A stretch of DNA of 64,000 bases from an uncultured Lachnospiraceae bacterium. Lineage in GTDB: Bacteria; Bacillota; Clostridia; Lachnospirales; Lachnospiraceae. The stretch is taken from contig CANQHZ010000002.1 in assembly GCA_947623805.1 (NCBI GenBank), positions 1 to 64,000 on the forward strand. The letters run 5' to 3'. Of this stretch, positions 1-64,000 are shown piece by piece. The translations under genes were made by a program, and so were the position numbers. Under the pieces are notes generated by a model. The model saw nothing but the letters and a program-made list of their open reading frames with translations. It was not told the origin of the DNA and did no database searches. How positions within the stretch are numbered: the stretch's first letter is position 1; each line of letters starts with the position of its first letter.

Positions 1-1
1 G

Positions 2-469
2 GCACCGCAGACGGCCACGCCGCTGCTTAGAGAGCATAGGCTGTATCAGGCGGATTGGCTGATTCGCTTTTATAAATTCAGTGTGGACGAGCTTTTAAGT
101 GAGAAAAGGCCCAATTTCAATACACTGCTCGACCCCAAATGCGATTGGGCGCTGCGTCATTTGGAGCAGTTTCCCGTAGAGATAAACAGAGCGGATTACT
201 CAACGTTGCTGCGCGTGCCGGGTATAGGTGTAAAAAGTGCGCAGAGGATATGCAAAGCAAGAAAGAGTGGTGTGCTTTGCTTTGACGACCTCAAAAAAAT
301 GGGAGTGGTGCTTAAACGTGCGCTCTATTTCATAACCTGCGGCGGCAGGATGATGTACAACACGAGAATGGATGAAGACTACATCACCAGAAACCTTTTG
401 TCAGTATATGAAAAGCTGCCGTTTGACCGAGACGGCATGACGTATAAGCAGCTAACTCTGTTTGACTGA
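2..469 (+). CDS. C-terminal part of radical SAM protein linked to DNA repair (TIGR03916-like), truncated by window edge
   Basis: The reading frame is open from base 2, upstream of the first ATG-like start at 83, so the gene begins before the window. The visible part resembles the C-terminus of the putative DNA modification/repair radical SAM family: a PLLREHRLYQADWL stretch, then a helix-hairpin-helix (VPGIGVKSAQRI), a DNA-binding element. The radical SAM CxxxCxxC core would lie outside. The next gene is the usual partner of this family (DUF4130), which supports the call. The substrate is not established for the family as far as I know. Confidence 0.75.
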   Translation, partial: APQTATPLLREHRLYQADWLIRFYKFSVDELLSEKRPNFNTLLDPKCDWALRHLEQFPVEINRADYSTLLRVPGIGVKSAQRICKARKSGVLCFDDLKKMGVVLKRALYFITCGGRMMYNTRMDEDYITRNLLSVYEKLPFDRDGMTYKQLTLFD

Positions 470-476
470 TTTTTTC

Positions 477-500
477 CTAAATTCGGTCGGTTTAGAAAAC
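477..500. repeat. Remnant of the dispersed palindromic repeat family
   Basis: CTAAATTCGGTCGGTTTAGAA closely matches one end of the longer palindromic elements at 22381-22482 and 56168-56271 (CTAAATTCGGACAGTTTAGAA in the latter). Only one arm is present here, just after the stop codon of the radical SAM gene, so it is probably a decayed end. Confidence 0.45.
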
Positions 501-533
501 GCTAAAAAGCCATGAAAGGAAACGGATGCGGTT

Positions 534-1319
534 ATGGCAAATGAAACGGTACTGCTATGCGAAGATACGCTTGACGGAATATTTACAGGCATATATGAGG
601 CGTATCAGTTTAAAAAAGACAATGCGATAGAAAGCCACGATTTAATACATCTTGCCGTAAACGAGCCGCCTGTACAAAGGCTTTTTACCGATTATGTCAA
701 GATAAAATCAGATTTTGAGAAATCCGCAAAAGTATCGCGCACCCTGAAAAAAAGCCTTGGCGGAGTGACATATTATAATCTTTGCCTTGCAGCCTCGGCC
801 GCATTTGAGGATAAAGCCGATGCCGTCTATCATACGGTTGTGCTCGGACTAAAAGAACATGATGCCAACGTACTTGACAGACTTTATGACAGCTATGTCC
901 AAAGCGCTTTTAAATGCTTTAGGGCGGCAGGCAATGAGGTTAATCATTTCATAGAGTTCACGCGTTTTTCAGAGCTGGACAGCGGCATACTGTATGCCAA
1001 AATCAACGCAAAGCACAATATCCTGCCGTTTGTCATGCATCATTTTTCCGACAGACTGCCTGCCAACAACTTTGTCATCTATGATGAGGCGGCGCAGATT
1101 TTCGGACTGCATCCCGGTTTTAAACAGTGGTATCTTGCGCAGGGCTTAGATTTTGATGAAGAATGTATTAATTATTCCAATGCGGAAAAAGAATATCAGG
1201 AGCTGTTCAGACGTTTTTGCGACAGCATAGCCATAGAAGAAAGAAAAAACTTAAGCTTGCAGCAAAGCCTCCTGCCCTTGCGTTTCAGGCCAAATATGAC
1301 GGAATTTAACACAAAATAG
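534..1319 (+). CDS. DUF4130 / TIGR03915-type putative DNA metabolism protein
   Basis: A 261-residue protein resembling the probable DNA metabolism family that is encoded beside the TIGR03916 radical SAM protein; in other organisms it can be fused to a uracil-DNA glycosylase-like domain. The N-terminus (VLLCEDTLDGIFTGIYEAY) and the PDNNFVIYDEA-like region (here PANNFVIYDEA) fit the family. The ATG at 534 follows an AAAGGAAACGG ribosome binding site. It sits 64 bases after the radical SAM gene on the same strand, so the two are probably cotranscribed. The role is inferred from the partnership only. Confidence 0.7.
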   Translation: MANETVLLCEDTLDGIFTGIYEAYQFKKDNAIESHDLIHLAVNEPPVQRLFTDYVKIKSDFEKSAKVSRTLKKSLGGVTYYNLCLAASAAFEDKADAVYHTVVLGLKEHDANVLDRLYDSYVQSAFKCFRAAGNEVNHFIEFTRFSELDSGILYAKINAKHNILPFVMHHFSDRLPANNFVIYDEAAQIFGLHPGFKQWYLAQGLDFDEECINYSNAEKEYQELFRRFCDSIAIEERKNLSLQQSLLPLRFRPNMTEFNTK

Positions 1320-1493
1320 CATAGCGCGCGTTTTTGGGCGCTATTATATGCAGTATGTGCAGGCGTATTCACATATGCGTTTAAAAAGTTTAAAAGTTTG
1401 ATTGTAAATTCATGCGATTTCACGTATACTATATTTTAGTTGAATGTTTAGACTTTTGAAAAGCGGTTTTGTTGTTGAATGGGGGGAACTTCA

Positions 1494-4349
1494 ATGGATA
1501 TAAACCAGGTAATGGGAGAGCTTGACGCGTTGTTTGACGATGAGGGAAAAACCGACCGTATAGGCGCTTTTTTGGAAGAACATATCGCGCTTGCCGCAGC
1601 CGAGCCGGACAACGAGGCGCTGCTTATGCTGTACAACGAGGCTATAGGCTTTTTCAGGGAGACGGGAGAATATGACAAAGCGGTATCAAACTGCTGCAAA
1701 GCGATAGAGCTTGCCGACAACATGAACCTGCAGGGGACACTGCCGTATGCGACTACACTCTTAAATGTAGCCAATGCGCATAGGGCTGCAGGGCTTTTGC
1801 GTGAGTCGCTTGAATATTATGACAGAGTGCTGCCGATATATAATGCCTGTCTGGAACCCGATAATATGTACTATGCGGGCCTATATAACAACATGAGCCT
1901 TTTGTATCAGGAGATGGCGGATTTTAAGTCGGCAAAGGAGTATCTTGAAAAAGCGCTTGACATAGTAATAAAGAAAAAGGATGCGCAGTTTGAAATAGCA
2001 GTCACGCACGCAAATCTTGCCAACACTTGCATAGAGCTCGGAGAAGATGATGAGGCAAAAGCGCGTGCCGAGGAAGCCATAAGGATTTTCGAGGAGATAG
2101 GCGTGGATGATGCCCACTACAGCGCTGCGCTCTCCGCGCTGGGCAGTCTGTATTACATGGACAAAAATTACAAGGCGGCCTGCGAAGTCATGGAAAAGAG
2201 CAGAGACTGCGTAGCAAAATATCTGGGAACCAATAACATACAGTATCAGCGGTTAAGCGAAAACATAGCGATAATCAAAGCAAAGCTTGAAGCGGAACAG
2301 CCACATCAGACAGAAAGTCCCGAAGAAAAGCAGCAGGAAGAAGTCTTGAAAGAAAATGAGCCCCGGCAAAATGCGTCAGACTTGGCAGAGCATGATACGC
2401 CGCAGGATGTAGTCGTTCTGGCTGAGAATGAGCAGGTACAGGATGAAGCAGTTTCGGAAGAAGGCAGCTCGTTAAACGAGACGGGTAATGCCGAAGAAGG
2501 TCAGCTTGTGCAGGAGGAAACAGTCTCGGCAGAAAATGAGACGCCGCAAGAGGAAGAAGCCGTTGCGGAAAGTCTATCTGCGCAGGAAGAAGCAGTTTCG
2601 GAAGAAAGCAGTCAGTCGCAGGATGAATCGGCCTTTATGGAATGTGAACCGTCGCAGGAGGAAGTCTCCCACGCAGAGGAGGTGCTACAGTCCCCTGAGC
2701 CTCAATCGGCTCCGTTGTTTGTACATGAGGATTTGACGCCTCAGATTACAGGTCTCGAGTTGTGCCGCAGATACTACGAGGAATACGGCAAACCTATGAT
2801 AGCCGAAAAATTTCCCGAATATGAGAAAAGGATAGCAGTAGGTCTTGTCGGAAAAGGCTCCGATTGTTTCGGCTTTGATGATAAGCAGTCCGCCGACCAT
2901 GATTTTGGACCGCGCTTTGTCATGTGGCTCACGAAAGAAACTTATGAACGCATAGGTGCGCAGCTCCAGCGCGCGTATGACGAGCTGCCGACTGAATATC
3001 TCGGTTATACGCGCAATGAAACCTTTCATGGCAAAGACCGCGCAGGCGTTATGATTATAGAGGATTTTTACAAAAATATTCTGGGTTACAATCTTTTTGA
3101 GGTACTTGCACAAAATGACAATAAAGAAAACTTAAGCACGATTAAATGCTGGCTTGCCATACATGACTATGCGCTTGCCGCCGCTGTAAACGGCGAAGTA
3201 TTCAGGGACGACGAAGGAATATTTACCGAATATAGAAACCGTCTGCTGAAATATTACCCCAAACCTGTTTGGTATAGGAAAATCGCGCAGGCGTGCGCCA
3301 TGTTCTCTCAAAGCGGGCAGTATAATCTCCCACGGATGCAGCGGCGCGGACAACTTGTATCGGCAGAGCTGGCAAAAGCCGAGTGTATGCGATATGCCAT
3401 GAAGCTCACATATTTGCTGAATATGAAATACTCGCCGCATGACAAATGGCTGTTTAAGGGATTGCCCCACAAGCCCGAGATGTGTGTCGAAAGCTTTGAC
3501 GGCAGCAAATTTGATGTAGCAAGTCTGGTTGAAAAAATGAGTACGTTGTCAGTGTCGCCAAAAGATGAGCAGGAGCTTGCCGTCACGGTAGAGGCACTTG
3601 CCGTAATATTTGCCAATGAGCTTGAAAGACTAAACATTATAGGTGAAAGCAACGTGTATCTCGATGCGAATACAGCCGAGCTTACGGCTAAAAGCGATGC
3701 GCTTTTGACGGCGGTAATGGCTGAAACGCCCGTGGTGTCGGCACTTTCGCTTTCGATAGCAAAGGCGGAGTTTGAGGCGTTTGACAAGGTTCAGAACGAA
3801 GGCGGCAGAGCAAGCTGTCAAAATGACTGGCCCACATTCAAGGTGATGCGCATGAGCCAGTATATGACTTGGAGCGAGGATATGCTTTTGCAGTATTTGT
3901 ATGAGTTCAAGACAAACTATGCAAACGGCAGAAACATGATAGAGGAGAAATATGCCCGCATGATGGAGTCAACGGCGCCGCTGGAATATGCGCGTTTTTC
4001 CGATTTACTTCCGCCTATTTCCGAGGAAAAGAAAAACATCATAGAAAATATTGTGCGGCTGCAGGTGCGTGATATGGAGGATTTTGCCAAACGTTACCCA
4101 AGGCTTGCGGGAAACGCAAGGATTATCCACACAAGGGACGACCTCCCGTATGACACGTCTTACGAAACATATTTGCGGGGCGAGCTTGGCACATATTCGG
4201 ACAAAATGCTTGACATGTACGGTCGATATATAGTATCGCACGCCCAATCAGGCAAAAATGTAGCGCAGGAAATTATGGGAAATACCATACGTTTTTATGG
4301 CTATAAGACTTTTGATGAGGCAGAGAAAAACATTGATGAACGCGGCTGA
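1494..4349 (+). CDS. TPR - DUF4037 - DUF4125 fusion protein
   Basis: About 951 residues. The start is placed at ATG 1494, after a GGGGGGAAC ribosome binding site, rather than at 1479, which has none. Residues about 15-265 are tetratricopeptide repeats (YNNMSLLYQEM, YATTLLNVANAH). Residues about 280-405 form an acidic, Q/E/S-rich low-complexity linker with repeated EEAVSEES-like units. Then comes a DUF4037 nucleotidyltransferase-like region (GKGSDCFGFDD, DHDFGPRF) and a C-terminal DUF4125 region (SQYMTWSEDMLLQYLYEF, IIHTRDDLPYDTSYETYLRGEL). DUF4037 and DUF4125 proteins are common in gut Clostridia, but I know of no proven function. The TPR part probably mediates protein contacts. The stop is 36 bases before trpS. 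Confidence 0.7.
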   Translation: MDINQVMGELDALFDDEGKTDRIGAFLEEHIALAAAEPDNEALLMLYNEAIGFFRETGEYDKAVSNCCKAIELADNMNLQGTLPYATTLLNVANAHRAAGLLRESLEYYDRVLPIYNACLEPDNMYYAGLYNNMSLLYQEMADFKSAKEYLEKALDIVIKKKDAQFEIAVTHANLANTCIELGEDDEAKARAEEAIRIFEEIGVDDAHYSAALSALGSLYYMDKNYKAACEVMEKSRDCVAKYLGTNNIQYQRLSENIAIIKAKLEAEQPHQTESPEEKQQEEVLKENEPRQNASDLAEHDTPQDVVVLAENEQVQDEAVSEEGSSLNETGNAEEGQLVQEETVSAENETPQEEEAVAESLSAQEEAVSEESSQSQDESAFMECEPSQEEVSHAEEVLQSPEPQSAPLFVHEDLTPQITGLELCRRYYEEYGKPMIAEKFPEYEKRIAVGLVGKGSDCFGFDDKQSADHDFGPRFVMWLTKETYERIGAQLQRAYDELPTEYLGYTRNETFHGKDRAGVMIIEDFYKNILGYNLFEVLAQNDNKENLSTIKCWLAIHDYALAAAVNGEVFRDDEGIFTEYRNRLLKYYPKPVWYRKIAQACAMFSQSGQYNLPRMQRRGQLVSAELAKAECMRYAMKLTYLLNMKYSPHDKWLFKGLPHKPEMCVESFDGSKFDVASLVEKMSTLSVSPKDEQELAVTVEALAVIFANELERLNIIGESNVYLDANTAELTAKSDALLTAVMAETPVVSALSLSIAKAEFEAFDKVQNEGGRASCQNDWPTFKVMRMSQYMTWSEDMLLQYLYEFKTNYANGRNMIEEKYARMMESTAPLEYARFSDLLPPISEEKKNIIENIVRLQVRDMEDFAKRYPRLAGNARIIHTRDDLPYDTSYETYLRGELGTYSDKMLDMYGRYIVSHAQSGKNVAQEIMGNTIRFYGYKTFDEAEKNIDERG

Positions 4350-4385
4350 AAAATGATAAAGAAGATTTGAAGGAGAATAAAAAGA

Positions 4386-5480
4386 ATGAGTAAAATAATA
4401 CTAACGGGTGACAGACCTACGGGACGACTTCATATAGGACATTATGTAGGTTCGCTGAGGCGCAGGGTGGAGCTGCAAAACTCCGGCGAATATGATAAAA
4501 CCTATATAATGATAGCGGATGCGCAGGCGCTTACCGACAACATAGATAATCCTGAAAAGGTACGCCAAAATGTCATAGAAGTAGCGCTTGATTATCTTGC
4601 GTGCGGTTTGGACCCCGCCAAGTCTACGCTGTTTATACAATCGCAGATTTCAGAGCTGTGCGAGCTTACATTTTACTATATGGATTTGGTGACTGTGTCG
4701 CGTCTGCAGCGTAATCCCACTGTGAAAAATGAAATACAGCTCAGGAATTTTGAGGCGAGTATACCGGTAGGATTTTTTACATATCCCATAAGTCAGGCGG
4801 CTGATATAACTTTCTGTAAAGCGACGACTGTGCCGGTAGGCGAGGACCAGCTCCCCATGATTGAGCAGACAAAGGAAATAGTACACAAGTTCAACTCAAT
4901 CTATGCGCCCGAAAATCCCGTGCTTGTAGACCCGCAGGCGCTCATACCGGAGGCGGAGGCGTGTAAACGTCTGCCCGGCACTGACGGCAAGGCAAAAATG
5001 AGCAAGTCGCTGGGTAACTGCATATATCTTGCGGACACTGCCGATGAGGTAAAGGCTAAGGTAATGAGTATGTACACGGACCCGCTGCATCTGCAGGTGA
5101 GTGACCCGGGACATATCGAGGGCAACACGGTATTTACATATCTGGATGCTTTTGCAAAGGATGAGCATTTTGAGCGTTATCTGCCCGATTATGCCAATCT
5201 GGACGAGCTAAAGGCTCACTACATGCGAGGCGGCCTTGGCGATGTCAAGGTAAAGAAGTTTTTGAATAATGTACTTCAGGAGGAGCTTGAGCCAATCAGA
5301 AACAGGCGATTGGAGTTTGCAAAGGACATTCCTGAAATTTACAATATACTGAAAAAAGGCTCGGATACGGCGAGAGAAGTAGCGGCCCAGACACTTTCGG
5401 AAGTAAAGCATGCCATGAAAATAGACTATTTTGCCGATACGGAGCTTATAAAGTCCCAGAGTGAGAGATATTCTAAATGA
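4386..5480 (+). CDS. trpS: Tryptophanyl-tRNA synthetase
   Basis: A class I aminoacyl-tRNA synthetase charging tRNA-Trp in the cytoplasm. The HIGH-type motif is [11 protein letters not shown] near the N-terminus and the KMSKS loop is [11 protein letters not shown] near residue 205. At 364 residues it is close to the usual length of bacterial TrpRS. The ATG follows GAAGGAG. No T-box leader is visible in the 36 bases between it and the TPR gene. A 12-base direct repeat (TTCTAAATGAAC) spans the stop codon, and a strong terminator follows. Confidence 0.95.
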
Positions 5481-5495
5481 ACTTCTAAATGAACT

Positions 5496-5535
5496 GTATA
5501 CAAAAATCGCCGCATTCGCGGCGATTTTTGTGTAC
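5496..5535 (+). terminator. Intrinsic terminator after trpS
   Basis: An 18-base-pair hairpin with an ATTC loop (stem core CAAAAATCGCCGC / GCGGCGATTTTTG). The T-run is contained in the right arm, and the matching A-run makes it potentially bidirectional. It separates trpS from the Pel-like operon. Confidence 0.9.
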
Positions 5536-5603
5536 AATATCCGAAAAAATTAATATAAATATATGCATTTTACATAGAAATTAATGAAATGCGCCAAATT
5601 AGG

Positions 5604-5632
5604 TAGAATATTAACGAAAAACACTGTATAAT
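5604..5632 (+). promoter_or_regulatory. Candidate sigma-A promoter of the Pel-like operon
   Basis: A consensus -10 TATAAT at 5627-5632 with a weak -35 TAGAAT 17 bases upstream. It lies about 60 bases before the TTG start of the pelD-like gene, inside an AT-rich region after the trpS terminator. The weak -35 might point to an activator. Confidence 0.5.
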
Positions 5633-5692
5633 AATGATTAAATATATAAAAATTTACTATTAACAGACAATTAAAAAGCGAGGAAAGTTAAT

Positions 5693-7795
5693 TTGGAAGC
5701 TCTGGTATTAGGAAATCTTAAGTACATTGGAAATGACTTTTTGGAAGTGCTTGCGGAGCGCGCCAAGACAGTAGTATGCGGAAGCGATATTGATGGATTG
5801 TCTTTCAAAAACGTTTCCGTTTATGATTATGAAATCAATCAGCCTGAATTTGACAAAATGTTTATGACTTTTGAGTTTGATTACATAATTTATATGTCTT
5901 GGGGATTGGGAGGCAAGGCATATGAGGAGCTTAAATATCTTGACAGGATTTTTGAAATGTGCGGCAGGAAAAAGAAGACAAAGCTTATATACGTTCAGTC
6001 GCAAAAAAGCGCTGCGGTTTCCTGGAAAGATATGTATGATGTGGTAGAAAAAGCAGGCAGCGAGCTTTGCAGGCAGTTCTGCGATAAAGGCGGGAGCGTA
6101 GTCAGGCTCATGGTGCCTTATCTTGTGTCAGGAAAGGAATGTCCAGCGGGGCTTTTGGCGCTATATGACGGACTTACGCAGAAAAAACAGTTTACTACAG
6201 TGCTTAGTGACAACAGCATAGTTGATTTTTTGTTCGTCAGTGATTTGGCATGGTTTGTCCGCGCGGTAATGGATGAGGATGAGAGCGGATATACGGAGTG
6301 TGTGCTTGGCGGCGGCAATGATATGACTGTAAAGGATTGGCTATACATCGTAGAGCGTTCCGCGGGGATAAAGGAATACGACATAAACGAGAACTACGGC
6401 ACGATATGTTTTGACGGGGAGAGTGACGCGGAGGCGGAAGAAAAACGTCGCTACATACGCAAACGTTATGGATGGTTTCCGAAGGAGAGCGTAGAAGACA
6501 GCATAGACAGATGGTACAGAGCGTATCGCGAGCTTGAAAAGCCTAAAGAACTGACGTTGAAGGAGAGGCTTGTTTCAGGCGAGTTTGCGAGTATAAAGGA
6601 AAAAATAGTTAATTGCTCTGAGATAGTCATACTGTTTTTGCTGTGTGAAGTGCTTACATATGCGACGAGAGGCATGGAGCTCGTTGATTTTGCGGATTTT
6701 CGGTTGTTCTTTGTGGCGATAGCGGGTACGATGTACGGGCTGCGCTATGGCATTGCGGCGTCGATAGCGGCGTGTGTCATGTACTTTATCAGCCTGAGCG
6801 CGGGGTCAAGCTGGCAGATACAATTCTATAATATCATAAACTGGCTGCCGTTTGCCACTTATGTGCTCATGGGCGCTATATCAGGTTACACTAAGGATAA
6901 GTACATGGACGAGTTAAAGAGCCTCCAGAAAAGCCAGAAGATTATAGAGGACAAATACGGCTATTTAAACGAGCTTTACACCAAGACCCTTGAAAACAAA
7001 GAAAGTTTCAGCAATCAGATAGTAAACTACAAAAACAGTTTCGGACGCATTTATGCCGCAACAAAGCAGCTCAATTCAATGCGTTCGAGCGAGATTTTTT
7101 ATCATGCCATAACTGTGTTGGAAGATATGCTGGAGACGCAGAGCGTAGCCATATATTCACTTGACGGCGGGCAATTCGCGCGTCTTAATGCGTGCTCACG
7201 CAGGCTTATGAGCGTGCTTACCAAGTCGCTGCGTCTCAGCGATATACCTGACTGCAGACAGGCGCTTGAATCGGGCGAGTCATGGGTAAACCGTGAAATG
7301 ATTGCGGGTCAGCCTGACTATGCGGCGGGCATATATAAGGAAGGGCGGCTTATGGGAATCATCACTATACAGCAGGCAAGATATGACCAGATGAGCATGG
7401 AGTATATGAACCGTTTCAATATCATATCAGGGCTTATCTCCGATTCGCTGATACGTGCGGCGGATTATCAGGAAATGTCGGAGCGTGAGGTTATGCTGGA
7501 AAATACCAAGCTTATGAAGTACAGCTTTTTCTCAAAGGAGGTCGAATCTTATAAGCAGCTCAGCGACAATAATCAGGCAAGCTATATTCTGTTGAAAGTT
7601 GATACGGGCGACAGAGATTACGCCGCAATGAGCAGAAGACTTATAGGAATCACACGTAAAAATGATATTATGGGCATAGGCTCGGACGGCAAGGTATACA
7701 TACTTATGACCCAGGCTGACATGGACAGTCTGGAAATAATAAAACGCCGTTTCGAGATTGGAGGCGTGAAGATGCAGGTAGTAAACAATATTTAA
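5693..7795 (+). CDS. pelD: PelD-like c-di-GMP receptor fused to an N-terminal SDR/epimerase-like domain
   Basis: 700 residues, TTG start after GAGGAAAG. Residues 1-280 look like an NAD-dependent epimerase/SDR fold with degraded motifs (LVLGNLKYIG, and YDVVEK where YxxxK is expected). Residues about 305-400 contain about four membrane helices, followed by a coiled coil (~405-450), a GAF region (~455-595) and a short degenerate GGDEF remnant. The remnant holds RKND, then five residues, then SDGKV where GGDEF would be. That is exactly the spacing of the RxxD inhibitory site that binds c-di-GMP in Pseudomonas PelD. It is therefore probably the receptor that activates polymer export, with no cyclase activity. 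It is the first gene of the operon, and the SDR fusion is unlike the Pseudomonas architecture. Confidence 0.8.
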   Translation: MEALVLGNLKYIGNDFLEVLAERAKTVVCGSDIDGLSFKNVSVYDYEINQPEFDKMFMTFEFDYIIYMSWGLGGKAYEELKYLDRIFEMCGRKKKTKLIYVQSQKSAAVSWKDMYDVVEKAGSELCRQFCDKGGSVVRLMVPYLVSGKECPAGLLALYDGLTQKKQFTTVLSDNSIVDFLFVSDLAWFVRAVMDEDESGYTECVLGGGNDMTVKDWLYIVERSAGIKEYDINENYGTICFDGESDAEAEEKRRYIRKRYGWFPKESVEDSIDRWYRAYRELEKPKELTLKERLVSGEFASIKEKIVNCSEIVILFLLCEVLTYATRGMELVDFADFRLFFVAIAGTMYGLRYGIAASIAACVMYFISLSAGSSWQIQFYNIINWLPFATYVLMGAISGYTKDKYMDELKSLQKSQKIIEDKYGYLNELYTKTLENKESFSNQIVNYKNSFGRIYAATKQLNSMRSSEIFYHAITVLEDMLETQSVAIYSLDGGQFARLNACSRRLMSVLTKSLRLSDIPDCRQALESGESWVNREMIAGQPDYAAGIYKEGRLMGIITIQQARYDQMSMEYMNRFNIISGLISDSLIRAADYQEMSEREVMLENTKLMKYSFFSKEVESYKQLSDNNQASYILLKVDTGDRDYAAMSRRLIGITRKNDIMGIGSDGKVYILMTQADMDSLEIIKRRFEIGGVKMQVVNNI

Positions 7796-7815
7796 GAAAA
7801 GAATCGCGGTAAAAT

Positions 7816-8727
7816 ATGTTTATATTAATAATTTTGTTGATAGTACACGTTATAATCTGCATACTGGCATGGCTTGCAAAGCGGGGGGATGACAGTCTGG
7901 TCCTCGAAAATCTTATGCCTATCGTGATTGCCGTGCCGTTTTTCGGGGCGCTTGCTTTTGCGCTGCGGTATCGGATGGTTAAGAAAGCAAAAGCCAAGAG
8001 GCGTGAGATTGGCCTTGAGGACTTCAATGTCATAACGGGACATTACAAGAGAATAGAGGTTGACGATAACGCTGACGTGGAGGTCGTCCCGCTTGAGGAG
8101 GCGCTTGCCGTAAACGACTCTAAAACAAGACATTCACTTATGCTTAATATCCTGCACGGCTCTCCCGAAGAACACATAGATATGCTGCAGAAAGCACGAA
8201 ACAGCAATGATACAGAGGTAACACACTATGCCACTACCATGATGATGGAGATACTCACTGACTATGAGACAAATCTCCAAAATTATGAAAAGCGGCGCAG
8301 TGAAGAAAAAGAGTACGGCGATGAAACCGACAAAAACCTGCTCAAAGAATATATCGAATATTTAAACCGCTTTATAGAGTCAGGGCTTGTGAGCGGAGCA
8401 ATAGAGCGTGAATATCGGCAGCGTCTGGCCTCGCTGTGTGAGGAATACGAGCAGAGCGGGGAGAGCATGGGCAGGCTTATCTTCATAAGCATCAGGAATT
8501 ATCTGCAGCTTGGCGACAATGACAATGCCCGCGTTCATCTGCAGAGAGCGGCGGAGGAATATCGCAACGATGAGAGAGTGCTGCTGCTCTACGGGCAGTA
8601 TTTTGACGGCATGCATGATTATGCCTCTATACATAATATGATTACCTACATAGATGAAAACGACATTTATCTTAGCCGTGAGGGCAGAGAGTGGATTGAA
8701 TTTTGGGGCGGTGCAAGGCCTGTGTAA
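7816..8727 (+). CDS. pelE: PelE-like membrane protein with TPR-type helices
   Basis: 303 residues with two N-terminal membrane helices (residues about 1-22 and 34-52), then a charged segment and a long helical region resembling tetratricopeptide repeats (DNARVHLQRAAEEYRNDERVLLLYGQYF). Pseudomonas PelE has the same layout and binds PelD and PelG. Identity rests on architecture and position (20 bases after pelD, upstream of pelF and pelG) rather than on diagnostic motifs. It would act at the membrane as scaffold of the synthase complex. Confidence 0.65.
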   Translation: MFILIILLIVHVIICILAWLAKRGDDSLVLENLMPIVIAVPFFGALAFALRYRMVKKAKAKRREIGLEDFNVITGHYKRIEVDDNADVEVVPLEEALAVNDSKTRHSLMLNILHGSPEEHIDMLQKARNSNDTEVTHYATTMMMEILTDYETNLQNYEKRRSEEKEYGDETDKNLLKEYIEYLNRFIESGLVSGAIEREYRQRLASLCEEYEQSGESMGRLIFISIRNYLQLGDNDNARVHLQRAAEEYRNDERVLLLYGQYFDGMHDYASIHNMITYIDENDIYLSREGREWIEFWGGARPV

Positions 8728-8767
8728 GATTTAAAAATTCCGCAGAGCAAAATTATGGGTGATTAGT

Positions 8768-10612
8768 GTGCGCAAGGATGTTATCTTAAAGGAATTGAAG
8801 AAAAAATTTCAGATATTGTGGCCGCTGTTTGCGCTGCTCGTGATAGGCGTGGTGCTTTACTGTGAAAGGCAGGGCATAGTGAACAAGAGCGCCTCGGCAA
8901 AAAAGACGGATACGGCGGGAGTTTTGACGGAGAGGACACCGGCGGTAGAGGCAAAAGCGGACACGGCAGTCATAGTGAACAGCGGCGATGAGACTTCGGA
9001 TACGCTCTATGGTGAAATGACGCTTATTCTTGACGGGATGAAGGTGACATATGACACTGTGGAGGTCAGCCACGCGGCGGAGATGGAACTGGATAAATAC
9101 AATAAAATGGTTCTGTGTATAACGGACCTGGATTTGTTTGGAGATACAATTCAGGATATCGTCGCATGGGTGAAATCAGGCGGCGCGCTTATGAATATGG
9201 TTACATATGATATATCGTCAAGCTTTAGGGTATTGCGCAGCAGACTTGGCATCATTGAAGGCGGCGAGGGATATACGCCTGTGAGCGGATTTACTGTGGA
9301 AGACGGATTTATGATAGGCGGAGATAAGCATGAATACAAATATGACGAGGAGTACTGGTTCAGTCTGAGCGTGCTCCTCGACGAAAAAGCCAAGGTGTAT
9401 GTCAGGGAGTCGGAGAGCGGTATGCCGCTGCTTTGGGAATATGATTACGGCCTCGGAAGTGGCAAGTTTGTAGTGATTAATCAGGCGCTTACCAGCAAAG
9501 CGGGGCGCGGATTTTGGGTGGCGGCATTTACCCTTATGGACAGGGTGAGTGTATATCCTGTGATTAACGCATCCGCATTTTACCTTGATGATTTCCCCGC
9601 TCCTGTGCCCGGAGGCAATGGCGAATACATAGAAAAAGAATACGGAATGGATATAAGCAATTTCTATGCGAATGTCTGGTGGAAAGATATGCTGGACTGG
9701 GAAGAAAAGTATGGCATAGTACATACTGGGTTAATCATAGAAGACTATTCAGACATTGTAGAATCGCCGTTTCCACGGACAGAATCGGTCGAGCGTTTTA
9801 GGTTTTTTGGCAATATGCTCTTAAATAACGGCGGCGAGCTGGGATTTCACGGATATAACCATATGCCGCTTTGCTTTGAAAATTTTGATTACAAAGGGCT
9901 GTATGACAGCTACAAGCTTTGGAAGTCTGAAGATGAGATGAGAGCGGCAATCGATGAGTTAAAAGGCTTTTCGACGGAACTCTTTGAGGGCTGTGAATTT
10001 CGCGTGTACGTGCCGCCCTCAAACATACTTTCAAAGGAGGGGCGCGATTTGCTTGTCTCTGAGCTGCCAGAGCTTAGGGCCATAGCCTCCACTTATCTGC
10101 CGGGTGACTGTGTGTATGAGCAGGAATTTGGCATAGCGGACGACGGCATAATAGAGACGCCGCGTATTACGTCGGGGGCAATCATGGATGAGTACACTTA
10201 TCTGATAGCGTTTTCGGAGCTGAATTTTCACTATGTACAGTCGCATTTCATACATCCTGATGATGCGCTTGACGAGGACAGAGGCGCTGCGCTGGGGTGG
10301 CATGTGATGAGCCAGAATTTGGAAAATTATCTTTCGTATATATATGAAAGCGCGCCGAATATTGAGAATGTGACAGGCAGCGGTATGGCGGATGCGGTAG
10401 AAAACTATTCGCTTATCACTCTTAAGAGGCACCCGACACTGACAGGCGGACAAATATTGGATATAGGCGGTTTTAATGGCAAGGCATCGTTTATGATGCG
10501 TGTGAATAATGGCGAGATTAGCGATATAGAAGGTGCGGAATACGAACAAATAACAGGCAATTTGTATCTGCTTACGGCGTATGACAGCCATGTAGAAATT
10601 TCTGTCAGATAG
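8768..10612 (+). CDS. DUF2194 / PelA-like membrane-anchored polysaccharide deacetylase-like protein
   Basis: About 614 residues. The GTG at 8768 has GGGTGA just upstream and is preferred over the GTG at 8759. A single membrane anchor lies near residues 13-33, and the rest is extracellular. Residues about 40-250 form a domain of unknown type. A deacetylase-like region then starts at YLDDFPAPVPGG (metal-binding Asp pair) and includes GFHGYNHMP (His-x-x-x-His). This fits a carbohydrate esterase 4-like fold and the DUF2194 family found in Gram-positive Pel clusters. The likely role is de-N-acetylation of the nascent polymer outside the cell. I see no separate PelA hydrolase domain. Confidence 0.7.
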   Translation: MRKDVILKELKKKFQILWPLFALLVIGVVLYCERQGIVNKSASAKKTDTAGVLTERTPAVEAKADTAVIVNSGDETSDTLYGEMTLILDGMKVTYDTVEVSHAAEMELDKYNKMVLCITDLDLFGDTIQDIVAWVKSGGALMNMVTYDISSSFRVLRSRLGIIEGGEGYTPVSGFTVEDGFMIGGDKHEYKYDEEYWFSLSVLLDEKAKVYVRESESGMPLLWEYDYGLGSGKFVVINQALTSKAGRGFWVAAFTLMDRVSVYPVINASAFYLDDFPAPVPGGNGEYIEKEYGMDISNFYANVWWKDMLDWEEKYGIVHTGLIIEDYSDIVESPFPRTESVERFRFFGNMLLNNGGELGFHGYNHMPLCFENFDYKGLYDSYKLWKSEDEMRAAIDELKGFSTELFEGCEFRVYVPPSNILSKEGRDLLVSELPELRAIASTYLPGDCVYEQEFGIADDGIIETPRITSGAIMDEYTYLIAFSELNFHYVQSHFIHPDDALDEDRGAALGWHVMSQNLENYLSYIYESAPNIENVTGSGMADAVENYSLITLKRHPTLTGGQILDIGGFNGKASFMMRVNNGEISDIEGAEYEQITGNLYLLTAYDSHVEISVR

Positions 10613-10637
10613 GACGGGCGGACTAGGAGGCAAAAAA

Positions 10638-12074
10638 GTGAAAATCTGTATGATTTTGGAGGGCAGCTATCCATTTGTCAGGGGCGGCGTTTCCTCATGG
10701 ATGCACAACTATATACAGGCGATGCCCGAGTATGAATTTGTGCTTTGGTGTATAGGCGCGCATAGTAAGGACAGGGATGTCTTTAAATATGAGCTCCCGA
10801 AAAATGTGACAGGTGTAGAGCAGATATTTCTTGATGATGCGCTTCGTCTGGTGCCCTCGGGCGGCAGGGTAAAGCTCAATGATTATGAAGTCCATGCAAT
10901 CTACACTCTGATAGCGGGCGAATCAACGGATTGGGATTTGGTTTTCGAGCTCTTTCACGAAAGGCAGCTAAATCCGGTTTCCGTGCTTACAAGTGAGCAG
11001 TTTCTCAAGATAGTGCAGCGAGTATGCCTCGAAAAATGCCCGTACATACCGTTTGCCGATTATTTTCATACCGTGCGTTCCATGATACTGCCGGAGCTTT
11101 ATATTATGACGGGCGAAGTGCCGAAAGCCGATATATATCATGCGACCGCGACAGGCTACAGCGGTATACTCGGCAGCCTTGGCAAATGGAAGTACAGCAA
11201 GCCGTATATACTCACGGAGCACGGCATATATACGCGTGAGCGCGAGGAGGAGCTGATTCGTGCAAAATGGGTGCTGCCCAATTTTAGAAACCAATGGATA
11301 CAGCTGTTTTATAATTTTTCGGGCTGTGCCTATGAGCATGCTGACAGAGTGACAAGCCTTTACTATGGGGCAAGCAGGATGCAGAGCGAACTTGGCTGCA
11401 AATCGGAGAAACTTAGGGTTATAGCAAATGGTGTGGCGTATGACCGTTTTAAAGCTGTGCCGCCCAAGGCGGATGACGGCTGGATAAGCATAGGGGCTGT
11501 GGTGCGTATAGCCAAGATAAAGGACGTAAAGACTATGATTTACGCCTTTGCCGAGTTAAAGACGCGTTTCAGGCTTAAAAATTCAAAAAAGAAGGCACGC
11601 CTGTTTATCCTCGGAGATACGGACGACGAGGAGTATAAAGACGAATGTGTCAGGCTGATAGAGATGCTTGATGTAAAAGACATTATTTTTACCGGCTCGG
11701 TCAATGTCGTGGAGTATCTTGAAAAGTTTGATTTTACCATACTGACGAGCATATCGGAGGCGCAGCCGCTGTCCGTGCTCGAATCGTTTGCGGCGGCGCG
11801 TCCGGCTGTGGTGACGGATGTAGGGTGCTGCCGCGAGCTCATTTATGGCAGAGGTGATGACCAGCTTGGTCAGGCGGGCTTTATAGTGACGCCGATGGGA
11901 CGCGACGAATTGGCAAACGCGCTGGAGCGTATGTGCGAAGATGACGTGCTGCGCGCGCGTATGGGAAAAATAGGGCAGCAGAGAGTAGAAAACTATTATA
12001 CTCAGGAGATTAGCATGAATCAGTATAAGGAGCTTTATAAGGAGGTGCGCGGGCATGGCAGGAATAGGGTTTGA
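10638..12074 (+). CDS. pelF: PelF glycosyltransferase (GT4 family)
   Basis: 478 residues, with a GTG start after CTAGGAGG. The N-terminus (MILEGSYPFVRGGVSSWMH) is highly typical of PelF, with the DUF3492 domain over the first ~280 residues. The GT4 donor half follows (RVIANGVAYDRF, VRIAKIKDVKT, TSISEAQPLSVLESFA, where the EAQPLSVLE element binds the nucleotide sugar). In Pel systems PelF is the cytoplasmic polymerase using UDP-GalNAc/GlcNAc. Its 3' end overlaps pelG by 20 bases, indicating translational coupling. Confidence 0.92.
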   Translation: MKICMILEGSYPFVRGGVSSWMHNYIQAMPEYEFVLWCIGAHSKDRDVFKYELPKNVTGVEQIFLDDALRLVPSGGRVKLNDYEVHAIYTLIAGESTDWDLVFELFHERQLNPVSVLTSEQFLKIVQRVCLEKCPYIPFADYFHTVRSMILPELYIMTGEVPKADIYHATATGYSGILGSLGKWKYSKPYILTEHGIYTREREEELIRAKWVLPNFRNQWIQLFYNFSGCAYEHADRVTSLYYGASRMQSELGCKSEKLRVIANGVAYDRFKAVPPKADDGWISIGAVVRIAKIKDVKTMIYAFAELKTRFRLKNSKKKARLFILGDTDDEEYKDECVRLIEMLDVKDIIFTGSVNVVEYLEKFDFTILTSISEAQPLSVLESFAAARPAVVTDVGCCRELIYGRGDDQLGQAGFIVTPMGRDELANALERMCEDDVLRARMGKIGQQRVENYYTQEISMNQYKELYKEVRGHGRNRV

Positions 12075-13533
12075 GCTTAAAAAGCTTTTTTCCAAAAAGG
12101 GCTTGTTTGCCTTGATACGCGCATACGGGTATTCGGGCATTATCTGCACGGGACCTATGCTGCTTGGCATGGCGCTTTTGGCAGGAGTCAAACTGATAGC
12201 GATGTCCAGCGGCATGGCAAAGGACAATCAGGAGCTTTTGAACTGCATGATAACATATACGCTGCTCGCGTCTCTTATGACAACAAATATTCTGTCTATG
12301 GTGACGACGCGTTATGTGGCGGATGTGCTCTTTGTCGAAGATGAGGGCAAGGTAATGCCGTCATTTTACGGCAGTATTGCCATAATGCTTACCGGCGGCG
12401 GGCTTCTGTACGCTGTGTTCCTGCATTTTTCGGGAGTGGGTATTGCGTATCAGCTTTGCTGTCTCGTATTTTATATGGAGCTTATCGTAGTTTGGACGCA
12501 GATAAATTACCTGACGGCGGTCAAGGATTACCGGGGCATAATGTTTGCGTTTGCGGCGGCTATATGCGGCGCGCTGATTGTAGGCTGGATTCTGGTGCGA
12601 ATGCTCCACACGGAGGCAATTCTGTCGCTTATGATATCTGTAATTATAGGTTATGGCATAATGCTTGTGTGGTACTACAAGCTCTTGATTGAGTATTTCC
12701 CCGAGTGCAGTTCGAGCTCATTTGAATTTCTGAAATGGCTCGACAAATACCCGCAGCTTGTCGGAGTGGGTACATTCATAGGAGTAGGGCTTTTTGGTCA
12801 TCTGGTGCTGATGTGGGCAAGTCCCGCGGGAGTACAGGTGAAGGGACTGTTTTACGGTGCGCCGATATATGACGTGTCGGCGCTTATGGCGTTTTTGTCG
12901 ATACTGATAACCACGATAAATTTCGTCACATCCGTAGAAGTCAAGTTTTATCCTAAATACAGGATATATTACGGATTGTACAATAAGGGCGGTACGCTGA
13001 TTGACATACAGAATGCCGAGAAAGAGCTTATCTCCACACTCAATCGCGAGTTGGGTTATACGTTTGCAAAGCAGTTTTTTGCGAGCGTTATATTCATAGT
13101 GCTTGGCACGCTGCTTATACCGCGGCTGCCGCTTGGTTTTACGGAGGAAATGCTTGGCATATACCGAGTGCTGTGCGTAGGCTATGCGTTTTATTCCGCA
13201 GGCAACTGTGTGATGCTTATGTCGCTTTATTTTGCGGATAATAAGGGCGCGCTTGTCGATACGTCAATATATGCCGCGTGCAGCGTTATAGGGACGATAA
13301 TAACTATACATATGGACGTAAGATTTTACGGCTTTGGCTTTTTGGCGGCGGGCATTGTCTTTACCGGGATATCGCTTACCAGGGTTACGCTTTTCATGAG
13401 AAAGCTCAGCTATCATGTCATAAGCTGCCAGCCGTTTACAAATGTGGAGATAACCGGTGTCATGACGCGATTGAGCGAAAAATTGGAGGAGAGGTATCTT
13501 GAGAGGGAAAAACGTCTTAAAAAGGCAAGGTAA
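12055..13533 (+). CDS. pelG: PelG polysaccharide transporter (MOP/flippase-like)
   Basis: 492 residues, strongly hydrophobic with roughly 12 membrane helices. The N-terminus (MAGIGFELKKLF) is the hallmark start of PelG proteins. A strong AAGGAGGTG ribosome binding site lies in the end of pelF. PelG is the membrane channel that works with PelF, PelD and PelE to carry the polymer across the membrane. The 3' end overlaps the TTG start of the CotH gene by 35 bases. Confidence 0.92.
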   Translation: MAGIGFELKKLFSKKGLFALIRAYGYSGIICTGPMLLGMALLAGVKLIAMSSGMAKDNQELLNCMITYTLLASLMTTNILSMVTTRYVADVLFVEDEGKVMPSFYGSIAIMLTGGGLLYAVFLHFSGVGIAYQLCCLVFYMELIVVWTQINYLTAVKDYRGIMFAFAAAICGALIVGWILVRMLHTEAILSLMISVIIGYGIMLVWYYKLLIEYFPECSSSSFEFLKWLDKYPQLVGVGTFIGVGLFGHLVLMWASPAGVQVKGLFYGAPIYDVSALMAFLSILITTINFVTSVEVKFYPKYRIYYGLYNKGGTLIDIQNAEKELISTLNRELGYTFAKQFFASVIFIVLGTLLIPRLPLGFTEEMLGIYRVLCVGYAFYSAGNCVMLMSLYFADNKGALVDTSIYAACSVIGTIITIHMDVRFYGFGFLAAGIVFTGISLTRVTLFMRKLSYHVISCQPFTNVEITGVMTRLSEKLEERYLEREKRLKKAR

Positions 13534-15373
13534 GAACATATCGGTATGTCTTGTGCTTATGCTTTTGGCGGTATTTGCGGTATGCGGCTGCGCCGTGTCG
13601 GCTGATTCGCCGTGGGCGCAGAACCGAAAGGACGCGTCGGCAGTATCAAGCGAAAGCGTAAACGAACAGATGACGGAGCAGGAAACCGGTGAAAGCCCGC
13701 AGACTTCAGAGGGATACATAAACGAGAGCGGGAAATATGAGCAGAGCGGCAACGCGCCCATACACGACAACCAATCTTTGTATGAGCTTGATGATGATTT
13801 AAAAGTAGTGACAATGTACCTCACTGTCCAGTCGGGCAATTCGTCTGATAATACAGACCATACATGGACGGAGATAAATCAAAATTCCGCATATTATTAT
13901 GATGAGCTTGGCATTGAACGGTACAAGGTTGAAGGAATATTAAAAGTAGGCAACGAAAACGGACCGATTATCGGCGACTTTGGATATGATGATTTTACGC
14001 CTAATGTCACTGTGACGATAAGGGGTCAGACATCTACAAGAAGTGCGCAAAAAAACTACAGAATTAAGATAAAAGACGGGAAAGGCAGCTACAAGGACCA
14101 GACGGTAATCAATTTGAACAAACATGTATCGGAGGGGCTGCGTTTCAGAAACAAGCTCTGCTATGACTTGATGGAAGAACTCCCGGGAATGATGAGCGCA
14201 CGCACTCAGTTTGTTCATCTCTATGTTAAGGACAATACAGCGGGAGGCAGCGGCGAGTATCAGGACTATGGTATATACACGCAGGTAGAGCAGATAAACA
14301 AGAGGTATCTGAGAAATCATGGGCTTGACAACAACGGACAGCTCTATAAGATTAATTTCTTTGAGTTTTACCGCTACGAAGATGTGATAGTGCCCGCGTC
14401 AAGTCCCGAATATGACCTTGATGCCTTTGAGAGCTATATAGAGGTCAAGGGGAGTGACGACCATACCAAGCTTATACGGATGCTTGATGAGCTGAATGAT
14501 GAGACAATACCGATAGAGCAGACTTTTTCAAAATGGTTTGATGAGGAAAACGTGTTTTCGTGGCTTGCGTTTCACATTCTTGTAGGGAATAAGGATACGC
14601 AGGCGAGGAACTGTTTCATATACAGCCCGCTCAACGTCGATAAATGGTATTTTATTTCCTGGGACAATGACGCAGCGTTTATGGATACGGAAAGGCAGAT
14701 ACTGAACTGGAATGACGGGCAGGAGTGGGAAAACGGCATAAGCAATTATTGGGGCAACACGCTTTTTAGGCGGGTCTTAAAGTCAGACGAGTATCGTCAA
14801 AAGCTTGACAGCAAAATCAATGAGTTTAAGGCAATTATGACGCCTGAAAAAATAAACGCCATGGTAGAGGGCTATGATTCCGTGCTGTTGCCTTATCTGC
14901 AGAGCGTGCCCGATGTTTATTACATGCGTCTTAGCTTTGATGACAGGGAGCGCGTCAAGTCGTCGATTGCCAGTGAGATAGAGAGTAATTATCAGAAATA
15001 TCTGCAGACTCTCCAAAATCCTCAGCCGTTTTTTATCGGCGTGCCTGAGCCTACGGAAGACGGTCTGCATATAAGCTGGGATGTAGCGTATGATTTTCAG
15101 AATGACGATGTTTCATATACTGTGGAGGTAGCGGACGAATATTCTTTCCAAAATCCGATTTTACGTGAGGAGGGGCTGTTTATCCCCGAGATTACGATAA
15201 CGGATGAGCTGCCGTCCGGCCAGTACTTCGTGCGTGTCAAGGCGGAAGACAACAAGGGCAACAGTACATACGCGTTTGACTCGTATATGGGTGAGGATGG
15301 CAAGATATATGGGACAAAATGTTTCTATATTCTTATTGACGGCACTATAGCGGAGGACATATATGTTGAATGA
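13499..15373 (+). CDS. CotH-family kinase lipoprotein
   Basis: 624 residues; TTG start after GGAGGAGAGG inside pelG. A lipoprotein signal with lipobox VCGC at residue about 33 predicts an extracellular, membrane-anchored protein. After a polar linker comes a CotH domain (VTIRGQTSTRSAQKNYRIK; YGIYTQVEQINKRYL; ISWDNDAAF, the metal-binding acidic motif). CotH proteins are atypical secreted kinases, first known from Bacillus spore coats. The C-terminal ~100 residues (VSYTVEVADEYSF) look like a fibronectin-type domain. Its place in the Pel-like operon suggests it modifies the polymer or a matrix protein; this is inference. Confidence 0.85.
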   Translation: MRGKNVLKRQGKNISVCLVLMLLAVFAVCGCAVSADSPWAQNRKDASAVSSESVNEQMTEQETGESPQTSEGYINESGKYEQSGNAPIHDNQSLYELDDDLKVVTMYLTVQSGNSSDNTDHTWTEINQNSAYYYDELGIERYKVEGILKVGNENGPIIGDFGYDDFTPNVTVTIRGQTSTRSAQKNYRIKIKDGKGSYKDQTVINLNKHVSEGLRFRNKLCYDLMEELPGMMSARTQFVHLYVKDNTAGGSGEYQDYGIYTQVEQINKRYLRNHGLDNNGQLYKINFFEFYRYEDVIVPASSPEYDLDAFESYIEVKGSDDHTKLIRMLDELNDETIPIEQTFSKWFDEENVFSWLAFHILVGNKDTQARNCFIYSPLNVDKWYFISWDNDAAFMDTERQILNWNDGQEWENGISNYWGNTLFRRVLKSDEYRQKLDSKINEFKAIMTPEKINAMVEGYDSVLLPYLQSVPDVYYMRLSFDDRERVKSSIASEIESNYQKYLQTLQNPQPFFIGVPEPTEDGLHISWDVAYDFQNDDVSYTVEVADEYSFQNPILREEGLFIPEITITDELPSGQYFVRVKAEDNKGNSTYAFDSYMGEDGKIYGTKCFYILIDGTIAEDIYVE

Positions 15374-16082
15374 TAAAAAAAGCTATGTTTTCCGACACGA
15401 GTTAAAATATCTTATCACAAGCGGTCAGAAGGAGATAATTGCGGCAAAGCTGGGGTGCTTTCTCGAAAAGGACGCGCATGTTAAAAATGGAATTTACACG
15501 ATAAGAAGTCTCTATTTTGACGACAGGGCTAACTCGGCTTACGAGGAAAAGCTGATGGGCACGGCGGAGCGCAAAAAGTATAGGATACGTCTGTATAATT
15601 ACAGCGATAAAAAAATCAGTCTGGAGTGTAAAAACAAAAGCGGAAATTACATTTATAAGGAGGGCGCGCCGCTCACCCGCAATGAGACGGAGAGAATAAT
15701 CGAGGGTGATTATGATTTCCTCATGGACAGGAAAGAGGACGTGTGTAAGACGTTCTATTATCAATGCATGGTGAATGAGCTGAGACCGCGTGTGATTGTG
15801 GATTATGAACGTATTCCGTTTGTTTACGACTTGGGTACTGTGCGTATCACGTTTGACAGCAATATACGCGAGTCCGTGCTTACCGGAAGTCTGTTTGACG
15901 AAAAGCTTCCCTATTTTGATGTGATGGGGCCGGACGAACTTATTCTGGAGGTAAAGTACACGGAGCTTTTGCCGGAATTTATAAGCGATGTGCTTACCAC
16001 GGAGGAGGCGGTCTATGTGGCGGCGTCAAAATATGTGATGTGCTGTGACAGCCTGATACGGAGGAATGGGATATTGCTTTGA
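15363..16082 (+). CDS. VTC-domain polyphosphate polymerase-like protein
   Basis: 239 residues matching the VTC catalytic tunnel domain: FRHELKYLI at the start, then RSLYFDD, RKKYRIRLYNY, SLECKNKSG, VDYERIPF, RITFDSNI and LEVKYTELLP, which give the ring of basic and acidic residues expected for nucleotide and phosphate handling. It is soluble, without membrane segments. The ATG overlaps the end of the CotH gene, after GGAGG. VTC-type proteins polymerise polyphosphate from ATP in yeast; bacterial homologues are usually next to DUF4956 and CotH genes, as here. Confidence 0.88.
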   Translation: MLNDKKSYVFRHELKYLITSGQKEIIAAKLGCFLEKDAHVKNGIYTIRSLYFDDRANSAYEEKLMGTAERKKYRIRLYNYSDKKISLECKNKSGNYIYKEGAPLTRNETERIIEGDYDFLMDRKEDVCKTFYYQCMVNELRPRVIVDYERIPFVYDLGTVRITFDSNIRESVLTGSLFDEKLPYFDVMGPDELILEVKYTELLPEFISDVLTTEEAVYVAASKYVMCCDSLIRRNGILL

Positions 16083-16135
16083 GCTCTGTGTATTATAAAA
16101 TTTTGAGGCCGTAGTGCGGCGGAGAGGAAAGAAAT

Positions 16136-16822
16136 ATGAGTATTCAGGACATGATAAAGAAATCAGTGCTGGAGGCGGACAACTTCAGCAACGCGATTAA
16201 CCTTGGCACGTTCATAACCATAATTTTGAACATGGCTGTGGCTGTGCTTGCAGGTTACTTGATTTTCAGGATATACAGAAAGTATTACAATGGTGTCATT
16301 TACAGCAGGACATACGGGCTTACGCTTGTCGGCATGACTATACTGACCTGTATGGTTACGCTTGCGATTTCAACCAATATCGTGATATCGCTCGGTATGG
16401 TAGGCGCGCTGTCAATCGTGCGTTACAGGACGGCGATAAAGGAGCCGCTCGATTTGCTCTATATGTTTTGGGCGATTACCTCTGGAATAACTATCGGCGC
16501 GAATATGTATGTGCTTGTCGGCATAGGCTTTTTGGTGATGTATCTGTTTATTTCGCTGACCTTTGGAAAAAAGGCTGTAGCGCATACTTATATCCTGATG
16601 GTGCGCTATGAGGGCGATGACAATATCAGTGACAATATACTGAGAGAATTTAGCAGCATGAAGCATGTTGTAAAATCAAAGCTGTACAGAAACGGGACAT
16701 ATGAGATGACAGTGGAGGTTACTTGCAAGGAGGCGCAGCTTAGCTTTGTTGAGCGCATTGAGCGGGTTATGGGTGTGACGCAGGTCAGCTTTGTAAAGTA
16801 CAACGGTGAGTACCATGGCTAA
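16136..16822 (+). CDS. DUF4956 membrane protein
   Basis: 228 residues. About four membrane helices occupy residues 25-150 with the conserved SIVRYRTAIKEPLDLLYMFWA segment, followed by a small soluble ferredoxin-like C-terminal domain. DUF4956 proteins regularly accompany VTC-type polyphosphate polymerases, so it may form the membrane partner or exit channel; this is inference from gene neighbourhood. RBS GGAGAGGAAAG. Its end overlaps the start of the next gene. Confidence 0.85.
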   Translation: MSIQDMIKKSVLEADNFSNAINLGTFITIILNMAVAVLAGYLIFRIYRKYYNGVIYSRTYGLTLVGMTILTCMVTLAISTNIVISLGMVGALSIVRYRTAIKEPLDLLYMFWAITSGITIGANMYVLVGIGFLVMYLFISLTFGKKAVAHTYILMVRYEGDDNISDNILREFSSMKHVVKSKLYRNGTYEMTVEVTCKEAQLSFVERIERVMGVTQVSFVKYNGEYHG

Positions 16823-18269
16823 ATGCTTGGATATTATAGTATGCGTCGTGGCTGCGGCATTGGTGCTTGTGTCCTGCGGTATGTTTTACAGGACGAAATA
16901 TTCTACGTCAATGGGTGAGAAAAATGCTTTGCAGGGCTTAAAGCTGAGCAGCGTTTTAGAGGAGTATTCGATAAAAACTATCGGTAAATATTCCGACGCA
17001 AACGACACGCAGATACTGTACAATCCGCTTATCGGTTATGCCCCGGGCGCCGAAAGCCATACGGCGGTAGGCAGCAATACGCTTGTGTACATAGATGCGT
17101 ATTGGAGGGAGCTTGAACCGCAAAAGGGCGAGTATGCATTTGAGAAGTTTTATGCGGACAATCATATAGAGGAGTACAAGGCGGAGGGGAAAAAAGCGGT
17201 ATTTAGGCTAGTGTGCGACTGTCCGACGCAGAGCGGACATATGGATATTCCCGACTGGCTCTATGAGGAAACGCAGGACGGCTCTTTTTATGACACTTCA
17301 TATGGTAAAGGGTATTCGCCTGACTATTCCAATCCTGTTTTCATCGAGGCTCATGGCAGGCTGCTAAACGCCATAGCAGAGGAATTTGGCGGGGATAATT
17401 TTTTTGCGTATATAGAGATTGGGAGCCTCGGTCACTGGGGAGAGTGGCATGTAAAGTATGATGACGGCTTGGTGCGTATGCCGACAGAGGCAGTCTGTAT
17501 GGAATATGTGAACCAGTACGTTGACGCCTTTCCCAATACACGGCTTTTGATGCGCCGTCCGTTTAAGGGTGTGAAAGAATATGGCCTGGGAGTTTACAAT
17601 GATATGGTGGGAGAGCCCAAATCGACGCAGGAATGGCTTGACTGGCTTAACAATGGCGGGAAATACACTGAGCCTGCCGATACGCATACGCTTTATGCCG
17701 TCCCTGATTTATACAAGACAGCGCCCGTGGGCGGCGAGTTTACAAGTCGTCTCAGCTGGGGTGAGATGCTTGGGGACAAGCTTGACAGGACAAAGGAGCT
17801 GATACAAAAGTCGCATATGACATTTATAGGTCCTAAGTCGCCGCATATAAACTCGGCAGAGGAATTTCAGGAGCAGGCTGACGAGGTGCGCCAGCTCTTA
17901 GGCTATAAAATCGGTATAGAGAGCGCAGAGACGGGCTATTATGACCTTACAAATAGCTGGTTCTTTGATGTGACGCTAAACAATAAAGGCGTGGCACCGA
18001 TAAGCTACGATTGGGACTGCTGCCTGTATTTTTATGGCAATGACGGCGATGTGCTGCAAAGGACGCGGCTGCCCATAAATATCACGCAGCTTATGCCGGA
18101 TGAGAGTATGTCCGTGCGGACGCTTGTAATTCCTGACGCGGAGCCGGAGGATATAGCCTCTGTCACAATCGGCATAGAAGACCCGTACACGGGGCAGCCC
18201 GCCGTACATCTTAACAATTCAAACAAAGCCGTAAAAGACGGTTTGGAGATAGTCATTTACCAGTCGTAA
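16815..18269 (+). CDS. DUF4832-type secreted glycosidase-like lipoprotein
   Basis: About 484 residues; ATG 16815 is preferred (GGTGAG upstream) over GTG 16806. Lipobox LVSC near residue 20 predicts a surface lipoprotein. The body has the look of a TIM-barrel sugar hydrolase with a DUF4874/DUF4832 arrangement: NPLIGYAPG, YWRELEPQKGEY (beta-galactosidase-like), IEIGSLGHWGEWH, then YNDMVGEPKSTQEWLDWL and a C-terminal beta domain. It is the last gene of the operon and could trim or bind the Pel-like polymer. Its stop overlaps the convergent tetR gene by 17 bases. Confidence 0.75.
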   Translation: MAKCLDIIVCVVAAALVLVSCGMFYRTKYSTSMGEKNALQGLKLSSVLEEYSIKTIGKYSDANDTQILYNPLIGYAPGAESHTAVGSNTLVYIDAYWRELEPQKGEYAFEKFYADNHIEEYKAEGKKAVFRLVCDCPTQSGHMDIPDWLYEETQDGSFYDTSYGKGYSPDYSNPVFIEAHGRLLNAIAEEFGGDNFFAYIEIGSLGHWGEWHVKYDDGLVRMPTEAVCMEYVNQYVDAFPNTRLLMRRPFKGVKEYGLGVYNDMVGEPKSTQEWLDWLNNGGKYTEPADTHTLYAVPDLYKTAPVGGEFTSRLSWGEMLGDKLDRTKELIQKSHMTFIGPKSPHINSAEEFQEQADEVRQLLGYKIGIESAETGYYDLTNSWFFDVTLNNKGVAPISYDWDCCLYFYGNDGDVLQRTRLPINITQLMPDESMSVRTLVIPDAEPEDIASVTIGIEDPYTGQPAVHLNNSNKAVKDGLEIVIYQS

Positions 18270-18873
18270 AGGTAAGATAATTGAGAGTGCCAGGGGCGAT
18301 GTCCGTTCCTTTTTCGAGGAGCGCGATAAGCCCCTTTAGTGTTTCTGCCGTTTCTTCCGGAGATGTCGGGAAAAGCGAGTTGTCAAGCTTTACGGCAATC
18401 ACGATAAGAACTATTTCGGCAAGCGCCGCGGGGTGGTCAAAGTGGATTTCCCCGTTTTCTATTCCCTGCTTTATAATCTCGGTCAGGTCGGGTTTTAATT
18501 CCGACACAAGGCGTGTGAGATATTTCTGGTGCAGGAATGCAATGTCCTGTGCGCTTGATATTGGAGTTTCAGGCTGCATAAGGAATGCCGTCGATGAATT
18601 TTGGCACGCCTGAAACAGCATAGCCATGCGCGTAAACGGCGCTATGTCTGTCTGCGAGGCGAGATTTTTTGCCGTCTGCAGCGTCTTTTCATAGCTGCGT
18701 TCTATAAGCGCGTCAAGAATAGCCTCTTTTGAAGGAAAATAATAATAAAGGCTCCCCTTTCCCATGCCCGCCTTTTGGGCGATTTCGCTTACGGAAATGC
18801 TTTGGATAGTCCTGTCCTCCAAAAGCTGCTGGAGGGCGTCGAGAATGATATCATATTTTTTTGAATCTGGCAT
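18253..18873 (-). CDS. TetR-family transcriptional regulator
   Basis: 206 residues. The N-terminal helix-turn-helix is clear (SVSEIAQKAGMGKGSLYYYFPSKEAIL), followed by a helical ligand domain with a TetR_C-like shape. The gene is divergent from the SCP2-to-ligase cluster, and two palindromes suited to a TetR dimer lie in front of that cluster. Repression relieved by a lipid-like ligand is plausible but unproven. Confidence 0.9.
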   Translation of the reverse strand: MPDSKKYDIILDALQQLLEDRTIQSISVSEIAQKAGMGKGSLYYYFPSKEAILDALIERSYEKTLQTAKNLASQTDIAPFTRMAMLFQACQNSSTAFLMQPETPISSAQDIAFLHQKYLTRLVSELKPDLTEIIKQGIENGEIHFDHPAALAEIVLIVIAVKLDNSLFPTSPEETAETLKGLIALLEKGTDIAPGTLNYLTFTTGK

Positions 18874-19002
18874 AAATGCTTCCCCATTTCACAAATTCAT
18901 ATTTTAAGAGTGATTTATTATAGCACATTGTAACATTGCATACAATTGTGAATATAAACGGAAAAAATTTTTATTTTTGGTGGAATTTTGGAAAAAATGT
19001 AC

Positions 19003-19061
19003 TTGACCGACGGTCGAAAAGTGTGTTATTGTTAATTAAATTGAAATCGACCGACGGTCGA
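19003..19061 (+). promoter_or_regulatory. Two palindromic TetR-type operators in the SCP2 promoter region
   Basis: GACCGACGGTC at 19005-19015 and the longer TCGACCGACGGTCGA at 19047-19061 are the same odd-length palindrome centred on A, with centres 44 bases apart. The first overlaps a -35-like TTGACC (19003-19008) and the second ends 18 bases before the SCP2 start codon, covering the expected transcription start. This layout suits tight repression by the divergent TetR protein. Confidence 0.8.
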
Positions 19062-19079
19062 AAAATGAGGAGGAGAAAA

Positions 19080-19511
19080 ATGACCTACGCAGATTTATTT
19101 TATGAAATCAAAGGAAAGTTTATGGGAGCTGATGTTAGTGATATTAAGGAGCACCTTGCATACCAGTTCAGCATTGAGGACGAGGAGGCTGGCGGCGCGT
19201 TTTACGTGGAGGTAAAGGACGGGCAGCTTTTTGTCGAGCCGTATGAATACTATGACAGGGACGCCATGTTTATCTGCTCGCCCGATACGCTTTTCAAGAT
19301 AGCGGACGGAAAGCTTGATCCCGTACTGGCGTTTACAATGCAGAAGCTCAGAGTTGAAGGCAATATCGACAAGGCGCTCAAGCTCAAGGACATCATCGAG
19401 AAAAAGCAGGAGCAGCTTAAGGCGGAGAAAAAGGCGGCAAAGGCTGCTGAGAAGGCGGAAAAAAAGGCAGAGAAGGAGCAGGCAAAGGATAAAAAATCCG
19501 CCAAAAAGTAA
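19080..19511 (+). CDS. SCP2 sterol-transfer-like lipid-binding protein
   Basis: 143 residues from ATG 19080, directly after an AGGAGGAG ribosome binding site; the upstream start in the ORF track (18936) would run through the operators. The first ~105 residues fit the SCP2 fold (ATYADLFYEIKGKF-like start MTYADLFYEIKGKF; FYVEVKDGQLFVEP; DALFKIADGKLDP-like TLFKIADGKLDPVLAF). The tail is an alanine/lysine-rich helix (KKAEKEQAKDKK). Such proteins bind acyl chains; here it may present or store the product or substrate of the acyl ligase/ACP cluster. Confidence 0.8.
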   Translation: MTYADLFYEIKGKFMGADVSDIKEHLAYQFSIEDEEAGGAFYVEVKDGQLFVEPYEYYDRDAMFICSPDTLFKIADGKLDPVLAFTMQKLRVEGNIDKALKLKDIIEKKQEQLKAEKKAAKAAEKAEKKAEKEQAKDKKSAKK

Positions 19512-19568
19512 GGTATTATAAAAATAACATATAGTTTTTAAAAAGCCACATAAACGGAGGGCACAATT

Positions 19569-20540
19569 ATGAAATTTTGGAAGAAGGCGGCGGCAGCTAC
19601 AGGAATTATCGCGGCGGCGGGAGTCGGCGCGGGAGTTGGGGAGACGGCTTATTTTTACCGCAGGACTATGAAACGCAACAAAACCGATGTAGAGCGGGCA
19701 ATCAAGATGTCGGGCACGGACTGGTCGCAATACGCTCCGATTATGGAGGAGCGCAAAAGCTTTATGCTGGCGCAGCCCCACAGCGACATACAGCAGATAT
19801 CGTATGACGGCTTAAAGCTGCACGCCACATATTTTGCACCGATAAATGACAAGCAGGGCAGAAAAAGGGCGGTAATCTGTTTTCACGGCTACACCAGCGA
19901 AGGGATAGCGGATTATATAGGGCTTTCGGATTATTATCTAAAGAACGGCTACGCTATGCTCCTGCCCGACGCGCGCGCACACGGCTCAAGCGAGGGAGAG
20001 TATGTAGGCTTTGGCTGTCTTGACAGAAAAGACGCGCTTGTATGGATTAACTGGATTATCGGCCAGTGCGGTGAGGACGTTGAGATAGTGCTCCACGGCA
20101 CTTCAATGGGAGGCGCGACGGTGCTTATGGCAAGCGGGCTTGATTTGCCTTCGCAGGTAAAAGGCATAGTTTCCGACTGCGGCTTTACTTCTCCTAAAGA
20201 GGTATTTACGCATGTGCTCAAAAATATGTACCATCTTCCCGCTTTCCCTGTAATTCCAGGGGCGGATATTTTAAACAGGCGGCTTGCGGGCTACGGCATG
20301 GACGAGTGCAACGCAAAGCGCGAGGTTAAAAACGCAAAAGTGCCCATTCTCTTTATACATGGCTCAAACGACAACTTCGTGCCTGCCGCAATGTGCGATG
20401 AGCTGTATGAGTGCTGCAGCGCGCCAAAGAGGAAGCTTATCGTCGAGGGCGCGTCGCACGCCGAGAGCTACTATAAGGCGACAGACGAATATGAAAATGC
20501 ATTAAACGGGTTTTTTGACGAATTGGTTTTTAAGGGCTAG
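19569..20540 (+). CDS. Alpha/beta hydrolase with N-terminal membrane anchor
   Basis: 323 residues. A hydrophobic segment (residues ~8-28) probably anchors the protein. The nucleophile elbow is GTSMGGA, the acid is in HGSNDNFVP, and the histidine is in GASHAESY, so the Ser-Asp-His triad is complete. The HGYTSEG element supplies the oxyanion region. It resembles the family of cell-envelope-associated esterases/peptidase-like hydrolases in Clostridia. Lying 57 bases after the SCP2 gene, it could release or transfer an acyl product of this cluster. Confidence 0.85.
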   Translation: MKFWKKAAAATGIIAAAGVGAGVGETAYFYRRTMKRNKTDVERAIKMSGTDWSQYAPIMEERKSFMLAQPHSDIQQISYDGLKLHATYFAPINDKQGRKRAVICFHGYTSEGIADYIGLSDYYLKNGYAMLLPDARAHGSSEGEYVGFGCLDRKDALVWINWIIGQCGEDVEIVLHGTSMGGATVLMASGLDLPSQVKGIVSDCGFTSPKEVFTHVLKNMYHLPAFPVIPGADILNRRLAGYGMDECNAKREVKNAKVPILFIHGSNDNFVPAAMCDELYECCSAPKRKLIVEGASHAESYYKATDEYENALNGFFDELVFKG

Positions 20541-20565
20541 TTCGGGAAAGGTATGGTATTAATCA

Positions 20566-21963
20566 ATGAAGACTAGAAACGGACACAAGACCTATCCGCT
20601 TACAGTAGCGCAGAAATTTCACTTTTACTATATGAACTTCTGCCCGTACAAGGAGGTTGTAAACGTAGGCACGAGCCTGACAATCGAGTACGAGCTTGAC
20701 ATAGACGAACTGAGGCGCGCCATTTACAAGGCGTATGAGCGCTGCGAGTCTATGAGGGTTCGCTTTTGCTATGACAAGAAAGAAGATAAGTGGTATCAGT
20801 ATCTGGTTGAAAAGGAGGAGCGCGAGATAGAGTATGTGGACTTCTCCGACAAGACCATGGAGGAAGCCGAGGAGATAATGACTGCGTGGACAAGAGTGCC
20901 GTTTGAGCGCGAGGATTCTCCTATGAACAGAATCGTCATTATCAAAACTCCTGACGGCTGCCAGGGTGTCTACCTGCTTGGAGACCATATGCTGCTTGAT
21001 GCACAGTCGCTCATCTGCTTTTTGAGTGATGTGATACAGATTTACTGTAATGTTAAATTTGAGGGAATACCATACCCTTCGGAAATGCGTTCGTATTTTG
21101 AGCAGCTGCAGAAGGACTTGGAGTATGAGGCGGGCAGCAAGGCGCAGCAGCGCGACAGAGAGTATTTTTACAAAAAAATAGAGGAGTCGGAGCCGATTTT
21201 CAACGGCATAGACGGGCCTGGAGCTTTGGAGGCTATGCGCAAGACAAATCCTAATGCGAGGGCGGCGTATTCGGCTACGGCAAATATGAAGTCGGCGCTT
21301 GACATTTTTCATCTGGAGGAGGAACCGACGCAGCGCCTGATGAAATTCTGCGAGGAGAAGCATATTTCGCTGCAGTGCCTGCTTATAATGGGAATACGCA
21401 CATATCTGCAGAAGATGAATGGAAATGATGATGTTTCGATAAATGTGGCGTATGCAAGGCGCGCTACGCTTTTGGAGAAGAAGTCGGGCGGTACGAGAAT
21501 ACATTCGTTCCCGTTTAGGACGATAATTTCGCAGGACAAGACGTTTATGGAGGGGATTTACGCTATACGCGACGGGCAGAATGAGGTGTTTAGGCATACG
21601 AATTTTGACCCTGTGGAGTATTTCGCGCATAGAAGCGAAGTGTTCCCAGTGCCGGATGGCGCGGCTTATGAGCCTATGTCGCTGACTTATCAGCCTGCGA
21701 CTTTAAAGGAGAGAGGGCTTACGCAGCTTGGCGATGTCAAGTATAAGACGAAGTGGTATCCGAATGGGGCGACTACGCAGGCGATGTATTTGACGGTGAT
21801 GCATAGACCTGACGATAATGGGCTTGACTTTAACTTTGAGCATCAGGTGGAGGCGATTACTAAGGAGAAGTTGGAGTATTTTTACTATTATATGTGCAAG
21901 ATTATGTTTAAGGGGATAGAAAATCCTGATTTGTCTATTGGGGAGATAATTAAGCTGGTATAG
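20566..21963 (+). CDS. Condensation-domain-like acyltransferase (stand-alone)
   Basis: 465 residues with the two-lobed pattern of condensation / chloramphenicol-acetyltransferase-like enzymes. The active-site HHxxxDG motif appears as GDHMLLDA, keeping the catalytic His and the Asp but losing the first His and the Gly. Other family-like elements include INVAYARRA and a late FNFEHQVEAIT. These enzymes move acyl or peptidyl groups from carrier proteins onto an acceptor. The following ACP and ligase genes make a carrier-dependent reaction likely, but no adenylation-condensation multidomain protein is present. Confidence 0.7.
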   Translation: MKTRNGHKTYPLTVAQKFHFYYMNFCPYKEVVNVGTSLTIEYELDIDELRRAIYKAYERCESMRVRFCYDKKEDKWYQYLVEKEEREIEYVDFSDKTMEEAEEIMTAWTRVPFEREDSPMNRIVIIKTPDGCQGVYLLGDHMLLDAQSLICFLSDVIQIYCNVKFEGIPYPSEMRSYFEQLQKDLEYEAGSKAQQRDREYFYKKIEESEPIFNGIDGPGALEAMRKTNPNARAAYSATANMKSALDIFHLEEEPTQRLMKFCEEKHISLQCLLIMGIRTYLQKMNGNDDVSINVAYARRATLLEKKSGGTRIHSFPFRTIISQDKTFMEGIYAIRDGQNEVFRHTNFDPVEYFAHRSEVFPVPDGAAYEPMSLTYQPATLKERGLTQLGDVKYKTKWYPNGATTQAMYLTVMHRPDDNGLDFNFEHQVEAITKEKLEYFYYYMCKIMFKGIENPDLSIGEIIKLV

Positions 21964-22104
21964 TAAAGCTTTGGAGAGAAATTCTTATTGCTAGAAGTGG
22001 TTTTAGTCTGGTAAAATGGCGGTATCAAAATGCGGTCATAGCGTTTTGGAGTAATATTTGAAATGTCTGGGTGCTGCAAAATATAATGAAAGGCGGATAA
22101 TAAA

Positions 22105-22329
22105 ATGTTTGATAAGTTAGCGGATATTATTGTTAATTATGTGGAGGTAAATAGGGAGGATATTAAGCCTGAGTCTAGGTTTATGGAGGATTTGGGGTTT
22201 ACGTCGTTTGATTTTATGAGTATGCTTGGGGAGATTGAGGATGAGCTTGATGTGGAGATAAATCAGGAGGAGGCGGCGAATATTCGCACGGTGCAGGAGG
22301 CGGTTGAGTATTTGGAGAAGATATCATAG
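22105..22329 (+). CDS. Acyl carrier protein
   Basis: 74 residues of the four-helix carrier-protein type. The phosphopantetheine-accepting serine is in LGFTSFDFMSML (equivalent to the DSL motif). It has the usual acidic helices (EIEDELDVEINQEEAANIRTV). It is distinct from fatty-acid ACPs, which carry DSLD, and sits between the condensation-like gene and the acyl ligase, so it is probably dedicated to this pathway. The coding strand is strikingly poor in C (about 17 of 225 bases). Confidence 0.88.
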   Translation: MFDKLADIIVNYVEVNREDIKPESRFMEDLGFTSFDFMSMLGEIEDELDVEINQEEAANIRTVQEAVEYLEKIS

Positions 22330-22380
22330 TGGGTATTTTTTCGGAGCTGTTATTTGTATAAAACTGGTATGTATAAAAGG

Positions 22381-22482
22381 TGTTCTCAACCGTCCGAATT
22401 TAGTCAAAATATATAAAAACGCGACTTGGTGCGCGATGCGAATCGTCGCTGATTTTATATATTTTGCCTAAATTCTATGTTA
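22381..22482 (+). repeat. Dispersed palindromic repeat, copy A
   Basis: Imperfect palindrome of about 100 bases with arms GAATTTAGTCAAAATATATAAAA and TTTTATATATTTTGCCTAAATTC around a GC-rich centre (ACGCGAC...GTCGC). The nearly full reverse complement recurs at 56168-56271. It lies in the 486-base gene-free stretch 22330-22815 together with copy B and a third fragment; I see no gene there. Confidence 0.85.
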
Positions 22483-22539
22483 TCGATATTGACTTGGTGA
22501 GGTATCTAATACATAGATAATTGCGGAATGTTTTCTATG

Positions 22540-22633
22540 CCGTCCGAATTTGTGTGAAATATACAAAAACGCGACTAGTGCGCGGGGCGAATCGTCGCTT
22601 ATTTTGTATATTTCACCCAAATTCTACGTTATG
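22540..22633 (+). repeat. Dispersed palindromic repeat, copy B
   Basis: Same ends (CCGTCCGAATT ... AAATTCTACGTTATG) and same centre (AACGCGAC ... CGTCGCTTATTTT) as copy A. The inner arms are GTGTGAAATATACAAAA / TTTTGTATATTTCACCC, a paired replacement of the copy A arms. A further one-armed fragment (CAAATTTTACGTTATGG) follows near 22684-22700. Confidence 0.85.
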
Positions 22634-22815
22634 AAAAAAACTTCGTAGGTATGTCTGTAATGTATGCGGTTGGGAATTTTCCTCCAAATTTTACGTTATG
22701 GATAAGACTTTGTAGAGTAATGTTGTAGGATAATGAGAAGTAGTGTAATTTTCTCTATGTATTTGATGTCGGCTTATAGCTGGTAATTGTTATAGGCAGA
22801 TGAGGAGGAGTTAGT

Positions 22816-24348
22816 ATGGTTGGACTTTGCAAAAACTTGAGGGAGCTGCTTGTGGCGGCGGAGGCTGAATTTGGTGTGCGTGATGCGTTTCGATATAAGG
22901 TAAAGGGCGCGGGCAGCGGTAAAAAGGAGATAAGCATAGAAAGCAAGAGCTATACGCAGTTAAAGTGTGACAGCGAAAAGATGTCGGCGGCTTTGGAGGC
23001 GCTTGGCGAGTTGGGGAAGCATATTGCGATAGTGGGCGCGACTTCGTATTCGTGGGTTGTGTCGTATCTGGGTACGGTAAACAGTGCGAGTGTTGCAGTG
23101 CCGCTTGATGCAAATCTGCCGGCGGAGGATTTGTGTGAGCTGATTGAGCGCGCTGATGTTACTACGCTTATTTTTGATGAGGGTAAGGAGCAGCTTGCGG
23201 AGCTTGCTGTTGAGAGGTGCGGCAATTTGAAGCATATTATATGTATGGGTGAGGCGTTTAATGACAGTCAGCTTTCTCTTTGGAAGCTGCTTGATGAGCA
23301 GGGTGAGGGCTTTGAGCGTGAGATAGAGCCGCCGCAGCTTGCGACGATTATGTTTACGTCGGGCACGACGGGCAAGAGCAAGGGCGTAATGCTTACGCAT
23401 CAAAATCTTGCGGAGAACGCGACTTGTCTTGATATGGGGTTTGAGCCTAATCAGGTGCTTTTGTCGGTGCTTCCTATACATCATGCGTATTGTCTGAGTA
23501 TGGATATTTTAAAGGCGCTGTCGCTTGGCAGCACTATCTGTATAAATGATTCTCTGCTCAGGGTGGCAAAGAATATAAAGCTTTTCAAACCCAATATGAT
23601 GCTTATGGTGCCGCTTATGATAGAGACGCTTGCCAAAAAGCTTGAGGAAGCAGGTCCGTTGCCTGCGGCGGTAGTGAAGGCGGCGGTTTTTGGAAAGCAG
23701 TTCCACACGATATGCAGCGGCGGCGCGTACTTAAATCCCGCATATATTGGTTTGTTTGCAAAGTATGATATTGAAATCAAGCAGGGCTATGGCATGACGG
23801 AGTGCTCGCCTGTTATCAGCACGAACTATACGGGCAATACGAAAGCCGGTTCTGTAGGAAAGCTTATGCCGAATTGCGAGGCAAAGGTGGTTGACGAGGA
23901 AATCTGGGTTAAGGGCACGAGCGTAATGCAGGGCTACTATAAGATGCCGGAGGAGACGGCGCAGACGCTTGAAGACGGTTGGCTAAAGACGGGTGATTTG
24001 GGCTATGTGGACGATGAAGGCTATGTATTTCTCACGGGTCGCAAGAAAAACCTCATTATCACGCCAAACGGCGAGAACGTATCGCCTGAGGAGATTGAAA
24101 ACAGGCTTGGTGAAAACAGGCTAGTGCAGGAGGTGCTCGTGCGCGAAAGCGACGGCGCTATCGAGGCAGAGATATTCCCCGACTACGAGTATGCCAAAAA
24201 GAAAAAAATAAAGGACATACAGGCAGAACTGCAAAAAATAATCGACGACTACAACAAGACCGCGCCGCTTTATAAGCGTGTATTCAGGCTCAAAGTGCGC
24301 GAGGTAGAGTTTGAAAAGAACACTACTAAAAAGATTAAGAGATTTTAA
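22816..24348 (+). CDS. AMP-dependent acyl ligase (fatty acyl-AMP/CoA ligase family)
   Basis: 510 residues of the ANL superfamily. The P-loop-like motif is MFTSGTTGKSKGVMLTH, the adenine motif is QGYGMTECSP, and the hinge is LKTGDLGYVDDEGYVFLTGRKKNLI; the catalytic lysine lies in the C-terminal EFEKNTTKKIKRF. It probably activates a fatty or other carboxylic acid and loads it onto the neighbouring ACP. RBS GAGGAGGAG. It lies 486 bases after the ACP gene, across the palindromic repeats, so it may also have its own promoter. Confidence 0.9.
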   Translation: MVGLCKNLRELLVAAEAEFGVRDAFRYKVKGAGSGKKEISIESKSYTQLKCDSEKMSAALEALGELGKHIAIVGATSYSWVVSYLGTVNSASVAVPLDANLPAEDLCELIERADVTTLIFDEGKEQLAELAVERCGNLKHIICMGEAFNDSQLSLWKLLDEQGEGFEREIEPPQLATIMFTSGTTGKSKGVMLTHQNLAENATCLDMGFEPNQVLLSVLPIHHAYCLSMDILKALSLGSTICINDSLLRVAKNIKLFKPNMMLMVPLMIETLAKKLEEAGPLPAAVVKAAVFGKQFHTICSGGAYLNPAYIGLFAKYDIEIKQGYGMTECSPVISTNYTGNTKAGSVGKLMPNCEAKVVDEEIWVKGTSVMQGYYKMPEETAQTLEDGWLKTGDLGYVDDEGYVFLTGRKKNLIITPNGENVSPEEIENRLGENRLVQEVLVRESDGAIEAEIFPDYEYAKKKKIKDIQAELQKIIDDYNKTAPLYKRVFRLKVREVEFEKNTTKKIKRF

Positions 24349-24376
24349 ACATTACAACTTGACCCATCACATTTTA

Positions 24377-24436
24377 CCCGCTTTATGAAACATCCCCCAA
24401 CAGACACAAATTCGTTTCATAAAGCGGGGTTTTTAT
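24377..24436 (+). terminator. Intrinsic terminator after the acyl ligase
   Basis: A perfect 15-base-pair stem (CCCGCTTTATGAAAC / GTTTCATAAAGCGGG) with a 22-base loop, followed by GTTTTTATAAT. It closes the TetR-controlled cluster. Confidence 0.88.
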
Positions 24437-24520
24437 AATTATGATAAAATCCTCAATTTTTGGGAACATTAACTTGCATAAAGCAGAAAATGTTCTATTC
24501 AAAAACGGAGGTATTTTATT

Positions 24521-25591
24521 ATGGAAGAAAATAAAGCTCTCGGCAGGTCAAGCATAAGTTTCGGCGAGCCCCCGCTCATAATGAGCAGCGGCTCAATAGT
24601 AGGACAGATGGAAAACGAGGGACCGCTTGCAGGCTGTTTTGACAAGGTGAGCGATGATAAAAACGACATGTTTGGCGAAGATTCATGGGAAAAAGCAGAA
24701 AGTGCCCTACAAAAAGAAGCAATCGCCATAACACTTGAAAAAGCAGGTTTAGAGGCTACTGCAGTGCGCTATCTGTTTGCAGGAGATTTGCTGGGACAGA
24801 CAATAGCAAGCTCGTTTGGCGTGCTTGATTACAATATACCATACATGGGCCTGTACGGTGCATGCTCTACGTGCGGCGAGGCACTATGCGCCGGAGCTAT
24901 GACAGTAGCGGCAGGCTATGCGGACACAGTAATGTGCCTCACGTCGAGCCATTTCGCAAGCGCACAGAAAGAATTTCGCTATCCACTCGAATACGGAGGT
25001 CAAAGACCACTCTATGCCTCATGGACAGTCACAGGCAGCGCAGGCTTTCTCGTCCAATCACAGACAGCAAGTCAAAATCCCAGCAAAGCTGCCAAAAACT
25101 GCTATGGCTGTAAAATCGCAATAACAGGCATTACCATAGGCAAAATTGAAGACTTTGGTATCAAGGATTCATTCAACATGGGCTGCGCAATGGCCCCCGC
25201 CGCCGCCTGGACAATCACCACCAACCTAAAAGATTTCGGCAGAACCGCAGACAACTACGACGCTATCTTTACAGGCGACCTGGGCAGCGTTGGCAGCGAA
25301 GCACTCTACACACTCCTCGATGAGCAAAAAATCGACATCCGCCCCCGACACTATGACTGCGGCACACTCATCTATGACCTAAATTCACAGGACGTCCACG
25401 CAGGCGGCAGCGGCTGCGGCTGTTCCGCCGTAGTGCTCTCAGCCCACATCCTGCACAAAATCGAACAAGGCCAGTGGCAACGCATACTTTTCATTCCCAC
25501 AGGTGCCCTCCTAAACAAGACTACTTTCAACGAAGGCCAAAACGTCCCCGGCATAGCCCACGCCGTAATAATCGAAAAATTAAACCATTAA
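24521..25591 (+). CDS. spoVAD: Stage V sporulation protein AD
   Basis: 356 residues with a thiolase-like fold. Family motifs include GEDSWEKAESALQKEA, AGDLLGQTI, YGACSTCGEAL and SSHFASAQKEFRYPLEYG. SpoVAD binds dipicolinic acid and is needed for its uptake into the forespore. The ATG follows GGAGG. The usual neighbours spoVAC and spoVAE are not adjacent: spoVAE lies 1.65 kb downstream and spoVAC is not in the window. The 3' half is unusually rich in A and C on the coding strand. Confidence 0.95.
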   Translation: MEENKALGRSSISFGEPPLIMSSGSIVGQMENEGPLAGCFDKVSDDKNDMFGEDSWEKAESALQKEAIAITLEKAGLEATAVRYLFAGDLLGQTIASSFGVLDYNIPYMGLYGACSTCGEALCAGAMTVAAGYADTVMCLTSSHFASAQKEFRYPLEYGGQRPLYASWTVTGSAGFLVQSQTASQNPSKAAKNCYGCKIAITGITIGKIEDFGIKDSFNMGCAMAPAAAWTITTNLKDFGRTADNYDAIFTGDLGSVGSEALYTLLDEQKIDIRPRHYDCGTLIYDLNSQDVHAGGSGCGCSAVVLSAHILHKIEQGQWQRILFIPTGALLNKTTFNEGQNVPGIAHAVIIEKLNH

Positions 25592-25643
25592 ATTTTGCCA
25601 ATCTCCATCATTCGCAAAAAAAGCGAAACTCAAAAAAGGCGAA

Positions 25644-25808
25644 GCCGTGGAACAGCCATATACCCCCTCAGACCATTGGAAAGCGTCGGCACTTAGCGAA
25701 ATAAGCGTTAAAAGCGTAGCTCCTTTTAACGCGCAATTGAGCTTAGTGTCCGCTACGCTTTCCACAGAGCGCAAGCGCGTCTGAGGGGGTATATGGCTGT
25801 TCCACGGC
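25644..25808 (+). repeat. Large covarying hairpin element, copy 1
   Basis: An inverted repeat with perfect 30-base arms (GCCGTGGAACAGCCATATAC... and complement) enclosing a core. The core contains GGAAAGCGTCGGCACTTAGCGAAA, a nested perfect stem GCGTTAAAAG / CTTTTAACGC with loop CGTAGCTC, and TTGAGCTTAGTGTCCGCTACGCTTTCC. The core recurs at 34671-34829, but the outer arms and the nested stem have different sequences there that still pair. It lies just after spoVAD in the 374-base gap 25592-25965 and is followed by a run of ten C (25808-25817). Confidence 0.9.
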
Positions 25809-25880
25809 CCCCCCCCCACGGACGAGAAAAAAACCAGTCCTCCCTCCCCAAATCAAAATAAAACTTTTTTAAATACCCAC

Positions 25881-25909
25881 TTTAACCCCCTCCCAAACTA
25901 TGCTATAAT
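25881..25909 (+). promoter_or_regulatory. Candidate extended -10 promoter
   Basis: TGCTATAAT (extended -10, TATAAT at 25904-25909) with a weak TTTAAC 17 bases upstream. It is suitably placed for the small gene at 25966 and possibly ridA-aroK. Confidence 0.55.
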
Positions 25910-25965
25910 AAAAACGTTCATCAAAAACCCCTAATCCAACACAAAAAAACCAGGAGGCCCCCAAA

Positions 25966-26196
25966 ATGCGTCAAATGGAGTTTAAAATGGAGCGCCCCGG
26001 ACTTGTGAACGAAGGCGACACAGTCACAGTCACAGAAGGCAGCCTCCCAAGCAGCTATTATTACACAATAAACCCCGCCGTTGCAATGTCAGGCAACATC
26101 CCATTCAGAGAACGCCTAAACGCGAGCGAGGGCAAAATCATATCAATAAAAGAAAACGAACGCGGATATTACATTACCGTGGAATTTGACGAATAG
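25966..26196 (+). CDS. Small conserved-looking hypothetical protein
   Basis: 76 residues, not recognised. It has a good AGGAGG ribosome binding site, normal codon use and no membrane segment. The sequence is rich in beta-prone stretches (KIISIKENERGYYITVEFDE), suggesting a small beta-barrel-like fold. It precedes ridA by 74 bases on the same strand. No function can be given. Confidence 0.6.
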   Translation: MRQMEFKMERPGLVNEGDTVTVTEGSLPSSYYYTINPAVAMSGNIPFRERLNASEGKIISIKENERGYYITVEFDE

Positions 26197-26270
26197 CACA
26201 CTCTTTTCGCTGCCCGAACAGCGTGAAAAGATAAATACAAATATAAATAAAGAAAAGAGGTAATTACAAA

Positions 26271-26648
26271 ATGAAAAAAATAAGCACAGACAAAGCACCA
26301 GCGGCAATAGGACCGTACTCACAGGCAATCGAGGCAGGCGGGTTCCTGTTTGCGTCAGGACAGATACCCATTAATCCCGCAACAGGCAATGTCGAGGCAG
26401 AGGGCATCACGGCTCAGGCAGAGCAGTCGATGAAAAACGTAGGTGAAATACTAAAAGCGGCAGGCTTAACATACGATAACGTGGTAAAAACTACATGCTA
26501 TCTTGCCGAAATCGCGGATTTTGCCGCATTTAATGAAGTGTACGCCAAATATTTCACTCAGAACCCCGCCAGGAGCTGCGTAGCCGTAAAAGACCTCCCC
26601 AAAGGTGTGCTTTGCGAGGTAGAGGTAACAGCGTACCGTGAGAATTAA
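26271..26648 (+). CDS. ridA: RidA family enamine/imine deaminase
   Basis: 125 residues with the family signatures IGPYSQAIEAGGFLFASGQIP and PARSCVAVKDLPKGVLCEVEVTA, including the arginine and glutamate that bind the substrate. RidA hydrolyses reactive 2-aminoacrylate-type intermediates from PLP enzymes. Full length. The stop overlaps the GTG of aroK by 11 bases. Confidence 0.93.
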   Translation: MKKISTDKAPAAIGPYSQAIEAGGFLFASGQIPINPATGNVEAEGITAQAEQSMKNVGEILKAAGLTYDNVVKTTCYLAEIADFAAFNEVYAKYFTQNPARSCVAVKDLPKGVLCEVEVTAYREN

Positions 26649-27147
26649 AAATATAATACTTATAGGAATGCCCGGCGCAGGCAAAAGCACCATAGGCGTA
26701 GTGCTCGCCAAAAATCTCGGTATGTCTTTTATCGACGCGGATTTAGTCATACAGGAGCAGGAGGGCAAAAAACTTCATGACATCATAGAAGAATGCGGCG
26801 AGGACGGCTTTGTAGAAATAGAAGGACGCGTAAATTCATCACTTACCCCTAAGACGGCAGTGATAGCCACAGGCGGCAGCGTAGTCTACAGCCCGAAAGC
26901 CATGGAGCATTTCAGACAGATTGGGCTGATATGCTATCTAAAGCTGTCCTGCCAAAGCATAGCGGAGCGCCTTGGCGATTTGTCGGAGCGCGGCGTAGTG
27001 CTTGGAAAGGGGCGTACCTTGCAGGATTTGTACGATGAGCGCGTGCCTTTGTATGAAAAATACGCAAACATCACGCTTGACTGCGAGAACAAAAATATAC
27101 GTGAGATAGTTGTCGAGCTTTCCAAATGGATAGAGAAACTCCGCTAA
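26638..27147 (+). CDS. aroK: Shikimate kinase
   Basis: 169 residues. Walker A is GMPGAGKSTIG, the shikimate-binding DxD is FIDADLV, and the GG motif is IATGGSVVYSP; an arginine-containing lid (SERGVVLGKGRT) follows. It phosphorylates shikimate in the aromatic amino acid pathway. The GTG start overlaps ridA, so the two are translationally coupled. No other aro genes are nearby. Confidence 0.92.
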   Translation: MRIKNIILIGMPGAGKSTIGVVLAKNLGMSFIDADLVIQEQEGKKLHDIIEECGEDGFVEIEGRVNSSLTPKTAVIATGGSVVYSPKAMEHFRQIGLICYLKLSCQSIAERLGDLSERGVVLGKGRTLQDLYDERVPLYEKYANITLDCENKNIREIVVELSKWIEKLR

Positions 27148-27171
27148 AAAGATAATGTATGCATAAAAGAT

Positions 27172-27238
27172 AAAAAAATCCACATACTTTTCAGTAGACG
27201 GCGTGCGCCGTTAATATCATGAAAGGTATGTGGTTTTT
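27172..27238 (+). terminator. Hairpin whose right arm carries the spoVAE translation start region
   Basis: Arms AAAAATCCACATACTTTTCA and TGAAAGGTATGTGGTTTTT pair over about 19 bases (one bulge, one wobble) around an inner palindrome ACGGCGTGCGCCGT. The T-run makes it terminator-like for aroK. The GAAAGG ribosome binding site of spoVAE lies in the right arm, so the same hairpin could also hide that site. Confidence 0.65.
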
Positions 27239-27241
27239 ATT

Positions 27242-27604
27242 ATGATGGATTATATAAACGCATTTTGGATAGGCGGAGCGATATGCGCACTGGCGCAGAT
27301 ATTTCTTGACCGCACTAAAATGCTGCCTGGGCGCGTGATGGTACTCTTGGTGTGCCTTGGCGCATTTATAAGCTTTTTGGGACTGTACGAGCCGTTTGCC
27401 GAATACGCAGGCGCAGGAGCAAACGTCCCACTTTTAGGCTACGGAAATATACTCATGAAAGGAATAAAAGAGGCGGTTGACAAGGACGGTTTTATAGGAC
27501 TTTTTAAAGGCGGTTTCACAAACGGAGCAGTAGGCTGCAGCGCAGCGCTTGTTTTTGGGTACCTCGCAAGCCTCGTATTTAAGTCAAAGGTAAAAAAAGC
27601 TTAA
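27242..27604 (+). CDS. spoVAE: Stage V sporulation protein AE
   Basis: About 120 residues (ATG 27242 preferred; GTG 27230 is only 3 bases from the GAAAGG site). Three to four membrane helices carry the SpoVAE signature: FWIGGAICALAQIFLDRTK, LGLYEPFAEYAGAGANVPLLGYGN and GLFKGGFTNGAVG. SpoVA membrane proteins form the dipicolinic acid channel of the spore. It is separated from spoVAD by ridA, aroK and a hypothetical gene, which is unusual. Confidence 0.92.
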   Translation: MMDYINAFWIGGAICALAQIFLDRTKMLPGRVMVLLVCLGAFISFLGLYEPFAEYAGAGANVPLLGYGNILMKGIKEAVDKDGFIGLFKGGFTNGAVGCSAALVFGYLASLVFKSKVKKA

Positions 27605-27614
27605 GCGGCAGGCA

Positions 27615-28121
27615 CTATTCCTCAAAATCAATCCCCATATCGGTGAAAAGCTTGCGCACATACGCATCCCAGATACGCTCGGCGCTCTTGTCCATTATAA
27701 AAGTATCAAAAGCAATGCCGGTTACGCAACTTACGCGGGCATTCTCATAGCGCACATTAATCACAAATGAGCGTATCAAGTTCGCCGCCACTTCGCATTC
27801 GTCGTCGCCCGCAAGCTTTTCCACGAGTTTTCGACTGGCTCTTAACGTCACACGAAACGCCACAGGCGTCTTTTTGCCTTTAATAAGCTGAAAGCACACA
27901 GGCCGAATATCGCGCCATTTGGAAAACTCTGAAAGCCCGTCACTCTCACTCAACTCTTTAATCTCATCATCACTGAAAAATTCCCTCACAATACGCCCGT
28001 CAATATGAAAAGCATTAAAGGTAGTCACAGCCGCCTCCTCAACTTCAAAATCATCAAATCCACTATTGACCAAAAGCATATTCATAAAATTCTTTGTATT
28101 CTTAATTTGCAGCGCAATCAT
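27615..28121 (-). CDS. DUF5721-like hypothetical protein
   Basis: 168 residues from the ATG at 28121, which is preceded by GGGGG; the longer ORF-track start lacks a ribosome binding site. It resembles a Lachnospiraceae family of unknown function (DUF5721): MIALQIKNTKNFMNMLL, FNAFHIDGRI, FQLIKGKKTPVAFRVTL and a C-terminal DTFIMDKSAERIWDAYVRKLF. No membrane segment or enzyme motif. It is convergent with spoVAE (11 bases apart). Confidence 0.65.
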   Translation of the reverse strand: MIALQIKNTKNFMNMLLVNSGFDDFEVEEAAVTTFNAFHIDGRIVREFFSDDEIKELSESDGLSEFSKWRDIRPVCFQLIKGKKTPVAFRVTLRASRKLVEKLAGDDECEVAANLIRSFVINVRYENARVSCVTGIAFDTFIMDKSAERIWDAYVRKLFTDMGIDFEE

Positions 28122-28337
28122 AAAATCCCCCGATATATTTTTAAAGTCTTGGTAAATATCACAAAAATTCACAATACAGGTAATATAGCATAAAGAAAAA
28201 CTAAAAAACATCTTAATTTTAACATAAACATAACAATATGTAAAATACCTCTTTTCAAAAACATAACAATGTGCTACTATGTAATATAGTAATCAAAACT
28301 GCATAAAATGGTTAATAAAAATGGAAGGTGTAATTAT

Positions 28338-29177
28338 ATGAGCTATAAAATAATACTTGACAGCTGCGGAGAACTGCCAAAGGACTTAAAGGATGACCCG
28401 CGTTTTGAGCGCGTACCGCTAACGCTTATAGTGGGCGACACATACGAAAAGCTTGACGATGAAAACTTTGACCAAAGAGAATTTCTCGACGCCGTAGCAG
28501 CCTGTCCCACATGCCCCAAATCGGCATGTCCCTCGCCGGAGCGGTACATGCAGTCATATCAGACAGCTGCGGACCATGTATATGCGATAGCGCTGTCCTC
28601 GCAGCTTAGCGGCAGCTACAATAGCGCTGTCCTCGGCAAAAAGCTTTACCACGAAAAATTCGGCAAAAAGGATATCTGCGTAGTGGACTCAAAATCAGCC
28701 TCATGCGGACAGACACAGATTTTATACAAGATAGTCGAATGGGAGGAGGCAGGTTTCTCATTTGATGAAATCACAAAAAAAATTGAGGAGTACGTAAAAG
28801 GACTGCATACCTATTTTGTCCTCGAAAACCTTGAAACCCTGAGAAAAAACGGACGCCTTTCATCGGTAAAGGCATTTGTGGCGTCGACGCTTAATATCAA
28901 ACCCGTGATGGGCGCAGACCAAGGCACGATAATACAGCTCGGACAGGGTTTAGGAATGAAGAAAGCGCTTGCCAAAATGGTAGAATACGCCATTAAAGAC
29001 GCGGTGGACACTGAAAAAAAGGCGGCTATGATTTCACACTGCAATAATCCGAGTGCAGCACAAAGCGTAAAAGAACAGCTTGAGGAAAAGGCAAAATTCG
29101 CTAAAATCCAGATTATGGACACAGGCGGCATAAGCAGCATGTACGCAAACGACGGAGGAGTAATCCTTACGATATAA
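28338..29177 (+). CDS. DegV family fatty-acid-binding protein
   Basis: 279 residues. The start at ATG 28338 follows GGAAGG. The family core is visible: IILDSCGELP, the TSCPSPERY-like PKSACPSPERY, AIALSSQLSGSYNSAV and VVDSKSASCGQ, then LRKNGRLSSVKAFVASTLNIKPV. DegV (FakB-like) proteins bind a fatty acid, and in some species present it to the FakA kinase; no fakA is nearby. Confidence 0.93.
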   Translation: MSYKIILDSCGELPKDLKDDPRFERVPLTLIVGDTYEKLDDENFDQREFLDAVAACPTCPKSACPSPERYMQSYQTAADHVYAIALSSQLSGSYNSAVLGKKLYHEKFGKKDICVVDSKSASCGQTQILYKIVEWEEAGFSFDEITKKIEEYVKGLHTYFVLENLETLRKNGRLSSVKAFVASTLNIKPVMGADQGTIIQLGQGLGMKKALAKMVEYAIKDAVDTEKKAAMISHCNNPSAAQSVKEQLEEKAKFAKIQIMDTGGISSMYANDGGVILTI

Positions 29178-29179
29178 TT

Positions 29180-29911
29180 TTACGTCATTGTACTGTCAAT
29201 GCTTGCCTTGTGCATTTTAAATTTTCTGCTGTTGAACAAGGATATACGAAAAGCGCGGTAATCCAGCATTATTATGGTGAAGGGCATTACTATGCTCACA
29301 TATTTGAAATTCACGAAACAGTCCTTGTTTATGAGCTTAAACTCATCATGCGGCTCAAGGATTTGCCTAATTGCGGAAATATCATCGTCTGTCTCTAAGG
29401 CAGTCCCTCCGGAAATGAACAGCGTATATTTGCCGCTTGCGTTTGGATTATCCGACGGTACGGCATACATAAGCTGGTCTTTTGGCACAGGCTGTACCAT
29501 GCCGTTTATATGCACAGGCAAGGTTACGACATTTCCCAATACGTTTTTATCTCCCAATGCCAGAAATTCCGGCAAGGGGTCTGGAATGTACGGCTTTTTT
29601 GCATGGATTACATACGGCGGCAGATTTTTAAGAGCGGTATAGTCATATTTTGATGAATACAGCACCAGTGGGGCATTAAACCCCATTTCATCGAGACGTC
29701 CGATAATCTCTTTTACAAGCCCCTCGCGTGAGCACATATCCATAAAGACAATGTTGTATTTCAGCGGATTTTTCAAGAAATGTTCTTTGTCGCCAAACGA
29801 TTCGATATACAGAATATTCGGAGTCCCGGAGCGTTTGTCCGATTCCCTTGAAAGCAGCCTCTCTAAGTGTTTTCTGTCAGCTACATTGTCATCGCAAACC
29901 GCAACGTGCAT
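29180..29911 (-). CDS. LytTR-type response regulator
   Basis: 243 residues. The receiver domain has the acidic pair CDDN near residue 7 and the phosphoacceptor Asp in YNIVFMDM near residue 57; the later SSKYDY and AKKPY elements match the conserved Ser and Lys. The C-terminal ~110 residues are LytTR-like (FKLINKDCFVNFKYVSIV, equivalent to the LVN motif), though divergent. No sensor kinase is adjacent. It is convergent with degV, with stops 3 bases apart. Confidence 0.75.
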   Translation of the reverse strand: MHVAVCDDNVADRKHLERLLSRESDKRSGTPNILYIESFGDKEHFLKNPLKYNIVFMDMCSREGLVKEIIGRLDEMGFNAPLVLYSSKYDYTALKNLPPYVIHAKKPYIPDPLPEFLALGDKNVLGNVVTLPVHINGMVQPVPKDQLMYAVPSDNPNASGKYTLFISGGTALETDDDISAIRQILEPHDEFKLINKDCFVNFKYVSIVMPFTIIMLDYRAFRISLFNSRKFKMHKASIDSTMT

Positions 29912-29964
29912 AAATTATTCCTCCCAACAAAATGATATCAACCGCAGACTACAAAGGCGGTATT

Positions 29965-30261
29965 CTACATGATAGAAAATTCGACAGGTCCGAACCAGAT
30001 AAATGCCGCTACCGCCGCTGCCTCCAGCACAAGAATGGCGGGCATGCCATACACAAAATACCAGTGCTTTGTCTTATGGTGAAAAAATCTCATGCCTATA
30101 ATCGAACCAAGGCTGCCGCCGATAATTGCGACGACAAAAAGGGTAGACTCTGAAATCCTCCAGAGTCTTTTTACCGCTCTATGCTTGTCAATTCCCATAA
30201 GCGCAAATCCAATGATATTCATAATCAATAAATAAGACGCAATAATTCCAATTACAACCAT
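29965..30261 (-). CDS. DUF1294 membrane protein
   Basis: 98 residues with three membrane helices and the typical DUF1294 motif FALMGIDKHRAVKRLWRISE followed by GGSLGSIIGMRFFHHKTKHWYF. Function unknown. It lies between argG and the LytTR regulator on the same strand. Confidence 0.85.
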   Translation of the reverse strand: MVVIGIIASYLLIMNIIGFALMGIDKHRAVKRLWRISESTLFVVAIIGGSLGSIIGMRFFHHKTKHWYFVYGMPAILVLEAAAVAAFIWFGPVEFSIM

Positions 30262-30331
30262 ATGTCAGCATTTCACCCTTTTTAAATCACAACATTACAG
30301 CTCTTAATTTGCTGTTTATTTATATTGTCAA

Positions 30332-31555
30332 TCAGTTTTTTCCATTTTCGTTCTGCTGCATCTTCATGGCGCGAACCTTGCATGAAAGTCCGAACAGGTT
30401 GATAAAGCCCTCGGCGTCGTGGTGGTCGTACAAATCGCCGGTAGTAAACGACGCAATGCTTTCATTATATAAGCTGTAAGGACTTGTCTCGCCGGCCTTG
30501 ACGATATTGCCCTTGTAAAGCTTAAACTTAACCTCGCCTGTAACATATTCCTGCGTTTTTTCAATAAACGCTTGAATAGCCTCGCGTTTGGGAGTGAACC
30601 ATTTGCCCTCATATACAGTGTCTGCAAGCTTGTTGCCCATTTCTTTTTTCAGCGTGTATGTATCGCGGTCGAGAATAAGCTCCTCAAGCTGCTGATGAGC
30701 CTCCATGAGAATAGTGCCGCCGGGGGTTTCGTATACGCCGCGCGATTTCATGCCTACTACGCGGTTTTCGACAATGTCCACAATGCCTATGCCGTGCTTG
30801 CCGCCGAGTTTGTTCAGTTCCCTGATAATGTCGGAAACTTTCATCTTTTTGCCGTTTACTGATGTCGGCACGCCTTTTTCAAACGTCATAGTTACGTATT
30901 CACCCTCGTCGGGCGCCTTTTCAGGTGTGGTGCCAAGCACAAGGAGATGGTCGTAATTCGGCTCGTTTGCAGGGTCCTCAAGCTCCAAGCCCTCATGGCT
31001 TATGTGCCAGATATTCCTGTCGCGGCTGTATGATGAGTCCGCAGAGAAAGGCAGATGTATGCCATGCGCCTTGCAGTATTCAATCTCGGACTCGCGTGAA
31101 TCCATAGTCCACTTGTCATTTCTCCAAGCGGCAATAATCTTGATATCGGGCGCGAGCGCCTTTATGCCAAGCTCGAAACGTATCTGGTCGTTGCCCTTTC
31201 CAGTAGCGCCGTGGCAGATAGCCGTAGCGCCCTCTTTTCTTGCAATCTCCACAAGTTTCTTTGCGATAAGGGGCCTTGCCATTGAAGTGCCGAGAAGATA
31301 TTTGTTTTCGTATATGGCGTTTGCCTGTACGCAGGGAACGATATACTCATCGCAAAATTCGTCGACTACATTCTCAATGTAAAGCTTTTCGGCGCCGCAG
31401 GATTTTGCCCTTTCCTCGAGCCCGTCAAGCTCCTCCTCCTGACCGCAGTCAACGCAGACGCAGATTACCTCGTAATCAAAATTTTCCTTAAGCCAGGGAA
31501 TGATGGCGGTAGTGTCCAGACCGCCCGAATAAGCAAGTACAACCTTTTCTTTCAT
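30332..31555 (-). CDS. argG: Argininosuccinate synthase
   Basis: 407 residues from ATG 31555, with GGAGG ten bases upstream; the TTG used by the ORF track is too close to that site. The ATP-pyrophosphatase motif is [10 protein letters not shown], and [13 protein letters not shown] and the EGKWFTPKR segment are typical. It joins citrulline and aspartate in arginine synthesis. It is transcribed away from argJ-argB-argD, with vapBC and a GNAT gene in between; argH, argF and argC are not in the window. Confidence 0.96.
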
Positions 31556-31590
31556 AGAAATCAATCCTCCGTTTTTTTTATTTTTATATT

Positions 31591-31650
31591 TTGCCGCCTT
31601 AGTGGTTTAAATAACAACAAAAACGCGTCCGTTCTCCACGCGGCGGCATA
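31591..31650 (-). promoter_or_regulatory. Structured leader of argG
   Basis: On the minus strand TGCCGCC (31643-31649) can pair with GGCGGCA (31592-31598). Inside lies CGCGT...ACGCG followed by TTTTTG, a short terminator-like hairpin. Together they suggest an attenuator-like leader 40 to 90 bases upstream of the argG start codon. The rest of the gap 31556-31931 is AT-rich and contains several TGAAT/ATTCA-like half sites (31696-31800) that might be ArgR boxes; this is uncertain. Confidence 0.4.
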
Positions 31651-31843
31651 AATTTCGGACTTAAAACAAATATACATCATTATCTAACATAAATCAAGTG
31701 AAAATTTATGCATTATTTATGCGAAAGCTATGGGCAAATTTGAATAAAATAAATGAAATAAAAGCTAAGCGAAAATAAAATAATGAATATTATGCGCGAC
31801 AAAAGCATAAAAATACAACGCGGTACAAAAATACCAAGATTTA

Positions 31844-31872
31844 TTGATAAATACCCCCTTTTTTGTTATACT
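31844..31872 (+). promoter_or_regulatory. Sigma-A promoter of vapBC
   Basis: TTGATA at 31844-31849, a 17-base spacer and TATACT at 31867-31872, about 60 bases before the antitoxin start codon. Confidence 0.75.
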
Positions 31873-31931
31873 AACTACACAGACACAGAAAAATAATTTT
31901 ATATATTTTATTCTGAAAGAGAGGTATTTCT

Positions 31932-32174
31932 ATGTCATATGAAATGCTGGAAAAAGAGCTTAAAGATTTGCCGGAGGCGAGTCTTAATGATTTGATTGAG
32001 TATATAAAGTTTTTAAAATTTAAGCTTTTAAATGCGGGCGATAATTTATCCGACGCATCTTCCGCTGCTGTAGAAAGAAAACATTCTCAAAGAAAATTAG
32101 GCGTTTTGCAGGGGACATTTGTCATGAGTGATGACTTTGACGAAACTCCGGACTGCTTTAAGGAGTATATGTAA
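31932..32174 (+). CDS. DUF2281-type antitoxin
   Basis: 80 residues. The C-terminus (LGVLQGTFVMSDDFDETPDCFKEYM) is the characteristic toxin-binding tail of DUF2281 antitoxins, and the N-terminal helix (LEKELKDLPEASLNDLIEYIKFLK) fits. It is one base from the PIN toxin gene that follows, the normal antitoxin-toxin order. It would also autorepress the operon. Confidence 0.85.
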   Translation: MSYEMLEKELKDLPEASLNDLIEYIKFLKFKLLNAGDNLSDASSAAVERKHSQRKLGVLQGTFVMSDDFDETPDCFKEYM

Positions 32175-32175
32175 T

Positions 32176-32553
32176 ATGTATTTGTTGGACACGCATACGT
32201 TGCTTTGGGCATTGTTTGATGAAAATTCGCTGTCAGAGAACGCTAAAAAAATTATTTTGGATGACAATGACATATTTGTAAGCATTGCGTCGTTATGGGA
32301 AATAGCCATAAAACAGAGTATAGGGAAATTACAGATAAATGAATCTATCGAAACTATTGCTCGAATATGTGATGAGGAGGATTTTTATATGCTTTCCATA
32401 ATGCCTGTACATTTGGATTATCTAAAGCAGCTCCCACGTATACATGGGGACCCTTTTGATAGGCTTATTATATCACAGGCAGTTTCGGAAAAGCTTATTA
32501 TTGTTACAAAAGATTCCAAAATTCCGTTATATGGAATTAAAACAATATGGTAG
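32176..32553 (+). CDS. vapC: PIN-domain (VapC-type) toxin
   Basis: 125 residues from ATG 32176, after AGGAG. The PIN acidic residues are in place: LLDTHTLLWAL, SIASLWEIAIK, DPFDRLIISQA and VTKDSKI. Such toxins are RNases, often cutting tRNA or rRNA. The ORF-track start (32128) lies inside the antitoxin gene and is not needed. The pair sits between the two arginine operons. Confidence 0.92.
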   Translation: MYLLDTHTLLWALFDENSLSENAKKIILDDNDIFVSIASLWEIAIKQSIGKLQINESIETIARICDEEDFYMLSIMPVHLDYLKQLPRIHGDPFDRLIISQAVSEKLIIVTKDSKIPLYGIKTIW

Positions 32554-32796
32554 TTAAACAGCCTTTGCACATTTTTGATGTGGAGGCTGTTTTTTTGCCG
32601 TGTCAGATTTACAGCTTGACAAATCCGCCTGAAAGTGTAAAATAAACACATGACTGAATAATATGCACAAATAATGAATAAAAATACAGGAATTAATTTC
32701 ACACAAAAACAGTTGTTTTTCCGCCGATAATATACTATTATATAAATATTGCGGCTAACGGGAAATTTAGGATTATAGAAATGGGGTAGCGCACAA

Positions 32797-33240
32797 ATGG
32801 TAAGATTGATGACTATAGCCGATTATGAGCAGGTACACGCGCTTTGGATGCGGATAAAGGGCTTTGCGATACGCAGCATAGACGACTCACGGGAGGGCGT
32901 TGAAAAATTTATAAAACGTAATCCGAACACGAGTGTAGTGGCGGTTGAGGACGACAGGATTGTAGGCGCGATACTTTGCGGACATGACGGCAGGAGAGGC
33001 TGTCTGTATCATGTATGCGTGGACCCTGATTACCGCAGACGCGGCATAGGTAAGTCGATGGTGGTGTTTTGCATGGATGCGCTAAAAAAAGAGGGGATAA
33101 ATAAGGTAAGTCTTATTGCTTTCACCAAGAATGATATAGGAAATGCGTTTTGGCATAATGTAGGCTGGGTACAGCGCGAGGACCTGAATTATTACGATTT
33201 TGTCTTAAACAGAGAAAATATAGAGGCATTTAATAATTAG
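32797..33240 (+). CDS. GNAT family N-acetyltransferase
   Basis: 147 residues. The acetyl-CoA binding motif A is VCVDPDYRRRGIGKSMV; motif B is AFWHNVGW. The best general match is the YpeA-like group. The substrate is unknown. It lies 68 bases upstream of argJ on the same strand, but it does not resemble N-acetylglutamate synthase. Confidence 0.85.
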   Translation: MVRLMTIADYEQVHALWMRIKGFAIRSIDDSREGVEKFIKRNPNTSVVAVEDDRIVGAILCGHDGRRGCLYHVCVDPDYRRRGIGKSMVVFCMDALKKEGINKVSLIAFTKNDIGNAFWHNVGWVQREDLNYYDFVLNRENIEAFNN

Positions 33241-33308
33241 GCAATGAACACGGTATATGTGAGAATTTAACTTTTTAATAAGTATACAGTAGAGATGGAG
33301 GAATTGTT

Positions 33309-34532
33309 ATGGAAATAATAAAGGGTGGCGTGACAGCAGCGAAAGGCTTTGAGGCAGCAGGCGTAGAGGCGCAGATAAAGTATACGGATAGAGTTGACAT
33401 GGCGCTGGTATACAGCACAGCTCCGTGCAAGGTGGCGGGCACATTTACCACAAACGTAGTAAAGGCAGGCCCAGTAATCTGGGACAGGGACATAGTGCAA
33501 AAAAGCCCATACGCACAGGCAGTAGTAGTAAACACGGGCATAGCAAACGCCTGCACAGGGCAGCAAGGCTTGGATTATTGCAGACAGGAGGCACAGACAG
33601 CGGCAGCGCTTTTAAACATTCCCGAAAATGCGGTACTCGTGGGCTCTACAGGCGTTATCGGCAAGCAGCTCCCGATAGACCGCATAAAGACAGGCATTGA
33701 GAAACTTGTAAAAGCTAAATCTGACACCACAGAGGCAGGCTCCATGGCAGCGAAAGGGATTATGACTACAGACACGGTGAGCAAGGAGATAGCGGTAAGC
33801 TTTGAAATAAACGGCAAAAAAGTCACTCTCGGCGGCATGTCCAAAGGTTCAGGCATGATACACCCCAACATGTGCACAATGCTCGCCTACATCACCACAG
33901 ACGCTGCAATCAGCAAAGAGCTTTTGCAGGAGGCGCTAAGCGCGAGCGTCACAGACACCTACAACATGATATCCGTTGACGGCGACACCTCTACTAACGA
34001 TACCTGCCTGATACTTGCAAACGCCCTCGCAGGCAACGACGAAATCACACAAAAAGGCGAAGCCTACGACAAATTTTGCGAAGCCCTCAACTATGTAAAC
34101 ACTTTCCTCGCAAAAAAAATGGCAGGCGACGGCGAAGGCGCGACAGCCCTGTTTGCGACAAAGGTATATAATGCCCCCACAAAACAAGACGCGAAAACCC
34201 TCGCCAAATCCGTAATCGGCTCAAACCTCACCAAAGCCGCAATCTACGGACACGACGCCAACTGGGGCAGAATATTGTGCGCTCTAGGCTACTCCGGCGT
34301 ACAATTCGCCCCCGAAAAAGTTGACGTATTCGTAGAAAGCAAAGCAGGCAAAATCCAGCTCTGCCAAAACGGCCTAGAAGCAGACTATAGCGAAGAACAA
34401 GCCACAAAAATCCTCTCCGAACCCGAAGTCACAGTCCTCGTAGACATGAAAAACGGCACCTCCGAAGCCACAGCCTGGGGCTGCGACCTAACCTACGATT
34501 ACGTAAAAATAAACGCTGACTACAGAAGCTAA
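33309..34532 (+). CDS. argJ: Bifunctional glutamate N-acetyltransferase / amino-acid acetyltransferase
   Basis: 407 residues, full length. ArgJ recycles acetyl groups from N-acetylornithine to glutamate. It cleaves itself before a conserved threonine; the site here reads NMCTMLAYITTDA, so the residue before the Thr is Cys rather than the usual Ala. Other motifs: GSTGVIGKQLP and DGDTSTNDTCLILAN. RBS GGAGG. From about 33.9 kb onward the coding strand becomes very A/C-rich. It is followed by the second large hairpin, then argB. Confidence 0.95.
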   Translation: MEIIKGGVTAAKGFEAAGVEAQIKYTDRVDMALVYSTAPCKVAGTFTTNVVKAGPVIWDRDIVQKSPYAQAVVVNTGIANACTGQQGLDYCRQEAQTAAALLNIPENAVLVGSTGVIGKQLPIDRIKTGIEKLVKAKSDTTEAGSMAAKGIMTTDTVSKEIAVSFEINGKKVTLGGMSKGSGMIHPNMCTMLAYITTDAAISKELLQEALSASVTDTYNMISVDGDTSTNDTCLILANALAGNDEITQKGEAYDKFCEALNYVNTFLAKKMAGDGEGATALFATKVYNAPTKQDAKTLAKSVIGSNLTKAAIYGHDANWGRILCALGYSGVQFAPEKVDVFVESKAGKIQLCQNGLEADYSEEQATKILSEPEVTVLVDMKNGTSEATAWGCDLTYDYVKINADYRS

Positions 34533-34670
34533 ATCTAAATATTTAATCCATAAAAAATAAGTTAATGTCCAATAAAAAAGACAAATAATTTATTAAACAA
34601 AAAGTCCAGTATACAAAATGTAAATAAAATAAAGATACAAAGAAACATCAACATTCCAACAACCTAGCCT

Positions 34671-34829
34671 GTCTGCGACCATACACCTCTGTCAGAACCT
34701 TGGAAAGCGTCGGCACTTAGCGAAACAAGCTGCAAAAGCGTAGCTCCTTTTGCAGCACAGTTGAGCTTAGTGTCCGCTACGCTTTCCACAGAGTGAAAAC
34801 GTGTCTGACAGAGGTGTATGGTCGCAGAC
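34671..34829 (+). repeat. Large covarying hairpin element, copy 2
   Basis: Perfect 26-base arms (GTCTGCGACCATACACCTCT... and complement) enclose the same core as copy 1 (TTGGAAAGCGTCGGCACTTAGCGAAA ... GAGCTTAGTGTCCGCTACGCTTTCCACAGAG). The nested stem here is GCTGCAAAAG / CTTTTGCAGC, instead of GCGTTAAAAG / CTTTTAACGC in copy 1. It occupies the 348-base gap 34533-34880 between argJ and argB; apart from it I see only AT-rich sequence there. Confidence 0.9.
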
Positions 34830-34880
34830 GGGCGACCTGTCAGAAAATCAAATCAAACCGAAAAGAGGTATCAACAAAAA

Positions 34881-35774
34881 ATGAATGAACAAGACATGAA
34901 CAAAATATTATCCAAAGCAGAAGTCCTAATCGAAGCCCTCCCCTACATACAGCAGTTCAACAGAAAATACATAGTAGTAAAATACGGCGGCAGCGCCATG
35001 AGCAACGCAGAACTTCAAAAAAACGTCATAAAAGACGTCACCCTCCTAAAACTCGTAGGCTTTAAACCAATAATCGTCCACGGCGGCGGCAAAGAAATCA
35101 GCCGCTGGGTAGAAAAAGTCGGCAAAGAACCAAAATTCGTAAACGGCTTGCGCGTCACAGACGATGAAACAATGGAAATCGCAGAAATGGTACTGAACAA
35201 AGTAAACAAAAGCCTAGTCACCATGGTGCAAGAGCTCGGCGTAAAAGCAGTCGGCGTAAGCGGCAAAGATGGCGGACTTTTGAAAGTAGAAAAAAAATAT
35301 TCCGACGGTCAGGACATAGGCTTTGTAGGCGACATCAAGGAAGTAAATCCCAAAGTGCTGTTTGACCTGATAGAAAAGGACTTCCTTCCAATCGTAGCGC
35401 CCATAGGCTTTGATGATAATTTCCAGACATACAACATCAACGCCGATGACGCCGCATGCGCCGTAGCCAAAGCAGTCGGCGCAGAAAAACTCGCGTTCCT
35501 CACGGACATAGAGGGACTTTATAAGGACATCAACGATAAATCCTCATTTATATCAAGACTTTCAGCCTCAAAAGCAGACGCGCTTATAGAGGAAGGCTTT
35601 ATCGGCGGAGGCATGCTGCCCAAACTCAATAATTGCACAGACGCGATACGAAACGGCGTAAACAGAGTACATATACTCGACGGACGCATTCCCCATTGCC
35701 TGCTGCTTGAAGTATTTACACGAAAAGGCATAGGCACAGCGATAATACGCGATGAAGACGTAGGAAATATGTAG
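34881..35774 (+). CDS. argB: Acetylglutamate kinase
   Basis: 297 residues from ATG 34881, after AAGAGG; the ORF-track start runs back into the hairpin element. Motifs of the amino acid kinase family: [29 protein letters not shown] and [10 protein letters not shown]. It phosphorylates N-acetylglutamate. It is probably cotranscribed with argD (68 bases apart). Confidence 0.95.
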
Positions 35775-35842
35775 AGACGAAAGACAATTGAATAAAGTCT
35801 CTCAAATGCGTGATATAATATAACAGAAACGGAGTGAAAATA

Positions 35843-37039
35843 ATGGAAACAATGAAACAATACATTGATGACGCGGAAGCAGCGCTCTTACACACATACA
35901 ACCGCTACCAGATAGTCTGGGACAAGGGCGATGGCATGTATATGTATGACATTGAGGGCAAAAAGTACCTTGACTTTGTGGCAGGAATAGCGGTATTTGC
36001 ACTCGGCTACAACAACAAGGCATACAACGACGCGCTCAAAGCACAGATAGACAAAGTAATCCACACGTCAAACTACTATTATAATATCCCCGCGATAGAG
36101 GCGGCAAAAAAGCTAAAAAGAATATCCCAGATGGATAGAGTATTCTTCACAAACAGCGGCGCGGAGGCAGTCGAGGGCGCATTAAAGGCGGCAAAAAAAT
36201 ACGCGTATCTGCGCGACGGCAGCACGGACCACGAGATAATAGCAATGAACCATTCATTTCATGGCAGAACCATGGGCGCGCTTTCCGTCACAGGCAACCC
36301 GCACTACCGCGAGGCGTTTGAACCGCTTATCGGCGGCGTAAAATTCGCCGATTTCAACGATTTTGACAGCGTAAAAGCACAGGTTACAAGCAAAACCTGC
36401 GCGATAATAATGGAAACCGTTCAGGGCGAGGGCGGCATTTACCCCGCAGATGAGAAATTCTTAAAAAATGTCCGCGAGCTCTGCGATAAAAATGACATTC
36501 TACTTATCCTCGACGAAATCCAGTGCGGCATGGGCAGGACAGGCTATATGTACGCATGGCAGAAATACGGCGTAAAGCCTGACATAATGACGACGGCAAA
36601 GGCGGTAGGCTGCGGCGTGCCAGTCGGCGCGTTTATGATGACTGAAAAAGTGGCGGCACAGTCGCTTACAAGCGGCGACCACGGCACGACCTACGGCGGC
36701 AATCCGCTTGCGTGCGCGGCCGTTTCCAAGGTGATAGATTTATTTGAAGAAATGGACATACTAAATAATGTAAAGCAGACAGGCGATTATCTCTATAAAA
36801 AGCTTGATGCACTTGCGGCAAAATGCCCCGCAGTCAAGGCGCACAGAGGAATAGGGCTGATACAGGGCTTAGAGTTTGATAAATCCGTCGGCGGCATAAT
36901 ACTGAGCGCGATAGACAAGGGACTTTTACTGATAAACGCGGGTGCTAATATTATCCGCTTTATCCCGCCGCTTATTGCCACAAAAGAAAATGTTGACGAT
37001 ATGCTTGCAATTTTAGAGGAAAGTATCAATGAAAACTAA
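35843..37039 (+). CDS. argD: Acetylornithine aminotransferase
   Basis: 398 residues from ATG 35843 after CGGAG. Class III PLP aminotransferase: FTNSGAEAVEGALKAAKKY, HGRTMGALSVTG, LILDEIQCGMGRTGYMYA and the PLP lysine in TTAKAVGCGVPVGAFM. It converts N-acetylglutamate semialdehyde to N-acetylornithine. Its end overlaps the next gene by 11 bases. Confidence 0.95.
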   Translation: METMKQYIDDAEAALLHTYNRYQIVWDKGDGMYMYDIEGKKYLDFVAGIAVFALGYNNKAYNDALKAQIDKVIHTSNYYYNIPAIEAAKKLKRISQMDRVFFTNSGAEAVEGALKAAKKYAYLRDGSTDHEIIAMNHSFHGRTMGALSVTGNPHYREAFEPLIGGVKFADFNDFDSVKAQVTSKTCAIIMETVQGEGGIYPADEKFLKNVRELCDKNDILLILDEIQCGMGRTGYMYAWQKYGVKPDIMTTAKAVGCGVPVGAFMMTEKVAAQSLTSGDHGTTYGGNPLACAAVSKVIDLFEEMDILNNVKQTGDYLYKKLDALAAKCPAVKAHRGIGLIQGLEFDKSVGGIILSAIDKGLLLINAGANIIRFIPPLIATKENVDDMLAILEESINEN

Positions 37040-38522
37040 GTATAAAAAACAGCTTGTGTATGCGCTTGTGATTTTATTTTTAATAGCGGCTCTGATGGTC
37101 GCATATTTCTGGTTTACGGAAAATTCATCGGACGGCTCCACTCCAAGCCTTGGAGGAATGAAAAAAGAAACTCTTATCGTATGGTACACTGACGACGCGC
37201 TCACGGAGTTTCTCAATAACCGCGCTTTGGCTTTTTATGATGAGACGGATATTCGCGTGGAAACAAAGCTTGTATCAGGGCTTGAATACCTTGAGGAGAT
37301 AAACAGGACAAGCATATATGAGCAGGACAAGCTGCCTGACATCTATATACTGACAAACGACTCGCTTGAAAAGGCGTACCTTGCGGGGCTTGCCGATGAC
37401 ATTTCGGATATGGGCATAGTCACGTCCGACAACTTTGACGAGGCCGCCGTAAACGCCGTGTCGTACAATGGCAAAATCTTGGGCTGTCCGCTTTATTTTG
37501 AGACAAGCGCGCTGCTTTACAACAAAACTTATCTGGAGCAGATAGCGGCGCAGACAAATGAGGCAAACGCATCCAATCAGGCGGCGCAATCTTCTGAAAA
37601 CGTGGAAAATACAGAGGGGTCAGAGACCGATGTAGCAGAGCAGCCCGAAAATGTGCTGTCGGCGGAGGACCTGATACCGTCCACGATAGCGGATATTTTG
37701 AATATAGCCGATAACTATTCAACGCCTGAAAATGTTGAATACTTTTTCCGCTGGGATGTTTCCGACATTTTCTACAATTACTTTATAATAGGAAATTATA
37801 TCACGGCAGGCGGGGAAGCAGGCGATGATAAAAACAATTTTGACATTTACAATACGGATTCGATAGGCAGCTTGGAGGTATACCAGGAGCTTAGCCAGTT
37901 CTTTTCGATAGATATAAAGGAGACAAGCTATGACAGCATCATGCAGGAGTTCCTTGACGGAAAGACTATATACACCATAGCGACAAGTGACTGCATAGCA
38001 AGGCTCAACGATGCGGCGCAAAACGGCAATTTCCCGTATGAGTATGGCATTACGAAACTGCCCGACATAAACAGCGAGCTTACGACAAGAGGAATGTCCG
38101 TGACAGATGCGCTTGTGATAAACGGTTATTGTACACACAAGGAGTCGGCAAAGCGGCTTGTTGAATATCTGTCAAAAAATTCGGGTAATGACCTTTATAC
38201 AATGACAGGCAAGATTTCTGCGCTTAAGCAGGGGGAATATGATGACAGCCACATAGAGGCGTTTGTGCGCAATTACGCAATATCCGTGCCTATGCCTAAG
38301 CTGGTGGAGACGAGCAATTTCTGGATTGAGCTAGAGACATGCTTTGCCCGCGTCTGGGACGGCGAGGACCCGAACGAGCAGCTTAAGGCGCTTTCGGAAA
38401 AAATAAAATCACAACTTGCGGGTGAACCAGTGACCGAGGAGGCGATTTCTTCGCCTGATGTAAAGCTTATAAATGCCGTTGAGTACGAGGACAGCGGAGA
38501 AACGGCGGCTACTACTGAATAA
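37029..38522 (+). CDS. Membrane-anchored extracellular solute-binding protein
   Basis: 497 residues. A single N-terminal membrane segment (residues 8-29) has no lipobox, so it is probably an uncleaved anchor. The body resembles family 1 (sugar-type) ABC solute-binding proteins: ETLIVWYTDDALTEF, KLPDIYILTNDSLEKAYLAG. A 45-residue Q/E/S-rich insert lies near residues 180-225. No permease or ATPase gene is near, so it may be an orphan binding protein or sensor. The gene overlaps argD but a metabolic link is not evident. Confidence 0.7.
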   Translation: MKTKYKKQLVYALVILFLIAALMVAYFWFTENSSDGSTPSLGGMKKETLIVWYTDDALTEFLNNRALAFYDETDIRVETKLVSGLEYLEEINRTSIYEQDKLPDIYILTNDSLEKAYLAGLADDISDMGIVTSDNFDEAAVNAVSYNGKILGCPLYFETSALLYNKTYLEQIAAQTNEANASNQAAQSSENVENTEGSETDVAEQPENVLSAEDLIPSTIADILNIADNYSTPENVEYFFRWDVSDIFYNYFIIGNYITAGGEAGDDKNNFDIYNTDSIGSLEVYQELSQFFSIDIKETSYDSIMQEFLDGKTIYTIATSDCIARLNDAAQNGNFPYEYGITKLPDINSELTTRGMSVTDALVINGYCTHKESAKRLVEYLSKNSGNDLYTMTGKISALKQGEYDDSHIEAFVRNYAISVPMPKLVETSNFWIELETCFARVWDGEDPNEQLKALSEKIKSQLAGEPVTEEAISSPDVKLINAVEYEDSGETAATTE

Positions 38523-38530
38523 TTTTATTA

Positions 38531-38616
38531 AAAAAATCCAATCATAATGGAAAAGCATTTAAAATGCGTAGCCTGCGGGCGGCGCGGAAATGAGGGAATT
38601 TATGATTGGATTTTTT
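38531..38616 (+). terminator. Hairpin overlapping the start of the DMT transporter gene
   Basis: Perfect 17-base arms AAAAAATCCAATCATAA (38531-38547) and TTATGATTGGATTTTTT (38600-38616). The right arm contains the ATG and first codons (MIGFF) of the next gene, and its T-run could terminate transcription from the upstream gene. The design is the same as at spoVAE. Confidence 0.65.
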
Positions 38617-39030
38617 ATTGCCCTGATTTCGGGGACACTGATGAGCATTCAGGGAGTGTTTAACACTAAGGTCACGGAGGCGACAAGCATTTGGGTGGCA
38701 AATTCGTTTGTACAGCTTACGGCGCTGGCCGTGTGCCTGGCGGCTTGGGCGTTTTCGGATAGGACTTCGTTTAAGGGAATACTTGATGTAGAGCCGAGGT
38801 ACTTTTTGCTGGGCGGAGTGATTGGGGCGTTTATTACGCTTACGGTCATTAAGAGCATGGATGCGCTGGGGCCTGCCAAGGCCGTGATGCTGATTGTCAT
38901 TGCGCAGCTTATTGTGGCTTATGTGATTGAGCTGTTTGGGATGTTTGGGGTGGAAAAGCAGCCGTTTAGCTGGCGCAAGCTTATCGGAGCGCTTGTGGCG
39001 ATTGGCGGTTTTGTGCTGTTTAAGTGGTGA
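38602..39030 (+). CDS. DMT-family (DUF606/YdcZ-like) membrane transporter
   Basis: About 142 residues with five membrane helices. It resembles small DMT superfamily proteins of the DUF606 type, which begin with a short hydrophobic helix as here (MIGFFIALISGTLMSIQGVFN), with VIGAFITLTVIKSMDALGPAKAVMLIVIAQL. The ATG at 38602 follows GAGGG; ATG 38590 is an alternative. Substrate unknown. The coding strand is G/T-rich. Confidence 0.75.
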   Translation: MIGFFIALISGTLMSIQGVFNTKVTEATSIWVANSFVQLTALAVCLAAWAFSDRTSFKGILDVEPRYFLLGGVIGAFITLTVIKSMDALGPAKAVMLIVIAQLIVAYVIELFGMFGVEKQPFSWRKLIGALVAIGGFVLFKW

Positions 39031-39132
39031 AATGTAAAAATTAATTCTTGTAATAATTTATGATATAGAATAGAATAAATAGTGAGATAGCATAGAGGGA
39101 CCTTTATCCGTAAGAAGGGTAGGGGAGCTATT

Positions 39133-39801
39133 GTGAAAAATATAATAAAATATACGTCGGTCGTGCTGGCGGCGGCACTGGTGCTTTGCGCCTGCGGTCA
39201 AAATGCGTTTGTCAGCGGCGAAGATGAGGTGCTTGTGCAGCTTGAGGGAGCTGACAGCGTTTTGACAGATGAGACGGCGGCTTATGCGGAAACTACTGAC
39301 AGCGCGGAAGCGGAGCAGGACTTGGAAACGGTTTCGGCCTCGACATCGGCGGATGTCGCGCAGATATACGTGTATGTATGCGGAGCAGTGAAAAGTGCGG
39401 GCGTATACAGCGTGGCGCGTGGCAGCAGGCTTTATGAGGTGGTAGAGCTTGCGGGCGGTTTTACGGACGACGCTGACGAGACTTGTCTTAATCTTGCCAG
39501 AGAGGTGCAGGATGGAGAGCAGCTTGTGGTGCTCACTAAGGAGGAACGTGCAATGATGCCGGTACAGCAGGCAGGGCAGGTCATGGCGGAGGGCAGCGCA
39601 TCTGCGGAGGGACTTGTAAACATTAACACGGCGACTGCGGCAGAGCTTACATCAATATCGGGCATAGGCGCATCGAGGGCTCAGGCGATAATCGAATACC
39701 GCGAAAAGAATGGCGGCTTTAAGTCGATAGATGACATAAAAAAGGTGGACGGCATAAAGGATGGGCTTTTTTCTAAGATAAAGGATAAGATTACTGTTTA
39801 A
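39133..39801 (+). CDS. comEA: ComEA-like DNA-binding lipoprotein
   Basis: 222 residues from a GTG after AGGGGAG. Lipobox LCAC near residue 20 predicts a surface lipoprotein. After a polar linker comes an SLBB domain (IYVYVCGAVKSAGVYSVARGSRLYEVVELAGGF), then the helix-hairpin-helix DNA-binding domain (VNINTATAAELTSISGIGASRAQAIIEYREKNG). ComEA captures double-stranded DNA during natural transformation. comEC lies 3.3 kb downstream. Confidence 0.92.
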   Translation: MKNIIKYTSVVLAAALVLCACGQNAFVSGEDEVLVQLEGADSVLTDETAAYAETTDSAEAEQDLETVSASTSADVAQIYVYVCGAVKSAGVYSVARGSRLYEVVELAGGFTDDADETCLNLAREVQDGEQLVVLTKEERAMMPVQQAGQVMAEGSASAEGLVNINTATAAELTSISGIGASRAQAIIEYREKNGGFKSIDDIKKVDGIKDGLFSKIKDKITV

Positions 39802-39870
39802 TAAGACATGAAAAACGAAATAAAATTATAGGCGGCCGCTGCATGGCGGATAGCAGAATGAGAGGGAAAA

Positions 39871-40557
39871 ATGGCAAAGAAGGTATTGGTAGTTGACGAC
39901 GAGAAGCTTATCGTGAAAGGTATACGCTTTAGTTTGGAGCAGGACGATATGGAAGTTGACTGCGCCTATGACGGCGAAGAAGCGCTTGAAATGGCGAAAA
40001 ATAACAAGTACGACCTTGTGCTCCTGGATATAATGCTGCCGAAGCTTACGGGGCTTGAAGTGTGCCAGCAGATACGTGAGTTTTCGGATGTGCCGATAGT
40101 GATGCTCACTGCCAAGGGCGAAGATATGGATAAGATAATGGGACTTGAATACGGGGCGGACGACTATATCACAAAGCCATTTAATATTTTGGAAGTAAAA
40201 GCGCGCATAAAGGCGATAATGCGCCGCACATCCGCTAAGAGCGAGCCGCCTAAGAAATCTCAGATAATAGAAGCGGGCGACTTGAAGCTTGACTGTGACG
40301 GCAGGCGCCTGTACATAAAAGGAGTGGAAATAAATCTTACAGCCAAGGAATTTGACCTGCTGGAACTGCTGGTATTAAATCCCAACAAGGTGTACAGCCG
40401 TGAAAATTTGCTAAAACTGGTATGGGGAGCAGATTATCCGGGAGATGTCCGCACTGTGGACGTACATATCAGGCGGCTGCGCGAGAAGGTGGAGGACAGT
40501 CCGAGCGAGCCAAAATATGTTCATACGAAGTGGGGAGTAGGGTACTACTATAAGTAA
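39871..40557 (+). CDS. OmpR/PhoB-type response regulator
   Basis: 228 residues. Receiver domain with VVDDEK, phosphoacceptor Asp in LVLLDIMLPKLTG and KPF; C-terminal winged helix (LTAKEFDLLELLVLNPNKVYSRENLL, VDVHIRRLREKVED). Strongly WalR/PhoP-like. It is followed 18 bases later by its kinase. Confidence 0.95.
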   Translation: MAKKVLVVDDEKLIVKGIRFSLEQDDMEVDCAYDGEEALEMAKNNKYDLVLLDIMLPKLTGLEVCQQIREFSDVPIVMLTAKGEDMDKIMGLEYGADDYITKPFNILEVKARIKAIMRRTSAKSEPPKKSQIIEAGDLKLDCDGRRLYIKGVEINLTAKEFDLLELLVLNPNKVYSRENLLKLVWGADYPGDVRTVDVHIRRLREKVEDSPSEPKYVHTKWGVGYYYK

Positions 40558-40575
40558 GAAAGGCATGACACGGGC

Positions 40576-42024
40576 GTGGACAATCCATTGATAAAAATTA
40601 AAAAATTTAAGGGTATAAGAAGTCTTAGCATAAGGATTTTCCTGATAATAATGATAGCGGGACTTATCCCCTGCGTCATACTTCATCATGGCATACTGGG
40701 GCGCTATATGGACAATGCGGTCACTGTGAAGACAAACGAGGTGCAGACGCAGGTGAGGATTATCGCGGACCATCTGACTACATACAATTATCTTCTTGAC
40801 AACAGCAGTGAAGTGGTTAATGCGGAGCTTTCGCAGCTTTCCAACCTGTATGACGGCAGAGTGCTTATCGTCAATGGCAGTCTGCGTATTATAAAGGATA
40901 CATATGCCATAAGCGAGGGCAAGACACTTATATCGGAGGAGATTATAAAGTGCTTAAAAGGCGGCGGCATTTCGAGCAGCCTGCGCGATGAGCGCTACAT
41001 AGAGATAATAGTTCCCATTGAGGAAAAGCAGGATGATGTTTCACGCATAATCGGCGTAATGCTCACCAGTGTGTCAATGGAGGGCATACTTTCAAGCTAT
41101 GAGTATCTGCAGAGCAGGGCGCTGCTCATAGAGATACTTGCGCTGGTTATTATATTTGGGATTGCTGTGTTTATGAGCCGTTTCATACTGCGCCCGTTTG
41201 ACAAGATTACGGATGCGATAAATGAGGTGAAGAACGGTTTTACAGATGAGGAGATAAAGGTCACGGATTGTCTGGAGACGGAGCGCATAGGCGATGCCTT
41301 TAATCAGCTTATGGGCAGGATGAGGGCGCTTGATGCATCCAGACAGGAGTTTGTCTCAAATGTATCGCATGAGCTGAAAACGCCGCTTGCATCCATGAAA
41401 GTGCTGGCTGATTCGCTGCTTGCGCAGGAGGATGTGCCTGCAGAGCTTTACCGTGAGTTTATGGAGGATATTACCACTGAGATAGACAGGGAAAACAAGA
41501 TTATTACGGATTTGCTTTCGCTGGTGAAGATGACGCGTACCGCGGCGGATATGAATGTGGAAGTGGTAGACATAAATGCGCTGCTGGAGCTTATGCTGAA
41601 ACGGCTGGGACCTATTGCGGCAAGGGCGAATATAAAGCTTATATTTGAGAGCCGCAGGCAGGTAAACGCGGAGGTTGATGAAGTTAAGCTGACTTTGGCA
41701 CTGTCTAATCTGGTGGAAAACGGTATTAAATATAATACGGAGAATGGCTGGGTGAAAGTGGTGCTGGATGCGGACCACCAGTATTTCAGCGTGGAAGTGT
41801 CGGACAGTGGGATTGGAATTCCGAAAGAGGCGATTGAGCACATATATGAGCGGTTCTATCGTGTGGATAAGTCACATTCGAGAGAAATAGGCGGTACGGG
41901 GCTTGGGCTTGCCATCACGCGGAGTGCGATACTTATGCACCGCGGTTCTATTTTGGTGGATAGCGAGGAAGGTAAAGGGACTTCCTTTACGGTCAAAATT
42001 CCGTTGACGTATATTGCCAGTTAG
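40576..42024 (+). CDS. Membrane sensor histidine kinase
   Basis: 482 residues, GTG start. Membrane helices lie near residues 17-37 and 180-200 with an extracellular sensor between. A HAMP domain follows (~200-250), then HisKA (VSNVSHELKTPLASMKVLAD, phosphorylated His) and HATPase (LVENGIKYNTE, DSGIGIP, GGTGLGLAI). It pairs with the preceding regulator. The WalK/PhoR-like type plus a GerMN lipoprotein downstream suggests control of envelope functions. Confidence 0.94.
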   Translation: MDNPLIKIKKFKGIRSLSIRIFLIIMIAGLIPCVILHHGILGRYMDNAVTVKTNEVQTQVRIIADHLTTYNYLLDNSSEVVNAELSQLSNLYDGRVLIVNGSLRIIKDTYAISEGKTLISEEIIKCLKGGGISSSLRDERYIEIIVPIEEKQDDVSRIIGVMLTSVSMEGILSSYEYLQSRALLIEILALVIIFGIAVFMSRFILRPFDKITDAINEVKNGFTDEEIKVTDCLETERIGDAFNQLMGRMRALDASRQEFVSNVSHELKTPLASMKVLADSLLAQEDVPAELYREFMEDITTEIDRENKIITDLLSLVKMTRTAADMNVEVVDINALLELMLKRLGPIAARANIKLIFESRRQVNAEVDEVKLTLALSNLVENGIKYNTENGWVKVVLDADHQYFSVEVSDSGIGIPKEAIEHIYERFYRVDKSHSREIGGTGLGLAITRSAILMHRGSILVDSEEGKGTSFTVKIPLTYIAS

Positions 42025-42093
42025 GTTTCTGCTTAGTCTGTGCGGATTTTGCGGTTATCGTTATTCGGTTTTGGTTTGGAAGTGGAGAGAAAT

Positions 42094-43035
42094 ATGGGCG
42101 TGAAATCAATAATGAGGTATATGGTCTTCACATTTGCGGCTGTGCTGTGTATCGTGGCGCTGGGAGCCTGCGGGGCTGAAAATAAGAACGGCGGTACGCC
42201 TGTGGAGATTTCGTATCTGAATAATGATGAGACAAAGCTTGTGAAAGAGACGCATTATTTACAGGGTGCGGATGTGAAAGAGATGATTGTCGAGGTGCTG
42301 ACGCTTCTTTGCTGTGTGCCTGAGAACAAGGAACTTAAAGCGACGATTGCGAGCAATATAAATGTTGTCAGTTATTCTTTTGACGGCGAGCAGGTGACGG
42401 TCTCGTTGGGTGAGAAGTACAGGGATTTGTCGAGGACGACGGAGGTGCTTACGAGAGCCGCGATTGTGAGAAGTCTTACGTCAGTACCCGAGGTGAATTG
42501 TGTACTGCTTACCATAAACGGTGAGCCGCTTATGGACGGGAGCGGGACGCCTGTAGGAGTTATGACGGCCGATATGTTTGTGGACAGCGCCGGGACGCGC
42601 CAGGTTGAGGCTGCCAGCAAGGTTACTTTGAAGCTTTATTTTGCGAATGAGGACGGAGACGGACTTGTCGAGATTAACAGGGAGCTTGCGCATGACGCCG
42701 ACGTTTCTAATGTGCCTATGGAGAGACTGGTGATAGAACAGCTTATCAGCGGACCTGTGAATGACGAGTCTTATCCTACCGTTAATCCTGATACCAAGAT
42801 TTTGGGAGTTACTGTCAGGGATGGGGTTTGCCATGTTGACTTTGACGGGACGTTTATGACGCCAATCAACAATGTGTCCAGCGATGTGACGATTTATTCG
42901 ATTGTCAATTCTTTGGCGGAGCTTAGCAATATAAATAAGGTGCAGATTTCCATTGATGGAAGTACGAGCGGTAAATTCAGGGATAAATATGATTTGAGTA
43001 CCGTGTTTGAGAGAAATCTGGAGCTTGTAGAGTAA
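42094..43035 (+). CDS. GerMN-domain lipoprotein
   Basis: About 313 residues from ATG 42094 after GGAGAG; the ORF-track start lacks a site. Lipobox ALGAC near residue 26. Two GerMN (sporulation/germination, beta-alpha-beta) domains lie near residues 40-165 and 175-300, the second clear (LYFANEDGDGLVEINREL, LISGPVNDESYPTVNPDTKILGV). GerMN proteins act in germination or as cell-surface binders. It is in the same run as the two-component system and so may modulate the kinase. Confidence 0.85.
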   Translation: MGVKSIMRYMVFTFAAVLCIVALGACGAENKNGGTPVEISYLNNDETKLVKETHYLQGADVKEMIVEVLTLLCCVPENKELKATIASNINVVSYSFDGEQVTVSLGEKYRDLSRTTEVLTRAAIVRSLTSVPEVNCVLLTINGEPLMDGSGTPVGVMTADMFVDSAGTRQVEAASKVTLKLYFANEDGDGLVEINRELAHDADVSNVPMERLVIEQLISGPVNDESYPTVNPDTKILGVTVRDGVCHVDFDGTFMTPINNVSSDVTIYSIVNSLAELSNINKVQISIDGSTSGKFRDKYDLSTVFERNLELVE

Positions 43036-43062
43036 GTCAGTGAGGGAGGAACATATGACTTT

Positions 43063-45222
43063 ATGAAAAGGCCACTATGCGTAGTCTGCATAGCGTTTGT
43101 GGCAGTTGTCTTTGTATGTTTGCGGCTTAGCCCGCCGTCTGTGTGCGAGAGCGTGGCGGATGGCGGGGAAGCGGTTTATATTGGAGAGGTCTGTCAAAAG
43201 GAATATAAGAATGACAAATTGATGATTTACTTGAAAGATGTCAAAATTCAATCCGGCATATTCGGTCAAAATGTCTTTGAAACAAATTCTTTGCAGAAAA
43301 TTTCAGGAATAATCTGTTATCTAAAAAATCCCTTATTAAAAAAAGAACCGAAACAAGGCGCTGTGATAGCTGTGAAAGGTGTCACAACGTATTTTGACGT
43401 GCCGAGGAACCATGGTGAATTTAATGCGATGCTTTATTACAAGACGCTGGGGTATGATTTGGCTGTCTACGGTGCTGAGATTTTGGCTGAGAGCAGCGCA
43501 TATTCGCGTTATGGTGAGATGCTGTATCGGATAAAACGGCGCTTGGAGAAAGCTTTGGATATGGCGCTGGATGATGAGGATGCGGGCGTTATGAAAGCGA
43601 TTTTGCTGGGAAACAAGTCCGAGATGGCGACGGAGGCAAAGGAGCTGTATAGGCAGAGCGGTATTTATCATATTTTTGCCATATCGGGGTTGCATATAAC
43701 GATAATCGGAATGTCGCTTTACAGACTTTTAAGGAAAGTGCGCCTGCCGGCGGGAGCGGCGATTGCTTTATCGGTTTTTGTGATGTTTTCGTATGGCGAA
43801 ATGGCAGGGATGAGCGCCTCGGCTGTCAGGGCTGTGATAATGTTTGCCGTGAAGCTGCTTGCAGGATTTTTTTGTAGAAGCTATGATATGCTTACGGCAT
43901 TGGCGTTGGCGGCTGTGCTGATACTTATGGAGCAGCCGTTGTATATTCTTCATACTGGATTTTTGCTGTCGTTTTCGGCGATAGTAGGCATTTGCTTTTT
44001 TTCCAACACTGTGTTGGTGCATCTGCCGATATTTCTGTGCGCTTATTATGAATTTCCAATATACAGCTATCTGATAAATCTTATTATAATACCTGTGATG
44101 CCTGTTTTGATGTGCTCGGGTATATTTTGCATATTCTGCGCGCTGCTGCCTATAGGAAAGGCGGGAGTGTTGTTGGCGTATATGTTTGGCGGAGTGTGCC
44201 ATATCATATTGAAAGTGTTTGAGATTTTGAGCGTATTTTCACTAAAGCTGCCGTATGCGCAGTGGATAACAGGGCGGCCTGATGACTGGAAGACAGTATG
44301 TTATTGTGCGGTATTGCTTTTTATCGCGTATGAGGGAAAGAGGCTTGTATCGGCGGTCAAGGTGATGCTTGTGGTTGCCGCCGTGGTGTTGCTGACGTCA
44401 AATACGGCGGGAGCGCTGAAAATATCCTTTCTTGATGTGGGACAGGGGGATTGTATCTACATAGAAACGTCTGACCGTAGACATTATCTGATAGACGCGG
44501 GCAGTTCATCGGAGAGCGATATTGCGCAATATACGCTTGCGCCGTTTTTGAAATACTCTGGCGTATCACGGATAGACGCGGTATTTATCACTCATCTTGA
44601 CAGCGACCATACATCAGGTATAAAAGAGCTTTTGAAAGAAAATAAAGGCATAGAGATAGGCCAGATTGTATTGGCGGAGGCGGCGATAAAGGATGATGCT
44701 TACTATGAACTTTTAGAGCTATGCCGGTCAGACGATATTTTGGTGAAAACGGCAAAGGCGGGAGATACATACGCGCTAGGTAAGGATACTGAGCTTGCAG
44801 TCCTACATCCGACAGCGGATTATGAAACGCAGTCGCGGAATGCATATTCGTTGATTATGCGCCTTGAATACAGAGGTTTTTCGGCGTTGTTTACAGGCGA
44901 CGCGGAGGCAGACGGAGAAGTCGCGACGGCTCGATACTTGACGCGTACAGGGAAAGGCGCAGATATATACAAAGTCACGCACCACGGCTCAAAATATTCA
45001 AACACGCAAGCTCTGCTTGAAGCAGCAGGCCCCAAGCTGGCAGTAATTTCATGTGCAGAGGACAATAGCTATGGACATCCGCATGCCGAAGTCATAGAGG
45101 CGTTAAACAGCATAGGCAGCAAAGTCCTTATTACCAAAGACACGGGCGAAATTACAGTTACAGTCGACGACGGACGTGCCGCGATTTCTGTTATGAATAA
45201 TGAAGCGCTCGTGGAAAAGTAA
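43063..45222 (+). CDS. comEC: ComEC/Rec2 DNA uptake channel
   Basis: 719 residues. An N-terminal DUF4131-type region is followed by the competence domain with about ten membrane helices (YHIFAISGLHITIIGMSLYRLL), then a metallo-beta-lactamase-like domain (DVGQGDCIYIE, FITHLDSDHTSG, FTGDAEADGE, KVTHHGSKYSN). It carries single-stranded DNA across the membrane in transformation; the MBL part may degrade the other strand. Full length. Confidence 0.95.
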   Translation: MKRPLCVVCIAFVAVVFVCLRLSPPSVCESVADGGEAVYIGEVCQKEYKNDKLMIYLKDVKIQSGIFGQNVFETNSLQKISGIICYLKNPLLKKEPKQGAVIAVKGVTTYFDVPRNHGEFNAMLYYKTLGYDLAVYGAEILAESSAYSRYGEMLYRIKRRLEKALDMALDDEDAGVMKAILLGNKSEMATEAKELYRQSGIYHIFAISGLHITIIGMSLYRLLRKVRLPAGAAIALSVFVMFSYGEMAGMSASAVRAVIMFAVKLLAGFFCRSYDMLTALALAAVLILMEQPLYILHTGFLLSFSAIVGICFFSNTVLVHLPIFLCAYYEFPIYSYLINLIIIPVMPVLMCSGIFCIFCALLPIGKAGVLLAYMFGGVCHIILKVFEILSVFSLKLPYAQWITGRPDDWKTVCYCAVLLFIAYEGKRLVSAVKVMLVVAAVVLLTSNTAGALKISFLDVGQGDCIYIETSDRRHYLIDAGSSSESDIAQYTLAPFLKYSGVSRIDAVFITHLDSDHTSGIKELLKENKGIEIGQIVLAEAAIKDDAYYELLELCRSDDILVKTAKAGDTYALGKDTELAVLHPTADYETQSRNAYSLIMRLEYRGFSALFTGDAEADGEVATARYLTRTGKGADIYKVTHHGSKYSNTQALLEAAGPKLAVISCAEDNSYGHPHAEVIEALNSIGSKVLITKDTGEITVTVDDGRAAISVMNNEALVEK

Positions 45223-45459
45223 AATGAAGTCGGATGAAAATTATTAAAAATAAATAATTTGTAAATAAATTAAATATAAGAGATTGAAATTATTGCATGT
45301 TGGTGTTATTATAATTAACAGGAAAAGCATGTAAAAATCTGCTTTTTTGTTGCAAATTGCACAAAAATGTACATGGGTAAATTGATTGACGGTTAAGATG
45401 AAAAACACGGTTAAGTGCCTTAAAATCCGATGAAAATATGGCAAAAGCCAATAAATACG

Positions 45460-45488
45460 TTTACAGACTGTCGGTTATAACGTATAAT
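45460..45488 (+). promoter_or_regulatory. Sigma-A promoter of pilB-pilC
   Basis: TTTACA at 45460-45465, an exact 17-base spacer and TATAAT at 45483-45488, 65 bases before the pilB start codon. It is in the 331-base gene-free stretch 45223-45553; the rest is AT-rich with no other feature I can support. Confidence 0.8.
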
Positions 45489-45553
45489 ATAAAATAAATA
45501 TATATTATAAATACATGTGCAGTACATAAATTAAAAGTTCGGAGTGACGAGAT

Positions 45554-47260
45554 ATGCGTTTAACTATTCAACCAAAAAGAATAAGCAAAATAAGATTGGG
45601 AGATTTGCTCGTGCAGAGCGGGTCCATCACGGCGGAACAGCTTGAGATAGCGCTTGCCAAGCAGAAACAGCGAAATATGAAGCTGGGTGAGGTCCTTGTA
45701 GATGAGGGCGTTATCACGGAGGATGATATAGCGACAGCTCTCTGCAAGCAGCTTAATCTTGACAGGATAGACCTGCAGAACATCAACATAGACAGGTCGG
45801 TAACAGCGCTTATTCCTGTCGGGCTGCTCAAAAAATATATAATGATGCCGTTCGCGTTTAGCGAGGAGAACAAAAACACGCTCAGGGTTGCGATGGAAAA
45901 TCCGCTCGACACATACGCGCAGGAGGATATTTCCATAGTTACGGGGTATCAGGTAGAGCCTTTCGTGGCCACTACGCGAAGCATCATGCTTGCGATAGAC
46001 AGGTATTACGGGCAGGACGAAACAAGGACCGCTCTCGACCGCTACGCCAAGGAGAAAAAACTTGACGTGGAAAAAGACGAACACGAGGAAGAAGACGTAA
46101 ACAGTTCGCCGATAGTAAAGCTTGTCAAAGAGATGATAGACCTTGCCGTGCGCCAGAGAGCGTCGGATATACATATAGAGCCTATGGAAGAATATATCCG
46201 AGTGCGTTATCGTATAGACGGCGTACTTCAAAACAAGGCTAAGTACAACGTATCGGTTCTTCCGTCCATCATTGCACGTATCAAGATAATCGGCGGCATG
46301 GATATTTCCGAAAAGAGAAAACCTCAAGATGGACGTATTACGCAGGTAGTAGACCATGTGGAGTACGATATTCGTGTATCAATACTTCCGACTGTATTCG
46401 GTGAGAAAGTGGTTATGCGACTTACCGCTAAGATGGCGCTCACGAGGGAAAAAAGTCAGCTTGGACTAAAGCCTTATGAGCTTGAGCAGTTTGATTACAT
46501 TATCAAAAATCCGCACGGCATACTGCTCGTTACGGGGCCTACGGGAAGTGGTAAATCTACTACACTTTATACGGCGCTCAGTGAGCTGAATACGAGCGAT
46601 GTAAATATCATTACGGTAGAGGACCCTGTCGAGGCGAATATAGACGGTATCAATCAGGTGCAGGTCAATCCCAAGGCGGAGCTTACGTTTGCAAGCGCGT
46701 TGCGTTCGATATTGCGACAAGACCCGGATATAATCATGATAGGTGAGATACGAGATACAGAGACGGCAGCGATAGCCGTGCAGGCGTCTATCACGGGCCA
46801 TTTGGTGGTAAGTACCCTGCATACCAATTCCGCGGCAAGTTCTATCACACGACTGGAGGATATGGGCATAGAGTCATATCTGATAGCAGACTCAGTCATA
46901 GGCGTTATCGCGCAGCGACTGGTGCGCCGCCTCTGTCCTGTGTGCAAAAAGCCGCGTCTTGCGACAGACGAGGAAAAGGAATTTATGCAGCAGGATATAA
47001 GCAAGGACATTACGATATACGAGCCGTGCGGCTGCCCTAAGTGCGACGGCACGGGCTACAAGGGGCGTATCGGTGTATACGAGATTATGAAGATGACGCC
47101 CTCGCTCAAGAGAATTATCAGTAAGCGTGAGGGCGCTGACGTATTGAAAGAGCAGGCTATGAAAGAGGGCATGAGGACGCTTAGGATGAGCGGTTCAGAG
47201 TATGTGCTTGACGGCACTACTTCTATGGCGGAAGTTGTAAGGATTTCATTTGACATATAA
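45554..47260 (+). CDS. pilB: Type IV pilus assembly ATPase PilB with MshEN domain
   Basis: 568 residues. The N-terminal MshEN domain shows two RLGxxL-type motifs (RLGDLLVQSGSITAEQLEIAL and KLGEVLVDEGVITEDDIATAL), the known c-di-GMP binding signature. Then the GspE/PilB ATPase core: SDIHIEP, GPTGSGKSTTLYTAL (Walker A, about residue 327), LRQDPDIIMIGEIRD (Walker B) and STLHTNSA. A zinc-binding tetracysteine (CPVC ... CPKC) follows. It powers pilin polymerisation at the membrane base. RBS GGAG. Confidence 0.95.
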   Translation: MRLTIQPKRISKIRLGDLLVQSGSITAEQLEIALAKQKQRNMKLGEVLVDEGVITEDDIATALCKQLNLDRIDLQNINIDRSVTALIPVGLLKKYIMMPFAFSEENKNTLRVAMENPLDTYAQEDISIVTGYQVEPFVATTRSIMLAIDRYYGQDETRTALDRYAKEKKLDVEKDEHEEEDVNSSPIVKLVKEMIDLAVRQRASDIHIEPMEEYIRVRYRIDGVLQNKAKYNVSVLPSIIARIKIIGGMDISEKRKPQDGRITQVVDHVEYDIRVSILPTVFGEKVVMRLTAKMALTREKSQLGLKPYELEQFDYIIKNPHGILLVTGPTGSGKSTTLYTALSELNTSDVNIITVEDPVEANIDGINQVQVNPKAELTFASALRSILRQDPDIIMIGEIRDTETAAIAVQASITGHLVVSTLHTNSAASSITRLEDMGIESYLIADSVIGVIAQRLVRRLCPVCKKPRLATDEEKEFMQQDISKDITIYEPCGCPKCDGTGYKGRIGVYEIMKMTPSLKRIISKREGADVLKEQAMKEGMRTLRMSGSEYVLDGTTSMAEVVRISFDI

Positions 47261-47286
47261 AAATATAAGCGGCATGGGGGATAGAG

Positions 47287-48501
47287 ATGACAAAGTACGG
47301 ATATCAGGCGATAAATAAGCTTGGAAAGGTGATTAATGGCGTTATTGAGGCGGAGACTGAGGATGAGGCGCTTATCAGTATAAAAAGTCAGGGACTGACG
47401 ATTATAGAGATTAAGCAGCAGAATCTTTTGACTCAGGATATAAACATAGAAATCGGCGGCTGGCCAAGTCCGCGTGACCTTAGCGTTATGTGCCGACAGT
47501 TTGTGAGTATGAACAAGGCGGGCGTTACGATTATTGAGACGCTTAGGATGCTTTATGAGCAGACGGAGAATAAGCGCTTGAAAGAGGCGCTGCGCGAGGT
47601 CAGGCTTGGCATTGAAAAGGGTGATACGCTGGCGCAGGCTTTGTCGGCGCATCCCAAGGTATTTCCGAGTATCATGATTAATATGGTGGCGGCGGGCGAG
47701 GCGTCTGGTACGCTGCACATTGCCATGGAGAGGGTTTCCACGCAGCTTGAACGTTCGAGTCATACGCGGTCGCTTGTTAAAAAGGCGATGATTTATCCGA
47801 TTGCCGTATTGATTATTGCGATTATTATTTCGATTGTTATGCTTGTAAAGGTTATTCCGTCGTATGAGGATATGTTTTCGCAGTTGGGGACGGATTTGCC
47901 TTGGATTACGAAGTTTTATGTATTTTTGAGTGATTCGCTGATTGCGCATTGGCTGTTGGTAGTGATTGCTGTGATTGCCGCTGTAGTGGGAATCAGCGCG
48001 TTTGCAAAGACTGATTTGGGCAAGCATTTCTTTGGGAAGATTGCGCTGCAGCTGCCGATTATTAAAAATCTGGTGATTAAGTCTGCGTCATCGCAGATGG
48101 CGAGGACTATGGGGACTTTGATGGGTTCTGGTGTTTCTTTGGTGGAGGCTACTAATATTGTGGCGGATATTATGGGGAACGTGTATTTTAAGGAGGCTTT
48201 GAAGCAGGCGGCTGAGCAGGTTTCGATTGGTATGCCGCTGTCGCGGCCGCTGGAGGATTGCGGGATGTTCCCACCGATGGTTTATCATATGCTGAGGATT
48301 GGAGAGGAGTCCGGTAATACGGAGGAGATGCTGGATAAGCTTGCCGATTATTATGATGAAGAAGTGGAGATGGCGGTACAGTCGCTGATGGCGGCGATGG
48401 AGCCGATGATTATTGTGGTGCTGGCGGTTGTTGTTGGAGGACTTGTGGCGGCTTGTATGGCGCCGATGTTGACGATGTATCAGGCGTTGGATACTATGTA
48501 G
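47287..48501 (+). CDS. pilC: Type IV pilus inner-membrane platform protein PilC
   Basis: 404 residues with two repeated T2SSF domains (MCRQFVSMNKAGVTIIETL and MARTMGTLMGSGVSLVEATNI), each with a membrane pair, and a last membrane helix (IIVVLAVVVGGLVAACMAPM). It sits on the PilB ATPase and guides pilins. It starts 27 bases after pilB. The coding strand of its 3' half is G/T-rich. The next pilus gene, the prepilin peptidase, is 14.8 kb away. Confidence 0.95.
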   Translation: MTKYGYQAINKLGKVINGVIEAETEDEALISIKSQGLTIIEIKQQNLLTQDINIEIGGWPSPRDLSVMCRQFVSMNKAGVTIIETLRMLYEQTENKRLKEALREVRLGIEKGDTLAQALSAHPKVFPSIMINMVAAGEASGTLHIAMERVSTQLERSSHTRSLVKKAMIYPIAVLIIAIIISIVMLVKVIPSYEDMFSQLGTDLPWITKFYVFLSDSLIAHWLLVVIAVIAAVVGISAFAKTDLGKHFFGKIALQLPIIKNLVIKSASSQMARTMGTLMGSGVSLVEATNIVADIMGNVYFKEALKQAAEQVSIGMPLSRPLEDCGMFPPMVYHMLRIGEESGNTEEMLDKLADYYDEEVEMAVQSLMAAMEPMIIVVLAVVVGGLVAACMAPMLTMYQALDTM

Positions 48502-48611
48502 AAAAAGTATGTTGATGTGGGAGTGCTTAGGCAGATTTAGGGGAAAAATTCTAATATATTCCAAGCAGTGAGTAAGATAGAAAGGATTAAAGAGGGGAGG
48601 GCGATTTTTGT

Positions 48612-48887
48612 ATGAATGATTATAATTATAAAGTGATTGCAAAGTTGAGAGAAGATTTATCTTATAATGAGAGGCAGTTTATAGGCGAGAAAATAGAATC
48701 ATTGAAACAGAAGATGAATATTGTGAAGATGGGAAATGATACGTATTGTAAGGCGCAGCCTATAGTGAATTACGATGATTTTGGACCCGTGGGCTTTTTC
48801 TTTGTTGAACTGGGTGAGTTTAAGGAGTATTTTTCAAAATTGGAGTATTACAATATGTGGAGGGGAGAAGTAGACGTTGCAGTTTGA
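48612..48887 (+). CDS. Small hypothetical protein, possible partner of VapD-like gene
   Basis: 91 residues, not recognised. Soluble, charged, with an aromatic central part (PVGFFFVELGEFKEYFSKLEYY). The weak GAGGGGAGGG site is 12 bases upstream of the ATG. Its stop overlaps the start of the next gene by 11 bases, the arrangement typical of toxin-antitoxin pairs, so an antitoxin role is possible but unproven. Confidence 0.55.
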   Translation: MNDYNYKVIAKLREDLSYNERQFIGEKIESLKQKMNIVKMGNDTYCKAQPIVNYDDFGPVGFFFVELGEFKEYFSKLEYYNMWRGEVDVAV

Positions 48888-49281
48888 TGACAGGCTAGAA
48901 TTGGTTGGCATGAGAGGGAGATTTCAGACTGGGGTAGTGGTATCGTTTGATTTTATTTATGATGATTTAAAGCGTTACTACTCACAAACATCGCCGCAGG
49001 GGGCTTATGCGGTTATTGAACGAGCGTTTGTTAGTGAAGGTTTTCAGAAACTTGGGGACAGCGATTATAAGCACGATACGATGAATGAAGCAATGGCACT
49101 GAAGATTATTGCGGATTTTGCGAAGAAAGAAAAGTGGTTTCCTGTTTGTATAAAGAAAGTTATAGTGAGTCCTAATGTGCCGAATTTGGATATTTCAAAT
49201 GATATAAGGGCGTTTTATACGGATGATGAGTGGAAAAGGGAAAAGGATGCGGAGTATGGTATAAAGGTAAGGAATACGTAA
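48877..49281 (+). CDS. VapD-like (Cas2-fold) putative ribonuclease
   Basis: 134 residues, TTG start after GGAGGGGAGAAG. The order of elements resembles VapD: a beta strand with FDFIYDDLKRYY, AYAVIERAFVSEGFQKLGDSDY, then a helix (EAMALKIIADFAKKEKWF) and CIKKVIV. VapD toxins are small RNases with a Cas2-like ferredoxin fold; this protein is about 35 residues longer than usual. Similarity was judged by eye. Confidence 0.5.
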   Translation: MQFDDRLELVGMRGRFQTGVVVSFDFIYDDLKRYYSQTSPQGAYAVIERAFVSEGFQKLGDSDYKHDTMNEAMALKIIADFAKKEKWFPVCIKKVIVSPNVPNLDISNDIRAFYTDDEWKREKDAEYGIKVRNT

Positions 49282-49304
49282 TTTTCTTTGGGTAGGTGGT
49301 AGGG

Positions 49305-49400
49305 AGCCGAATTTGTGCGAAACAGTACAAATTCGGGGCTTGGGTACGCAAGCGCAAATCGCCACGTATTTTGTATGTTTCACACAAATTCTTATGTTGT
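49305..49400 (+). repeat. Dispersed palindromic repeat, copy C
   Basis: Ends GAGCCGAATTTGTGCGAAACA and TGTTTCACACAAATTCTTATG, centre CGCAAGCGCAAATCGCCACG. It belongs to the arm subtype of copy B (GTGTGAAA/TTTCAC) but is more decayed. Confidence 0.7.
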
Positions 49401-49517
49401 TGTAATTGTAGCGTTATGGAGAATCCTCTTTTTGGAATTTCTGTCTTATGAGTTGATTTTGCAATGCAGATGGCATTAAGGAAGTTTTATAATATATGTC
49501 GATTAGGAGTGAAAATA

Positions 49518-51398
49518 CTATTGCTTGTGCGGCTGCCATACCTTCTCTCTGTATGTGCTGTTGCCAAATAAAATATCATAATCTACGATTTTATAATTCT
49601 GTACTGCCTCTGTTTGGATATCATTATATATCTTGAGAGGATTTCCGTTGTTATCTTCTACCAGATATCTTGTGTTTGTTTTTAATATTTCTTTTTCATA
49701 TTTCAAAATCTGTGTCATATCGGATTCCGGCAAGCTTGCATATTCAAGGATAATCTGAGGCAGATAGTTAATGTTTTCACCTGTAAATTCTACTTTTTTG
49801 TTATTAAAATTGCTCCACATTATTACAGGAACAGAATATTGGCGTTTTGTTGTATCATAATCATTGTCATCCAGTCCAAGCGCTCTCAAAGAATTATATG
49901 TCATGAAAGGAAAATGGTCCCCATACATTATAATGACTACAGGTTCATCAATATTTTCAAAATAATCTACAAGCTGTGCAAATGCTTTTCCTGCGAGGTA
50001 AATACCGTTGATACAGTTTACCAGTTCATTATAATCGCTTTCTGATACATAATCTTTATCCATTGTTATATCAATCGGATATGGATAATTATTATTTGGT
50101 TTGATTTTATATTCCATTGCCATTGTATGGTTCGCTACAGAAACAGCAAAGATGAATTTGCGACTGCATGTTTCGTCCTCATATTCCTTAATTATTTGTT
50201 TTGAGAGACTCTCATCCGATATGAATACGGAATATATATCTGTATAATCCATGCTATCCTCAAAAATAATCTTGTCAAATCCAAGTTTAGGATATATCTT
50301 ATCTCTATCGTACATATTCCCATAATAAGGATGGATAAATGTAGTTTGGTAATCAAGTGCATGAAAATAATCAACAAGCGACGGCATTTTACGTTGGCGA
50401 AATTTTATATGTATTCCTGTATCCGACATGAAATACTTTGTATTTAGTCCGGTCAGGCATTCCAATTCAGAACTTACAGTACCTCCTCCGTAAATATTAG
50501 TGGAAAGATATCCTGTTGAACAGTCAGGTGCCAGTCTTTTATATGCTTCCATAGGATCTAATGAAAAAGCAATATGTCCGCCTTTTATATTGTCAGTATT
50601 CCACCAGGATTCATTCATAATTATAATAATATTAGGATTCTCATGTGAAATATTTGTCTGAATGTTATCTGATAAAAAATACTCATAACCTGCTTTGGGA
50701 TTTTCATTGTACGAGCCGTTATATTTATCGTCTTTTAAAAATTCATAAAGCAAATATTGCACATGTCCTGTATCAGATATTCCACTTCCGTCTATTATTT
50801 GTGACTTTCCCACCGTTTTTATATATGACAAAATGTATATTAACATTATAATGAAAAGGACTGTTGCCATACCTAAACGTTTCATTAGTTCTTGGATTTT
50901 ATTATTGTGTTCTTTATACGAAATTTTTTTATGAATAAAGCATAAAATAATTCCTGATATAATAAAGAAAAGAAAACCGCACGCAGTCGCAGTCTGCTTA
51001 CTGCTTAAATTAAAATCAAGACTGTGAAATGCCAGTCCCGCCGCTTCTGTAATCCTCAAATCATCAAGTCTAAAAAGTTCATGGCGTAAAGCATATTTAA
51101 TAGAACTTGCATAACTTAATATTAACGATAACATTGATACGACACTGATGCTTAAGCCTGCTTTTCCGGTTATGAACCCAATAATAAATGTTGTAACTGT
51201 TATCACGATACTCTCAAATATATAAATATTATCATTAATGTTCAAAGCCTGGAAATAAAAAAATGAATGTTTTGGCTGAATTAAAAAATAATCCATTAGG
51301 TATGGCGTGCATATTGTAAAAATTAGCAGTAGAATAGATAAAAATAAATAATATATAATTTTTCGGAAATTAACTCTTTTTTTTGCTATGTTATACAT
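49518..51398 (-). CDS. LTA synthase-like phosphoglycerol transferase (copy 1)
   Basis: 626 residues: five N-terminal membrane helices (residues ~12-210), then an extracellular sulfatase-fold domain. The metal and catalytic elements are IIMNESWWNT (metal Glu), GGGTVSSELECLTG (catalytic Thr), HPYYGNMYDRD and MYGDHFPF. This fits the LtaS/MdoB-like phosphoglycerol transferase group. It lies 74 bases downstream of pilin copy 1 on the same strand, beyond a hairpin. A paralogue lies at 61276, at the other end of the pilin region. A surface-polymer or pilin-decorating role is inference. Confidence 0.85.
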   Translation of the reverse strand: MYNIAKKRVNFRKIIYYLFLSILLLIFTICTPYLMDYFLIQPKHSFFYFQALNINDNIYIFESIVITVTTFIIGFITGKAGLSISVVSMLSLILSYASSIKYALRHELFRLDDLRITEAAGLAFHSLDFNLSSKQTATACGFLFFIISGIILCFIHKKISYKEHNNKIQELMKRLGMATVLFIIMLIYILSYIKTVGKSQIIDGSGISDTGHVQYLLYEFLKDDKYNGSYNENPKAGYEYFLSDNIQTNISHENPNIIIIMNESWWNTDNIKGGHIAFSLDPMEAYKRLAPDCSTGYLSTNIYGGGTVSSELECLTGLNTKYFMSDTGIHIKFRQRKMPSLVDYFHALDYQTTFIHPYYGNMYDRDKIYPKLGFDKIIFEDSMDYTDIYSVFISDESLSKQIIKEYEDETCSRKFIFAVSVANHTMAMEYKIKPNNNYPYPIDITMDKDYVSESDYNELVNCINGIYLAGKAFAQLVDYFENIDEPVVIIMYGDHFPFMTYNSLRALGLDDNDYDTTKRQYSVPVIMWSNFNNKKVEFTGENINYLPQIILEYASLPESDMTQILKYEKEILKTNTRYLVEDNNGNPLKIYNDIQTEAVQNYKIVDYDILFGNSTYREKVWQPHKQ

Positions 51399-51417
51399 AA
51401 TGTTCCTTCATTACAAA

Positions 51418-51444
51418 CCGCCAAGGGAAAATATCCCTTGGCGG
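51418..51444 (-). terminator. Hairpin after pilin copy 1
   Basis: Perfect 11-base stem CCGCCAAGGGA / TCCCTTGGCGG. The following T-run is poor (TTTGTAA), so read-through into the LTA-synthase-like gene is likely. The same CCGCCAAGG core ends the other two pilin cassettes. Confidence 0.7.
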
Positions 51445-51472
51445 TATTGTGACAAGTATTGCTATTCAATTA

Positions 51473-51919
51473 TTAGCGACCTAAATCTTCTTTTAATTTT
51501 CCACCGCCAGAACCGTTAGTAACTGTCATTTTGCCATCGGAACCAAAATTGATTGATGAGCCAGCATACGCAGCACTCTTTAATTTCATAGTGGAATAAC
51601 TAATTCCTGCATCATCTAAAGCTGTTTTAATAGAGCCAGAAGGAGAACCAATTATAGGATCGCCAGCCTTAGCAGCAATGGTGATAGCTCCTTGTACAAT
51701 AGTATGGTCGGGATCTGATGAATATATTTCGATTGCGGAAATAATGGCATCGATATTATCAAGATCTGCCGATTTTCTTGATTTATCAACGTACTTCAAA
51801 TACTGCGGTGCCAACACACCAATCAATACAGCCATAATTGCGATAACAATGATTAACTCTACAAGGGAGAAACCTTTGTTATCAAGTTTCTTTTCTTTTA
51901 GTTCATTTAATTTGTTCAT
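51473..51919 (-). CDS. Type IV prepilin, copy 1
   Basis: About 148 residues from ATG 51919 (GTG 51928 is an alternative only 3 bases from the AAAGGA site). A 16-residue leader ends in KG, and the mature protein begins FSLVELIIVIAIMAVLIGVLAPQYLKY, with Glu at position 5. The first ~50 residues match copies 2 and 3 almost perfectly, while the globular part is unrelated except for a final LGR shared with copy 3. It has the shared leader block upstream but no good -35 box. Confidence 0.9.
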   Translation of the reverse strand: MNKLNELKEKKLDNKGFSLVELIIVIAIMAVLIGVLAPQYLKYVDKSRKSADLDNIDAIISAIEIYSSDPDHTIVQGAITIAAKAGDPIIGSPSGSIKTALDDAGISYSTMKLKSAAYAGSSINFGSDGKMTVTNGSGGGKLKEDLGR

Positions 51920-52247
51920 TGGATTCACATATCCTTTCCATTGTTAATTTTTTTGACTAAGTAATTACCGCATCCAAAGATACAGCACACCCTTAATCAT
52001 AATATTGGTTGACAGTTACACTAAAACCTTATCCACCCTGCCTCATGAACAGCACCCTCCAGCCATGCTGCATATACATACATCACTTCCCATCCTCCGG
52101 CAAATGCCCTCATGACTGTACTCAGCGGACAACTCATATGTACCAGCCGCGCCGCATATTTCGTAAAATATGCCATATAAGACAACAAACCATCCCGCCG
52201 CAGCCGCTTATTTTTTATACATATATTATACTTAAGGGGCAATTAAA
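51776..52247 (-). repeat. Shared pilin promoter/leader/N-terminus block, copy 1
   Basis: About 470 bases that recur at 55117-55589 (opposite orientation) and 60689-61160 (same orientation); by eye about 12 differences in 330 leader bases against copy 2. It runs from TTAAnnGCCCCTTAAGTATAAT through the leader into the first 51 pilin codons. The -35 position here reads AAACGA. It fills most of the 534-base gap between pilin 1 and the recombinase gene. Confidence 0.92.
52021..52188 (-). CDS. Possible 55-residue leader ORF in pilin block 1
   Basis: TTG-started frame LLSYMAYFTKYAARLVHM... ending at TAG about 90 bases before the pilin gene. Copy 2 keeps the frame with mostly third-position changes; copy 3 has a one-base deletion. 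It could instead be a structured untranslated leader. Confidence 0.25.
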   Translation of the reverse strand: MLSYMAYFTKYAARLVHMSCPLSTVMRAFAGGWEVMYVYAAWLEGAVHEAGWIRF

Positions 52248-52317
52248 TCGTTTTGAACCAAATAAGCACCATTTATATTAGGCGCAATTATTATATCAGC
52301 TAACCGTCAGTACAATG

Positions 52318-52346
52318 TTGCTAAAGCAATCACTCGACCGTATAAT
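52318..52346 (+). promoter_or_regulatory. Sigma-A promoter of the recombinase gene
   Basis: TTGCTA at 52318-52323, 17-base spacer, TATAAT at 52341-52346; about 105 bases before the start codon. Confidence 0.65.
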
Positions 52347-52453
52347 ATAAATAAAAACAAAAAGCGTCAAAATTATAAGTCAAAAAGTCAAAGGGCATCT
52401 GAAAAGATGTCCTGCTTGATTTTATAAGACAATTATTAAGGAGGTCATTTTAT

Positions 52454-53485
52454 ATGGCATTATTTCCATGCCCCGAATGTGGGAAATCTATTTCTGACAA
52501 GGCTATTTTGTGTCCGTCATGCGGTTATCCGGTGCGCTTGACAGAAACACCTATGGCTGACAGGTTGTTTCCCGGTTTTGCAGAGTTGTGCTTTACTTTG
52601 CAGTCAAACCGCCGTTGTACAGCATCTGCCAAATATATGAATATTACTTTTGCCGAGTTGTATGAGCAATACTTTGAAAGCAAGTATACAAATTCCAAAA
52701 GAAAACTGTCAGCCTCGGCAGGGTATTCCGCTCATGCAGCATTTAAAAACTGTCAAAAACTTCACGAAATGAGATTTGCAGATTTAAGAAAAAATGATTT
52801 GCAGGAAATCATTGACACATGTCCTTTGAAACATTCAAGCCTCGAACTGATTGTTTCTCTTTTCAGAGGAATGTACGCCTATGCCATTCAAAATGATATT
52901 GTAGAAAAAGATTACTCGCGGTTCGTCCGCATAAACATTCCCGACGATGACGAAAACGGCGTGCCTTTTTCATCAAGAGCGCTGGAAATTCTTTGGAAAA
53001 ATCGCGACAAAGAAATTGTCAAAATTATTCTTTTGATGATATATACAGGTTTTCGCATTTCTGCCTATCGGACAATACAATATAATGAAACGGAACAATA
53101 TTTTAAAGGAGGCGTGAAAACTGCCGTAAGCAAAAACAGAATTGTCCCGCTACATCCCGCAGTACAAGCTTTTGCAAAAGACTTCGCCGCAAAATATTTA
53201 TCGGGAAATGAAATTTTTGCAGTAAATAAATTCCGTAAAAACTTTTATAAAACGCTTAACTCTCTCGGATTAGCGACATCAAATTTAGGCACAAAGCACA
53301 CGCCGCATGACTGCCGGCACACATTTTCGTGGCTTTGCGACAAATATGGAGTAGACGACCTTTCCAAACGAATGTTGATGGGACATTCCCTTGGAAAAGA
53401 CATCGAAAAGTCGGTATACGGTCATAGAACTTTCGATGAATTGAAAACGGAAATCAACAAAATCAAATCGCCTGATTTGGTATAA
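52454..53485 (+). CDS. Tyrosine recombinase with N-terminal zinc ribbon
   Basis: 343 residues. Residues 5-25 form a zinc ribbon (CPECGKSISDKAILCPSCG). A SAM-like core-binding region (~55-155) precedes the catalytic domain with all expected residues: Arg in YTGFRISAYR, Lys in VSKNRIVPLH, HDCRH, then GHSLGKDIEKSVYGH with the nucleophilic Tyr. RBS AAGGAGG. It is encoded between two inverted pilin blocks, which makes DNA inversion of the pilin promoter region a natural hypothesis. No phage genes or tRNA attachment site are nearby. Confidence 0.88.
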   Translation: MALFPCPECGKSISDKAILCPSCGYPVRLTETPMADRLFPGFAELCFTLQSNRRCTASAKYMNITFAELYEQYFESKYTNSKRKLSASAGYSAHAAFKNCQKLHEMRFADLRKNDLQEIIDTCPLKHSSLELIVSLFRGMYAYAIQNDIVEKDYSRFVRINIPDDDENGVPFSSRALEILWKNRDKEIVKIILLMIYTGFRISAYRTIQYNETEQYFKGGVKTAVSKNRIVPLHPAVQAFAKDFAAKYLSGNEIFAVNKFRKNFYKTLNSLGLATSNLGTKHTPHDCRHTFSWLCDKYGVDDLSKRMLMGHSLGKDIEKSVYGHRTFDELKTEINKIKSPDLV

Positions 53486-53539
53486 GTTGCAATTTTGTAT
53501 AATCATTTCGCAAAAAAGAATGTATGTTCTAATTTTACG

Positions 53540-53568
53540 TTGACTTCAGAACAATAGTTTGGTAAAAT
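53540..53568 (+). promoter_or_regulatory. Sigma-A promoter of the rpn gene
   Basis: TTGACT at 53540-53545, 17-base spacer, TAAAAT at 53563-53568; 82 bases upstream of the start codon. Confidence 0.7.
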
Positions 53569-53649
53569 ACATAAGAACATAAGTTCACTGCATTAAATTA
53601 TGGCAGAAAGGCACAAGTTATGTTACTATATAATAAAAGGAGTTTGTGA

Positions 53650-54663
53650 ATGGGCGCAAAAGATATTACTGAGAAAATATTGGCTGATTATAATGACGTG
53701 TTTGCTGACATTATAAATGGTGTATTGTTTGACGGTGAACAAATCGTATCCGAAAATGCGCTGGAAAACGTCAAGGATAAAAGCCAGTACAAATTTAACA
53801 GCAAAATCCATGAACAAGAACGCGACGTATCCAAAAGCTGGATTCCATCTGGGGTTTGTTTCGCGCTCTACGGTTTTGAACATGAAACAGAGGCAGAACC
53901 ATATATGCCAATGCGAATTATTGGATATGACGGCGCGTCATATCGAGGGCAGTTGCTAAGCCACAATAAGGGCAAGATAAAATATCCGGTTGTTACCATT
54001 GTACTGTATTTCGGCACAAAACACTGGAATCAGCCGCGTAGCCTGCATGAATGTCTGACAATTCCTGAAAGGTTGAAACCATATGTAAATGACTATAAAA
54101 TTAATCTCGTGGAAGTCGCTTTTTTAGACGATAAGCTTGATAATTTCCATAGTGATTTCCGCATTATTGCCGAATATTTTGTCAACAAGCGCAAAGGCTC
54201 GGACTATATTCCGAACGCACAAACGATTAAACACATAGATGAATTTTTGAAATTGCTGCAGGCATTGACTGGCGATAAGAGATATTATGAAGTTTTGGAA
54301 TCATTGCAGGAAACAGAAAAGCGGGAGGGGATTAAAATGTGTGAGATTTTGGATAAAATTGAAAATAGGGGGATTGCTATTGGGGAAGAACGCGGGGAAA
54401 AGCGCGGCATTGTTATCGGTGAAAAGCGTGGTATTGCTATTGGGGAAAAGCGCGGCATTGCCATAGGTAAAGAACATGGAATCGCTATCGGGGAAAAACG
54501 CGGAATTGCTATTGGGGAAAAACATGGTCGCAACGAAATCAATAGACTCGTCGCTATTTTGTTGGAGGAGAATCGGATAGACGACTTAAAGCGGGCAGTG
54601 CATGATACAGAATATCAGCAGCAACTCATGATTGAGTATGGAATTTGCAAAGATTATGAGTAA
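53650..54663 (+). CDS. rpn: Rpn family recombination-promoting nuclease / transposase-like protein
   Basis: 337 residues of the clostridial Rpn type (PD-(D/E)XK nuclease-like): AKDITEKILADYNDVFADI, IGYDGASYRGQLL, FRIIAEYFVNKRKGSDYIP. From residue 230 a C-terminal tail carries MCEILDKIENRG, then about six GIAIGEKR-type octapeptides and a helical end. A strong Shine-Dalgarno (GGGAGGGG) and ATG lie inside the gene in front of MCEIL. Rpn proteins have been described as toxic nucleases blocked by a short protein made from an internal start; the same layout is visible here. The C-terminal unit is duplicated just downstream. Confidence 0.88.
   Translation: MGAKDITEKILADYNDVFADIINGVLFDGEQIVSENALENVKDKSQYKFNSKIHEQERDVSKSWIPSGVCFALYGFEHETEAEPYMPMRIIGYDGASYRGQLLSHNKGKIKYPVVTIVLYFGTKHWNQPRSLHECLTIPERLKPYVNDYKINLVEVAFLDDKLDNFHSDFRIIAEYFVNKRKGSDYIPNAQTIKHIDEFLKLLQALTGDKRYYEVLESLQETEKREGIKMCEILDKIENRGIAIGEERGEKRGIVIGEKRGIAIGEKRGIAIGKEHGIAIGEKRGIAIGEKHGRNEINRLVAILLEENRIDDLKRAVHDTEYQQQLMIEYGICKDYE
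54337..54663 (+). CDS. Predicted intragenic short Rpn product (antitoxin-like)
   Basis: 108 residues in frame with rpn, from ATG 54337 with GGGAGGGG six bases upstream, a better site than that of the full gene. It contains only the octapeptide-repeat tail. The gene-within-gene arrangement is known for Rpn antitoxins; expression here is inferred. Confidence 0.55.
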   Translation: MCEILDKIENRGIAIGEERGEKRGIVIGEKRGIAIGEKRGIAIGKEHGIAIGEKRGIAIGEKHGRNEINRLVAILLEENRIDDLKRAVHDTEYQQQLMIEYGICKDYE

Positions 54664-54733
54664 TCTATCACTAACTGTATTTTAAGATTTTTGTTAATCA
54701 TTGCAGGAAACAGAAAAGCGGGAGGGGATTAAA

Positions 54734-54988
54734 ATGTGTGAGATTTTGGATAAAATTGAAAATAGGGGGATTGCTATCGGGGAAAAACGTGGGGAAAAAC
54801 GTGGCATTGTCATCGGTGAAAAACGCGGAATTGCTATTGGTGAAGAACGTGGTCGCAACGAAGCCAACAGCCTCGTCGCTATTTTGTTGGAGGAGAATCG
54901 GATAGATGACTTAAAGCGAGCAGTGCATGACGAGGAATATCAACAGCAGCTTATGATTGAGTATGGAATTTGTGAAGATTGCGAATAA
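54734..54988 (+). CDS. Stand-alone duplicate of the Rpn C-terminal unit
   Basis: 84 residues from ATG 54734, again behind GGGAGGGG. The DNA from CATTGCAGGAAACAG (about 54699) repeats that of the rpn gene from about 54302. The protein has only three octapeptide units (GIVIGEKR, GIAIGEER and a longer first one) against six in rpn, and the end LMIEYGICEDCE. The nuclease domain is missing. It may be a fragment left by tandem duplication, or a functional extra antitoxin since its start signals are intact. Confidence 0.6.
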   Translation: MCEILDKIENRGIAIGEKRGEKRGIVIGEKRGIAIGEERGRNEANSLVAILLEENRIDDLKRAVHDEEYQQQLMIEYGICEDCE

Positions 54989-55110
54989 TTTGATATAAAA
55001 AATTATCACGCAGTAGCCAGTTTGAATGAATGTGTTGACATGCTGAACAAGCTTTATTGGATATATTGATAAAAATATTTAGAAAATATTTAGAAATTTT
55101 AGTAAAAGTA

Positions 55111-55139
55111 TTGCATTTTAACCGCCCCTTAAGTATAAT
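55111..55139 (+). promoter_or_regulatory. Sigma-A promoter of pilin copy 2
   Basis: TTGCAT at 55111-55116, exact 17-base spacer, TATAAT at 55134-55139. The -10 and most of the spacer belong to the shared block; the -35 is outside it. The corresponding -35 positions are AAACGA in copy 1 and TTCTCA in copy 3. Confidence 0.8.
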
Positions 55140-55589
55140 ATATGTATAAAAAATAAGCGGCTGCGGCGGGAGGATTTGTTGTCTTATGTGGCATATTTTA
55201 CGAAATATGCAGCGCGGCTGGTACATATGAGTTGTCCGCTGAGTACAGTCATGAGGGCATTCGCCGGAGGATGGGAAGTGATGTATGTATATGCAGCATG
55301 GCTGAAGGGTGCTGTTCATGAGGCAGGGTGGATAAGATTTTAGTGTAACTGTCAACCAAATATTATGATTAAGGGTATGCTGTATCTTTGGATGCGGCAA
55401 TTACTTAGTCAAAAAAATTAACAATGGAAAGGACATGTGAATCCAATGAACAAATTAAATGAACTAAAAGAAAAGAAACTTGATAACAAAGGTTTCTCCC
55501 TTGTGGAGTTGATTATTGTTATCGCTATTATGGCTGTATTGATTGGTGTGTTGGCACCGCAGTATTTGAAGTATGTTGAGAAGTCAAGA
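55117..55589 (+). repeat. Shared pilin promoter/leader/N-terminus block, copy 2
   Basis: Same block as 51776-52247, in the opposite orientation. Its leader includes a perfect hairpin GCATATTT-TACG-AAATATGC at 55191-55210 that is conserved in all copies. The 448-base stretch 54989-55436 otherwise holds only AT-rich sequence. Confidence 0.92.
55176..55343 (+). CDS. Possible 55-residue leader ORF in pilin block 2
   Basis: TTG start five to eight bases after GGGAGG; frame LLSYVAYFTKYAARLVHM... to TAG. It differs from copy 1 by two residue changes and three silent changes. Coding status is uncertain. Confidence 0.3.
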   Translation: MLSYVAYFTKYAARLVHMSCPLSTVMRAFAGGWEVMYVYAAWLKGAVHEAGWIRF

Positions 55590-55907
55590 GTAGCCAGTGA
55601 TAGGGATAATATAACAGCAATTAAAGATGCTATACAAGTATATGGTGCTGACCCTGATGCAGATGCTTCTAAGCCATTGGCAAATGGAGACACTGTAGTT
55701 CTTACACGAGACGGTACTGGTGCTAGTATTTCTGGTGATGGTGTAAAAGAGGCATTAAAAGCTGCTGGTTTACCTGACGACGCAACTAAATTACCCAAAC
55801 TTCAAAATCAACAGAAGAAAAAGAAAGTAATAATAACAGTTACTATTAATTCTACTACAAAAAATGTGTCAGTTACAGATGATTTTGACACACCTGACAC
55901 TCCCTAA
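55446..55907 (+). CDS. Type IV prepilin, copy 2
   Basis: About 153 residues (ATG 55446; GTG 55437 alternative). Prepilin leader ending KG, mature start FSLVELIIVIAIMAVL, nearly identical to copies 1 and 3 for ~50 residues. The variable part is different (VYGADPDADASKPLANG) and ends in a basic stretch and TDDFDTPDTP, lacking the LGR end of the other copies. It is the only copy with a consensus promoter, so probably the expressed one in this genome configuration. Confidence 0.9.
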   Translation: MNKLNELKEKKLDNKGFSLVELIIVIAIMAVLIGVLAPQYLKYVEKSRVASDRDNITAIKDAIQVYGADPDADASKPLANGDTVVLTRDGTGASISGDGVKEALKAAGLPDDATKLPKLQNQQKKKKVIITVTINSTTKNVSVTDDFDTPDTP

Positions 55908-56036
55908 CATATAGGATTTGCTTTATTATTGATTAGTTTTGTTTATCAATACTCATATTTACTAGTAAATACTATCTTGCTAAGCAATGTTAAAAGCTGA
56001 AAAGTAGATTATAAAAATTTTGGTAGCTCTACAAGA

Positions 56037-56068
56037 CCGTCAAGGAACTCTTTCCCTTGGCGGTTTTT
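56037..56068 (+). terminator. Intrinsic terminator after pilin copy 2
   Basis: CCGTCAAGG ... CCTTGGCGG stem (one G-T pair) followed by TTTTT. It shares the CCGCCAAGG core with the hairpins after copies 1 and 3. Confidence 0.85.
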
Positions 56069-56167
56069 CAATTATGTCACTACTACATAATATATTCCCC
56101 ACTCTCTGATACTCTACTTTCTTCTAACTATATTATTGTGCTTAAGCATTTGCAAAACTCTATTAGA

Positions 56168-56271
56168 CAACATAGAATTTAGGCAAAATATATAAAATAA
56201 GCGGCGTCTCGCGGAGCGCCTAGCCGCGTTTTTATATATTTTGACTAAATTCGGACAGTTTAGAACACATT
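56168..56271 (-). repeat. Dispersed palindromic repeat, copy D
   Basis: Reverse complement of copy A with very few changes over the arms (AATTTAGGCAAAATATATAAAA / TTTTTATATATTTTGACTAAATT); only the central ~35 bases differ. It lies in the 538-base gap 55908-56445, which also holds the pilin 2 terminator and an extended -10 promoter (TGCTATACT at 56383-56391) for the next gene. Confidence 0.88.
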
Positions 56272-56445
56272 TCACAATCACCTAATATTATTACGTTGCG
56301 TCCGCAACATACAAAAAATATATAATTTCACAAATCAATATAATTACTTACCGAAACAACATATACTTTTCCCCTCAATGTATGCTATACTATTAACAGA
56401 TATGCATCATATACATCATAGCACATTCAGAAAGCGAGGCATTGT

Positions 56446-58143
56446 ATGGCAAAAAAAGTAAAACTTCCCGTAGGAATTGAGGACTTTGAAGAAATGCGCA
56501 CCATGGGATATTATTATGTTGATAAAACCAAAATAATCCTTGACCTTATAGACAATTTAGGGAAAGTAAACCTCTTTACCCGTCCAAGGCGATTTGGGAA
56601 AACCTTAAATATGAGCATGCTCAAATTTTTCTTTGAAATCGGCAACGACGGCTCACTCTTTGACGGACTGGAAATTTCCAATGAAAAAGAACTCTGCAGC
56701 GAATATATGGGGAAATTTCCGGTTATTTCAATCAGCCTGAAAAATGTAGAAGGCGCTTCCTTTGATAAGGCGAAAAACAGGCTTCGAACCGTTATAGGAA
56801 CGGAGGCAATCAGATTTTCATTCCTTTCAGACTGTAATAACCTGACAGAAACCGAACGCCAACAATATGCTAAGCTGATTGAATTGAATGACAGCGGCGA
56901 ATTTGCGATGTCGGATGATATGCTGGAAAACAGTCTGTTTCTTCTGTCCGTTTTTTTGCAAAAACATTACGGACTAAAAACAATCCTGCTGATTGATGAA
57001 TACGATGTCCCACTTGATAAGGCATACCAGTCAGGATACTATGATGTCATGGTTCAACTGCTTAGGTCGCTGTTTGGACAGGTGCTCAAGACAAACAGCA
57101 GCTTATATTTTGCGGTGCTTATAGGCTGCCTTAGAATTTCAAAGGAAAGCATCTTTACCGGACTTAACAATTTTAAAATATATACGGTAAAGGATGTTCA
57201 GTACAATGAATATTTCGGTTTTACGAATGACGAAGTCAGGAAAATGCTTGCATACTACGGATTTATGGAAAAATATGAGGTCATGAAAGAATGGTATGAC
57301 GGCTATTGTTTTGGCAGTTTGGAGGTTTACTGTCCATGGGATGTGGTAAACTATTGCCATGCATTGAAGATGAATCCGGCGGAAATCCCGCAGAACTACT
57401 GGGTAAATACAAGCAGTAATGATATTATCAGAAATCTAATAAACAAATCTGATGCGTCAACAAAAGATGAGATTGAATCGCTGGTAAACGGTGGAAGCAT
57501 AAAAAAGGAAATTCATCAGGAACTGACCTACAGAGATTTGGATTCTGATATTGACAACCTTTGGAGCCTGCTCTTTACTACTGGATATCTGACGCAGAAT
57601 GGGAATGACGAAGATGGCGTGTCAAAGCTTGTCATTCCAAACAAGGAAATTCTCTGGATATATGTCCGGCAAATCCGCGGATGGTTTCAAGACGAAACCA
57701 AAAAAGACCCTAATAAATTAAACGATTTTCGCAGGGCATTCGAGGCAAATGACACGGTCGCAATAGAGAAAATTTTTACATCATATCTGCGAAAAACCAT
57801 CAGCATACGAGACACAAATGTCAGGCAGGAAATGAAAGAGAATTTTTATCACGGAGTATTGTTGGGGTTATTTGCAGGTATGGAGGGCTGGAATGTCAAG
57901 TCAAACGCAGAAGCCGGCGACGGCTACAGTGATATCAGCATAGAGATTGCAGATAAGGAAATCGGTATAATAATCGAATTAAAATACGCCGAGAATGCGA
58001 CGCTGGAGAACGGCTGCAAAGAAGCATTGAGACAAATTCATGACAAAAGATATGAGGAGATACTGGCTGACAATGGAATGAACATCATATACAAGTACGG
58101 CATCGCCTGCTACAAAAAACGCTGCAAGGTAATATCGGAATAA
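56446..58143 (+). CDS. AAA-ATPase-like / PD-(D/E)XK nuclease protein (DUF1703), copy 1
   Basis: 565 residues. The N-terminal AAA-like domain begins LPVGIEDFEEMRTMGYYYVDKT and has a Walker A-type RPRRFGKTLNMS and Walker B ILLIDEYDVPLDKA. The C-terminal nuclease-like domain has D...E-x-K: GYSDISIEI ... IIIELKYA. This family is highly expanded in gut Firmicutes and Bacteroidetes; its role is not established, with defence or mobile-element links suggested. An inverted paralogue follows at 58408. Confidence 0.85.
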   Translation: MAKKVKLPVGIEDFEEMRTMGYYYVDKTKIILDLIDNLGKVNLFTRPRRFGKTLNMSMLKFFFEIGNDGSLFDGLEISNEKELCSEYMGKFPVISISLKNVEGASFDKAKNRLRTVIGTEAIRFSFLSDCNNLTETERQQYAKLIELNDSGEFAMSDDMLENSLFLLSVFLQKHYGLKTILLIDEYDVPLDKAYQSGYYDVMVQLLRSLFGQVLKTNSSLYFAVLIGCLRISKESIFTGLNNFKIYTVKDVQYNEYFGFTNDEVRKMLAYYGFMEKYEVMKEWYDGYCFGSLEVYCPWDVVNYCHALKMNPAEIPQNYWVNTSSNDIIRNLINKSDASTKDEIESLVNGGSIKKEIHQELTYRDLDSDIDNLWSLLFTTGYLTQNGNDEDGVSKLVIPNKEILWIYVRQIRGWFQDETKKDPNKLNDFRRAFEANDTVAIEKIFTSYLRKTISIRDTNVRQEMKENFYHGVLLGLFAGMEGWNVKSNAEAGDGYSDISIEIADKEIGIIIELKYAENATLENGCKEALRQIHDKRYEEILADNGMNIIYKYGIACYKKRCKVISE

Positions 58144-58407
58144 TTTTATTTCCAAAAAGAGACTGGCGCAGCAAGGATTATACGTACAAGATACAGTATA
58201 ACATTAAGCCAAATTATACTATGTTTTGTTCTTGTATTCCTTGGTGTGACAGCCCTTTTTTGATACGCTCAGTATGAGCGCAATCTAAGCATAGATACCT
58301 ACACGCCTTAATGATGTTAATTGATTTTTAAATGATAAGACCATTTATACCATCTGCATTGCCTGACTTTCTAATTTCCTGACTATAACCTTTGAAGATA
58401 AATAAAT

Positions 58408-60105
58408 TCACCCTGATATTACCATGCAACGTTTCTTGTAGCAGGCAATGCCATATTGGCGTATGACTTTCATTCCGTCGTCAATCAATGTCTCCTCATA
58501 ATTTCTGTCTTTAATTTGTTTCAGCGCCTCATTGCATCCGCTTTCCAATGCTGCATTCTCAGCATATTTTAATTCAATGATAATACCGATTTCCTTATCC
58601 TCAATCTCCACGCTGATATCACTGTAGCCATCGCCGGATTCGGCGTTTGATTTAACTTTCCAGCCATTCATACTCGTAAATAATCCCAGCAGGATTCCGT
58701 GATAAAAATTCTCTTTCATTTCTTTCCTGACATTGGTATCGCGTATACTGATGGTTTTTCTAAGATAGGATGTAAAAATTTTTTCTATTGCAGCCGTATC
58801 GTTTTCCTCGAATGCCGTGCGGAAATCATCTAATTTATGCAGGTCTTTCTTAGCTTCATCTTGAAACCATTTGCGTATCTGTCGGACATATATCCAGTAA
58901 ATTTCACGGTTTGGAATGATTAGCTTTGATATGCCATCTTCATCATTCCCATCCTGCGTCAGATATCCGGTCGTAAACAGGATACTCCACAAGTTATCAA
59001 TTTCCGAATCCAAATCTCGGTAGGTCAATTCCTGATGAATTTCTTTTTTTATGTTACCGCCGTTCACCAGCAATTCAATCTCATCCCTTGTAGACGCATC
59101 GGCTTTGCTTATAAAGTTTCTTATGATATCGTTGCTACTCGTGTTTGCCCAGTAGTTTTGCGGGGTCTCCTCCGGATTCATTTTTAGTGCATGACAGTAA
59201 TTCACCACATCCCATGGGCAGTAAACTTCCAAATTACCAAAACGGTAGCCGTCATACCACTCTTTCATGACTTCGTATTTTCCCATCAATCCATAGTATA
59301 TAAGCATTTCTCTGACTTCTGCATCCGTAAACCCGAAATATTCATTATATTGCACATCTTTTATGGTATATACTTTAAAGTTATTGAGACCGGTAAAGAT
59401 ACTTTCCTTTGAAATTCTTAGACAACCCGTAAGCACGGCGAAATACAGGCTGCTGTTTGTCTTGAGTACCTGCCCAAACAGGGCTCTGATGAAATCTACC
59501 ATGGTGTCATAGTACCCTGACTGGTATGCCTTATCAAGCGGGACATCATATTCGTCAATCAGCAAAATTGCCTTTTGTCCATAATGTTTTTGAAGACAGC
59601 TTGAAAGCAGCAGAAGACTTCCCTTTAAAAGTTCGTCTGCCATTGTAAATATTCCATCATCGTCAACATGAATCAGTGCCTTGTATTGTTTGCGCTCTGT
59701 TTCTGAAAGACGTTTACTCTCCGCAAGGAAAGAAAATCTTAACGCTTCTTTACCTATAATACTGCGCAATTGCTGTTTTGCTTCATCGAAAGTATCACTG
59801 GAGGCGTTTTTCAAACTGATTGAAATAACCGGAAATTTTCCCATATATTCGCTGCAGAGTTCTTTTTCATTGGAAATTTCCAGTCCGTCAAAGAGTGAGC
59901 CATCATTGCCGATTTCAAAGAAAAATTTGAGCATACTCATATTTAAGGTTTTCCCGAATCGCCTTGGACGTGTGAAAAGGTTCACTTTCCCCAGATTATC
60001 TATAAGGTCACGGATTATTCCGGTTTTGTCAACGTAATAATATCCCATGGTACGCATTTCTTCAAAGTCTTCAATTCCTATGGGAAGCTTTACTTTTTTT
60101 GCCAT
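58408..60105 (-). CDS. AAA-ATPase-like / PD-(D/E)XK nuclease protein (DUF1703), copy 2
   Basis: 565 residues from ATG 60105 behind GAGAGGC; the ORF-track extension upstream lacks a site. Same length and architecture as copy 1 and very similar throughout, with Walker A RPRRFGKT, ILLIDEYDVP and IIIELKYA. The two genes are tail to tail, separated by 264 bases in which I see no feature. Together with the flanking pilin copies they form an inverted duplication. Confidence 0.85.
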   Translation of the reverse strand: MAKKVKLPIGIEDFEEMRTMGYYYVDKTGIIRDLIDNLGKVNLFTRPRRFGKTLNMSMLKFFFEIGNDGSLFDGLEISNEKELCSEYMGKFPVISISLKNASSDTFDEAKQQLRSIIGKEALRFSFLAESKRLSETERKQYKALIHVDDDGIFTMADELLKGSLLLLSSCLQKHYGQKAILLIDEYDVPLDKAYQSGYYDTMVDFIRALFGQVLKTNSSLYFAVLTGCLRISKESIFTGLNNFKVYTIKDVQYNEYFGFTDAEVREMLIYYGLMGKYEVMKEWYDGYRFGNLEVYCPWDVVNYCHALKMNPEETPQNYWANTSSNDIIRNFISKADASTRDEIELLVNGGNIKKEIHQELTYRDLDSEIDNLWSILFTTGYLTQDGNDEDGISKLIIPNREIYWIYVRQIRKWFQDEAKKDLHKLDDFRTAFEENDTAAIEKIFTSYLRKTISIRDTNVRKEMKENFYHGILLGLFTSMNGWKVKSNAESGDGYSDISVEIEDKEIGIIIELKYAENAALESGCNEALKQIKDRNYEETLIDDGMKVIRQYGIACYKKRCMVISG

Positions 60106-60292
60106 ACAATGCCTCTCTTTCCGAAAAATATCACGATGCATATGCTGTATATTTGCTAATAGTATAACACACATTGTTTTGGAAAGTATACCTTATTTGA
60201 AATAATTGCGCCTCTGGTTTTGCCTAATACATAAAAAGGGCAGCTCGTTCATAACCTCTTTTTCTTTATTTGCCCCTTATAACGATATTAAC

Positions 60293-60334
60293 CACAAAAC
60301 CGCCAAAGGCAAATTTTCCTTTGGCGGTTTTGTG
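60293..60334 (-). terminator. Terminator after pilin copy 3
   Basis: Perfect 17-base stem CACAAAACCGCCAAAGG / CCTTTGGCGGTTTTGTG, with A and T runs inside the arms, so likely active in both directions. Confidence 0.85.
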
Positions 60335-60361
60335 ATTCGTCTTATTATTTAAATTAACAGA

Positions 60362-60832
60362 TTAGCGCCCTAAAGCGGCTGCTAATGTAGTATTATTTGT
60401 AATTGCTAAAGTCCACTGACCGGCATTAGTACCAGTAGCAGAAGTTCTGGTCCAAGTGAGTGTATACGTACCAAATTCTTGACTTTTCATTGTTGGATTA
60501 TTGTTTATACCAGCATATTTCAAAGCTTTATCAGCAACATTAGCATCGGGAGTAACAGCAGTATTGGTTCCACCAGCTGTAATTGTTGCCGTAGTGTTGG
60601 TACCTATATCCGTTTGCGTGTCAGGATCAGACAAATATATCTCAACTGCACTAACCATTGACTCAATGCTATCAAGGTCAGCAGACCTCCTTGACTTCTC
60701 TACATATCTAAGATATGTAGGTGCCAATACACCAATCAATACAGCCATAATAGCGATAACAATAATCAACTCCACAAGGGAGAAACCTTTGTTATCAAGT
60801 TTCTTTTCTTTCAGTTCATTTAATTTGTTCAT
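60362..60832 (-). CDS. Type IV prepilin, copy 3
   Basis: About 156 residues (ATG 60832; GTG 60841 alternative). Leader and helix as in the other copies (KG then FSLVELIIVIAIMAVLIGVLAPTYLRY). The variable part is rich in Thr, Ala and Asn (TNTTATITAGGTNTAV) and ends LAAALGR, like copy 1. The -35 region is weak (TTCTCA). Confidence 0.9.
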   Translation of the reverse strand: MNKLNELKEKKLDNKGFSLVELIIVIAIMAVLIGVLAPTYLRYVEKSRRSADLDSIESMVSAVEIYLSDPDTQTDIGTNTTATITAGGTNTAVTPDANVADKALKYAGINNNPTMKSQEFGTYTLTWTRTSATGTNAGQWTLAITNNTTLAAALGR

Positions 60833-61160
60833 TGGATTCACATATCCTTTCCATTGTTAATTTTTCTGACTAAGCAATTGCCGCATCCAAAAGATACAGC
60901 CTCCTCTTAATCATAATATTGGTTGACAGTTACACTAAAACCTTATCCACCCTGCCTCATGAACGGCACCCTCCAGCCATGCTGCATATACATACATCAC
61001 TTCCCATCCTCCGGCAATGCCCTCATGACTGTACTCAGCGGACAACTCATATGTACCAGCCGCGCCGCATATTTCGTAAAATATGCCACATAAGACAACA
61101 AACCCTCCCGCCGCAGCCGTTTATTTTTTATAAATATATTATACTTAAGGGGCGGTTAAT
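60689..61160 (-). repeat. Shared pilin promoter/leader/N-terminus block, copy 3
   Basis: Third copy of the ~470-base block, same orientation as copy 1. One base is missing within the possible leader ORF (GGCATTGCCGG against GGCATTCGCCGG), which would frameshift it. It fills most of the 434-base gap 60842-61275. Confidence 0.92.
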
Positions 61161-61216
61161 TGAGAAAAGGCGTATACGAACATGAAAAATTCTGAGAGCT
61201 AAAGTTTCTTTAGGAG

Positions 61217-61245
61217 TTTTTATTTTTGGGCAAAAGTGCTATAAT
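61217..61245 (+). promoter_or_regulatory. Extended -10 promoter of LTA-synthase-like copy 2
   Basis: TGCTATAAT with TATAAT at 61240-61245; the -35 (TTTTTA) is poor. It is 30 bases upstream of the start codon. Confidence 0.6.
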
Positions 61246-61275
61246 TATACATATTTAGACATAGAAAGGTGCGGT

Positions 61276-63192
61276 TTGAAAATGCGCGCTAAGAAGCAGA
61301 AATTTAATCCCCAAATAAAGTCAGACGCCAATGTGCGCTATCCTGTCTACTTTGTAATACTTTCTCTGGGAATATTACTACTGTTCATGATTTTTATGCC
61401 TTATCTGGCGGACTATTATCTGCTCCAGCCTGATATTAACATATTTGAATACTATAATCAGCATGCACTCGATCAATATTATGATTTTGAGGCATTGCTG
61501 ATAAATTTATTTATGTTTGCCGTTTTATGCTTTACCAGGCATACCGGTGTGGCTATGTTTGCCGCGGCGTTGCCTGTAATGATATTGGCATATGTAAGCA
61601 GCATAAAATATGCCGCGCGGAATGAACTTTTTAGGTTTGATGATTTAAAGCTCACGGAAGCGGCGGAAATGGCGGTTCATTATCTTGATTTTAAATTTAC
61701 CGCAAAGCAGCTGTCAGCCATTGCTATGGTATTGTCTTTTTGCATTGCGGGAGGAATACTTGACAGACTTAGAAAGCGCTATCCCGTGGAATGTCTGCGT
61801 AAAATATGGCAAAAGCCGATAACAGCTAGGTTAAGGGTGCTTGCGGGCGTGGCATGTCTGGGTGTCATGGTTTGTTATGCATATCAATACATAGAATCAA
61901 AAAACACTATCTTGGAAATAGATTCCGGAGATGTCTTTGGCGTGGGAAATGACAGGTATGTGCTTTACAATTTCCTTAAAAATGATAAATATGCCTCCAT
62001 TACTGCCGACAATGTGAGCGATTCTTACCGTTATATTGCCGACAATATTCAAACCTCGTCCGGACAGGCAAATGACAGCCAACGTCCCGATGTCATCGTG
62101 ATTATGAATGAGTCGTGGTGGAACACGGATAACGTCAGGGCTGCTGACATATTTTCATCAGACCCTATGCGGATATACAAGGAATTGTCGCAAAAATGCT
62201 CGACGGGATATCTCTCGACAAATATATTTGGCGGCGGGACAATCAGCTCTGAGGCGGAATTCCTCACGGGGATAAATACAAAGCACCTGACTTCGGACAT
62301 TGGGATATATTCTGAGCTGGCAGAGCGGAAAGTGCCATCGATTGTGGATTACTTCCATGCGTTGGATTATAAGGCTACATTCATCCATCCGTATTATGGG
62401 GAATATTATGACAGGGATAAAATCTATTCCATAATGGATTTTGACAAAGTCATTTTTGATGACGATATGGACTATACGGACATTTATACAAAATATATAT
62501 CTGATGAAAGCCTGGTAAAACAGATTATTAAAGAATATGAGGAAAGTGGTGATTCGCCGAGCTTTATATTCGCCGTTTCCATAGCTAATCATATACGAAG
62601 GCTTGGATATAAGACGAAAAGTGTGAATGATTACGATTATCCGATTTCAGTGACGATTGACAAAAGCTCTTTTCGCCCCGAATACTATGATGATTTTGTC
62701 AACTATATTAACGGCATTTATCTGGCAAATGAAGCCTTTTCGCAGATTGTGTCCTATTTTGAAAAACAGGATAGGCCTGTAGTCATTGTGATGTATGGCG
62801 ACCACTGTCCCTCTTTTTCAAGTGAGATTATGGATGCTATGGGGATAAGCGGTACAGATTATGAGGCCCTGAAACGCCAGTATTCTGTGCCGGTAATCAT
62901 GTGGAGCAATTTTAATGATGAAAAGGTGGAATTTACAGGCGAAAATATCAACTATCTGCCGCAGATGCTCCTTGAATACGCCGGGCTGCCCGAGACGGAG
63001 ATGACGCGGATTTTGAATTGTGAGCGCAGTGTTTTTAAGGCCGACACAAGACGCTTTATCCAGGACGGCGATGGCGGTCTGATAGAAAATTATAGTGATA
63101 AACAGAATGAGGCGGCGCGCCACTTTAAAGTTTTGGATTATGACATTTTATATGGTAACAGCGCATACAGGGAAAAAGTGTGGCTGCCTTGA
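61276..63192 (+). CDS. LTA synthase-like phosphoglycerol transferase (copy 2)
   Basis: 638 residues; TTG 61276 has the better spacing to GAAAGG, ATG 61282 is an alternative. Five membrane helices, then the sulfatase fold with IVIMNESWWNTDN, GGGTISSEAEFLTG, HPYYGEYYDRD and MYGDHCPSF. It is clearly paralogous to copy 1 at 49518 along its whole length, including the C-terminus ILYGNSAYREKVW. It is transcribed toward the prepilin peptidase gene. Confidence 0.87.
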   Translation: MKMRAKKQKFNPQIKSDANVRYPVYFVILSLGILLLFMIFMPYLADYYLLQPDINIFEYYNQHALDQYYDFEALLINLFMFAVLCFTRHTGVAMFAAALPVMILAYVSSIKYAARNELFRFDDLKLTEAAEMAVHYLDFKFTAKQLSAIAMVLSFCIAGGILDRLRKRYPVECLRKIWQKPITARLRVLAGVACLGVMVCYAYQYIESKNTILEIDSGDVFGVGNDRYVLYNFLKNDKYASITADNVSDSYRYIADNIQTSSGQANDSQRPDVIVIMNESWWNTDNVRAADIFSSDPMRIYKELSQKCSTGYLSTNIFGGGTISSEAEFLTGINTKHLTSDIGIYSELAERKVPSIVDYFHALDYKATFIHPYYGEYYDRDKIYSIMDFDKVIFDDDMDYTDIYTKYISDESLVKQIIKEYEESGDSPSFIFAVSIANHIRRLGYKTKSVNDYDYPISVTIDKSSFRPEYYDDFVNYINGIYLANEAFSQIVSYFEKQDRPVVIVMYGDHCPSFSSEIMDAMGISGTDYEALKRQYSVPVIMWSNFNDEKVEFTGENINYLPQMLLEYAGLPETEMTRILNCERSVFKADTRRFIQDGDGGLIENYSDKQNEAARHFKVLDYDILYGNSAYREKVWLP

Positions 63193-63249
63193 TTAGAATG
63201 TGATTATGTCAGATTGGCTCATATTTAGTGTGAAATAATGATTATGTTA

Positions 63250-63278
63250 TTGCAAAACGCCATATTAGGGTGTAAAAT
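63250..63278 (+). promoter_or_regulatory. Sigma-A promoter of the prepilin peptidase gene
   Basis: TTGCAA at 63250-63255, 17-base spacer, TAAAAT at 63273-63278; about 50 bases before the start codon. Confidence 0.7.
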
Positions 63279-63328
63279 TATATGGTATAGATATAAAAAA
63301 TGGACCAAAACAAAGGGGAACGGCGAGT

Positions 63329-64000
63329 ATGTTTTATACAATATTTTTTGCGGCAGTCATATTCCTCTATGGAATAGTAATCGGCAGTTTTTTAAATGTA
63401 TGCATCTATCGGCTGCCTAAGAAAGAAAATATTGTAACAATACGAAGCCACTGTATGAGCTGCGGGTATCAGTTAAAGTGGTACGACCTTATACCGTTGT
63501 TTAGCTGGCTGGCGCTGCGTGGCAGGTGCCGTAAGTGCAAAGAAAAGATTTCCGTCCAGTACCCTGTGGTCGAAGCGTTGAACGGCGTACTTTATCTATT
63601 GGTATTCTGGCGCTGCGGCATGAGTGTGCGGGCTGTGCTTTACTGTTTTATGGCGAGCGCGCTTGTGGTAATCAGTGTCATTGACTGGCGGACGTTTGAG
63701 ATACCTGTAGGTGCGAATGTGTTTATCTGTGTGCTCGGCGCCGTGATGACAGTGATGGATTTGGCGCATTGGACAGATTATGTGATAGGTTTTTTCTCAG
63801 TGAGCGCAGTGCTCTTTGTCCTCTATATTGTGACGAAAGGCAGGGGCATAGGCGGCGGAGATATCAAGCTTATGGCGGCGAGCGGGCTTTTGCTTGGCTG
63901 GGAGTGCAATGTGCTTGCGTTTGTGATTGGGTGCATTGTAGGCTCTGTGGTGCATATAATCAGAATGAGGGTGTCAAAGGCGGACCATGTGCTTGCGCTT
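63329..64000 (+). CDS. pilD: Prepilin peptidase (PilD/ComC type), truncated at window end
   Basis: Not in the ORF track because no stop is reached. From ATG 63329 the frame reads MFYTIFFAAVIFLYGIVIGSFLNVCIYRLPK, the typical start. Two zinc cysteine pairs follow (CMSCG and CRKCK). The catalytic aspartates are in VISVIDWRTFEIP and GIGGGDIKLMAA (GxGD motif). It cleaves prepilin leaders after Gly and methylates the new N-terminus. It would process all three pilin copies. Confidence 0.95.
   Translation, partial: MFYTIFFAAVIFLYGIVIGSFLNVCIYRLPKKENIVTIRSHCMSCGYQLKWYDLIPLFSWLALRGRCRKCKEKISVQYPVVEALNGVLYLLVFWRCGMSVRAVLYCFMASALVVISVIDWRTFEIPVGANVFICVLGAVMTVMDLAHWTDYVIGFFSVSAVLFVLYIVTKGRGIGGGDIKLMAASGLLLGWECNVLAFVIGCIVGSVVHIIRMRVSKADHVLAL

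Follow-up and report, generated by a model that had tools for sequence, protein, structure and literature searches.

In Escherichia coli, a short protein, RpnS, is translated inside the rpn gene and binds, inhibits and neutralises RpnL (Zhong et al. 2023, PMC10327210). The rpnE and rpnC genes can in addition have stand-alone rpnS copies downstream (rpnE/ypaA, the latter known as rpnES, and rpnC/rpnCS), of which the RpnES protein is produced, and such tail copies can be lost or become fused to the nuclease (PMC10327210). One extra repeat in RpnCS abolishes the neutralisation of RpnC, indicating that repeat number sets antitoxin specificity, a rule demonstrated for a single E. coli protein (PMC10327210). 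The same study raised the question of how Rpn tails change their repeat number without killing the cell (PMC10327210).

The locus described here lies in a stretch of 64,000 nucleotides from an uncultured gut Lachnospiraceae bacterium (the window), in which an rpn gene is followed by a second, tail-only gene (Table 1). This arrangement has been described before in E. coli (rpnE/ypaA and rpnC), and the locus is a further case of it. New in the present comparison is the lack of match, as read from the sequences, between the repeat numbers of the neighbouring copies.

Results

Table 1. Features of the rpn locus, with positions in the window
Feature	Position	Strand	Description and basis
Promoter-like site	53540..53568	+	TTGACT-17-TAAAAT with TG before the -10, upstream of rpn; consensus scan, 10/12 matches
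rpn (RpnL)	53650..54663	+	PF04754/Transposase_31 nuclease domain, then repeat-rich tail; 337 aa
Internal Shine-Dalgarno	54323..54330	+	GGGAGGGG; sequence, internal Shine-Dalgarno conserved in the genus
Intragenic rpnS	54337..54663	+	Internal ATG; tail of 108 aa, 13 four-residue repeats; translation
Repeat array of the intragenic tail	54393..54527	+	12-/24-nt units; Tandem Repeats Finder
Duplicated leader with Shine-Dalgarno (54720-54727)	54696..54733	+	From 54697 base-for-base identical to the leader inside rpn
Stand-alone rpnS	54734..54988	+	Tail-only ORF of 84 aa, 7 four-residue repeats; translation, coding constraint

Judged by its sequence, the upstream gene belongs to the Rpn nucleases (COG5464, PF04754), as the preliminary description had proposed. 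The N-terminal Transposase_31/YhgA-like domain (Pfam, residues 76-204) scored 35.9 bits (E 7.6e-9), above the curated PF04754 cutoff of 21 bits. The PD-(D/E)XK-type active-site residues R58, D59 and E77 were invariant among 36 relatives, and position 79 was E or Q in the same set (E in the window protein). The AF2 model of RpnL had a mean pLDDT of 75, with a usable nuclease domain and a repeat region of low confidence, and the fold comparison was weak (top match XisH, E 0.058). No defence family was detected by a PADLOC scan, and no relative of the gene was found on viral contigs. The promoter-like site upstream of rpn has to be read against the overall count of such sites, which did not exceed that in shuffled sequence (9 versus an expected 7.2). 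Two further promoter-like sites (54332-54359 and 54729-54756) were considered as tail promoters and rejected, because promoters positioned beyond the start codons cannot serve tails that begin at those ATGs.

The sequence GGGAGGGG-ATTAAA-ATG is present in two places: within rpn (54323-54339) and in the tail-only copy (54720-54736). The internal start, suspected before from this signal, has a counterpart throughout the genus: of 53 candidate rpn ORFs gathered, the tail junction could be recognised in 49, and each of these carried a start codon at it (ATG in 33, GTG in 16). Since junctions were located by searching for M or V, the informative part of this count is the identity of the codon. Every one of the 16 junction valines was encoded by GTG, compared to 205 of the 838 valine codons elsewhere in the same genes, and ATG and GTG had switched at this position between sister rpn genes. 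From the codons it is clear that start function, rather than the amino acid, is conserved at the junction, and it is very likely that the internal start of rpn is used for translation; a formal probability for the conservation would be unreliable because the genes are related. The strength of the internal Shine-Dalgarno averaged 6.57 in the genus, versus 4.92 under a synonymous null, and the per-gene tests were mostly non-significant singly (window rpn, p = 0.20). Informative on the internal start are the mean Shine-Dalgarno strength and the start codons only, not the single-gene tests. A short inhibitory protein made from such a start, named earlier as a known property of Rpn genes, corresponds to E. 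coli RpnS (PMC10327210).

The tail is repeated downstream without the nuclease domain and with the same ribosome binding site and ATG, as had been noted, and the ATG of the copy lies 70 nt past the rpn stop. Homology between the copies begins at about 54299 and 54696, 37-38 nt 5' of each ATG, and reaches both stop codons; an in-frame TAA stands immediately 5' of the duplicated leader. Two ungapped repeat blocks join the copies, far beyond chance (174 nt at 89%, 54282/54679; 195 nt at 86%, 54470/54795). Four-residue repeats of the IAIG/EKRG type stand near the start of each tail, 13 in the 108-aa rpn tail versus 7 in the 84-aa stand-alone protein. No terminator-like site was found between the two genes in a scan. 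The window rpn tail and the stand-alone copy differed by a pS of 0.42 and a pN of 0.064 (pN/pS about 0.15), and the stand-alone copies of the window and of a second species (G019, below) by 0.156 and 0.037 (pN/pS 0.24, from only 8 changes). These low ratios indicate that both copies have stayed protein-coding and that the reading frame of the stand-alone rpnS has been kept since the duplication, and in all likelihood the gene yields a translated RpnS-like protein. Three helices were predicted towards the end of the AF2 tail model (residues 34-53, 57-65 and 67-76; mean pLDDT 64). A Foldseek search with this model, given its confidence, gave no match to the three-helix bundle of the RpnAS structure 7TH0, sequence searches gave no tail match to RpnAS, and neither tail had a Pfam match to DUF4351 (PF14261).

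The preliminary description had left room for the duplicate being unique to this assembly. The same order of rpn and tail-only gene is present in another species of the genus (G019, CANQSB010000001.1), with 10 versus 8 repeats. In the 138-nt C-terminal part, the rpn tails of the two species differ at 7 sites and their stand-alone copies at 8, compared to 18 (window) and 14 (G019) differences between the two copies within a genome; both cross comparisons of an rpn tail with the stand-alone copy of the other species gave 15. As the differences between species are fewer than those within a genome, the duplication is, on this count, older than the split of the two species. The C-terminal tail parts at the window locus follow the species tree, and no recent tail swap was seen there. 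Unlike the C-terminal part, in which the paralogues differ at 14-18 of 138 sites, the 81 nt that cover leader and start show no difference (0/81) in any of the six pairs among the four copies. This indicates either homogenisation or strong constraint, and the data fit both. Gene conversion by the stand-alone copy was considered as the source of a 36-nt block in the window rpn tail and set aside, as loss in the G019 rpn, or shared ancestry, can also explain why this block matches the stand-alone copy of G019.

A search for rpn genes with a tail-only copy downstream, proposed in the preliminary description, returned two independent events among the 49 genus rpn genes, and E. coli as well. Copies of the same anatomy were found next to an rpn of a different subfamily (G014/L020) and as ypaA in E. 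coli K-12. In all three independent duplications (window locus, G014/L020 and E. coli rpnE) the homology to the parent starts just 5' of the Shine-Dalgarno, which suggests that the unit copied and retained was the inner gene plus its ribosome binding site. Relatives at 70-80% identity (G003, G007, G032) had no tail-only copy in the downstream sequence examined. Short tail ORFs in the wider family were mostly remnants of nuclease genes, truncated or decayed, and not clean tail-only genes. An orphan tail-only ORF of 91 aa with an MC junction was seen behind a MarR-like gene, with no rpn nearby (L140:2883-3158). Tail pieces stood in succession at two places (L134, G067:C204, about 2759-3846 on the minus strand, and L135:3-805), which could be tail arrays or decayed nuclease genes. 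Two full-length rpn genes occurred in tandem or near each other in G013 and G026 (L011:1501-3306; L018/L033, G026:C15), with tails unequal in repeat number. The same repeat-plus-helix tail was also present on several other nuclease-like N-terminal domains in the genus (L091, L092, L094, L095, L099-L103), and tails seem to be shared between nuclease families.

In E. coli, the repeat numbers of rpnE and ypaA were never equal in 11 of 11 sampled two-copy loci (7 distinct combinations). Because variable repeat numbers make chance equality rare, this shows, at the level of sequence, absence of matching and not avoidance of matching. Proximal tail ends were found in 3099 E. coli genomes and distal ends in 5364 of 5426; about 42% had the distal end only, a figure to be read with the reservation that diverged proximal ends may escape the search. 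Likewise, when the ranking was sampled evenly, 16 of the 40 loci had the tail at a single place, and in the three single-copy loci read the nuclease was joined to the distal tail end (3/3). A distal tail on the nuclease is the outcome expected of a deletion between the leaders; a single-tail ancestor also fits.

The rpn pair, together with a tyrosine-recombinase-like gene (52454-53485), is flanked by long inverted repeats (51415-52247 and 55117-56066; 285 nt at 88% and 243 nt at 96%). Within the repeats lie the 5' parts of two divergent prepilin genes (51473-51928 on the minus strand, 55437-55907 on the plus strand) whose N-termini are identical; the arrangement might be an invertible or shuffling pilin locus. 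Near the locus, 56446-58143 encodes an AAA-ATPase_like plus PDDEXK_9 protein.

Discussion

We consider it somewhat probable that the locus consists of a two-product rpn, coding for RpnL and an internally started RpnS, followed by a stand-alone duplicate of rpnS that doubles as a spare tail. Both tail proteins would be made from one transcript and the intragenic RpnS would keep RpnL in check. The stand-alone protein would not be fully cognate to the adjacent RpnL and would retain an antitoxin for another tail type; its gene would at the same time be a tail in reserve. By crossing over within the identical leader, the nuclease would acquire the new tail and, as the matching inhibitor is encoded inside that tail, would gain this inhibitor automatically. 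Taken by itself, the spare-tail role is close to an even call, falling slightly short of it, and may overlap with use as a second antitoxin. The preliminary description had offered two options, an independent second antitoxin and a trace of recombination that diversifies tails, and elements of both are seen. In line with the former, the copy is coding and has its own ribosome binding site, while the repeat mismatch with the adjacent rpn speaks against full cognacy if RpnC is taken as the model (PMC10327210). Tail exchange, the latter option, is consistent with the identical leader and with the single-copy loci of E. coli.

The copy could instead simply be a further antitoxin against the adjacent RpnL that increases the amount of inhibitor, with repeat number irrelevant in this family. 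Its own ribosome binding site, a probable shared transcript and the coding constraint agree with this, as does the binding and inhibition of RpnL by RpnS in E. coli (PMC10327210), but the repeats are unequal in both species (13 vs 7, 10 vs 8) and in all 11 sampled E. coli pairs, and a change of one repeat abolished RpnC neutralisation (PMC10327210), and we regard it as rather unlikely. That the copy is functionless debris of a tandem rpn duplication is far less plausible: startless tail fragments exist (e.g. a remnant that follows rpn in L002, and tail fragments in G067), whereas here pN/pS is about 0.15-0.24, the frame is intact in two species and the duplicated segment starts just before the Shine-Dalgarno rather than somewhere arbitrary within the nuclease domain. 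An assembly artefact or collapsed tandem array might be thought of in a draft of 229 contigs with a repeat-rich tail, but the same junction recurs in an independent assembly of another species and the copies are 10-13% apart in the C-terminal part, making it hardly credible.

If a stand-alone rpnS does double as a spare tail, the gene-within-gene antitoxin together with the spare would solve the change of tail in one recombination step. It would be a bolder and doubtful step to see stand-alone rpnS copies as a general spare-tail system, in which leaders recombine, specificity and inhibitor change in one step and the mismatch is the selected state. The spare-tail idea is open to direct testing, as the repeat numbers of neighbouring copies disagree in two distant phyla.

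The closest described systems, E. coli rpnE/ypaA and rpnC/rpnCS, likewise have a PF04754-type nuclease gene with an internal start for a repeat-containing tail protein, and a stand-alone tail copy with its own ribosome binding site and start and with variable repeat numbers. The present locus differs in its host, a Lachnospiraceae bacterium, and in its IAIG/EKRG-type repeats, and also in the length of the duplicated leader (37-38 nt, 14 in E. coli) and in the gap (70 nt, 12 in E. coli). In CDI systems, orphan cdiA-CT/cdiI modules lie downstream and can be brought into the main gene by recombination, inhibitor included. The likeness is an analogy only, in that downstream spare C-terminal modules bring their own inhibitor; there is no homology, and CDI toxins are delivered and have separate immunity genes, whereas in rpn the tail itself would be the inhibitor.

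Follow-up and report, generated by a model that had tools for sequence, protein, structure and literature searches.

Three neighbouring pilin genes of an uncultured Lachnospiraceae bacterium appear to share one selection switch that works by site-specific DNA inversion, in which a recombinase would move the only good -35 element from one pilin cassette to another. We consider this reading of the window (the 64,000-nucleotide stretch of contig CANQHZ010000002.1 that was analysed) probable. Only one of the pilins has the upstream half of a promoter, so the cell probably picks its pilin by flipping DNA inside that promoter.

The pilin genes alternate in direction. Copies 1 and 2 are divergent and copies 2 and 3 are convergent, so that each adjoining pair of promoters forms an inverted repeat (Table 1). 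All three copies are complete, with an intact -10 of their own, a leader, a ribosome-binding site and a full N-terminus, and the alignment shows different tails. The copies share a block of about 470 bp, 94-96% identical, that begins at a TTAA within the promoter spacer (55118 in copy 2, 52246 in copy 1 and 61159 in copy 3) and runs through the leader to the pilin N-terminus. The 200 bp upstream of the block are at background among the copies (45-48%).

Table 1. Features of the pilin locus, in window coordinates
Feature	Coordinates	Strand	Remarks
Pilin copy 1, 151 aa	51473..51928	-	N_methyl PF07963, alignment; N-terminus conserved, tail variable
Leader, copy 1	51929..52222	-	94-96% identity among copies
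Candidate recombination site, copy 1: TTAATTGCCCCTTAAGTATAATAT	52223..52246	-	Two mismatches in 7-bp spacer
Predicted invertible segment 1 (copies 1/2)	52246..55118		Holds recombinase and copy-2 -35 flank; inverted sites at both ends
Tyrosine recombinase, N-terminal zinc ribbon	52454..53485	+	Between divergent copies 1 and 2
-35 TTGCAT, copy 2	55111..55116	+	A-rich stretch 55101-55110 upstream; read directly
Candidate recombination site, copy 2: TTAACCGCCCCTTAAGTATAATAT	55118..55141	+	Spans most of promoter spacer and -10 (55134-55139)
Predicted invertible segment 2 (copies 2/3)	55118..61159		Sites inverted, identical over 24 bp
Leader, copy 2, about 290 nt	55142..55436	+	94-96% identity among copies
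Pilin copy 2, 156 aa	55437..55907	+	N_methyl PF07963, alignment; predicted currently expressed copy
Pilin copy 3, 159 aa	60362..60841	-	N_methyl PF07963, alignment; N-terminus conserved, tail variable
Leader, copy 3	60842..61135	-	94-96% identity among copies
Candidate recombination site, copy 3	61136..61159	-	Same as copy 2 over all 24 bp

Several other genes lie in or beside the locus. Predicted segment 1 contains few genes besides the recombinase; one of them, a Transposase_31 (YhgA-like) gene at 53650-54989, has a 24-bp in-frame repeat and a 3' end that is partly duplicated in tandem. Between copies 2 and 3, AAA-ATPase/PDDEXK_9 genes at 56446-58143 (+) and 58408-60174 (-) form a large inverted repeat (81-84%), so that this region looks like an inverted duplication that arose long ago; G034, the genome nearest to the assembly that holds the window (G000), is arranged in the same way. 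Sulfatase-family membrane proteins (PF00884), encoded at 49518-51398 (-) and 61276-63192 (+), adjoin pilin copies 1 and 3. We presume, as a guess, that these may be pilin-modifying phosphotransferases. The one beside copy 1 is absent from that place in G034.

In copy 2, 17 bases on the forward strand separate TTGCAT from TATAAT, and at the same distance from the -10 copy 1 has AAACGA and copy 3 TTCTCA, both on the reverse strand. The preliminary description of this DNA had given these hexamers at exactly 17 bases, a TATAAT and most of a spacer common to all copies, and a junction of identity between -35 and -10 that places the -35 in flanking DNA, and all of these read as described. Its further statement that copy 2 alone has a consensus -35 fails by letter count and stands by comparison with the pilin promoters of the genus. 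TTGCAT matches TTGACA at three of six positions and TTCTCA at four, and copy 3 (10/12), not copy 2, is what a plain consensus scan picks up. The label "consensus" is thus generous for TTGCAT, and what supports copy 2 is comparison.

For that comparison we used nine members of the genus whose single-copy pilin stands outside this arrangement. An exact TTG-N17-TATAAT occurs in five of the nine, against a shuffle expectation of 0.5%, and an A-rich stretch directly precedes the TTG in those promoters (for example, gtaaaaata TTGTAG ttttgtg...TATAAT in G005 and cgtaaaaaaa TTGCAA...TATAAT in G009). The copy-2 flank, agtaaaagta TTGCAT tttaa, is of the same kind, and no other flank has a TTG at the -35 position. 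Its identity is 98% in G034 and 55% in G003 (G003_c) over 200 bp, rising to 100% and 79%, respectively, over the last 40 bp, and a near-exact copy (0-1 mismatch) is found once per genome in G000, G034 and G003. The comparison supports the view that this flank is promoter-bearing and tied to the ordinary pilin promoter of the genus, and that the other copies do without it.

The three pilins could instead all be expressed from their own promoters, with the shared block being a duplicated promoter and leader and the -35 differences serving to tune strength or regulators. The better letter count of TTCTCA, which could also serve copy 3 as a -35, agrees with this, as do the intact -10 elements and the 98-100% conservation of the flanks of copies 2 and 3 in G034. 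Such an arrangement leaves unexplained why the spacer is conserved and sharp-edged, why a recombinase is linked to it and why flank and body have been exchanged there, and we regard it as unlikely.

A conserved element of 24 bp with sharp limits, TTAA-N7-TTAAGTATAATAT, makes up the junction of identity. Across eight sites, conservation is limited to 24 columns with sharp edges on both sides (TTAA n CGCCC n TTA a GTATAAT a T); with its alternatives the pattern is TTAA-N7-TTA(A/T)GTATAAT(A)T, and conservation drops sharply to the left of TTAA and to the right of the arm. In G003, identity between the two divergent cassettes is 96% within the 24 bp and falls to 43% upstream and to 53% over the next 50 bp downstream. 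The promoters of single-copy pilins in the genus commonly have the -35/-10 pattern and lack the element's spacer, so promoter function does not demand that this spacer be conserved. Some 290 bp separate the element from the start of the pilin gene downstream, and it has the look of a recombination site embedded in the -35/-10 spacer. The copy-1 spacer differs from that of copy 2 at two of seven bases, and many tyrosine recombinases would not tolerate two mismatches in a 7-bp spacer. The 24-bp site was not found in viral contigs. The idea that the recombinase recognises a general "CTTAAG palindrome" was rejected, since the other homologues show no enrichment of AflII-type sites nearby, and the definition of the site is thus confined to the pilin loci.

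The gene between copies 1 and 2 encodes a member of the tyrosine recombinase (lambda integrase) family with the R-K-H-R-H-Y residues present. Its match to PF00589 (Phage_integrase) is barely above the cut-off (27.3 against 27.1 bits), its match to a PHROG integrase is strong (1.5e-28), and Zn_ribbon_3 was also matched. The catalytic residues R201, K222, H285, R288, H311 and Y322 do not vary among eight homologues, and an AlphaFold model of moderate confidence has a fold matching Tn1549 Int (E 3.8e-08) and lambda Int. Among 38 genomes of the genus, the closest homologues are in G034 (92%), G003 (76%) and G022 (78%), in each case at the corresponding place beside the pilin promoters. Isolate A4 (G001) has two sites and no close homologue of the recombinase. 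More distant homologues (60-68%) lie in four other genus members (L136, L138, L140 and L141) between ackA and the gene of a large, secreted surface protein, in an arrangement that may be a further surface locus linked to a recombinase.

Relatives across the family (41-55%) often adjoin phage-type repressor genes. Around these family-level homologues we found mostly no large inverted repeats, and many of them resemble phage or mobile-element integrases, which makes it likely that the recombinase is a domesticated integrase. The locus could then be a relic, with the integrase of a mobile element or prophage left beside its attachment site in a pilin promoter and no longer active. The repressor genes beside the relatives fit this, and so do the absence from the window recombinase of about 70 residues present near the N-terminus of its homologues and the common orientation of the locus in G000 and G034. 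Integration leaves direct sites, whereas these are inverted; moreover, the catalytic residues and the position of the gene are conserved across species, and the segment holds little else. We therefore think a relic improbable and favour a recombinase that acts on the 24-bp site.

According to the switch that we propose, each pilin cassette would start with the 24-bp site, comprising most of the spacer and the -10, followed by the leader and the gene, and the A-tract and TTG -35 would come only from the flank now facing copy 2. Inverted sites lie at 52246 (-), 55118 (+) and 61159 (-) and flank segments beside the genes that would be regulated, as in invertons. Acting on these sites, the recombinase would invert 52246-55118, by which copy 1 would take the -35 over from copy 2, or 55118-61159, by which TTGCAT would come to stand in front of the copy-3 body. 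When the first of these inversions was simulated, copy 1 acquired a complete TTGCAT-17-TATAAT promoter and copy 2 was left with AAACGA. The second could give copy 3 the use of that -35, the 24 bp of sites 2 and 3 being identical. Such a switch would be unusually economical: with the crossover point in the promoter spacer, only a -35 would have to move. The -35 would decide expression, one pilin being strongly transcribed at a time and the others weak or off, and inversion would presumably be ongoing. If true, this accounts for adjoining pilins with near-identical starts, different tails and an exact junction between shared and unshared DNA.

A more specific form of this proposal is a split-promoter shufflon, with a crossover in the -35/-10 spacer and a mobile -35 half that chooses between three or more complete pilin cassettes. 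The promoter would be of housekeeping type, each cassette would bring its own -10 and a structured leader RNA, and the recombination site would be the promoter spacer itself, conserved in different species of a Lachnospiraceae genus from animal guts. We put this forward tentatively, as something that could nearly as easily be right as wrong.

The leader that each cassette would bring, of about 290 nt, has a conserved structure according to RNAalifold (10 sequences), with eight pairs showing changes on both sides. Rfam gave no match to it at the gathering threshold or at a relaxed E-value. From sequence, the pilin leader is a candidate new cis-regulatory RNA. The leader of copy 1 also has a 73-codon open frame (52021-52242, reverse strand), in which the substitutions between copies 1 and 2 are mostly synonymous; copy 3 has a one-base deletion in this frame.

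Comparison of genomes located a recombination breakpoint at the short site, between species. G022 has a flank of the G003_a type (74%, against 44% to c) joined to a body of the G003_c type (86%, against 53% to a). When G003 and G022 were compared by BLAST, the match covering recombinase and flank ended at G022:1553 and the inverted match covering leader and pilin started at G022:1530, an overlap that is exactly the 24-bp site. Flank and body have thus been reassorted there, in one lineage or the other. The G022 contig stops at the recombinase, before its other junction, and the chimera could have come from cassette exchange rather than inversion. No inverted configuration was found between G000 and G034, which are collinear over 12 kb in the same orientation, and no alternative junction was found in the G000 assembly. 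Over 51450-52448, the 200-bp flank upstream of the copy-1 site and the pilin tail of copy 1 are at background against G034, and the recombinase and pilin N-terminus are well conserved, which means that this cassette was replaced in one lineage. In isolate A4, a 1,541-bp stretch of pilin, leader, site and flank occurs twice (L098 and L099) with 100% identity, near a 1.8-kb ORF region that is 99.5% identical.

The preliminary description had proposed an expression site with silent copies. Its single promoter-bearing flank is borne out by the comparison within the genus; the other copies, however, are complete genes and no silent donors of the Neisseria kind. The alternating gene directions, the recombinase between copies 1 and 2 and the conserved nature of the junction itself had escaped that description. 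A fixed expression site of the Neisseria type, with RecA-dependent gene conversion carrying tails to copy 2 and the recombinase a bystander, would draw on silent copies that lack promoter and N-terminus, whereas here leader, ribosome-binding site and full N-terminus are present in all three, as is the -10. The shared block is ample for homologous recombination, the tails vary and the leaders look homogenised within G000, as gene conversion would have it. Against it, one and the same 24-bp element bounds the homology of all copies in all the species, four species have retained the recombinase at the locus, and the leaders of the G003 cassettes are too dissimilar (45%) for such exchange, yet their site is 96% conserved. 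Gene conversion seems to us a rather poor candidate, and we prefer inversion, in which the exchange would concern the -35 and not the copying of variable tails to a fixed site.

Among known systems, the R64 shufflon (Rci, sfx) appears similar in having a tyrosine recombinase beside several inverted sites and in varying a type IV pilus component. Its sfx site has a 7-bp core, a conserved right arm and a mostly variable left arm (PMC11852207). Our candidate site seems to be built likewise: TTAA and a conserved right arm enclose a 7-bp core and the left side is variable, except that conservation extends to the TTAA where the left arm meets the core. In R64, Rci swaps C-terminal segments inside pilV, whereas here the site is part of a promoter spacer and the exchange would involve entire genes, set against one single -35. 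The vpma locus of Mycoplasma agalactiae has a unique promoter, complete surface-protein genes and a tyrosine recombinase, Xer1, encoded in the locus, and inversions pick the expressed gene (PMC2268961). The pilin locus is arguably alike in its complete genes, its resident recombinase and an inversion that would pick the gene. Recombination in vpma occurs in the 5' untranslated region, below the whole promoter; here, instead of the single complete promoter upstream of the site that vpma and vsp have, the site overlaps the promoter, each cassette has its own -10 and leader, and only the -35 is unique.

The sap genes of Campylobacter fetus have conserved 5' ends in common and recombine largely through RecA and long homology, with the whole promoter moved, whereas here the recombinase is linked and the site in the promoter is short. 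That locus is a multiple-inversion system in which inversion changes which surface-layer gene is expressed (cited in PMC11852207). Moraxella bovis is cited for a choice between the type IV pilins tfpQ and tfpI by inversion (Marrs 1988, cited in PMC11868660). At the present locus, the enzyme is a tyrosine recombinase and the crossover would fall in the promoter. The Moraxella enzyme, Piv, is by contrast a DEDD enzyme akin to IS110 transposases, and its crossover lies within the pilin coding region. We found no description of a pilin switch of this kind in Lachnospiraceae in the literature searched, the coverage of which was partial. If true, the switch would be a clear-cut example of a Gram-positive gut commensal that varies its pilins by inverting DNA. 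Inversion-based pilin choice itself is already known; what would set this locus apart from the R64 shufflon and vpma is the predicted crossover inside the promoter.
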